NCBI GenBank assembly: GCA_009923755.1
Contig: RFSW01000008.1
Span: 1-32,533, forward strand
Direction of reading: 5' to 3'
Length of the DNA stretch: 32,533 bases
Origin: Betaproteobacteria bacterium
GTDB lineage: Bacteria; Pseudomonadota; Gammaproteobacteria; Burkholderiales; UBA3065
Shown: positions 1-32,533 of the stretch, piece by piece
How the letters are laid out: each line of letters begins with the position of its first letter
How positions within the stretch are numbered: position 1 is the first letter of the stretch
The notes under the pieces: generated by a model
Told to the model about the DNA's origin: nothing
Database searches by the model: none
What the model saw: only the letters and a program-made list of their open reading frames with translations
Program-made: the position numbers and the translations under genes

Positions 1-1935
1 GGCGCAGCCGCTTATCTGGCTCGCCAGTACAAGACCATCGCCATCGTCGGTGTGGTGCTGGCGGTGCTCATCGGCATCTTCCTGGACCTGACCACGGCCG
101 TGGGCTTCGTGGTGGGCGCGGTGCTGTCGGGCGCCTGTGGCTTCATCGGCATGAATGTGTCGGTCAAGGCCAATGTGCGCACGGCGCAGGCGGCCACCCG
201 TGGCATGGGGCCGGCTTTGGATGTGGCCTTCAAGGGCGGCGCCATCACCGGCATGCTGGTGGTGGGTCTGGGCCTGCTGGGTGTGGGCATCTTCTTCCTG
301 TTCATCACGGGCAACGGCAACATGACGCCCGACAAGAGCCTGAGCAGCGTGCTCAAGCCCTTGTTGGGCCTGGCCTTCGGCTCGTCCCTGATCTCGATCT
401 TTGCGCGTCTGGGCGGGGGCATCTTCACCAAGGGCGCCGATGTGGGGGCCGATCTGGTGGGCAAGGTCGAAGCCGGCATCCCGGAGGACGACCCGCGCAA
501 TCCGGCCGTGATCGCCGACAACGTGGGCGACAACGTGGGGGACTGCGCCGGCATGGCCGCCGACCTGTTCGAGACCTATGCGGTCACGCTGATCGCCACC
601 ATGGCGCTGGGCGCGCTGATGGTGACGGCCGCCCCGATGGAGGCGGTGGTGTATCCGCTGATTCTGGGTGGCGTATCGATCATCGCCTCCATCATCGGCT
701 GCGGCTTCGTCAAGGCTGCGCCGGACATGAAGAACGTGATGCCCGCCCTTTACAAGGGCCTCATCGTGGCCGGCGTGATCTCGCTGGTGGCGTTCTTCTT
801 CGTGACCAAGGCGGTGATGCCCGATGACGCCTTGGGCGCGGGCACGCAGATGCGACTGTTCGGCGCGTGCATCGTGGGCCTGGTGATGACGGCGGCCATG
901 GTGTGGATCACCGAGTACTACACCGGCACGCAGTTCAAGCCGGTGCAGCACGTGGCGCAGGCCTCGACCACCGGACACGGCACCAACATCATCGCCGGCC
1001 TGGGCGTGTCGATGAAGTCGACGGCGTGGCCGGTGGTGTTCGTGTGTTTGGCCATCTACGCAGCGCACGCACTGGCCGGTCTGTATGGCATCGCCGTGGC
1101 GGCCACCTCGATGCTGAGCATGGCCGGCATCATCGTGGCGCTGGACGCCTACGGGCCCATCACCGACAACGCCGGTGGCATTGCCGAAATGGCGGAGTTG
1201 CCCGCCAGCGTGCGCGACATCACCGACCCGTTGGACGCCGTGGGCAACACCACGAAGGCGGTGACCAAGGGCTATGCCATTGGCTCAGCGGGCCTTGCCG
1301 CCCTTGTGCTGTTTGCCGATTACACCCACGCGCTGGAAGCGCGCGGCATGAACCTGAGCTTCGACTTGTCCGACCACAAGGTGATCGTGGGCCTGTTCAT
1401 CGGGGGCCTGATCCCCTACCTGTTCGGCGCCATGGCCATGGAAGCCGTGGGCCGCGCAGCCGGATCGGTGGTGGTGGAGGTGCGCCGCCAGTTCCGCGAG
1501 ATCAAGGGCATCATGGAAGGCACGGCCAAGCCGGATTACGGCACCGCGGTGGACATGCTGACCACCGCGGCGATCAAGGAGATGATCATTCCCTCGCTGT
1601 TGCCGGTGGTGGTGCCCATCGTGGTGGGTCTGCTGTTGGGCCCGGCGGCACTGGGTGGCCTGCTCATGGGCACGATCATCACGGGCCTGTTCGTGGGCAT
1701 CTCGATGTGCACGGGCGGAGGCGCCTGGGACAATGCCAAGAAGCTCATCGAAGAGGGCTTCACCGACAAGGACGGCGTGACCCACCGCAAGGGAGGCGAG
1801 GCCCACAAGGCCGCGGTCACCGGTGACACGGTGGGCGACCCCTACAAGGACACCGCCGGCCCGGCGGTGAACCCGCTGATCAAGATCATCAACATCGTGG
1901 CGCTGCTGATCGTGCCGCTGCTGCCCATGGCTTGA
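1..1935 (+). CDS. hppA: K+-independent H+-translocating membrane pyrophosphatase, 5'-truncated by window edge
   Basis: Integral membrane pump that couples hydrolysis of pyrophosphate to proton export across the inner membrane. The frame is open from base 1 (reading [17 protein letters not shown]), so the start lies outside the window and 644 codons are visible. The catalytic block is present around nt 440-580 ([20 protein letters not shown], then [18 protein letters not shown]), with acidic residues that bind Mg-PPi. A second acidic loop ([12 protein letters not shown]) lies near nt 1145-1190 and the C-terminal [15 protein letters not shown] near 1825-1865. The [10 protein letters not shown] motif has Lys at nt 1255-1257 where K+-dependent enzymes carry Ala, which by family knowledge marks the K+-independent, proton-pumping class. 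Multiple hydrophobic segments run throughout. Valine is mostly GTG in the visible 5' part, unlike the mixed GTC/GTG of the genes downstream. A good terminator follows. Confidence 0.97.
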
Positions 1936-1995
1936 TCGAAGACGCCCAAGCGGCGGCACCGGTCCCGTTTGGTACACGGGGCTGGGCCGCCCCAG

Positions 1996-2030
1996 ACCCC
2001 CCGCATCGGACAGCCCGATCCGGGGGGTTT
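1996..2030 (+). terminator. Rho-independent terminator after hppA
   Basis: CCCCCCG at 1997-2003 pairs with CGGGGGG at 2021-2027, and ATCGG (2005-2009) pairs with CCGAT (2015-2019). There is one C-C mismatch in the stem and the loop is ACAGC. A short T run (2028-2030) follows. It lies 60 bases past the hppA stop and is the likely end of that transcript. Confidence 0.75.
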
Positions 2031-2104
2031 GCACTTGGGTTATCGTCTCGCGTTTGTCGAATACCTTACAGTTGAGGTGACGCGCAGCGGCCTGCTCGCC
2101 AGGT

Positions 2105-2121
2105 TTGTAACGAAGTTACAA
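2105..2121. promoter_or_regulatory. Perfect palindrome TTGTAAC-GAA-GTTACAA, possible operator
   Basis: The arms are 7 bases each with a 3-base centre and no mismatch. The right arm with its flank, GTTACAAGG, is repeated at 2220-2228, just downstream of the proposed tonB -10 box. The dyad is about 80 bases upstream of that box, a position suited to an activator or repressor. I do not recognise the binding protein. Confidence 0.4.
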
Positions 2122-2199
2122 GGTCCTGGATGGGGGTCGTCGAGTCGCCTGCAACCGGCATCAGGTGTTGCCCTGAACCCGCCGGAATGGGGTGGCGGC

Positions 2200-2205
2200 T
2201 ATAGT
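2200..2205 (+). promoter_or_regulatory. Possible -10 box (TATAGT) for the tonB start
   Basis: TATAGT lies 90 bases before the GTG start at 2295. No convincing -35 box is seen at 16-18 bases, so activation by a factor bound upstream is possible. The stretch 1936-2294 holds no supported gene, only the terminator, the palindrome and this promoter. Confidence 0.35.
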
Positions 2206-2294
2206 GCCGATGAAAGAAAGTTACAAGGCCAGTTCCCCGGAATTGGGGGCTGGGCATCACGAGTGGCCCTCGGGGTCACGGTCAGGAGTCGTCA

Positions 2295-3074
2295 GTGGAT
2301 TTCGCTCAACAGCAACGCAACCCCAGCCGGCATTTCACCGCCATCGGCATCGTCGTGGTGATGCACCTGCTGCTCGGTTATGCGCTGGTCAGCGGCCTCG
2401 CACGCGGCATCGACGGACTTGCCCACGAGGCCGCCCTGCCCGAGCCGGGCGCCACCCTCGCTGTGCTCGGCGTCGGCCCCGATATCGCCTACCCCAACGC
2501 CCATCGGGGTCTGCAGGCGCGTATCGAGGCCGGCGGCTGTCTGGTCAGCGAAACGCCACCCGGCAAGGGCCTGCAGCGCTACGCCTTTCCCCGTCGCAAC
2601 CGCATCATCGCCGGGCTCTCACTGGGCTGCCTGGTGGTAGAAGCCGCCACCGCCAGCGGCTCACTGATCACTGCCCGCGATGCACTGGAGGCTGGGCGAG
2701 AGGTGTTCGCCATACCCGGCTCGATCCACTCACCGCAATCCCGAGGCTGCCATCGGTTGATCCGACAGGGCGCGGTCCTGGTCGAGACGCTCGCCGACAT
2801 CCTTGAGGCACTGCCCTTGGGTCCGCTTGAGGCCAGCGCCAGACAGCGCGATAGCGAGACAGCGGCTTGTGACACCGATGCCGGGGCACAGCGGTCCGAA
2901 TCAACCTTGTTGCGCGCCCTCGGCAGAGAGCCGAGCGCGCTCGATGCTCTGATCACCCGGAGCGGGCTGTCCGCGCCTGAGGTGCTCGCCGGCTTGATGG
3001 AACTGGAGCTGGACGGTCTGGTTGCGCGGATGGCGGATGGCCGCTTTCAACGCCTGCAAGGCGTTCGCGGATGA
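2295..3074 (+). CDS. dprA: Chimeric ORF: TonB N-terminus joined in frame to C-terminal DprA
   Basis: Residues 1 to ~36 read as the cytoplasmic tail and membrane anchor of a TonB energy transducer (QQRNPSRHFTAIGIVVVMHL). They use a GTG start with AGGAG six bases upstream. From SGLARGID (residues 33-40) onward the protein is DprA/Smf, which loads RecA on incoming single-stranded DNA. Visible DprA features are the GVGPDIAYPNAHRGL segment, FPRRNRIIAGLS, EAATASGSLITARDA and the VFAIPGS...GCHRLIRQGA block. A winged-helix-like C-terminal domain covers about residues 195-259. The DprA part is ~227 residues, so its SAM-like domain and first Rossmann strands (~140 residues) are missing. TonB's periplasmic part is also missing. 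The join falls in VSGLAR, a string shared by both families, so an assembly or recombination chimera is likelier than a working fusion. The stop is 5 bases from the convergent tsaD end. Confidence 0.85.
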   Translation: MDFAQQQRNPSRHFTAIGIVVVMHLLLGYALVSGLARGIDGLAHEAALPEPGATLAVLGVGPDIAYPNAHRGLQARIEAGGCLVSETPPGKGLQRYAFPRRNRIIAGLSLGCLVVEAATASGSLITARDALEAGREVFAIPGSIHSPQSRGCHRLIRQGAVLVETLADILEALPLGPLEASARQRDSETAACDTDAGAQRSESTLLRALGREPSALDALITRSGLSAPEVLAGLMELELDGLVARMADGRFQRLQGVRG

Positions 3075-3079
3075 GCCCT

Positions 3080-4132
3080 TCAGGCGGGCGGCGCGAGCTC
3101 GGCGAGTGGCCAGCGTGGCCTGACGCTGACGCTCGGGGCGGGCGCCCCTACGACATCGCCCGGACGCCCAGCGGAACTGTGTTTCAAGCGCAGGGCACCA
3201 GCCAGCGCGATCATCGCGCCGTTGTCGGTGCAGAACGCCAGATCCGGGAAGAACAACTCGATGCCGGCCCGCCCGGCAGCCGCGCCGAGACGCTCGCGCA
3301 AGCGCTGGTTGGCACCGACGCCGCCGGCCACCACCAGGCGTTGTGCCGCGCAACGGCTCACCGCTGCCATCGCCTTGGCCACCAGCACGTCGGCCACCGC
3401 CTGCTCGAATTCGGCGGCGAGGTCGGCATGCGCGTGGGCCGCGGCCGGCATGCCCGCGACAGGCAGGGCGGCCAGCGTCGTCACCACCGCAGTTTTAAGG
3501 CCCGAGAAGCTCATATCGAGATCGCCGCTGTCGAGCATCGGTCGCGGCAAGCGGAAGCGGCCCGGCACGCCCTGCGCCGCCAGTCGGGCCAACGCCGGCC
3601 CCCCCGGATAAGCCAAGCCGAGCAGCTTGGCGGTCTTGTCAAAGGCCTCGCCGGCGGCATCGTCAAGCGACTCGCCGAGCAGCTCATAACAGCCCAGCCC
3701 GGTCACGTGCATCAGTTGGCTATGCCCACCCGATACCAGCAGAGCAACAAACGGGAAGCAAGGCGGGCGCTCGCACAACAGCGGCGAAAGCAGGTGCCCT
3801 TCCAAATGATGCACCGGTACCAGCGGCTTGCCGAGCGCCAGCGCAAGGCCCTCGGCGAAGGCTGCGCCGACCAGCAGAGCCCCGGCCAATCCGGGGCCGC
3901 GGGTGTAAGCGACGGCGTCGACGGCCTCCAGCCCAACACCCGCTTGCGTCAAAACGTGTCGGGTCAGCGGTACCACCCGCCGGATGTGATCGCGCGAGGC
4001 GAGCTCCGGTACCACGCCACCGTACTCGGCATGCATCGCCGCCTGCGTATGGAGAGCGTGTGCAAGCAAGCCGCGGGCCGTGTGGTACAGCGCCACGCCG
4101 GTCTCGTCACACGAGCTCTCGATGCCGAGCAC
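3080..4132 (-). CDS. tsaD: tRNA N6-adenosine threonylcarbamoyltransferase TsaD
   Basis: Catalytic subunit for t6A37 synthesis on ANN-decoding tRNAs; it transfers threonylcarbamoyl from TC-AMP together with TsaB and TsaE. The N-terminal motif [11 protein letters not shown] and the metal-binding HLEGH (in [14 protein letters not shown]) are clear. So are [54 protein letters not shown] and [10 protein letters not shown]. The start is uncertain. There is no in-frame ATG near the expected N-terminus. GTG at 4132 gives 350 residues but removes part of the first strand. TTG at 4204, with GAAGG upstream, gives 374 residues and keeps [10 protein letters not shown]. The family is usually 335-345 residues. 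The gene is divergent from rpsU and its upstream region overlaps the rpsU promoter. Confidence 0.95.
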
Positions 4133-4230
4133 ACAGACATCAGGTGCGGGCCGGGCTGCGTCGAAGCCGCTGGTCGGGGTGTTGCTATCGCTGACGGGTC
4201 GCAAACGCGGACTGCCTTCGAGAAAAGGGT

Positions 4231-4257
4231 TTGCAAGTCGCGCCCGGCGCGTATAAT
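4231..4257 (+). promoter_or_regulatory. Sigma-70 type promoter for rpsU
   Basis: TTGCAA at 4231-4236 and a consensus TATAAT at 4252-4257 are 15 bases apart; TTTGCA at 4230 gives 16. Transcription would start near 4264, about 46 bases before the rpsU ATG. It lies inside the upstream region of the divergent tsaD. Confidence 0.7.
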
Positions 4258-4294
4258 CGCGGGCTTTTCCTGTGGCCGGCACGATGTCGGCCTC

Positions 4295-4308
4295 TAAACC
4301 GGAGTTTA
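4295..4308 (+). promoter_or_regulatory. Hairpin presenting the rpsU Shine-Dalgarno
   Basis: TAAAC (4295-4299) can pair with GTTTA (4304-4308) around the loop CGGA, which holds most of the GGAG ribosome binding site (4301-4304). A second short stem, GGCCG/CGGCC, is at 4274-4278/4288-4292. The stem is weak, so this is a suggestion only. Confidence 0.3.
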
Positions 4309-4309
4309 A

Positions 4310-4522
4310 ATGCCTAGCGTACGAGTCCGTGAGAACGAAGCTTTCGAAGTGGCGATGCGCCGCTTCAAGCGCACCATCGAAAAGACTGGCCTGCTCACCG
4401 AGCTGCGCGCCCGCGAGTTCTATGAGAAGCCCACCGCCGAACGCAAGCGCAAGCTCGCGGCGGCTGTGAAGCGCCATTACAAGCGCATCCGCAGCCAGAT
4501 GTTGCCCAAGAAGCTCTACTGA
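4310..4522 (+). CDS. rpsU: 30S ribosomal protein S21
   Basis: A 70-residue basic protein of the small ribosomal subunit platform, close to the 16S rRNA 3' end, used in translation initiation. The start [20 protein letters not shown] and the strongly basic tail ([11 protein letters not shown]) are typical, and the length is that of the family. ATG is preceded by GGAG six bases upstream. It is the first gene of the conserved macromolecular synthesis cluster (rpsU-yqeY-dnaG-rpoD), with yqeY only 12 bases downstream. Confidence 0.98.
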
Positions 4523-4534
4523 GCACGAGGGACC

Positions 4535-4978
4535 GTGTCCCTCAAGACGCAGATCGCCGAAGACATGAAGTCGGCGATGCGTGCCAAGGATGCGCCGCGA
4601 CTCGCGGCCATCCGCCTGCTGATGGCGGGCATCAAGCAACGCGAAGTCGACGAGCGCATCGAGTTGGATGACGCCGCTGTGGTGGCGATCGTCGAGAAGC
4701 AGATCAAGCAGCGCCGCGACGCCATCACGCAATATGACGCTGGCGGGCGACCTGAACTCGCAGCCGCCGAGCGCTTCGAGATGGAAGTTCTCGAGACCTA
4801 CCTCCCCGCAAGACTCTCCGACACTGAGATCGACGCGGTCATCGCAGCAGCAATCTCAGCCTCAGGCGCTAGCGGTGCAAAGGACATGGGTAAGGTGATG
4901 GCAGCGGTCAAGCCGCAACTGGCCGGTCGCGCAGACATGGCGGCCGTTTCCGCGCGCATCAAGGCCGCGCTGGGCTGA
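4535..4978 (+). CDS. yqeY: GatB/YqeY domain protein
   Basis: A 147-residue soluble protein. It resembles the C-terminal tail domain of amidotransferase GatB, which contacts tRNA, but it has no catalytic domain and its role is unproven. The family pattern is seen in [19 protein letters not shown], the basic and acidic helices [33 protein letters not shown] and a C-terminal [19 protein letters not shown]. The start is GTG, with GAGGG upstream in the 12-base gap after rpsU, suggesting co-transcription. Its position between rpsU and dnaG is common in betaproteobacteria. Confidence 0.93.
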
Positions 4979-5022
4979 AGACCCAGCGATCACCCAAGCC
5001 GTGCTGCCGAGAGCCGGCACCC

Positions 5023-5028
5023 TATAAT
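5023..5028 (+). promoter_or_regulatory. Possible -10 box (TATAAT) for dnaG
   Basis: A consensus TATAAT sits 42 bases before the dnaG ATG in the 91-base gap after yqeY. No good -35 hexamer is seen at the right distance, so an internal promoter is likely but not certain. Confidence 0.45.
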
Positions 5029-5069
5029 CAAGCAACCGGCTGCGCGGTCAGCCGATACCCGGTTGCGCG

Positions 5070-6791
5070 ATGATCCCGCAGTCATTCATTGACGACCTGC
5101 TCGCCCGCCTCGACATCGTCGATGTGGTCGGCAAGCGCATCCAGCTCAAGCGGGCGGGCGCCAACCTGAGTGCGTGTTGCCCCTTCCACGACGAGCGCTC
5201 GCCCTCGTTCACGGTGAGCCCGACCAAGCAGTTCTACCACTGCTTCGGTTGCGGAGCGCACGGCACCGCAATCCGCTTTGTCATGGAGTACGAGAACCTC
5301 GGTTTCGTCGAGGCGGTGGAAAGTCTGGCGGCGAGCCTCGGCCTCGAGGTGCCGGACGAGCGTGGCCCAGCCAGCGGCTCGGTGAGGAGCCGCTCAGAGG
5401 CGCTGCGCCCGCTGCTCAATGCCGCTGCCACTCTCTATCGGCAGAAGCTCAGGGATACACCGCGCGCCATCGATTACCTCAAACGCCGCGGCCTCACCGG
5501 GCAGATCGCCAAGCGCTTCGGGCTCGGCTACGCGCCCGAGGGCTGGGACGCGCTCGCCTCGGTCTTTTCCGACTACCGCGGCAACGCCGACCTCATCGAG
5601 GCCGGGCTGGTGGTGGCTGGCGAGGCGGGCAAGCGTCACGACCGCTTCCGCGATCGCATCATGTTCCCGATCACCGACGGCGCCGGGCGCATGATCGGCT
5701 TTGGTGGTCGCATCCTCGATCGCGGCGAGCCGAAGTACCTCAACAGCCCGGAGACGCCGTTGTTCAGTAAGGGCCGCGAGCTGTTCGGCCTGTGGCCCGC
5801 CAAAGATGCGATGAAACGGGAGAACCGCGCCATCGTTGTCGAGGGCTACATGGACGTGGTCGCGCTGGCGCAGCATGGCGTCGAGAACGCCGTGGCCACG
5901 CTCGGCACCGCCACCACGCCAAACCACGTGCAAAAACTTCTGCGCATGGTCGACGAGATCGTCTTCTGCTTCGATGGCGATGCGGCAGGTCGTAGAGCAG
6001 CCTGGCGCGCGTTGGAGAACAGCCTCGGCGTGCTGCGGGACGATGCGCGCCTCAAGTTCCTCTTTCTGCCTGACGGCGAAGACCCCGACACCTACGTGCG
6101 CCAGGTCGGTGCGGACGGCTTCCGTGAAGCGCTCGGCGATGCCCTGTCGCTGGCCGAGTTCATGGTGCGGGAGCTGACGGCACAGGCCGAGGGTGACGCG
6201 GTGGAGGCCGCCGCACAGATCGTCCATCGCGCCGAGCCGCTGCTGCGACAGGTCCAGGCGCCGGCATTGGCGCTGCTGCTGCGCAAGCGCATCGCCGACG
6301 CGGCGGGCCTCTCCAGCGGCGAGGTCGACGGGCTGGTCGGGCAGGCCTTCGCCCGCAGCGAGCGTCCGCGCGCACCCGCCCTGCGACAGCGCCAGCCGAC
6401 TGGCTCGCTTGCAGCGTTGCTGCTCTCGCGCGTCTTGCGAGCACCGGTCCTCGCCCTGCAACTCGACCCCGAGCGCGTTGCGAGCCTCGCCGACGATCCG
6501 GCAGGACGTGCACTGCTGACGGTGATCGGCATCTGTGCAAGCCAACCCGACATCTCGGTCGAAGACCTCGCTGGGCAACTGCGCGAGTCGCCGCATGCCG
6601 GTGCGTGTCGGGATGCTGCAAGGCTGACCCGAGATCTGCCTGAAGACGTCGACCTGGCACAAGAAGTGGCCGCTCTCGCGGCCCGTCTTGCCGACTCATC
6701 GCGGGAAGCGCCACCCACCGACATCGCCGCCCTCGATGCGGCCGCACGCTCCGCGTGGCTGGCTGAGCTCAGGCGCAAAAAAGGCGTCTGA
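5070..6791 (+). CDS. dnaG: DNA primase
   Basis: Synthesises RNA primers for chromosomal replication and works with the replicative helicase DnaB. The N-terminal CHC2 zinc finger is intact (C37, H40, C58, C61, in CCPFHDERSPSF and YHCFGCGAHG). The RNA polymerase core includes RDRIMFPITD and GFGGRIL (about residues 193-214). The TOPRIM domain has E257 in VVEGYMD and D301/D303 in CFDGDAAG, the metal-binding acidic residues. The C-terminal ~150 residues, divergent as usual, would bind DnaB. At 573 residues it is normal in length. ATG at 5070 gives the typical MIPQSFIDDLLARLDIVDVV start. Confidence 0.98.
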   Translation: MIPQSFIDDLLARLDIVDVVGKRIQLKRAGANLSACCPFHDERSPSFTVSPTKQFYHCFGCGAHGTAIRFVMEYENLGFVEAVESLAASLGLEVPDERGPASGSVRSRSEALRPLLNAAATLYRQKLRDTPRAIDYLKRRGLTGQIAKRFGLGYAPEGWDALASVFSDYRGNADLIEAGLVVAGEAGKRHDRFRDRIMFPITDGAGRMIGFGGRILDRGEPKYLNSPETPLFSKGRELFGLWPAKDAMKRENRAIVVEGYMDVVALAQHGVENAVATLGTATTPNHVQKLLRMVDEIVFCFDGDAAGRRAAWRALENSLGVLRDDARLKFLFLPDGEDPDTYVRQVGADGFREALGDALSLAEFMVRELTAQAEGDAVEAAAQIVHRAEPLLRQVQAPALALLLRKRIADAAGLSSGEVDGLVGQAFARSERPRAPALRQRQPTGSLAALLLSRVLRAPVLALQLDPERVASLADDPAGRALLTVIGICASQPDISVEDLAGQLRESPHAGACRDAARLTRDLPEDVDLAQEVAALAARLADSSREAPPTDIAALDAAARSAWLAELRRKKGV

Positions 6792-6825
6792 GACCGGCGC
6801 CCTCAGCGCGAGTTCCATCCCTTGA

Positions 6826-6831
6826 TATAAT
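6826..6831 (+). promoter_or_regulatory. Possible -10 box (TATAAT) for rpoD
   Basis: TATAAT lies 30 bases before the rpoD ATG in the 69-base dnaG-rpoD gap. The -35 region (about 6803-6808) is poor. An internal promoter before rpoD is common in this cluster. Confidence 0.5.
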
Positions 6832-6860
6832 GGAAAGTTAGCCTCACCTACAAGCCAGCC

Positions 6861-8942
<2,082 letters not shown>

Positions 8943-8967
8943 TGGCCTCGACAGTCCGCACCGTGTA

Positions 8968-8984
8968 TCTAGTCGAAGACTAGA
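8968..8984. promoter_or_regulatory. Perfect palindrome TCTAGTC-GAA-GACTAGA
   Basis: The arms are 7 bases with a 3-base centre, 27 bases before the carbonic anhydrase GTG start. It could be an operator overlapping the transcription start or an RNA hairpin in the leader. It shares its arm-GAA-arm form with the dyad at 2105-2121, but not its sequence. Confidence 0.35.
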
Positions 8985-9011
8985 CAACCGACCCCGCCAT
9001 GGAGGCACCCT

Positions 9012-9863
9012 GTGAGAAAGATCGCGACGCTCCTGCCCATCCTGCTGACAGTTTCCGCCGCAGGCCAGGCGCAGGAATCAGCACCTCAAGCCGATGGCAA
9101 AAGCCTTGCCACGCAAAACGCTGCGCTGCGCAGCAACACGGAGGGCAGGGGCTTTGGACCACAGTCGCCGAGAGACCTCGACAGGAAGTCTGGCTACAAC
9201 CAGCGCATCTTCGCCACGTCACCGCCTGCAAGCCTGATGAATCTCTGCAACATCCACTTCCACAAGAACGCTGAACACAAGGGCGGCGAGTTCACCACCT
9301 TTGCCGGCTACGGGGATGGGCACGGCCACGGCAGTGGCTACACGTTCTCGGGTTCGCTGACGCCTGCTGAGTCGCGGCCTTTAGATGCGGAGGTGTGCGT
9401 CGGCGACCACGGCGGTCTGCAGGTGGGCGACACCATCGAGGTTCACTACGTCCACAGTTCCGCACAAGTACAACCAGGGCCGACCCTTGGCGCCTGCTTG
9501 AGCGAAGGCGTGAGCAATCCGCAATTGCGCGTCGAGGCGCAAGTGTTCGTCCTGGTCAACGACGCAGCCGCAGTCGACTTCACCACAGTCACCGCACTGG
9601 GCCGGGCGAATGGCTTCCACCAAGCCACCAAGCTCCCACAGAACACCGGACAGCCGATCAACTACAAGGGCTCCACTACAGGCCCGGCCTTCAACGAGAA
9701 GGGATCACCCCTACAGGTATCGTGGAGCGTACGACCGAAAGTACTCAAGGTCGATGCAGCCTCGGTCGGTCGATGGTGCAAAGACAACGTGTTCAAGGAA
9801 GACCACGCCCACGGCGTTCGCAATCTGATCGTCGACGAGTTCCTACTGTCCACGATGCAGTAA
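9012..9863 (+). CDS. Secreted delta-class carbonic anhydrase
   Basis: Predicted periplasmic enzyme for reversible CO2 hydration. GTG at 9012 has GGAGG six bases upstream and gives a signal peptide (MRKIATLLPILLTVSAAGQA, cleavage likely near residue 20). The block NLCNIHFHKNAEHKGGEF (residues 77-94) is what I recall for bacterial delta-class enzymes. H82, H84 and H89 are candidate zinc ligands, by analogy with the HxH pattern of alpha-class enzymes. A histidine and glycine-rich YGDGHGHGSGY (100-110) and a C-terminal EDHAHGVRNLIVDEF follow. Cysteines 79, 129, 162 and 256 could form disulfides, as expected for an exported protein. It stands alone between tRNA-Ile and a small membrane protein. 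Codon use looks less GC-biased than its neighbours, which may reflect transfer. The family call rests on memory of the motif. Confidence 0.72.
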   Translation: MRKIATLLPILLTVSAAGQAQESAPQADGKSLATQNAALRSNTEGRGFGPQSPRDLDRKSGYNQRIFATSPPASLMNLCNIHFHKNAEHKGGEFTTFAGYGDGHGHGSGYTFSGSLTPAESRPLDAEVCVGDHGGLQVGDTIEVHYVHSSAQVQPGPTLGACLSEGVSNPQLRVEAQVFVLVNDAAAVDFTTVTALGRANGFHQATKLPQNTGQPINYKGSTTGPAFNEKGSPLQVSWSVRPKVLKVDAASVGRWCKDNVFKEDHAHGVRNLIVDEFLLSTMQ

Positions 9864-9868
9864 GCGGC

Positions 9869-9900
9869 CTTGAGCGTCATCGCCCGAATTCCGGCTCAAG
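9869..9900 (+). terminator. Possible hairpin after the carbonic anhydrase gene
   Basis: CTTGAGC (9869-9875) and GCTCAAG (9894-9900) are perfect inverted copies separated by 18 bases, starting 5 bases past the stop codon. No T run follows, so it is only a weak terminator candidate. Confidence 0.3.
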
Positions 9901-10037
9901 TGATCCACTGACAGCAACGGTCTGCCCCTCCAGCCGCGACCACGCCACCCCGGTACAACATCGTTTCGCAACAAGTGACAAGATTTACGACAACGCTGGT
10001 GTACACTTTTCCTGACAATGCTCGTCGGGAGATCGCC

Positions 10038-10289
10038 TTGAACGCCTACATCTGGTTTTTTCTGCTGTTCGGTGCATGCTTCGGAGCGCTTAGCTTTTCC
10101 CGTCGCCATTGGTTCAGCGAGGGACCGCAGAAGCCGGCCGGCGACAACGGTGCAACGGCAACGATGGCGAGTCGACTGTTCTGGGTGATGGTGTGCACCT
10201 TCCTCTGGCCGATCATGTTGCTGACCGGCCTGAACTCGGCATGGATCCTTGCCAAGCGTAAATCGGGCCCGTCGCACGCCAGACGCTAA
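10038..10289 (+). CDS. Small hypothetical membrane protein
   Basis: I do not recognise this family. TTG at 10038 with GGGAG six bases upstream gives 83 residues, starting NAYIWFFLLFGACFGALSFS after the initiator. An in-frame ATG at 9975 would give 104 residues but has no ribosome site and a less natural N-terminus. Two hydrophobic segments are visible, about residues 4-17 and 46-66. A basic, polar linker separates them and a basic tail (KRKSGPSHARR) follows, so it is probably a two-span inner membrane protein. The gene lies alone between the carbonic anhydrase and the acyltransferase, with 122 to 174 bases on each side. Confidence 0.55.
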   Translation: MNAYIWFFLLFGACFGALSFSRRHWFSEGPQKPAGDNGATATMASRLFWVMVCTFLWPIMLLTGLNSAWILAKRKSGPSHARR

Positions 10290-10411
10290 GCGCCTCACCC
10301 AACAACGGCGCCAGGCCGTAGCAAAACTGAGACTCGCCCCCTCGCCAGCGATGGTCTGACACCGGCTGGATGTGTCACGATATCGGTAGTCAAAACAAGC
10401 GAGATGCCACG

Positions 10412-11038
10412 ATGAATGGCGCGGGTGTGTGGTTGTTCGGAGCCGGCGGTCACGCCAAGGTCGTTATTGATTGTGCCCAGAGCGCCGGGATCCCGCTCCT
10501 TGGCGTCTTCGATGACGATCCGTCCCTACTTGACACGACGCTGTGCGGCCATCGAGTGCTCGGCGGTCAGAAGGAAGCCGCCAGCATGCTTACCGACCAC
10601 CCGGGCGCCGGTTTCGTCATCGCGATCGCACAAAACGATCTCCGCGCCAGCCTCGCCGCCTGTTTGCCGGGCGCAGCCGCGCCAGCTCTGGTCCATGCCT
10701 GGTCGATGGTGGAACGCTCGGTCTCGCTGGGAGGCGGCACCGTGGTCTTTCCTGGCGCAGTGATCAATGCCGACACTCGCATCGGTCATCATGTGATCGT
10801 CGACACCAGCGCGAGCATCGACCACGACTGCGTGCTCGGCGACTTCGTCCATATCGGGCCGGGCGCCCGTATCTGCAGCGGTGTGCGGCTTGGCGCGGGC
10901 ACGTGGGTCGGGCCAGGTTGCGTCATCGCACCCGGGGTCAAGGTCGGCGCCAGTTGTGTGCTCGGCGCAGGCGCCCTGGTGCTCGAAAGCATCTCGTCCG
11001 GCACGCGCATGGAGAGCATTCCCGCGCATCGGCTTTGA
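10412..11038 (+). CDS. NeuD/PglD-like sugar O- or N-acyltransferase
   Basis: A left-handed beta-helix acyltransferase of 208 residues. An N-terminal nucleotide-sugar binding fold has the GAGGHAKVV loop (residues 9-17). Hexapeptide repeats run from about residue 95 to 200. DHDCVLGDFVHIGPGA holds the histidine that acts as base in PglD, the acetyltransferase of bacillosamine synthesis. NeuD O-acetylates sialic acid. The substrate here cannot be told from sequence. I chose ATG at 10412 because it starts directly before the first strand; an upstream ATG at 10370 would add 14 poor residues. No other glycan gene is near, which is unusual for the family, as these normally sit in surface polysaccharide clusters. 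It converges on cydB. Confidence 0.85.
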   Translation: MNGAGVWLFGAGGHAKVVIDCAQSAGIPLLGVFDDDPSLLDTTLCGHRVLGGQKEAASMLTDHPGAGFVIAIAQNDLRASLAACLPGAAAPALVHAWSMVERSVSLGGGTVVFPGAVINADTRIGHHVIVDTSASIDHDCVLGDFVHIGPGARICSGVRLGAGTWVGPGCVIAPGVKVGASCVLGAGALVLESISSGTRMESIPAHRL

Positions 11039-11083
11039 AGCAAGCCGAGGGCACGCCGCGCAAGCGACGCCCAGCGGGCTGCC

Positions 11084-12091
11084 TCAGGACTCCTCGAGGT
11101 GGGTCGTCTTGCCGCGGAAGATGCGGTACGAGAACGCGCTGTAGAGAATGATCGGCGGCAGCACGATGGCCACCCCGAGCAGAATCATGCGCAGCGTCGC
11201 GTCGGTGGCCGCAGCATCCCAAAGCGTCAGTTGGTCGATCACCAGATAGGGGAAGGCGCTGTAGGCCAGCCCGGCGCCGGACAGCAGGAACAAGACGACG
11301 GTCATAGCCAGCGGCAACCAGGCGCGACTGTCGTCGCGTTGCGGATCGAAGCGCTTCAACCAGCCCGAAAGCCAGAGCACCCCGCCTCCCACCAGAACTG
11401 GCACCACCATCAACAGGGGTGTCAGCCCCACGCTCAACCACTTCTCAAAGATGCGCGGGCTCACCAACGGCGTCGCCACCGAGACCACGCCGATCCCGCC
11501 AGCGGTCAGCCACAGCGCGCTGTGCGCCCACACCGCTGCGCGCCGCTGCAAGGCACCTTCGGTCTTGATCAGCAGCCAGCTGGCGCCCAACAGGGCATAG
11601 CCGGCCACCAGCGCCGGCGCCACCAGACACGCGAACAGAAGGGCTACCGTATCGGTGCGGAACGCCACCACAAACTGGCCGAGCATGAAACCTTGCGCCA
11701 AAGCCGCGGTGGCCGATCCCACAACAAACATCGCATTCCAAGCCTCCAGCCGCTCCGGCGGTGATTTGACGCGAAGTTCAAAAGCGGTACCACGCAGGAT
11801 CAAGCCGACCAGCATCACCAATACGGGCAGGTAGAGCTCCTTGAGAATGGTGCCGTGGGCGAGGGGAAAGGCCACCAGAAGGATGCCTGCGCCCAGCACC
11901 AACCAGGTCTCGTTGGCGTCCCAGAACGGCGCGATGGCATTGACCATCTCGTCGCGCTCGCGGCCCGACGCGCGGGACAGCAACACGCCGACGCCAAGGT
12001 CGTAGCCATCTAGCAGCACGTAGGCCATGATGGCAACGCCCATCAGCCCACCGAACAACAGGATCAGGTTGTCGTGCGAGAGCGCGTCCAT
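11084..12091 (-). CDS. cydB: Cytochrome bd-type quinol oxidase subunit II
   Basis: Inner membrane subunit that with CydA forms a bd-type terminal oxidase, reducing O2 to water with electrons from quinol. It has 335 residues with about eight or nine membrane spans. The N-terminal family signature is present (YVLLDGYDLGVG, then NAIAPFWDANETWLVL), followed by FPLAHGTILKELYLPVLVML and RGTAFELR. It starts 9 bases after the cydA stop, so the two are one operon. No cydX or cydDC gene lies alongside, so assembly factors must be encoded elsewhere. Confidence 0.96.
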   Translation of the reverse strand: MDALSHDNLILLFGGLMGVAIMAYVLLDGYDLGVGVLLSRASGRERDEMVNAIAPFWDANETWLVLGAGILLVAFPLAHGTILKELYLPVLVMLVGLILRGTAFELRVKSPPERLEAWNAMFVVGSATAALAQGFMLGQFVVAFRTDTVALLFACLVAPALVAGYALLGASWLLIKTEGALQRRAAVWAHSALWLTAGGIGVVSVATPLVSPRIFEKWLSVGLTPLLMVVPVLVGGGVLWLSGWLKRFDPQRDDSRAWLPLAMTVVLFLLSGAGLAYSAFPYLVIDQLTLWDAAATDATLRMILLGVAIVLPPIILYSAFSYRIFRGKTTHLEES

Positions 12092-12100
12092 GGCCGGCGC

Positions 12101-13447
12101 TCAGGCCGTGGCCGGGTGCGCACCGACACCGGCTGGCGTTGCGTAGCCATGGTGTCCGCCGCCGCTGCGCGCCATGTAGAACAGCGTGGCGATGTAGATG
12201 AGCAGAAGCACGGCGTAGAGCGCGAGGTAGGTGGCAAGCGAGCCGGCGACGATACTGGCAGGCGCCTTGGTGACGGCATCGGCGGTCCGCAACACACCGC
12301 TGACCAAGAAAGGCTGCCGACCGATCTCGGTGACGTACCAACCGGCGAGGGTTGGCACCCAGCCGAGGAAGGTCGCTGGCACCAACACACGCAACAGCCA
12401 GTTCGGCAACTCACCTCGCCGGCGCAGGAACCAGACTGCCGCCCATGACAGCGCCAGCATCAGCATGCCGCTGCCAACCATCACGCGGAAGCCCCAGAAC
12501 ACCGGCAACACCGGCGGGTGCTCTCCCTCGAACTCATTGAGCCCCTTGATCTCCCCGTCGAGGTCGTGGGTGATGATAAGGCTGGCCACCTTTGGCACCG
12601 GCACCTCGAAGTGGTTGGTGCGGGCTTTGTCATCGGGAATGGCGAACAGCAACAGCGGCACCCCCTTCTCGGTGTGCCAGATGCCTTCCATCGCGGCGAT
12701 CTTGGCCGGCTGATGCTCGTGCGTGTTGAGGCCGTGCATGTCGCCAGCCACAATCTGCAGCGGCATGACCACCGCCGCCATGGTGGCGCCAAGCTTCAGC
12801 GAGCGCCGCACGTCCTCACCCGTGTGTCCCTGCAGAAGACGATAGGCCGACACACCCATGACGAAGAACGCCGCCGTGAGCATGCTCGCCAGGAACATAT
12901 GCACGGTGCGGTACGGCATCGACGGGTTGAAGATGATGGCAAGCCAATCGGTCGCCACGACCTTGCCATCGACCATCTCAAAGCCGGTGGGTGTGTGCAT
13001 CCACGAGTTGAGCACCAGGATCCAGAACAGACTCAGCGTGGTGCCGCCCGCCACCAGCCACACCGACAGCCGGTAGAGACCGGGCGAGACTCGGTTCTGC
13101 CCCCACAGCATGATGCCGAGGAAGGTCGCCTCGAGGAAGAATGCGGACAGCACCTCGTACGAGAGCAGAGGCCCGGCCACCGAGCCCACGGTCTCCATGA
13201 AGCCGGGCCAATTGGTACCAAACTGGAACGACATGGTCACGCCACTCACCACGCCGAAGGCAAAGGTCAGTGCAAAGGCCTTGACCCAAAAGTGGTACGA
13301 GGTATCCCACACGGCGCCGCCGGAGCGATCGGCCATCTCGCGGATATAGACGAGGAACCACGCCAGCCCGATCGACACGGTCGGGAAGATGACATGGAAC
13401 GAAATGTTTGCCGCGAACTGTATGCGCGACAACATGGTGGCATCCAT
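12101..13447 (-). CDS. cydA: Cytochrome bd-type quinol oxidase subunit I, cyanide-insensitive (CIO) type
   Basis: Carries the three hemes and the quinol site. H18 (SFHVIFP) and H183 (RTVHMFLAS) match the axial histidines of E. coli CydA. M323 in FWGFRVMVGSG matches its heme b558 methionine, and E98/E106 (SYEVLSAFFLEATFLG) match the conserved acidic pair near the di-heme site. The Q loop begins with GDMHGLNTHEHQPAKIAAME (235-254). The protein has 448 residues against 522 in E. coli, lacking the long Q-loop insert. That is the short-loop form of Pseudomonas CioA, often cyanide-tolerant. GWYVTEIGRQPFLVSGVLRT is intact. GGGGAGG lies six bases before the ATG, behind a near-consensus promoter. Confidence 0.96.
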   Translation of the reverse strand: MDATMLSRIQFAANISFHVIFPTVSIGLAWFLVYIREMADRSGGAVWDTSYHFWVKAFALTFAFGVVSGVTMSFQFGTNWPGFMETVGSVAGPLLSYEVLSAFFLEATFLGIMLWGQNRVSPGLYRLSVWLVAGGTTLSLFWILVLNSWMHTPTGFEMVDGKVVATDWLAIIFNPSMPYRTVHMFLASMLTAAFFVMGVSAYRLLQGHTGEDVRRSLKLGATMAAVVMPLQIVAGDMHGLNTHEHQPAKIAAMEGIWHTEKGVPLLLFAIPDDKARTNHFEVPVPKVASLIITHDLDGEIKGLNEFEGEHPPVLPVFWGFRVMVGSGMLMLALSWAAVWFLRRRGELPNWLLRVLVPATFLGWVPTLAGWYVTEIGRQPFLVSGVLRTADAVTKAPASIVAGSLATYLALYAVLLLIYIATLFYMARSGGGHHGYATPAGVGAHPATA

Positions 13448-13477
13448 GTAGGACCTCCCCTGAATAGAAGCAGACTC

Positions 13478-13506
13478 AATCTAGCGGTAGCTACCCTTTT
13501 TGCCAA
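13478..13506 (-). promoter_or_regulatory. cydAB promoter with a dyad in its spacer
   Basis: On the minus strand TTGGCA (13506-13501) and TAGATT (13483-13478) are exactly 17 bases apart, about 30 bases before the cydA ATG. The spacer contains the perfect palindrome GGTAGCTACC (13486-13495), placed where a bound repressor would block polymerase. No FNR-type site is obvious. Confidence 0.7.
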
Positions 13507-13520
13507 TGAGCTTTTGCTGA

Positions 13521-15464
13521 TTAGGCCTTGAAATTCGCCGTCGCCTCGCGCAGTTGCGATGCCAAACGACGCATATCTTCAGCCAGAGCCGCCCCTCGGT
13601 CCGCGCCTGCACTATTTTCTTCGGTCATCTCGGCGATGCGTGCGATGCGCTGGGCGATGTCGAGCGAGGCGGCGCTCTGCTCGCGCACCGCGTACTCGAT
13701 GCTGTCGACTTCGCGCCGCGTATTGGCAGCCGCCTCTTGGATTGCCGATAAAGCTGTCGCGACCTGGGACGCCAACCCGACGGTGCTCTGCGCAGCGCCA
13801 CTGCAGCGCCCGATCTCCTCGGCGGCCACCTGCACCTCCGACTGGATCGCCTGAACGATGGCGCTGATCTCACGCGTGGCGCCGTGAGTACGCTCGGCGA
13901 GCGTGCGCACCTCATCGGCCACCACCGCGAAACCACGCCCGGCGTCCCCGGCACGCGCCGCCTCGATGGCGGCGTTGAGCGCCAGAAGATTGGTCTGCTC
14001 GGCAAGTCCGCTGATGGTGCTGACGATGGCATCGATACCCACCGAGCGCTCATGCAGACGCTCGACCAGCGCCGCAGCATGGCTGACGCGATCGGCCACT
14101 TGATCGATCTCGGCCGAGGCCCCGCGCGCGATGCCTTCGCCGGAGGACGCCAACGAACCCGACTGGTTGGCGATGGTTTGAGCCTGGGTCGTGAGATTGG
14201 AGGTCTCACCAAGACTGCTGGTGATCTCCTCGATGGCCGCCGAGATGGCGGACGTCGCTTCACTCTCGACGCGGGTCGCCGCACTCACCTTGGCCGAGGC
14301 GGCGGCCAATTCGCCGGCGACAGACAGCACGCCAGCCGAGCGGTCTTGCACCAGCCGGACCAGTTGAGAAAAGGCCTCAGCCGTTCGGTTGAACCGGCGG
14401 CCGATGGCGCCGAGCTCGTCCTGACTGGTGATGTTGACGCGCACCGTACAATCGCCGCCGGCAAGCAGACTGCTTGCATCGCCGATCTCCTGCGCACTGC
14501 GGGTGATGCGTCGGCTCATGACGACGAACGCCACCATCACCAGCAGGCTCAGCAATACGCTCACGGTCAGCGCGATGCCTGCCTCGCGGTATCTCCCGGC
14601 AATCCTCTTCTGAAGACCGGCATCCAGCGCGTCGAACAGCGGCGGCATGATGCGGACCGCCTCGTCGTAGATGCGACGACCGTCGGCATCGACATTGCGC
14701 AAGGTGGTGTTGTCGTCGTCGAGGGCGAAGCGGAGGATGGCCGCCCGCACCGCTGCACGGCTCTGTTCAGCGACAGCCACGGATTCCGCCACCTTTTGCA
14801 GATCGAGGCCCGGCAAGCCCTCGAGCCGCGCAACCTCGCTCTTGATATTGTCGAGCGTCCCGTCGACGCCGGCGACCAGCTGCAACAGGGTGACTCGATC
14901 GGAGCTTTCGCCGCCCCAAGTCACGACGTTGGCTGCAGCCGCGCGCGTGCGCCCGACGAAGTCGATGAGTGGCAACAAGCGGACCAGCAGGATGTCTTGC
15001 GCGTAATAGGTGGCGAACTCGGGGTCGAGCGTGAGCTTGCTGACGTCGGCGACGTGCTGGGCGTAGTTGATCCAGTCGGCGATCAGAGTGTTGTAGGTCG
15101 CAGGATCGACACTGGCGCCCGCCAGTGCCTCACGCGAGCGCTTGAGCAGCGCGGCGCCAGCCGTCTCCACGCCGAGGCGCGCGCCCGGTCCGGCATTGCT
15201 CTGGGCAAAACGATCGAGCGCGGGGACAGCCTCCGCCGTCCCGCCTTTGGTGTCGCCGCTTCGCCGTGAGACGAGCGCCTCGACCACCGGCGTCAAGGCG
15301 CGTGCGTGCGCCAGACCATCGCGCTCGTCCTGCGAAGAGCTGATGTCCTGCCATGCCAGCGATGCCACCTGAAAGATGAGCGTAGCCACCACGAAGCCGA
15401 TGGCTGATCCCAGCAGTGCGAATTTGCGAGAGAAAGACTGACGGTCGAGGAAGCTTGCGATCAC
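13521..15464 (-). CDS. Methyl-accepting chemotaxis protein
   Basis: Transmembrane chemoreceptor of 647 residues that would control CheA kinase activity. A first membrane span covers about residues 15-37. A large, mostly helical periplasmic sensor follows (39-296), whose ligand I cannot name. The second span is at 297-316 and a HAMP linker at about 317-369. A long coiled-coil signalling domain follows, with the diagnostic hairpin tip [20 protein letters not shown] (489-508) then [18 protein letters not shown]. No CheR-docking pentapeptide is seen at the C-terminus (ATANFKA). The gene lies alone between cydA and ffh with ~70-base gaps on each side and no che genes nearby. Confidence 0.95.
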
Positions 15465-15534
15465 GACGGCGGGCCCGAAAAACGAACAACCTTAAGCTTA
15501 TCGTCTCAAGTGTTACAGAAACCTGTCGGCAGAG

Positions 15535-16881
15535 TTACAAGCCCGGCAAAATGCCCTTGAAGTTGCGAGCCAACTTGGCCAAGTTGCCGCCTTTCATCAT
15601 CTTCATCATCTTTTGCATCTGCTCGAACTGGTTGAGCAGCTGGTTGACTTCCTGCACCGGCACGCCGGCACCGGCAGCAATGCGTCGTTTGCGGCTGGCC
15701 TTGATCAGCTCGGGCTTGCGCCGCTCAAGCGGCGTCATGGAGTTGATGATGCCTTCGGTGCGGCCGATGCGCCGCTCATCCGGCTGCTGACCCTTGAGCT
15801 GCGCGGTGAGCTGCCCGGGCAGCTTGTCCATCATCGCGGCGAGCCCGCCCATCTTGCGCATCTGCACGATCTGCTGCTTGAAGTCCTCAAGGTCGAAGCC
15901 CTTGCCCGACTTGAGCTTATCCGCCAGCTTCTGCGCCTCGGCCACATCCACCTGTCGGTGCGCCTCCTCCACCAGCGACAGCACGTCGCCCATGCCGAGC
16001 ACGCGTGAGGCCATGCGCTCGGGGTAGAACGGCTCGAGGCCGTCAAGCTTTTCGGCCACGCCGATGAACTTGACCGGCGCACCGGTGACTTGCCGCACCG
16101 ACAGCGCCGCACCGCCGCGCGCATCGCCGTCGAGCTTGGTGAGGATGACACCGGTGAGCGGCAAAGCCTCGCCAAAGGCCCGGGCCGTGTTGACCGCGTC
16201 CTGGCCGAGCATGGCGTCCACCACGAACAGCGTCTCGGTCGGCTTGAGCGCGGCGTGCAGATCCGCGATCTCGGCCATCATCGTCTCGTCGACGGCGAGC
16301 CGGCCGGCGGTATCGACGATCAGCACATCAAAGAAATAGCGTTTGGCGTGGTCGAGTGCGGCAGCAGCGATGGCGCGCGGCGAGTCACCTGCAGACGATG
16401 GAAACACCTCGGCACCGACCTGCTGACCGACCACTGCAAGCTGCTGGATCGCCGCCGGGCGGTAGACGTCGCAGCTGACCAGCAGCACCTTCTTCTTTTG
16501 CCGCTCGATCAGGTGCTTTGCCAACTTGGCCGAGGTGGTGGTCTTGCCGGCGCCCTGCAAACCTGCCATCAGCATCACCACCGGCGGCACGGCAGCAAGA
16601 TTGAGGCCCTTGGACTCCTCGCCCATCACACGGGTGAGCTCACGATGCACCACGCCCACCAGCGCCTGCCCCGGCGTCAGGCTGCCGACCACCTCCTCGC
16701 CTACAGCAGCCGCCTTGACTGCGGCGATGAAGTCTTTGACCACGGGCAGCGCGACGTCCGCCTCGAGCAGGGCCATGCGCACCTCGCGCATGGCATCGCT
16801 GATGTTGTCCTCAGTAAGGCGGGTCTGCCCGCGCAGTTTGCGGACGATGCCATCAAGGCGTTGGGAGAGGTTCTCGAGCAT
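15535..16881 (-). CDS. ffh: Signal recognition particle protein Ffh
   Basis: GTPase that binds 4.5S RNA and signal sequences of nascent membrane proteins and delivers ribosomes to FtsY. It has 448 residues. The N domain starts MLENLSQRLDGIVRKLRG. The G domain has GLQGAGKTTTSAKLAKHL, DVYRPAAIQQL, DTAGRLAVDE and TKLDGDARGG. The methionine-rich M domain includes RKRRIAAGAGVPVQEVN and FEQMQKMMKMMKGG. An upstream in-frame ATG at 17016 would add 45 non-conserved residues that overlap the divergent gene, so I chose the ATG at 16881. Confidence 0.98.
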   Translation of the reverse strand: MLENLSQRLDGIVRKLRGQTRLTEDNISDAMREVRMALLEADVALPVVKDFIAAVKAAAVGEEVVGSLTPGQALVGVVHRELTRVMGEESKGLNLAAVPPVVMLMAGLQGAGKTTTSAKLAKHLIERQKKKVLLVSCDVYRPAAIQQLAVVGQQVGAEVFPSSAGDSPRAIAAAALDHAKRYFFDVLIVDTAGRLAVDETMMAEIADLHAALKPTETLFVVDAMLGQDAVNTARAFGEALPLTGVILTKLDGDARGGAALSVRQVTGAPVKFIGVAEKLDGLEPFYPERMASRVLGMGDVLSLVEEAHRQVDVAEAQKLADKLKSGKGFDLEDFKQQIVQMRKMGGLAAMMDKLPGQLTAQLKGQQPDERRIGRTEGIINSMTPLERRKPELIKASRKRRIAAGAGVPVQEVNQLLNQFEQMQKMMKMMKGGNLAKLARNFKGILPGL

Positions 16882-16996
16882 AGGGATCGCTGCAGCAGGC
16901 TGCGGCCGGCTGGCGGCGCGGCTGATAAACTTGTGCAATGGAGACGAGTCTACTTCAGCCGGGCCGCGCGCGGTCCGGTGCCCTGCGGCCCGCCCG

Positions 16997-17797
16997 ATGA
17001 ACCCGGCGCTGCTCAATCTCAGCGCCGCACTGGCGTATGCAGTGCTCGGTGGCTTGGCTTGGCGGGCGCCGGCGGTGGCGCGCCAGCGGTCTTTGCTACT
17101 GCTGGTTCTGGCGGTGTGGTTGGTTCAGGGTGCGGCGCTCGGTCAAGCCCTGCTGGTCGATGGACAACTGCTGCTCGGCGTCGGGCACAGCATCGGCGCC
17201 TTCACCTGGATCGCCGTGGCCACCCTGGGCGTGGTTTCGCTGCGCGACAAGGCCAGTGCGCTCGGCATGATGGTGTGGCCGCTGGCGGCGCTCGGTTGCG
17301 TGGCGGCGGTGGCGTGGCCCGAGGTGCATACCCTTGCGGGCAGTGACCGCCCCTTGTTGCAGGCGCATCTGGTGGCAGCCATCCTCGCCTATGCCTTCTT
17401 CACGCTCGCTGGCCTGCAAGCCTGGCTGATGCAATGGACTGAAGGGCGGCTGCACGCCGGCCGCGTCGATGGCTGGGTGGCGCAGCTGCCGCCGGTCATC
17501 ACGCAAGAGAACATCCTGTTCCGGCTGATCTGGTCCGGCTTCGTGCTGCTTACGCTGAATCTGGTCAGCGGCGCACTGTTTGCCGAGGAGATCTTCGGTA
17601 AGGCGCTGCCCTTCAACCACAAGACGGTGCTCGGCATCACCAGCTGGCTGATCTTCGGCTGGTTGCTCGCCGGCCGGCACATCGGCGGCTGGCGCGGACG
17701 CATCGCCGCGCGCATGACCATTGCCGGCTGTATCGTGCTGCTGCTCGCCTACATCGGTGCGCGCTTCGTGGCGGAGATCCTGCTCGGGCGCGCATGA
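16997..17797 (+). CDS. ypjD: CcsA/HemX-like inner membrane protein YpjD
   Basis: A polytopic membrane protein of 266 residues with about eight spans. It is in the family that includes cytochrome c assembly protein CcsA and HemX. In E. coli the matching gene (ypjD, also called corE) also lies next to ffh. Conserved features are GHSIGAFTWIAV in the first half and NHKTVLGITSWLIFGWLLAG near the end, with histidines typical of heme-handling family members. No cytochrome c maturation genes are nearby, so a role in c-type biogenesis is not supported here. The start is ATG at 16997, the only one fitting the first span. The longer open frame upstream is antisense to ffh. Confidence 0.9.
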   Translation: MNPALLNLSAALAYAVLGGLAWRAPAVARQRSLLLLVLAVWLVQGAALGQALLVDGQLLLGVGHSIGAFTWIAVATLGVVSLRDKASALGMMVWPLAALGCVAAVAWPEVHTLAGSDRPLLQAHLVAAILAYAFFTLAGLQAWLMQWTEGRLHAGRVDGWVAQLPPVITQENILFRLIWSGFVLLTLNLVSGALFAEEIFGKALPFNHKTVLGITSWLIFGWLLAGRHIGGWRGRIAARMTIAGCIVLLLAYIGARFVAEILLGRA

Positions 17798-17892
17798 CCC
17801 GGTCTGGCTGCACGCGGCCTCGGTCAAAAGTCGCCTAGGGCTTGCCTGAGCGATGCGCCGCTGCTCATACTGGCCGCATCGCCTTCGGCCAA

Positions 17893-19194
17893 ATGCATTT
17901 GGATAACCCGTCGACCGGCGCCCTGCTGGGCGCCCTGATCGTTCTGCTCGCCCTCTCAGCCTTTTTCTCGATGGCCGAGACCAGCATGATGGCGCTCAAC
18001 CGTTATCGCCTCAAACACATGGCAGCCAACGGCTCGCGGAGCGCGATCCTCACGCAAGCCCTGCTCGACCGCACCGACCGCCTGCTCGGCGTCATCCTGC
18101 TTGGCAATAATCTGGTCAACGCCTCGGCGGCCACGCTCACCACCGTCATCACGCTGCGGCTGTTCGGCGAGGGCGAGTTGATCCTGTCGCTGGCCACGCT
18201 CCTCTTGACCTTCGCCATCCTGGTCTTCTCCGAGGTCACACCCAAAGTCATCGGCGCCGCCTACCCGGAGCGCATCGCCCTGCCGGCGGCCTTCGTCCTC
18301 GCCCCGCTGCTGCGCCTGTTGTCGCCGGTGGTGTGGTTCGTCAACCTGTTCGTGCAGGCCATCCTGCGGCTGCTGCGGCTGCAACCCCCGGCCGCCGGCC
18401 CGCAGCCCTTGACCCAACAGGAACTGCGCACGCTGGTGCTCGAGGCGGGTCGCTACATCCCGGAAAAACACCAGAGCATGCTGCTCTCACTGCTGGAACT
18501 CGAGAACACCACGGTCGACGACATCATGGTGCCGCGTCAGCAGATCGAGTCGATAGACCTCGAGGCGGACGACGCCGATCTGCGCCATCAACTCGCCACC
18601 TGCCACCACAACCGCGTACTGGTCTGCCGTGGCAGCGCCGACGACGTGATCGGTCTGCTGCATGTGCGCCGCATCCTGCATTTGTGGGAGGCCGAGGAGT
18701 TCTCGCGCGAGGCGCTCGAGGCCCAGGTCAAGCCGCCGGTGTTTGTACCCTCGGGCAGCAACCTGCTGAGCCAATTGCAATCGTTGCAGGAACAGCGCGA
18801 GCGCATGGCGCTGGTCATCGACGAATACGGCGAGATCCTGGGCTTGCTGGCGATCGAGGACGTGCTCGAGGAGATCGTCGGCGAATTCACCACGCAGTCT
18901 CCGCAGCGCAGTACCGCGTGGGCCGAGGACGCAGAAGGTGGCTGGGTGGTCGATGGCGGCGCGCCGCTGCGCGACCTCAACCGCAAACTCGGCCTGCACC
19001 TGAGTCTCGACGGCCCGCGCACGCTGAACGGTCTCATCCTCGAGCACCTGCAAGATCTCCCCGAGGCTGGTGTCAGCCTGCGCTTGGACGGCGTGACGCT
19101 GGAGATCCTCTCGGTGCAGGACCGCTCGGTGCGCTCGGTGCGCCTGCGTCGCATCCGCCAGGTTGATCCGGTCCAGGCAGACTCAGCCACTTGA
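17893..19194 (+). CDS. CNNM/CorC-family membrane protein (DUF21-CBS-CorC_HlyC)
   Basis: A 433-residue inner membrane protein of the family linked to Mg2+/Co2+ transport or efflux (E. coli YfjD/CorB, also near ffh and ypjD). The N-terminal DUF21 domain, about 1-185, has several spans and the signature FFSMAETSMMALNRYRLKHMA, then GVILLGNNLVN and VFSEVTPKVIGA. A CBS pair follows (VDDIMVPRQQIESID, then LVIDEYGEILGLLAIEDVLE), and then a CorC_HlyC domain (EGGWVVDGGAPLRDLNRKLG). I chose ATG at 17893, which puts the first span right after a short N-terminus; TTG at 17842 would add 17 residues. Its stop is 3 bases before the pilB start. Confidence 0.92.
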   Translation: MHLDNPSTGALLGALIVLLALSAFFSMAETSMMALNRYRLKHMAANGSRSAILTQALLDRTDRLLGVILLGNNLVNASAATLTTVITLRLFGEGELILSLATLLLTFAILVFSEVTPKVIGAAYPERIALPAAFVLAPLLRLLSPVVWFVNLFVQAILRLLRLQPPAAGPQPLTQQELRTLVLEAGRYIPEKHQSMLLSLLELENTTVDDIMVPRQQIESIDLEADDADLRHQLATCHHNRVLVCRGSADDVIGLLHVRRILHLWEAEEFSREALEAQVKPPVFVPSGSNLLSQLQSLQEQRERMALVIDEYGEILGLLAIEDVLEEIVGEFTTQSPQRSTAWAEDAEGGWVVDGGAPLRDLNRKLGLHLSLDGPRTLNGLILEHLQDLPEAGVSLRLDGVTLEILSVQDRSVRSVRLRRIRQVDPVQADSAT

Positions 19195-19197
19195 CCG

Positions 19198-20772
19198 ATG
19201 CGCGGCCGAGTCCGCGCATCGCAGTATGGCGGCATGCCCCCGCCACCCGCTGTCACTACCACGCTCGCGCTCGAGACTGAACCGGATGCAGCCGCGCTGT
19301 TCGACCCGCGCTGGCTGCGCGATGGCGATTGCCTGCCGCTCTCCTTGCGCAATGGCGTACTGCGCATCGCAGTGGCTGAAGGCGCGCGGCGAGAGTTGCT
19401 CGAGGCGATCCGCTTCAGCACCGGCCTCCTGCTCCAAGTGGTGCCGGTCGAGCGCCGCGCCCTGGCCAGCGCCAGCGCCGCCCTGCTGCTGCGCCTCACC
19501 GCCGATGCGCGCAGTCGTGACGAGACAGCGATCGGGCGCGATGCGCGTGCCGACCAGGACCCCGCCCACCGCACTGCCGACAGCGACGACGCCGACGCTC
19601 CGGTGGTGCGCTACCTGCAAGGCATCCTCGAGCAAGCCGTCCGCGACGGCGTATCCGACATCCACTTCGAGCCTTACGAGCAGATGTATCGCGTTCGCTT
19701 CCGACGCGACGGCGTTCTGCACGAAGCCCGTCAGCCGCCGATGGCGATCCGCGAGCGCCTCGCCTCGCGCATCAAGGTCCTCGCCCGGCTCGACATCGCC
19801 GAGCGACGGCGGCCTCAGGACGGGCGCATGCGCGTCACGCTAGACCGCACCGGCGCCCTCGACATGCGCGTCAGCACCCTGCCGACGCTGTTTGGCGAGA
19901 AGGTCGTGTTGCGGCTGATGCCCAGCGAGCAAGCTGATCTCGACGTCGACCGGCTGGGGCTCGAGCCCGTGCAGCGGGCGGCATTGCTTGAGGCACTGGA
20001 GCGGCCGGACGGCATGCTGCTGGTCACCGGACCCACCGGCAGCGGCAAGACCCTGACGCTCTACACCCTCCTGACACGACTCAATCGAACGGGCGTCAAC
20101 ATCTCGAGTGCGGAGGATCCGGCCGAGATGCACCTGCCAGGCATCAATCAGGTGAACATCAACGAGCGCAGCGGGCTGGGTTTCGCCACCGTGTTGCGCG
20201 CCTTCATGCGACAAGACCCGGACACCCTCATGGTCGGCGAGATCCGCGACCTTGAGACAGCAGACATCGCCATCAAGGCCGCGCAGACCGGACACCGGGT
20301 GTTGTCCACCCTACACACGAGAGATGCCCCGGGAACCCTCGCGCGACTGATGAGCATGGGTGTGGCCCCCTTCCAACTGGCCAGCGCGGTGCGCATCATC
20401 ACCGCCCAGCGACTGGTGCGTCGGCTGTGCGCCCACTGCCGACGGCCGGATCCTGCGGCCGCCCGACAACTCGCCGGCTCCTTGCCGAACACTGCCGATT
20501 GGCGTCACGACGCCACAGATGCGCCGGGACCAATGACTGCCCAAGGTTGCGAAGCATGCGGCTGGACCGGCTTCAACGGCCGCGTCGGCGTGCATCAGGT
20601 GATGCCGGTGACGCCCGCGCTGAATGCACTGATCCTGCGCCAAGCGAGCGCCGCCGAATTGGCTGGACAAGCCCGCGCCGAGGGGGTTGCGACCCTGCAT
20701 GACGCGGCTCTGGCCAAGGTGGGGCAGGGCATCACCTCCCTCGCCGAAGCGACATCGGTCTGCCATGAGTGA
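19198..20772 (+). CDS. pilB: Type IV pilus extension ATPase PilB (GspE/PulE family)
   Basis: Hexameric cytoplasmic ATPase that powers pilin polymerisation. It has 524 residues, shorter than the usual ~565 because the N-terminal domain is reduced. SDIHFEPYE (153-161) leads the N2 domain. Walker A GPTGSGKT is at 278-285. The Asp box SSAEDPAEMHLPGINQV differs slightly from the common EDPVE form. Walker B LMVGEIRD (344-351) and the His box STLHTRDAPGT follow. A zinc site has C411/C414 and C451/C454. ATG at 19198 is used here; ATG at 19234 (MPPPPAV) is also possible. The 3' end overlaps pilC by 8 bases. Confidence 0.94.
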   Translation: MRGRVRASQYGGMPPPPAVTTTLALETEPDAAALFDPRWLRDGDCLPLSLRNGVLRIAVAEGARRELLEAIRFSTGLLLQVVPVERRALASASAALLLRLTADARSRDETAIGRDARADQDPAHRTADSDDADAPVVRYLQGILEQAVRDGVSDIHFEPYEQMYRVRFRRDGVLHEARQPPMAIRERLASRIKVLARLDIAERRRPQDGRMRVTLDRTGALDMRVSTLPTLFGEKVVLRLMPSEQADLDVDRLGLEPVQRAALLEALERPDGMLLVTGPTGSGKTLTLYTLLTRLNRTGVNISSAEDPAEMHLPGINQVNINERSGLGFATVLRAFMRQDPDTLMVGEIRDLETADIAIKAAQTGHRVLSTLHTRDAPGTLARLMSMGVAPFQLASAVRIITAQRLVRRLCAHCRRPDPAAARQLAGSLPNTADWRHDATDAPGPMTAQGCEACGWTGFNGRVGVHQVMPVTPALNALILRQASAAELAGQARAEGVATLHDAALAKVGQGITSLAEATSVCHE

Positions 20773-21874
20773 GGCCATGACCGGCAGCTATGGGGATCCG
20801 GGCGCCGACCGGCGAACAGCGCTGCGCCGCGTCGCTCAGCGGGTGCGCGCCCGTGAACTGGACGATGCCACGCGACAGCTCGCCACCCTGCTGCGCGCCG
20901 GCATACCGCTGCTGCAGTCCCTGCAGACCCTTTCACGAAGCCTGACGCCTGCACTCGCCACCGTGCTCGACCAGGTGCGCCGCGACGTCGAAGGCGGATC
21001 GACGCTTGAGCGCGCGCTGTCTCGCCACCCGCGCGTGTTCGACAGCCTCTACCGCAGCCTGGTAGCGGCAGGAGAGAGCGGGGGCCTGCTGGACGAGATG
21101 CTCGACCGCGTCGCCAGCTACCGCGAGCGCGCCGGCCGCCTGCGGAGCAAGGTCCGCGCGGCGCTGGTCTACCCTCTGGCCGTGATGGCGGTGGCCGGAG
21201 TCGCCGTGGGCGTCATTCTGATCTGGGTGGTGCCCACCTTCGCCGCCCTGTTCGACCGGGCCGGAGAGGCCTTGCCGATGCCGACACAACTGGTGATCGG
21301 CCTGTCCGATGCGCTGCTCGACCAAGGTGTGTGGGCGGCAGTGGTGCTGGCTGCTGCAGGCATCGTGTTGGCCAAGGCGCTGCGCGATTCGCCTGCCGCG
21401 CAACGCTACGCCGAGCGCGTGCTGCTGGGCGCGCCACTGATCGGTCGCGTTCTGCAAGATGCTGCCGCCGCGCGCTGGTGCCGGACGCTCGGCATGCTGC
21501 TCGGCGCAGGCGTGCCCCTGACCGACGCCCTCGAGACTGTCGGTCGAGTAGCGGGCCAACATCGCCTGGGCGAGGCGACCCGTCGCATCCGCCGCGATAC
21601 GGCGATGGGGCAACGCCTCTCGCCCGGCATGGCCCGCAGTGCGTGTTTCCCGGCGATTGCCGTCCAGATGGCGCTGGTGGGAGAGGAGTCCGGCACACTC
21701 GACCGCCTCCTTACAAAAGCCGCCGAAGCGCTCGAGTCGGCAGTCGAGGCGTCGGTCGAGCAGATGACGACTTTGCTGGAACCGGCCATCATGCTCATCC
21801 TGGGTGTGGTTATGGGTGGCGTCATCGTCGCGCTCTATCTGCCGGTGTTCCGGCTCGGTTCGACCATCGCATGA
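20765..21874 (+). CDS. pilC: Type IV pilus inner membrane platform protein PilC
   Basis: Polytopic platform protein (GspF family) that couples the PilB motor to pilin assembly. It has 369 residues against about 405 in well-known members, mostly from a shorter N-terminus. Two T2SSF repeats are visible. The first (~36-158) contains QLATLLRAGIPLLQSL and SLVAAGESGGLLDEML. The second (~235-357) contains TLGMLLGAGVPLTDALE and MALVGEESGTLDRLL. Hydrophobic spans follow each repeat. The ATG lies inside the end of pilB, suggesting translational coupling, and its stop overlaps the pilD start as ATGA. Confidence 0.94.
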   Translation: MSEAMTGSYGDPGADRRTALRRVAQRVRARELDDATRQLATLLRAGIPLLQSLQTLSRSLTPALATVLDQVRRDVEGGSTLERALSRHPRVFDSLYRSLVAAGESGGLLDEMLDRVASYRERAGRLRSKVRAALVYPLAVMAVAGVAVGVILIWVVPTFAALFDRAGEALPMPTQLVIGLSDALLDQGVWAAVVLAAAGIVLAKALRDSPAAQRYAERVLLGAPLIGRVLQDAAAARWCRTLGMLLGAGVPLTDALETVGRVAGQHRLGEATRRIRRDTAMGQRLSPGMARSACFPAIAVQMALVGEESGTLDRLLTKAAEALESAVEASVEQMTTLLEPAIMLILGVVMGGVIVALYLPVFRLGSTIA

Positions 21875-22725
21875 CCGCCGAATTGCTCTTCGCCGGACTC
21901 ATCGGCCTGGTCGTCGGCAGCTTTCTCTGCCTGGTGGCGCACCGCTTGCCGGTCATGCTCGAGCGCGCTTGGGCGGCCGACGCCGCCCAAGCCGGACCCG
22001 GGGGTGAGGCCTCGACGGCGGGCGCAGTGGCGACAGCGCCTTACAACCTGCTGCGACCGCCTTCGCACTGCCCGGCCTGCCACCATCGGCTCGGGATACA
22101 CGAGAACCTTCCGCTGATTTCCTGGCTGCTGCAGGGTGGCCGCTGCCGGGCGTGCAATGCCGCCATCGGCTGGCGCGAACCTCTGATGGAGGCGACGGCG
22201 GCTGGCCTTGCCATGCTCGCCGTCTGGCGATTCGGCATCGGCTGGAGTGCCGGGCTGGCTGCAGTATTTCTGTGGTCGCTGCTGCTACTCTCGACTATCG
22301 ACCTGCAACGCGGCTGGCTGCCCGACGAGTTGACCCAGCCTTTGCTCTGGCTGGGCTTGCTCGCCAACCTCGATGGCCGCTATACGCCGATCGAAGACGC
22401 CGTCATCGGCGCCGCAGCCGGCTACCTTGGTTTGTGGATCGTCTACTGGGCGTTTCGGCTGAGTACTGGACGCGAGGGCATGGGCATCGGTGATCTGCAC
22501 CTGCTGGCGGCGATCGGCGCGTGGGTGGGATGGCAAACGCTGCCGGGGTTGGTACTGTTCGCCGCTGTCATCGGCCTGGCCTGGGCAGGCTGGTCGATCT
22601 GGGCCTTGCGCCGGCCCTCTAGCCAGCCGATGCCGTTCGGGCCCATGCTGTCGATCGGCGGTGTGCTCGCACTCGTTCAGCCAGACCTGCTGATCGAGCC
22701 CTTCGTCTACGGCTGGCCACTCTGA
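21871..22725 (+). CDS. pilD: Prepilin leader peptidase / N-methyltransferase PilD
   Basis: Inner membrane aspartic protease that cleaves type IV prepilins and N-methylates the new end. It has 284 residues. The N-terminal GLVVGSFLCLVAHRLP is typical. A four-cysteine zinc site is present (CPACHHRL, CRACNAAIGWREP). The two catalytic aspartates are in STIDLQRGWLPDELT and GMGIGDLHLLAAIGAWVG. In the second motif the usual Lys after GDF (as in GDFKLL) is His and the Phe is Leu, a small but notable change. It overlaps pilC by 4 bases and coaE follows 16 bases later. Confidence 0.95.
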   Translation: MTAELLFAGLIGLVVGSFLCLVAHRLPVMLERAWAADAAQAGPGGEASTAGAVATAPYNLLRPPSHCPACHHRLGIHENLPLISWLLQGGRCRACNAAIGWREPLMEATAAGLAMLAVWRFGIGWSAGLAAVFLWSLLLLSTIDLQRGWLPDELTQPLLWLGLLANLDGRYTPIEDAVIGAAAGYLGLWIVYWAFRLSTGREGMGIGDLHLLAAIGAWVGWQTLPGLVLFAAVIGLAWAGWSIWALRRPSSQPMPFGPMLSIGGVLALVQPDLLIEPFVYGWPL

Positions 22726-22741
22726 CCGGCACCCTCACGGC

Positions 22742-23371
22742 ATGCAGAAGATCCCCTTGGTTGTCGGCTTGACGGGTGGCATCGGCAGCGGCAAAAGTCT
22801 CGTCGCCAAAGCTTTTATGGCGCTGGGCGTTCCGGTGATCTGTACCGACGCGATCGCGCGGGCGCAGGTCGAGCCTGGTCAGCCGGCCTTGACGGAGGTG
22901 GTGGCGCGCTTTGGTGCTGGCATCCTCCTGCCGGGCGGTGGGCTCGACCGCGCCGCGATGCGGCAGCGGGTGTTCGCCGATCCTGAGAGCCGGAGCGCGC
23001 TTGAGGCGATCCTTCATCCGCGCATCCGCGCCGAGGTCGAGGCTCGCATCAGCACCGCGACCACGGCCTATATCGTGGTGGACATCCCCTTGCTGGCCGA
23101 GGCTGGCGACAGCTACCGCCCGCTGCTCGACCGCGTCCTCGTGGTCGAGTGCGATGCGGCCACCCGCCGGCAGCGCGTCATGCTGCGGGATGGCACCACT
23201 GCCGAGCAGGTCGACGCCATGATGGCAGCGCAAGTGGCAGATGATGCGCGCCGCTCCATTGCAGACGATGTGCTGATCAATCAAGGCTCTTTGGAGGAAG
23301 TCGCCGACCGCGTCTCGGCGCTCGACCGCAGCTACCGGATGATCGCCGCACAAAGGCGCCCCAGAGAGTGA
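22742..23371 (+). CDS. coaE: Dephospho-CoA kinase
   Basis: Last step of coenzyme A synthesis: ATP-dependent phosphorylation of the ribose 3'-OH of dephospho-CoA, in the cytosol. It has 209 residues, normal for the family. The P-loop GLTGGIGSGKS is at about residues 9-19, and CTDAIARAQVEPG matches the substrate-binding segment. ILHPRIRAEVE, VVDIPLLAE and the lid region with AATRRQRVMLRDG are as expected. It sits 16 bases after pilD in the common pilBCD-coaE order and is probably co-transcribed. Its end faces dapF, 34 bases away. Confidence 0.96.
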   Translation: MQKIPLVVGLTGGIGSGKSLVAKAFMALGVPVICTDAIARAQVEPGQPALTEVVARFGAGILLPGGGLDRAAMRQRVFADPESRSALEAILHPRIRAEVEARISTATTAYIVVDIPLLAEAGDSYRPLLDRVLVVECDAATRRQRVMLRDGTTAEQVDAMMAAQVADDARRSIADDVLINQGSLEEVADRVSALDRSYRMIAAQRRPRE

Positions 23372-23405
23372 CCTTGCCAAACAGCGCAGCCACCTCGTAT
23401 TCGCT

Positions 23406-24236
23406 TCAGGCCTCAAAGACGCCCTCAAACACGGCGTTCGCCGGGCCGGTCATGAACACCGGCTCAGAAGGCCCCGCCCACGCGATGTCGAGGCGGCCAC
23501 CTCGCGTCTGCACCGCCACGGGCGATACCAGCAAGCCACGCAGGATGCCGGCCACCACGGCCGCGCAAGCGCCCGTGCCGCAGGCCAGCGTCTCGCCAGC
23601 ACCACGTTCGAACACGCGCAGACGGATCTGATGCGCATCGACCACCTGCAGGTAACCCGCATTCACCCGCTGCGGAAAGCGCGAGTGCGACTCGATCAGC
23701 GGCCCCTCTGCAGCGACCGGCGCGGCTTCGACCTCAGCCACCACCTGGACGGCATGCGGGTTGCCCATTGAGACGGCAGTGATGTAGCGCGTCGTCCCGG
23801 CCACTTCGAGCGCCTGAAGAACCGCGTCCGAATCCGAAATGAAGGGGATCTCAACCGGACTCAAGCGCGGCGCACCCATGTCCACTGTCACCCGGCCGTC
23901 GTCTTCCAGCCGGGGCCGGATCACGCCGCTCTTGGTACGCACACGGATCTCGCGGCGGTCGGTGAGGCCGGAATCCACCACGAAGCGCGCGAAGCACCGC
24001 GCACCGTTGCCACACTGCTCCACCTCGCCGCCGTCGGCATTGAAGATTCGATAGACGAAATCGATGTCAGGACCGACGGCCGGCTCGACCACCAGCACCT
24101 GGTCGCAGCCGATTCCAAAGCGCCGGTCGGCCAGTCGCCGCGCCAGTTCAGGCGTCATCTGAACGGGCTGGCGCACGGCGTCGACCATCACGAAGTCGTT
24201 GCCGAGGCCCTGCATCTTGGTGAACTTGAATCCCAT
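23406..24236 (-). CDS. dapF: Diaminopimelate epimerase
   Basis: Interconverts LL- and meso-diaminopimelate for lysine and peptidoglycan synthesis. It has 276 residues. The two active-site cysteines are present: C75 in [14 protein letters not shown] and C219 in [14 protein letters not shown]. The N-terminus ([20 protein letters not shown]) and the [10 protein letters not shown] segment are canonical. ATG at 24236 is clear. The gene converges on coaE and is divergent from metK across a 472-base non-coding interval. Confidence 0.97.
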
Positions 24237-24381
24237 GGCCGCGATTGTAGGGCGCCGTTGGATGGCGGTTGCTGTTCTGCGGCTCCTGCTCTAGCGAGCC
24301 GAGCCGAATTGCGGTGGAGAGGGCAAGGCTACTCGTGGTGGCGGGCGTGGCCTCCGTTGGTCGAGTGGCGGGCGGGTCTTC

Positions 24382-24447
24382 CATCGGGACACTCTTCGCG
24401 CTCCTGCTCGCTGCGCAGATAAGTCGCAGCGAAGAGCTTTCCCGATG
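24382..24447. repeat. Imperfect inverted repeat in the dapF-metK interval
   Basis: CATCGGGA (24382-24389) and CTCTTCGC (24392-24399) are matched by GCGAAGAG (24429-24436) and TCCCGATG (24440-24447), with a 2 versus 3 base mismatch between blocks. Inside, GCTGCG/CGCAGC (24410-24415/24425-24430) gives an alternative stem. Looser similarity between the flanks (TGGCGGG on both sides, inverted) may extend it. The stretch 24237-24539 holds no supported gene. Confidence 0.5.
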
Positions 24448-24539
24448 CGCCCCGCCAGCGACGGTGGCTGTTGTGGCGGGCCGGGAGAGCAGCAACCACA
24501 ACCTCGACTGGGCCGCCCCCGCCACCTGCTTCCCGTCGC

Positions 24540-24545
24540 TATAAT
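24540..24545 (+). promoter_or_regulatory. -10 box (TATAAT) for the metK leader
   Basis: A consensus TATAAT is present; no good -35 hexamer is seen 16-18 bases upstream. The predicted start near 24552 falls exactly at the 5' side of the leader's first stem, which supports it. Confidence 0.55.
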
Positions 24546-24551
24546 CGACTC

Positions 24552-24638
24552 ACCGCCGAGTTAATCAGGACAACTTGCAGGGCGGCCGGCCGGACCCAGT
24601 CCGTGATATCGGGAATCTGCTAAAGCGTCGCCTGCTCC
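24552..24638 (+). ncRNA. Candidate SAM-II-like riboswitch aptamer in the metK leader
   Basis: CCGCC (24553-24557) pairs with GGCGG (24581-24585), enclosing a loop that ends CTTGCAG (24574-24580). A small hairpin CGGAC-CCA-GTCCG (24591-24603) follows, then GCTAAAGC (24619-24626). CAGGAC in the first loop (24566-24571) can pair with GTC...CTG (24627-24634) as a pseudoknot. I recall the CTTGCA and GCTAAA elements and the loop-to-tail pseudoknot from SAM-II, which binds S-adenosylmethionine, the MetK product. The linker is longer than in the classic form. This is a by-eye match only. Confidence 0.45.
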
Positions 24639-24639
24639 G

Positions 24640-24680
24640 ATCCCCGGGCTGGCCGTCGCCGGCCAACGGGGATTTTTATT
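24640..24680 (+). terminator. Intrinsic terminator/attenuator before metK
   Basis: ATCCCCG (24640-24646) pairs with CGGGGAT (24667-24673). An inner stem TGGCCG/CGGCCA (24650-24655/24660-24665) has the loop TCGC, and five T residues run from 24673 to 24677. It lies 29 bases before the metK start and after the metK -10 box, so it can only act as an attenuator of metK. The upstream GGCCGGCC (24583-24590) could pair with the inner stem as an antiterminator. Confidence 0.75.
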
Positions 24681-24708
24681 GTGCGGCCACACCGCAACAG
24701 GAGCAGCA

Positions 24709-25887
24709 GTGAGCGATTACCTTTTTACCTCGGAGTCGGTCTCCGAGGGCCATCCGGACAAGGTCGCCGACCAGATCTCGGATGCCATTCTTGACGCCAT
24801 CCTTGAGCAGGACCCGGTCTCGCGCGTCGCCGCCGAGACGCTGACCAATACCGGCCTCGTGGTGCTCGCCGGCGAGATCACCACGCAAGCCAATGTCGAC
24901 TACATCGAGGTGGCGCGCGAGACCATCAAGCACATCGGTTACGACGACACCGACTACGGCATCGACCACAAAGGCTGCGCCGTACTGGTGGCCTACGACA
25001 AGCAGAGCAACGACATCGCCCAGGGTGTCGATCGGGCCTCTGACGACTACCTCAACCTTGGCGCCGGTGACCAGGGTCTGATGTTCGGCTATGCCTGTTC
25101 CGAAACCCCGGTCCTGATGCCTGCCGCCATCTACTACGCACACCGGCTGGTCGAGCGTCAGGCCATGCTGCGCAAGGACGGGCGCCTGCCCTTCCTTCGC
25201 CCGGACGCCAAGAGCCAGGTCACGCTGCGCTATGTCGATGGCGTGCCGGTGAGCGTGGACACCGTGGTGCTCTCCAGTCAGCACGCCCCGGAGATGTCAG
25301 ATGGCCCGACCATGAAGCCGGCCTTCATCGAGGCGGTGATGGAGGAGATCATCAAGCCGGTGCTACCCAAGGAATGGCTCACCACCGACACCAAGTACCT
25401 GATCAACCCCACCGGGCGCTTTGTCATCGGCGGGCCGCAGGGTGACTGCGGGCTGACCGGCCGCAAGATCATCGTCGACACCTACGGCGGTGCCTGTCCG
25501 CACGGCGGTGGCGCCTTCTCCGGTAAGGATCCCACCAAAGTGGACCGCTCGGCCGCCTATGCCGCGCGCTATGTTGCCAAGAACGTGGTCGCCGCCGGAC
25601 TCGCCACTCAGTGCCAGATTCAGGTGGCTTACGCCATCGGCGTGGCGCGCCCGATGAACGTCACGGTCAACACTTTTGGCACTGGCAAAGTCAGTGACGA
25701 GCGCATCGCCGAGTTGGTGAATACTCACTTCGACCTGCGCCCGAAGGGCATCATCCAGATGCTCGACCTGCAACGGCCGGTCTACCGCAAGACCGCGGCC
25801 TACGGGCACTTTGGCCGCGAGGAGCCGGAGTTCACTTGGGAGCAGACGGACAAGGCTGCATCGCTGCGTTCCTCGGCAGGCCTCTAG
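24709..25887 (+). CDS. metK: S-adenosylmethionine synthetase
   Basis: Makes SAM from methionine and ATP in the cytosol. It has 392 residues, normal length. The start [20 protein letters not shown] uses GTG at 24709 with AGGAG five bases upstream; an upstream TTG in the terminator tail is not credible. [12 protein letters not shown] matches the methionine-loop family signature. [22 protein letters not shown] matches the second signature. [11 protein letters not shown] and [20 protein letters not shown] are typical. It is preceded by a structured leader with a terminator, so expression is probably controlled by attenuation. The RND operon starts 106 bases downstream. Confidence 0.98.
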
Positions 25888-25903
25888 GCCAGTCACGCGA
25901 CCC

Positions 25904-25925
25904 GCCCTCGAGCGGGCTCGAGGGC
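25904..25925. repeat. Perfect 9-bp hairpin between metK and the efflux operon
   Basis: GCCCTCGAG and CTCGAGGGC flank CGGG, 16 bases past the metK stop. No T run follows. It may be an atypical terminator for metK or an operator for the efflux operon. Confidence 0.45.
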
Positions 25926-25993
25926 GAGGCTCGTCATACGTATCGTGCACGGGTCTGCGAGAATCCGCGCATTCGCCTCCTGACCGAGACACC

Positions 25994-27235
25994 GTGCCGA
26001 CCCCCGCCTACTCAGCCCTTCGCAATCATCGCTCACGGTCTCGTGGTTGGCGGGGCGGCGCGGTCGCGCTTGCCTTGGCCACCACTCTGCTCGCCTGTTC
26101 GCGTACGCCCGCGCCGGACGCCAAGGGCGGCAAGGACTCCGACAAGCCGGTCCCGGTCGCCGTCCTGACCGTGCAACCCGGCACCAGCGTGCAAACGCTA
26201 GAGGCAGTCGGCCAGGCCGAAGGCCAACGCGAGGTGGAGGTGCGCGCGCGTGTGGGCGGCATCTTGCTGCAGCGCGTCTACACCGAGGGCAGTCCGGTGC
26301 GCGCCGGCGAGACGCTGTTCCGCATCGATCCGTCGCCATTCGAAAATGCACTGGCCCGAGCCGAGGCGCAACTCGCCGAGGTCGAAGCGCGTCTTGCACA
26401 AGCCGAGCGCGAAGCGGACCGGTCAGCGCGGCTGGCCGAGCAGAACGCGATCGGCCGCAAAGAGGCCGACGATGCCGCCTCCGCCCTCGCTCTGGTGCGC
26501 GCCCAGCGGCAGACCGCACAAGCAGCGGCGCGACAGGCGCGTCTCGACCTCTCATGGACGCGCATCGAAGCGCCGGTGAGCGGCATCAGCGGTCGCGCCC
26601 GCTACTCCGAGGGCTCGCTGATCAGCGCCAGCGGGGGCGACGCGCTCACCGTGATCACCCAGAACGACCCGATCTGGGTGCGCTTCAGCTTGCCGGATGC
26701 CGAGCATGCGCGCTTGACCCGCGATGGCGGTGTGCGCAGCGTGCGCAAGGTCGAGGCCGTGCTCGCCGACGGTAAGCTCCATGCCACACCCGGTCGACTC
26801 AACTTTGCTGCGAGCCAGGTCGATGCGCGCACCGCCAGCGTGACCTTGCGCGCGGCGTTCGCCAACCCCGACAGCGCGATCCTTCCCGGTCAATTCATCC
26901 GCATCAGGCTGGTCACCGGCGAACGCAGCGGCGTCTTTCTTGTGCCGCAATCGGCCGTTCTACAGAACGACAAAGGGCGTTTTGTCTACCTGCTCGAAGA
27001 GGGCGGCAAATCGCGCAAGCAACCGATCGTCACGGCGGGCTGGGACGGCAAGGGCAACTGGGTGGTCACCGAGGGCCTGCAGCCGGGCAGCCGGGTCGTG
27101 CTCGACAACCTGCTCCGCATCAAGCCGGACAGCCGGCTGGAGATGGTCGACAAAGCGGCGCCCAAAGCAGCCCGCGACACCCCCGCGGCCGACGGCTCGA
27201 CCTCCGCGGCCAGTCCCGCTCGACAAGGCCGCTGA
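25994..27235 (+). CDS. RND efflux periplasmic adaptor lipoprotein (AcrA/MexA family)
   Basis: Membrane fusion protein that links the inner membrane pump to the outer membrane channel. GTG at 25994 gives 413 residues with a lipoprotein signal (ALATTLLAC, lipid Cys ~residue 35) anchoring it in the inner membrane. The order is biotinyl-lipoyl half, a helical hairpin rich in Ala/Glu/Arg (ENALARAEAQLAEVEARLAQ onward), second lipoyl half (WTRIEAPVSGISGRARYSEG), then beta-barrel and membrane-proximal domains (VFLVPQSAVLQNDKGRFVYL). The ribosome site is weak and the N-terminus is Arg-rich, so the start is less certain than the gene. The pump gene starts 3 bases after its stop. Confidence 0.94.
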   Translation: MPTPAYSALRNHRSRSRGWRGGAVALALATTLLACSRTPAPDAKGGKDSDKPVPVAVLTVQPGTSVQTLEAVGQAEGQREVEVRARVGGILLQRVYTEGSPVRAGETLFRIDPSPFENALARAEAQLAEVEARLAQAEREADRSARLAEQNAIGRKEADDAASALALVRAQRQTAQAAARQARLDLSWTRIEAPVSGISGRARYSEGSLISASGGDALTVITQNDPIWVRFSLPDAEHARLTRDGGVRSVRKVEAVLADGKLHATPGRLNFAASQVDARTASVTLRAAFANPDSAILPGQFIRIRLVTGERSGVFLVPQSAVLQNDKGRFVYLLEEGGKSRKQPIVTAGWDGKGNWVVTEGLQPGSRVVLDNLLRIKPDSRLEMVDKAAPKAARDTPAADGSTSAASPARQGR

Positions 27236-27238
27236 GAA

Positions 27239-30200
27239 ATGGACAGCCGGTACTTCATCGACCGGCCGGTGTTCGCCATCGTCATCGGGCTGGTGTTGGT
27301 CGCGGCCGGCCTGATCGCGCTGCCGCAGTTGCCGGTCTCCGAATACCCCGAAGTGGCACCGCCCTCGGTGCAGGTGCAGGCGACCTACCCCGGTGCCAGC
27401 GCCGACACCATCGCCCGCACGGTGGCGGGTCCCATCGAAGAGCAACTCAACGGCGTCGAAGGCCTGCTCTACTTCAACTCGCAGTCGGCGTCCAACGGCA
27501 CCCTGCAGACCAACGTCACCTTCGAAACCGGCACAGACGCCGATCAGGCGGCGATCAACGTCAGCAACCGCATCCAGTCCGCGCTTCCGCGCCTGCCCGA
27601 GGAGGTGCGGCGGCAAGGCGTGACGGTGACCAAGCGCTCCAACGATCTGCTGATGGTGCTGTCTTTGCGCTCACCACAGAAGTCGCGCGACACCCTGTTC
27701 CTCTCCAACTACGCGCGTATCAACGTGGTCGACGAGGTCAAGCGCATCCCCGGCGTGGGCGATGCGACCGTCGTCGGCGCCCGTGATTACTCGATGCGCA
27801 TCTGGCTGCAACCCGACCGCTTGGCGCAACTCGGCCTCACCACAGCCGAAGTCATCGCGGCGGTGCGCGCACAAAACAACCAGTACGCAGCGGGCAAGGT
27901 CGGTCAGGAGCCCGCGCCAGCCGGGCAGCAGCTGGTCTACACCGTCACCACTGGCGGACGCCTCCTCGAGGCCGAAGCGTTCGCCGAGATCGTGGTGCGG
28001 GCTGCGGGCAATGGCGGCATCCTGCGCCTCAAGGATGTGGCGCGCATCGAACTCGGCGCGCAGACCTATGACCAGTCAAGCGGCATGGATGCCGGCCCGG
28101 CGACGCTGATCCGCGTCTTTCTGCGCCCCGGGGCCAATGCCCTCGATGTGGCGACCCGCGTGCGTCAGCGGCTCACCGAGTTGTCGACAAACTTTCCGGC
28201 CGATGTCGAAGCGACTGTCCCGTTCGACACCACGGCGGTCGTCACCGCCTCGATCGAGAAGGTGGTGCTGACCCTGCTCGAAGCGGCGCTGCTTGTCGTC
28301 GCGGTGGTCTACCTGTTTTTGCAGAACTGGCGCGCCACGCTCATTCCGGTGCTGGCAGTGCCGGTGTCGCTGATCGGCACACTCGCCGGCCTCTACCTGC
28401 TCGGTCTCTCGCTCAATCAGTTCTCGCTGTTCGCCATGGTGTTGGTGATCGGCATCGTCGTCGACGACGCCATCGTCGTGCTGGAAAACGTCGAGCGGCT
28501 GATGCGCACCCGCGGACTCAACGCCCACGAAGCCTCGATCGAGGCGATGCGCGAGGTGTCGGGAGCGTTGGTGGCGATCGTCCTCGTGCTCACCGCGGTG
28601 TTCGTGCCGATCGCCTTCGTTGGCGGCATCGCAGGCGCACTCTACAAGCAGTTCGCCATCACGGTAGCGATCGCGGTGGTGCTCTCGGGAGTGGTCGCGC
28701 TGACCCTTACGCCGGCCCTTTGCGCGCGCTTGCTGGATGGCGGACACGGCCAACCGCCGCGGCTGTTCGCCCCGTTCAATCGCGGCTTCCAGCGACTCAC
28801 CGGGGCCTACGCCGACGTCGTCACCACCCTGTTGCGGCGCGGCGTACTCGGCATGGTGCTGTTCGGCGTTCTGTTGGCCAGCGACGTCTGGCTGTTCCGC
28901 CAGATGCCGACGGCTTTCGTACCGGCCGAAGATCGCGGATTCATCGTCGGCAGCCTGACGTTGCCGGACGCCGCCAGCCTCGGTCGCACCACTGCGTACT
29001 CGAATACGGTGGTGGAAAGACTGCGGCAAAACCCCGAAGTCGCGCACATCAACCAGTTCATGGGCCTGGATTTCATTGGTGGTGGCAGCCAGACCAACGT
29101 CGGCACTTTGTTCGTGGTGCTCGATCACTGGGACGAACGACCCGGGCTCAAAGCCATCGACCTCGTCAAGACCTACACCAAACAGATCTCGGGGCTGCGC
29201 GAAGGAACCGTGCGTTTCAACAACCCGCCACCGATCCGTGGCCTTGGCACCGCCGGCGGTTTCGAAGCCTTTGTCCAAAGCCGGGCCAGCAACGAGCCAC
29301 AGGCACTGGCGAAGGTGATGTCGGGTTTCACCGACGCGCTGAAAGCCGATCCGCTGCTCACCGATATCCGCACCACGTTCAAACCGGCGCTGGCACAACT
29401 GCGCGTTGAGGTCGATCGTGAAAAGGCCTTGTCGCTCGGCGTCGGTCTTGACGACCTCTATGCCACCCTGCAAGCCACCATCGGTACGCTGTACGTGAAC
29501 GACTTCAACCGCTCAGGGCGCACCTTTCGGGTGCAGGTGCAGTCAGAGGCCGACTACCGCAGCCGTCCCGAGGACATCGGCCGCGCCTACGTCCGCGGCG
29601 CCGCGGGTGCGATGGTCCCGCTGGCCGCTCTGATCACCGTCACACCGACGGTCGGGCCAGAACTGCTCGAGCGCTTCGACGGCTTTCTCAGCGCCAAAGT
29701 GCTCGGTGCCGGCATTCCTGGCAGCAGCAGTGGCGAGGTCATCCGACGGGTCGAAGAGATCGCCGCCCAGAACCTCCCCGAGGGCTACTCGCTGGCATGG
29801 ACCGGGCAGGCCTTCCAGGAGAAACGCACCGGCAACGCTGCGCTGGTGGCAGCCGGCTTCGCGGTGGTGATGGTCTTGCTGATCCTGGCGGCGCAATTCG
29901 AGCGCTGGTCGCTGCCACTGGCAGTCGTGATGTCGGTGCCATTCGCCCTGCTCGGCGCACTGCTTGCCATCCGCCTACGCGATATGCCGGGCGACATCTA
30001 CTTCAACATCGGGCTGGTCGTGCTGGTCGGCCTGTCGGCTAAGAACGCCATCCTCATCCTCGAGTTTGCCGCGCAGAAGCTCTCGGTCGGCTTATCCGTG
30101 ACCGAGGCTGCGCTGGAAGCGGCGCGCCAGCGTTTCCGCCCGATCGTGATGACGTCGATGGCGTTCATGCTTGGTGTGGCGCCACTGCTGTTTGCCGAGG

Positions 30201-30367
30201 GCGCCGGTGCCGGTGCGCGGCAATCGATGGGCACCGGGGTGTTTGGCGGGATGCTGTTGGCGACCGTGGTCGCCCCGCTGTTCGTACCCCTGTTCTTCCG
30301 CCTGCTGACCCGGTCGCGCATCGACCCGACGGTGGGCGCCGCGTTACGCGAGGTGGGCGGACCATGA
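27239..30367 (+). CDS. RND multidrug efflux pump, inner membrane transporter (AcrB/MexB/MexF, HAE1 family)
   Basis: Proton-driven trimeric exporter of hydrophobic or amphiphilic compounds from periplasm and inner leaflet. It has 1042 residues, typical length. It starts FIDRPVFAIVIGLVLVAAGL (first span) and has two large periplasmic loops (~30-335 and ~560-865) and twelve predicted spans. The proton relay is intact: D409/D410 in span 4 (VIGIVVDDAIVVLENVER) and K935 in span 10 (VGLSAKNAILILEFA). The docking and porter segments look complete, with no frameshift. It overlaps the downstream gene by 4 bases (ATGA). The substrate cannot be told from sequence. Confidence 0.97.
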   Translation: MDSRYFIDRPVFAIVIGLVLVAAGLIALPQLPVSEYPEVAPPSVQVQATYPGASADTIARTVAGPIEEQLNGVEGLLYFNSQSASNGTLQTNVTFETGTDADQAAINVSNRIQSALPRLPEEVRRQGVTVTKRSNDLLMVLSLRSPQKSRDTLFLSNYARINVVDEVKRIPGVGDATVVGARDYSMRIWLQPDRLAQLGLTTAEVIAAVRAQNNQYAAGKVGQEPAPAGQQLVYTVTTGGRLLEAEAFAEIVVRAAGNGGILRLKDVARIELGAQTYDQSSGMDAGPATLIRVFLRPGANALDVATRVRQRLTELSTNFPADVEATVPFDTTAVVTASIEKVVLTLLEAALLVVAVVYLFLQNWRATLIPVLAVPVSLIGTLAGLYLLGLSLNQFSLFAMVLVIGIVVDDAIVVLENVERLMRTRGLNAHEASIEAMREVSGALVAIVLVLTAVFVPIAFVGGIAGALYKQFAITVAIAVVLSGVVALTLTPALCARLLDGGHGQPPRLFAPFNRGFQRLTGAYADVVTTLLRRGVLGMVLFGVLLASDVWLFRQMPTAFVPAEDRGFIVGSLTLPDAASLGRTTAYSNTVVERLRQNPEVAHINQFMGLDFIGGGSQTNVGTLFVVLDHWDERPGLKAIDLVKTYTKQISGLREGTVRFNNPPPIRGLGTAGGFEAFVQSRASNEPQALAKVMSGFTDALKADPLLTDIRTTFKPALAQLRVEVDREKALSLGVGLDDLYATLQATIGTLYVNDFNRSGRTFRVQVQSEADYRSRPEDIGRAYVRGAAGAMVPLAALITVTPTVGPELLERFDGFLSAKVLGAGIPGSSSGEVIRRVEEIAAQNLPEGYSLAWTGQAFQEKRTGNAALVAAGFAVVMVLLILAAQFERWSLPLAVVMSVPFALLGALLAIRLRDMPGDIYFNIGLVVLVGLSAKNAILILEFAAQKLSVGLSVTEAALEAARQRFRPIVMTSMAFMLGVAPLLFAEGAGAGARQSMGTGVFGGMLLATVVAPLFVPLFFRLLTRSRIDPTVGAALREVGGP

Positions 30368-31806
30368 AGCCCCGGACCCTGCCCCTGCTGATGTTGGGCC
30401 GCATGGCTTGTTTGCCTGTCCTCGCCGCACTGACGGGTGCGCTGGCTGCCTGCACGCCGCTCAAGCCGTTTGAAGCGCCCGACACGCGCCTGCCCGACAG
30501 TTTCTCCGTGCTGCCAGCCGACACCGATACCCGGCAAGCCGGCGAGCGCTGGTGGGCTTTGATCAACGACCCAGAACTACCACAACTGGTCGAGCTCGCA
30601 CTGCGCAACAACCGCGACCTGCGCCGCGCGGTGGCCCGCATCGACGAAGCGGATGCGGTGCTGCGCCTCAACGGCGCGGCGCTGCTGCCGCAACTCAACA
30701 TCGAATCGGCTGCGGCGCGTAATCGCGTGACGGAGATCGGCGCCGTGCCTCTGCCGGCCAATGCCCCGACCTACCGCGCCGACCAGCGTCTGGCACTGAC
30801 CACCAGCTATGAGGTGGACGTCTGGAACCGATTGCGCACCACGCGTGAAGCTTCGCGCGCAACCCTGCTTGCCGCCCGCGAGGCCGCCGATGCAGTAGCC
30901 ATGACACTGGCGGGCACGGTGGCACAGACGGTCGTCAGCCTGCGTGCGACCGACCTCTCGCTCGACCTGACGCGCAAGACGCTGGCCAGCCGCGAGGAGA
31001 GCCTGCGCCTGATCCGCATTCGCCGTGCCGAAGGCGTGGGCAGTGAACTCGAGGCGCAGCAAGCGCAGGCCGCGCTGGAAAATCTGCGGGCGCAAAAACT
31101 GCAACTCGAGCGCAATCGCGGCCTCCTGCAGAACCAACTCGCCCTGCTGTGTGGCGACCCTTCGCTGCAGTTGGCTGCGCTGCCCGGCGCTGCGATGCCG
31201 GAGGCGCCCGTGCCACCCGCTGGTCTGCCCTCGGCGCTCCTGCAAAACCGCCCCGATGTGCGCGCTGCCGAGGCGCAGATGCGTGCCGCCCGGCTGCAGA
31301 CCGAGGCGGTTCGCGCCGCGCGCTTCCCGCTCATCACGCTCACCGGCACGTTCGGCCAACAGAGCGGCGAGCTCGCCGATCTGCTCAGCGCACCAGGGCG
31401 CATCTGGACGCTGGCCGCCGGCCTTGCTGCACCGCTGTTCGATGCTGGGCGCGCCGAGGCCCGCACCAGGCAAGCCCGCGCTCAAGCCATGCAAGCGCAG
31501 ATCGCCTACGAGACCGCGGTGTTGACGGCATTCCGCGAGGCCAGTGATGCTCTGCTCAGCCTCGAACAGAACCACCAGATCGAGGCGGCCCAAGCGGCCC
31601 AGCGAGATGCCAGCACCGCTGCCGCAGCTTTGGCGCGCCTGCGTTATGAGGGCGGCTATTCCGGTTGGCTCGAAGTCCTCGACGCCGAGCGCAGCGCCAA
31701 CGGCGCCGAACAAGCCTGGGTGACGGCTCGGCAGAATCGCATCGCCTCCACCATAGACCTGCTCAAGGCACTGGGTACCGGCTGGCCGGCCGAACGCCCT
31801 CGATGA
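30364..31806 (+). CDS. Outer membrane efflux lipoprotein (NodT/OprM family)
   Basis: TolC-like outer membrane channel of the same tripartite pump. It has 480 residues with a lipoprotein signal peptide ending LAAC (Cys ~residue 30), as in OprM. The two OEP repeats are visible: the first includes RWWALINDPELPQLVELALR, NNRDLRRAVARIDEAD and TSYEVDVWNRLRTTREASRA; the second includes NRPDVRAAEAQMRAARLQTE, AARFPLITLTGTFG and GYSGWLEVLDAERS. It completes an adaptor-pump-channel operon read as one unit. No regulator gene lies in the window. A short hairpin (GGCTGG/CCAGCC, 31844-31858) follows without a T run. Confidence 0.95.
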   Translation: MKPRTLPLLMLGRMACLPVLAALTGALAACTPLKPFEAPDTRLPDSFSVLPADTDTRQAGERWWALINDPELPQLVELALRNNRDLRRAVARIDEADAVLRLNGAALLPQLNIESAAARNRVTEIGAVPLPANAPTYRADQRLALTTSYEVDVWNRLRTTREASRATLLAAREAADAVAMTLAGTVAQTVVSLRATDLSLDLTRKTLASREESLRLIRIRRAEGVGSELEAQQAQAALENLRAQKLQLERNRGLLQNQLALLCGDPSLQLAALPGAAMPEAPVPPAGLPSALLQNRPDVRAAEAQMRAARLQTEAVRAARFPLITLTGTFGQQSGELADLLSAPGRIWTLAAGLAAPLFDAGRAEARTRQARAQAMQAQIAYETAVLTAFREASDALLSLEQNHQIEAAQAAQRDASTAAAALARLRYEGGYSGWLEVLDAERSANGAEQAWVTARQNRIASTIDLLKALGTGWPAERPR

Positions 31807-31897
31807 GCGGCGATGCATACGCACACCGGCGCCAGGTAGCGGGGGCTGGCCACCAGCCGAGGAACCCATGGGCAGGAAAAAGAGCGTCGCATGCAAC

Positions 31898-31925
31898 TGG
31901 ACAGCGCCCGCGATTGTCCTAAAAT
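31898..31925 (+). promoter_or_regulatory. ahcY promoter
   Basis: TGGACA (31898-31903) and TAAAAT (31920-31925) are 16 bases apart. Transcription would start near 31932, just before the SAH aptamer. Confidence 0.6.
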
Positions 31926-31934
31926 CCGATTCGT

Positions 31935-32004
31935 TTCCGAGGAGCGCTGCGAGGCTACAGGCCCCAGGCTCGGGCACCGCGACAGCGGAGAACGGCGCTC
32001 ACCC
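31935..32004 (+). ncRNA. S-adenosylhomocysteine (SAH) riboswitch
   Basis: The conserved core reads CCGAGGAGCGCTGCGAGG, then CCAGGCTCGGG, then AACGGCGCTCACC. This matches the known SAH riboswitch consensus found upstream of ahcY in proteobacteria. GAGCGC (31942-31947) pairs with GCGCTC (31995-32000). CCGAG (31937-31941) pairs with CTCGG (31969-31973) as the pseudoknot. SAH is the substrate of the gene that follows, and the switch turns expression on when SAH builds up. Confidence 0.9.
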
Positions 32005-32013
32005 CAATCGACA

Positions 32014-32055
32014 CCCGCACTTGCGGGATATTCGACAACCCGTGCCGGGCACGGG
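32014..32055 (+). promoter_or_regulatory. Two hairpins between the SAH aptamer and ahcY
   Basis: CCCGC/GCGGG (32014-32018/32023-32027, loop ACTT) and CCCGTGC/GCACGGG (32039-32045/32049-32055, loop CGG) lie in the expression platform region. Neither has a T run, so control of ribosome access or RNA stability is as likely as termination. Confidence 0.4.
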
Positions 32056-32105
32056 CAGAGGGTGAGTCCACCGCCTGCCTCCCGGCCACCGTTCGAGGAG
32101 TTGTT

Positions 32106-32533
32106 ATGAACGCTGTGGCTGACCTGAAGAATGATTTTGCGATTGCTGACATCTCCCTGGCCGAATGGGGCCGCAAGGAGATCAAGATCGCTGAGACCGA
32201 AATGCCTGGCCTGATGGCTATCCGCGAGGAGTTCGCCGCCAGCCAACCGCTCAAGGGCGCGCGCATCACCGGTTCGCTGCACATGACCATCCAGACCGCC
32301 GTGCTGGTCGAGACGCTGCAAGCCCTCGGCGCACAGGTGCGCTGGGCCTCCTGCAACATCTTCTCGACGCAGGACCACGCTGCGGCCGCGCTGGCGTTCA
32401 AGGGCACGCCGGTTTACGCCTACAAGGGCGAGTCCCTAGCCGACTATTGGGAATTCACCCACGCCATCTTCGAGTTCGGCGCCAAGGGCACCCCGGGCGA
32501 AGGCCCGAACATGATCCTCGACGACGGCGGTGA
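32106..32533 (+). CDS. ahcY: Adenosylhomocysteinase, 3'-truncated by window edge
   Basis: Splits SAH into adenosine and homocysteine, removing the inhibitor of methyltransferases and returning homocysteine to the methionine cycle. The first 142 residues are visible. They include [54 protein letters not shown] and a [10 protein letters not shown] segment, all canonical for the substrate-binding domain. GAGGAG lies seven bases before the ATG. It is behind an SAH riboswitch and belongs functionally with metK, 6.2 kb upstream. Confidence 0.98.

Follow-up and report, generated by a model that had tools for sequence, protein, structure and literature searches.

The gene described here very probably encodes an exported carbonic anhydrase (CA) of the delta family (Table 1). 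It lies in a window of 32,533 nucleotides, the whole stretch of DNA that was analyzed, from a Burkholderiales bacterium, and is an ordinary member of a known family that was correctly recognized in the original prediction. PF10563 was the sole Pfam family reported for the window protein up to an E value of 10 (258.8 bits, against a curated cutoff of 26.3), with the match covering profile positions 2 to 181 of 181, which upholds the delta-class call. The profile search of the cadmium and delta families that had been proposed as a check returned the delta family at E = 4.2e-77; the cadmium (zeta) family was rejected, having no Pfam match up to an E value of 10.

Assignment to the delta family

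Neither the alpha profile PF00194 nor the profiles of the beta, zeta, theta, and iota classes (PF00484, PF18484, PF18599, and PF08332, accessions as given in a passage of PMC8119650) matched the window protein up to an E value of 10. In addition, no NCBIfam model matched it, and no PDB chain was found in sequence searches with the window protein or with the profile of alignment A1. Two bacterial alpha CAs scanned with Pfam gave PF00194 matches only. The window protein resembles the delta type, TWCA1/TweCA of Thalassiosira weissflogii (PF10563/IPR018883), in its full-length profile match and conserved histidine core. It differs from the diatom type in being bacterial, in its Sec-like N-terminus, and in belonging to a host genome without a RuBisCO match; this comparison was made at the level of the profile.

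The N-terminus of the window protein (VRKIATLLPILLTVSAAGQAQ) is hydrophobic, like those of exported proteins. On inspection and under a hydropathy rule it resembles an export signal, consistent with the signal peptide claimed in the original prediction. Of 115 distinct homologues, a simple rule assigned a hydrophobic N-terminal segment without a lipobox to 81 and a lipobox-like motif to 10; the remaining 24 had neither, and several of them look like fragments or like proteins whose starts were called too far downstream.

Table 1. Features of the carbonic anhydrase gene and its product (window coordinates; residues of the window protein)
Feature	Position	Strand	Basis
Delta carbonic anhydrase gene, GTG start, 283 aa	9012..9863	+	ORF call; PF10563 258.8 bits, E 4.2e-77
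GGAGG ribosome-binding site, GTG 6 nt downstream	9001..9005	+	Sequence
Probable Sec signal peptide, residues 1-21	9012..9074	+	Inspection (charged n-region, hydrophobic core, AxA-like end); hydropathy rule over homologues
PF10563 domain, residues 74-251	9231..9764	+	Pfam
H82-x-H84-x3-E88-H89, proposed metal ligands H82 and H84, predicted strand 77-87	9255..9278	+	Homologue conservation; DSSP of models
GDGHGHG segment, residues 101-107, unconserved	9312..9332	+	Homologue comparison
E143-x-H145-x-V-H148, proposed third ligand H145, predicted strand 141-149	9438..9455	+	Homologue conservation
GSTTGP, residues 220-225, proposed counterpart of alpha-class GSLTTPP block	9669..9686	+	Conservation; hhalign alignment
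W238, invariant, proposed counterpart of invariant alpha Trp	9723..9725	+	Alignments

Conserved motifs and the putative metal site

Across two alignments of 58 (A1) and 101 (A4) relatives, H82, H84, E88, H89, E143, H145, GSTTGP, and W238 were invariant, and H267 was invariant in A1 and nearly so in A4. The comparison was extended to 115 distinct proteins drawn from the 120 best-scoring loci of species-level, genus, order, and phylum searches. Because this sampling was biased toward top scores, 20 further, mostly weaker-scoring copies from the phylum were also read (one of these, L177, appears to come from the same contig as L055). Both HxHx3EH and ExHxV[HYF] were present in all 115 distinct homologues and all 20 further copies, and GSTTGP in 115/115 and 19/20 (the exception reading GSTTGR). 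The block NIHFHKNAEHKG singled out in the original prediction occupies residues 80 to 91 and includes H82 and H84, which had been numbered correctly. In both structural models, DSSP placed H82 and H84 on one predicted strand and E143 and H145 on another. The third putative metal ligand, beside H82 and H84, is most likely H145. A three-histidine metal site is stated for delta enzymes in passages of PMC8132391 and PMC8425729.

The histidine-rich GDGHGHG segment was indeed present where the original prediction had placed it, but the weight given to it found no support. The exact string occurred in 1 of 115 distinct homologues, namely the window copy, and in none of the 20 further copies; even the looser pattern G[DN]GxG was absent from 6/115 and 6/20, and the stretch was deleted in three Oxalobacteraceae copies (L010, L011, and L014). 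As judged by this comparison, GDGHGHG is a peculiarity of the window copy and no family feature.

The most divergent delta CAs that we encountered were L116 and L120 (order family f24), which sit on long tree branches. Another divergent copy, L164 (genome G401), is 43% identical and has GSTTGR in place of GSTTGP. All three would make good subjects for structural study and for probing the importance of individual residues.

Resemblance to alpha carbonic anhydrases

Both predicted structures of the window protein resembled alpha CAs at the level of the fold. AlphaFold was run on the whole protein with 58 alignment rows (model 1; pLDDT 89.3, pTM 0.86) and on residues 30 to 283 with 101 rows (model 2; pLDDT 90.6, pTM 0.91). 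Foldseek detected 103 and 48 PDB chains, respectively, below an E value of 0.001, with top E values of 2.0e-5 and 3.0e-5; among the 50 matches listed for each model, superposition was poor (TM 0.24 to 0.37, rmsd 13.7 to 17.5 Å). These best 50 PDB matches, like those listed by VIA-align, were alpha CAs or CA-like domains, apart from a few titles without a protein name (such as 1mua and 1cvh, which we take to be human CA II). VIA-align gave best Z scores of 8.2 for model 1 (170 residues, 4.8 Å) and 8.3 for model 2 (169 residues, 4.8 Å), scores near 8 being at the level about which the tool itself warns, and aligned model 2 with the alpha CA of Helicobacter pylori over 129 residues at 3.1 Å (22% identity, Z 7.7). 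In a library of viral structures, the single match below 0.001 was OPG105, presumably of the vaccinia D8 family; the top seven matches there comprised five of OPG105, one of carbonic anhydrase 1, and one without a name. With both models, the CA-like domains of PTPRG/PTPRZ and vaccinia D8, which we take to be inactive, scored about as high as the enzymes in VIA-align, and the fold alone is therefore no proof of activity.

At the sequence level, in a 14-row alignment of alpha enzymes from bacteria of this phylum (A2; 16 of 24 loci passed the pattern, and L152 and L155 were left out), HxHx3E, ExHxVH, and GSLTTPP...W follow one another as their counterparts do in the delta family. This order (HxHx3E, ExHxVH, GS-TT-P...W) is common to the window protein and the PF00194 enzymes of H. 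pylori, Photobacterium profundum, and humans (CA II). The two differ in spacing, with 59 residues between the second histidine and the glutamate of the next motif in the window protein versus 15 in the first A2 row, and in the presence of GSTTGP where alpha CAs have GSLTTPP. The window protein also contains, in order, the alpha motif set HxH, E, ExH, TT, and W, whose catalytic role is known from human CA II, according to a pattern written after both families had been viewed. A three-part motif search matched 101 of 120 delta loci and 16 of 24 alpha loci, with at most one matching frame per locus among 6,667 frames in 161 loci; the only remaining matches, L131 and L132, both hold delta genes already counted. 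Because the pattern postdates our viewing of both families and the alpha enzymes had been picked with a related pattern, this search is a consistency check and no independent test.

The two families were also compared profile against profile. When the delta profile was compared with the alpha profile by hhalign, the GSTT block was aligned (probability 34.5, E = 4.1e-4), a result that is weak alone. In a separate comparison of our own, with the columns set differently, the score was 22.0, which is not significant because the best of 60 column shuffles reached 25.5 (reversed profile, 16.8); its three alternative local alignments covered the HxHx3EH block, the signal peptides, and the GSTT block.

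Taking fold and motif order into account, it is likely that delta and alpha CAs share ancestry. We consider it fairly probable that the delta class did not arise independently but is a branch of the alpha fold that has diverged and carries insertions, that it uses the same ligands, and that it is a widespread exported bacterial enzyme, of which the diatom enzymes would be a possible offshoot. In a table of PMC11184937, delta (IPR018883) is entered beside alpha under "Carbonic anhydrase" with 641 predicted trefoil-knotted members; this agrees with the fold comparison, and the idea of shared ancestry is thus partly in print. The abstract of PMC8132391, by contrast, calls the CA classes evolutionarily unrelated, and a passage of PMC6009927 stated in 2018 that delta enzymes had neither a crystal structure nor a homology model.

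Distribution among bacteria

Delta CAs had been expected to be rare in bacteria, which proved wrong: the family is widespread, occurring in many Pseudomonadota and some Campylobacterota, and its name already stands in public annotation. Scanning a single genome of each species with a sequence pattern yielded 459 loci. Among the best 80 of the 459, which were kept, the hosts were Beta- and Gammaproteobacteria, an Emcibacteraceae bin (Alphaproteobacteria), a Magnetococcales bin, and Campylobacterota. Of 398 genomes sampled across the phylum, 77, belonging to 31 of 213 genera, carried PF10563; this rate is inflated because 52 of the 77 come from one family (f68). The order and the phylum are taken to be Burkholderiales and Pseudomonadota, since copies from their sampled genomes coincide with copies from named hosts (L118 with L012, and L089 with L060). 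PF10563 was also found in 10/399 sampled genomes of the order and in 2/5 genomes of the genus, own genome counted; three congeners (G001, G003, and G004) had no PF10563 match, G003 being only 79% complete. Plasmid records gave eight matches, seven of them annotated "delta-class carbonic anhydrase": four from Shewanella baltica, two from Pseudoalteromonas, and one from Piscirickettsia salmonis, at 49 to 61% identity over 84 to 99% of the protein. In the two plasmid contexts inspected, transposase or recombinase genes lay nearby; the window copy instead adjoins a tRNA gene and is surrounded by housekeeping genes. The 22 pattern matches in viral contigs included no relative. One record titled as Klebsiella pneumoniae isolate MsE-01oct19-120 (L003) carried a CA protein identical to that of the congener G002, and this title looks wrong.

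The printed picture of the delta class is narrower. In passages of PMC8132391 and PMC13098186, the class is said to be confined to microalgae and protists or to occur mainly in diatoms and protozoa, and the latter paper reports that BLAST with delta, zeta, eta, and theta returned <2% of the putative CAs found for alpha, beta, or gamma. One list of bacterial CA classes, in PMC8425729, omits delta, and the diatom enzyme TweCA was described in 2019 as the only delta enzyme characterized (PMC6968676).

Genomic context

Upstream of the CA gene lie dnaG, rpoD, and tRNA-Met(cat) (8808 to 8886, ARAGORN), the last possibly, on our reading of the loop context, a CAU tRNA of the Ile2 type. Downstream are an ORF resembling a small membrane protein and lacking a Pfam match, a gene for a PglD/hexapeptide protein, and then cydBA on the opposite strand. 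As the original prediction had noted, the gene is isolated: the 29 window ORFs scanned, some of which are probably not genes, included no member of a CO2-fixation or bicarbonate-transport family. Among 434 ORFs adjacent to 81 loci, the largest cluster was shared by only 6 loci, five of them Colwellia, and we therefore conclude that there is no operon partner. RuBisCO (PF00016) matched in none of the five genus genomes and a beta CA in all five, own genome included in both counts. No alpha CA matched in the own genome; as this genome is 83% complete, absences from it are weak.

The gap between tRNA-Met and cydB (8887 to 11083) was variable on inspection, holding the CA gene and a hexapeptide transferase-like gene in the window and a chemotaxis-receptor-like gene in the congener G001. 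The ORF resembling a membrane protein (10038 to 10289) showed DNA similarity downstream of CA in the window and in G002, and also in G001, which has no CA gene there. The interval separating the tRNA from the CA gene contains two short hairpins, TTACACGCAAGCGTGTAA (8925 to 8942) and CTAGTCGAAGACTAG (8969 to 8983); the region as a whole folded no better than shuffles (z = -0.50), and a promoter scan of 8880 to 10060 found none.

The CA gene of the congener G002 has a different location, again directly downstream of tRNA genes, here two for tRNA-Lys. A quick tree placed the window copy beside the G002 copy (support 88) in a mostly Burkholderiales group of 16 (support 96). Import of the window copy from outside was considered from the gene placement in G001 and G002; the tree, which puts the copy inside the mostly Burkholderiales group, lends such an import no support.

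Alternative explanations and proposed mechanism

The gene could encode a protein with a CA fold that has lost catalysis and now binds a metal or a ligand in the periplasm. PTPRG/PTPRZ and vaccinia D8, whose CA-like domains presumably set a precedent for such loss, are among the closest folds, the host genome already has a beta CA, and our search of open-licence papers found no experiment on, or activity of, a bacterial delta enzyme and no assay of a bacterial member. We nevertheless regard this explanation as unlikely: dead relatives would hardly retain the ligand motifs in 115/115 and 20/20 proteins, or GSTTGP in 115/115 and 19/20.

It is quite improbable that the protein is a CA with another main substrate, such as COS, or one whose main role is to buffer periplasmic zinc through its histidines. 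No neighbor family recurs beyond 6 of the 81 loci, the histidine-rich GDGHGHG is unconserved, and the CA also occurs in hosts named Thiomicrorhabdus, which are chemoautotrophs. What speaks for one or the other of these roles is the result for RuBisCO in the genus (0/5 genomes), the histidine-rich N-terminal tails of several homologues, and the efficient hydrolysis of COS by a clade of beta-class CAs (passage of PMC13098186). That an alpha-class CA has been mislabeled as delta is barely credible, even though the motif order is the same and alpha CAs are the top fold matches, and is already contradicted at the profile level, where PF10563 scored 258.8 bits and PF00194 went unreported up to an E value of 10.

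As an exported delta-family CA, our preferred reading, the window protein would leave the cytoplasm through Sec and then fold in the periplasm round a single metal. This metal is most likely Zn(II), with H82, H84, and H145 as its proposed ligands, and the enzyme probably works in an alpha-like manner. The metal-bound hydroxide would be oriented by E143 and a threonine of GSTTGP and would attack CO2 (CO2 + H2O -> HCO3- + H+). In a Burkholderiales bacterium without a RuBisCO match, its role may be CO2/bicarbonate exchange at the cell boundary, alongside the beta-class enzyme present in all five genus genomes searched.

Taken singly, the gene is ordinary. Its interest lies in the narrow printed picture of the delta class, set against the presence of the family in many bacteria, and in the putative alpha-like active site. 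A bacterial delta member with such a site could supply a structure and could decide between shared ancestry of the delta and alpha classes and the view that they are unrelated.

Follow-up and report, generated by a model that had tools for sequence, protein, structure and literature searches.

The metK gene of the window, by which we mean the whole stretch of 32,533 nucleotides analysed, is preceded by an RNA element, here called K-type, and the sequence evidence makes it very probable that this putative riboswitch senses SAM, belongs to the SAM-II superfamily and represses metK by hiding its ribosome site and, here, also by termination. The element is a SAM-II-like pseudoknot spanning 24553-24629, just 5' of a gene at 24709..25887 (+ strand) identified as a methionine adenosyltransferase (TIGR01034, 592 bits; Pfam S-AdoMet_synt N, M and C), and the ribosome site AGGAG (Shine-Dalgarno 24699-24703) stands ahead of GTG 24709. 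The parts of the leader are as follows.

24540 to 24545, + strand: -10 box TATAAT, read from the sequence; relatives L011 and L012 have CGCTATAAT at the same place
24553 to 24557, + strand: P1 5' strand CCGCC, which pairs with 24581-24585 and covaries at all five positions
24558 to 24564, + strand: third strand GAGUUAA, whose SAM-II counterpart is GAUUUGA/GAUUUAA
24569 to 24571, + strand: P2b 5' strand GAC, which pairs with GUC 24627-24629; GAAC/GUUC or AGC/GCU in relatives
24574 to 24580, + strand: CUUGCAG, containing the core UUGC and the P2a 5' strand GCAG (24577-24580), which pairs with 24617-24620; P2a covaries
24581 to 24585, + strand: P1 3' strand GGCGG, from covariation
24586 to 24616, + strand: variable linker, predicted by prefix folds to form a hairpin here (24586-24612); its length differs widely among relatives
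24617 to 24629, + strand: CUGCUAAAGCGUC, comprising the P2a 3' strand, the ligand core GCUAAAG and the P2b 3' strand GUC; near invariant in 147 metK leaders
24632 to 24638, + strand: anti-Shine-Dalgarno arm CUGCUCC, which pairs with 24700-24706
24640 to 24680, + strand: intrinsic terminator hairpin AUCCCC...GGGGAU, then UUUUUAUU; -26 kcal/mol, nested within the Shine-Dalgarno hairpin
24700 to 24706, + strand: Shine-Dalgarno region GGAGCAG, sequestered by 24632-24638 in the predicted fold
24709 to 25887, + strand: metK, with a presumed GTG start at 24709

Placed from the -10 box, the transcript start is expected at about 24551-24553, the 5' edge of P1; a consensus scan upstream of TATAAT 24540-24545 gave no match for a -35 box. 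The original prediction, made from the letters of this DNA, had described a -10 box, a stem at the 5' end, CTTGCAG, GCTAAAGC and a terminator before the ribosome site, and all of them are found where it placed them, GCTAAAGC at 24619-24626. The linker hairpin that it included is also present (24586-24612), but is not conserved; since linker length is free and many relatives have no hairpin at all, we rejected it as a part of the aptamer. The possible loop-tail pseudoknot is borne out as the pairing of 24569-24571 with 24627-24629 and of 24577-24580 with 24617-24620, and the covariation among metK leaders that had been proposed as a check was indeed found.

The pseudoknot is of the H type and is built from P1 CCGCC/GGCGG, P2b GAC/GUC and P2a GCAG/CUGC, together with UUGC and GCUAAAG. 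Both of its helices covary. Across 80 metK leaders, 92.3% of the cells of the pseudoknot pairing are standard pairs and 11 of the 15 pairs show double changes; none of 500 shuffles came up to the leaders in percentage paired, in counts of double changes or in covariation score, in a control that ignores kinship, by which the double-change measures were little affected in the tool's own trials. When the partner strand was slid by one to three columns in the same leaders, every register fell below 48% paired. The P2 covariation was not fitted by the search, because covariance model R1, which lies behind the alignments, encoded the five P1 pairs only and contained no P2. Among the variants, P1 occurs as CCGCC/GGCGG, CCACC/GGUGG and CCGUC/GACGG, P2a as GCAG/CUGC, GCGG/CCGC and GCGA/UCGC, and P2b as GAC/GUC and GAAC/GUUC, with AGC/GCU in a Pseudomonas-like family; adding these Pseudomonas-like relatives brings the paired cells to 96.5% and P2b to both G-C/A-U and A-U/G-C variation. 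The consensus of the relatives reads P1, GAGUUAA, GACAACUUGC, P1, a variable linker, AAAU and YUGCUAAAGCGUCG. The full-length minimum-energy fold (z -1.8) is poor evidence because pseudoknots are not modelled in it.

The core letters can be compared with bases of known function. In the crystal structure of SAM-V, which is described as binding SAM in virtually the same manner as SAM-II, U9 and U20 contact the sulfonium, U47 the adenine and A50 the amino acid end of SAM, and A48 is also named as a contact (PMC6061858). U9, U20, U47 and A50 align with 24561 (the first U of the third strand), 24576 (the second U of UUGC, the anchor used to line up the leaders), 24621 (the U of GCU) and 24624 (the third A of GCUAAA). 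The K-type counterparts of these SAM-V/SAM-II contact bases are invariant in 147 metK leaders, 69 of which were chosen by the exact core, so that the 80 model-based leaders are the fairer sample for invariance. In the third strand, the U-U at 24561-24562 is kept in all 142 readable leaders, and GAGUUAA is found in 110 of them and in the window, with GAUUUAA in six. Position 24560, the counterpart of the SAM-V base U8 which hydrogen-bonds the base holding the adenine of SAM, is G in 129 of the 142 K-type leaders and U in 13.

Beyond what had been predicted, the leader has a second and more widely conserved platform, a hairpin between the segment right after P2b and the Shine-Dalgarno region, formed in the window by CUGCUCC 24632-24638 and GGAGCAG 24700-24706. 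For the 18 nt that begin with the P2b 3' strand, pairing with the leader's own Shine-Dalgarno and start region was stronger than with swapped partners in 131 of the 147 leaders, with means of -14.0 kcal/mol for own and -9.9 kcal/mol for other leaders' partners, and the ribosome site was hidden in the minimum-energy fold of 124 of 146 leaders, versus 55 when the 3' part was shuffled. Taken by itself, the 3' hairpin is significant (z -4.1), and the combined Shine-Dalgarno/terminator hairpin reaches a stability of -43 kcal/mol. The terminator, defined by a strict rule, was found in 19 of 147 leaders versus 3.6 in shuffles; such terminators stand in all four leaders that precede metK in the genus and in some leaders of Rhodocyclaceae type, among them those of Thauera, Accumulibacter and Propionivibrio. 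The run of U residues is proper in the window and in genus member L002, and weaker and interrupted in genus members L003 and L004. Since the Shine-Dalgarno hairpin is widely conserved and the terminator is local, the widely conserved output would be translational and the terminator a lineage addition. Some 20 nt past GCTAAA, the metK leaders among L001-L267 repeatedly show an apical hairpin, AGYCGGYNACGCCGR, whose GGYNACGC is found in 38 of 147 leaders versus 1.3 expected from shuffles.

These parts suggest the following mechanism. The nascent leader would fold P1 and then the pseudoknot helices P2a and P2b. SAM would lock P1 and P2, so that CUGCUCC after P2b would be free to pair with and hide the Shine-Dalgarno region. 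In the window's lineage the same SAM-bound fold would leave the strong terminator intact, so that SAM would repress metK in transcription as well as in translation. In the absence of SAM, the P1/P2a strand and the linker could pair with the arm and the 5' half of the terminator, which is a candidate ON state; it would have to be kinetic because the Shine-Dalgarno/terminator hairpin is so stable (-43 kcal/mol). In the window, pairing between the arm and the P1 3' strand is worth -15.1 kcal/mol, and in all four genus members the P1 3' strand and linker can pair with the 5' half of the terminator. Covariation gives no support to this ON-state pairing, and a general anti-sequestor role of the P1 3' strand was rejected, since it paired no better than swapped (82/147) or shuffled (77/147) partners; we keep it as a genus-level candidate only, predicted from modelled pairing. 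No general ON-state partner was found over the 147 leaders.

The leader DNA itself matches relatives in its own genus and short core stretches across the order. Model R1 recovers the element in its own genome with E = 3.7e-17, a genus mate of the window being in the training set, and within the order it matches 195 of 300 genomes, spread over 101 of 134 genera, a tally that takes in cousin elements upstream of other genes. In a phylum-wide sample, matches beyond the order were almost confined to one family, which resembles the Pseudomonas family; there (L174, L176-L178, L180-L186, around 1501-1609) the element stands before a protein of about 105 aa (MTCPNPHVRLAPITTG...) with no Pfam or NCBIfam family, and a match of the P11 Pseudomonas sRNA adjoins one locus. 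Within the copies read, 83 of 182 lie directly before metK, at 56-122 nt except for one at 251 nt. An exact-core scan of named GTDB genomes gave at least 80 readable loci, and 69 of the 80 listed have metK 54-125 nt downstream; among the matches listed, those before metK come from Herbaspirillum, Cupriavidus, Massilia, Undibacterium, Oxalobacter, Polynucleobacter, Bordetella, Thauera, Dechloromonas, Accumulibacter and others. When the metK leaders of the order were checked, 38 of 116 genomes had K-type and one had its cousin type X, about a third in all (39/116). Two observations stand apart: the exact K-type core also turns up on a contig labelled Bacteroidetes (L250:7071-7260), where P1 has letters of its own, GUCGUG/CACGAC, and another SAM-II-like match follows after some 120 nt, with RF00521 and RF01726 scores below cut-off; and in families f12, f9 and f29 (L037, L029, L151, L064, L065) K-type or type X stands before AAA/MoxR-like ATPases and an HD-like protein, targets outside obvious SAM metabolism.

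The type X cousin (GAUUUGA, CAGCUUGC) is found before a Cys/Met PLP enzyme, before metX and once before metK. It scores 22-42 bits with RF00521, some copies being above the cut-off of 36; those reaching it (41.7, 39.4 and 37.8 bits) stand before metX, metK or other genes. In one genome, a SAM-II of 41.7 bits (RF00521) with a terminator stands directly before metK (L393:278-350). Among 30 metX leaders, drawn via TIGR01392 although no match was above its cut-off, four have a SAM-II-like core with RF00521 scores of 26-39 bits, and in L312, L316, L327 and L336 type X is followed by terminators. Tandem leaders, in which a type X SAM-II copy, in places with a terminator after it, precedes a K-type copy, were seen in L007, L032-L035, L044-L046, L054, L056, L062, L063, L072, L093, L096, L108, L114, L116, L119-L121, L128 and L133; the downstream gene encodes a protein of about 100 aa starting MYDC/MFDC, one of which was scanned and gave no Pfam or NCBIfam family, and a MATE transporter (PF01554) is close by. 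Matches to RF02424 (Bp2_Cand287), an sRNA candidate that had been located ahead of methionine genes in Burkholderia (PMC3521395), overlap type X elements on the opposite strand at scores below cut-off. Finally, in other families of the order, where K-type is absent, a SAH riboswitch of 54.9-62.2 bits lies directly before metK (L387:234-304, L390:127-195, L392:282-356); control of metK by SAH would follow another logic.

Scans with Rfam were silent on the K-type element. Over the whole window, Rfam 15 reported above cut-off only a tRNA and a SAH riboswitch at 31933-32007, and none at the metK leader; a permissive scan of the leader (401 bases, E<=10) gave no RF00521 row, and its matches to NsiR1 and AS-traG, below cut-off, were rejected as chance likeness to GC-rich hairpins. 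When K-type copies were scanned at E<=1, RF00521, RF01726 and RF01826 reported none of the betaproteobacterial ones. At the metK leader there was no match to RF01826 (SAM-V), RF01727 (SAM/SAH) or RF01057 (SAH), whose sole match in the window is that at 31933-32007. The scan proposed with the original prediction thus gave no SAM-II, SAM-V, SAM/SAH or SAH match there, and the predicted SAM-II-like pseudoknot before metK, with a terminator ahead of the ribosome site, stands and lies out of Rfam's reach. The SAH riboswitch (RF01057, 49.6 bits) precedes ahcY (32106 onward), so that the SAM cycle genes of this locus would be served by two different riboswitches.

Against the SAM-II reading we count the silence of Rfam, the G at 24560, an anti-sequestor at chance level, a Shine-Dalgarno/terminator hairpin stable enough to demand a kinetic ON state, and the presence of the element at only about a third of the metK genes sampled in the order. 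The G bears on the ligand: it replaces U beside the base holding the adenine, and a K-type RNA that kept the SAM-II scaffold and turned to a different SAM-cycle compound (SAH, both SAM and SAH, or something polyamine-related) would have parallels in the SAM-I variants switched to spermidine (PMC10853860) and in the SAH riboswitches at metK in L387, L390 and L392. We nevertheless hold such a change unlikely, given that the gene is overwhelmingly metK and that the counterparts of the two uridines which discriminate SAM from SAH through O4, of the adenine-pairing U and of the A at the amino acid end are invariant (PMC6061858). That K-type forms a separate ligand-specificity class on the SAM-II scaffold, with its preference shifted by the U-to-G change and by the new P2b flank, for instance towards both SAM and SAH or towards another adenosyl compound, and that beta-proteobacteria use it alongside true SAM-II, sometimes in tandem, seems to us similarly improbable. 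It is scarcely credible that the leader has nothing to do with SAM, works as an attenuator through a bound protein or a leader peptide, and resembles SAM-II by convergence: the conserved apical hairpin AGYCGGYNACGCCGR, present in many leaders, is foreign to the SAM-II platforms known, but helix order, core letters and spacings are identical to SAM-II, the cousins score as SAM-II in Rfam, and the targets are metK, metX and Cys/Met PLP enzymes.

As for the output, a SAM switch acting through translation only, with the terminator-like hairpin serving as a stiff part of the Shine-Dalgarno hairpin and terminating little, is a plausible though not the favoured reading: sequestration is the conserved platform, the terminator rule fits just 19 of 147 leaders, and the U-run is interrupted in two of four genus members (L003, L004). 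The -26 kcal/mol stem with its proper U-run in the window and L002, the same arrangement in several Rhodocyclaceae-type relatives and the fact that betaproteobacterial SAM-II is most often tied to terminators speak for termination, and we retain the SAM-II-type switch with both outputs.

In a survey of methionine regulation by Leyn et al. 2014 (PMC4239095), an RNA element with a proposed pseudoknot, called metXZ, is described in beta-proteobacteria at metX and metZ only; metK is not covered by it and has no known regulator, attempts to find one having failed. This element resembles K-type as a betaproteobacterial methionine-pathway leader with a proposed pseudoknot and differs in its restriction to metX/metZ. 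Since the metX leaders L312, L316, L327 and L336 carry type X followed by terminators, metXZ is probably SAM-II. For the metK element, no description was found in the literature searched, which took in only part of the subscription journals and no supplementary files. For a gene as central as that of SAM synthase, K-type would supply the missing regulator in about a third of the order's sampled genomes, those related to Bordetella, Achromobacter, Cupriavidus, Massilia, Polynucleobacter and Thauera included; judging from their leaders, many beta-proteobacteria appear able to stop making SAM once it is abundant. The SAM-II scaffold would then reach well past what Rfam 15 detects, with the metX/metZ element tied to it, and would offer a natural set for comparing SAM-II variants with two outputs, ribosome-site hiding and termination.

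Among known riboswitches, the SAM/SAH riboswitch (RF01727) is also a small pseudoknot before metK in a proteobacterial order, but it has a different core, gives no match and is reported only in Rhodobacterales (PMC2864571). SAM-V (RF01826) shares the SAM-binding core, the H-type pseudoknot and control via the ribosome site, whereas K-type has no RF01826 match, has its Shine-Dalgarno in a hairpin of its own, well downstream, where SAM-V has it in the P2 extension, and belongs to a different clade. SAM-II with long loops (RF01726) has the SAM-II core with enlarged loops and matches neither the window nor betaproteobacterial K-type. The closest likeness is with SAM-II (RF00521), whose consensus has the same order of parts and the same small spacings: P1, third strand, P2b, a two-nucleotide step, CUUGC, linker, GCUAAAG, a one-nucleotide step and P2b. 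K-type shares with it a covarying H-type P1/P2, the UUGC and GCUAAA core, the U-U of the third strand and a target in methionine/SAM synthesis (metK at 69 of the 80 loci listed), and terminator platforms are common in SAM-II too. It differs in staying below the RF00521 gathering cut-off, in GAGUUAA instead of the third strand GAUUUGA/GAUUUAA, in an ACAAC instead of a GC-rich P2b flank, in a P2b of only 3-4 bp, in having metK and not metA/metX/metZ as target, and in a Shine-Dalgarno hairpin 50-70 nt downstream. The original prediction had thought a SAM-II-like aptamer with a terminator before metK unusual; this is true of the metK target and not of the terminator, to which SAM-II is mostly tied (Barrick and Breaker 2007; Huang and Lilley 2018, PMC6061858). 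It had also raised an undescribed class, which we do not follow: K-type has the core of SAM-II, with the same succession of helices and the same spacings, and agrees with it in nearly every structural feature compared, so that it should act alike, save for the Rfam score and the third-strand consensus. We therefore place it as a diverged SAM-II subclass, in which metK as a SAM-II-type target and the invisibility to Rfam are unusual, and the coupling to a terminator is not.
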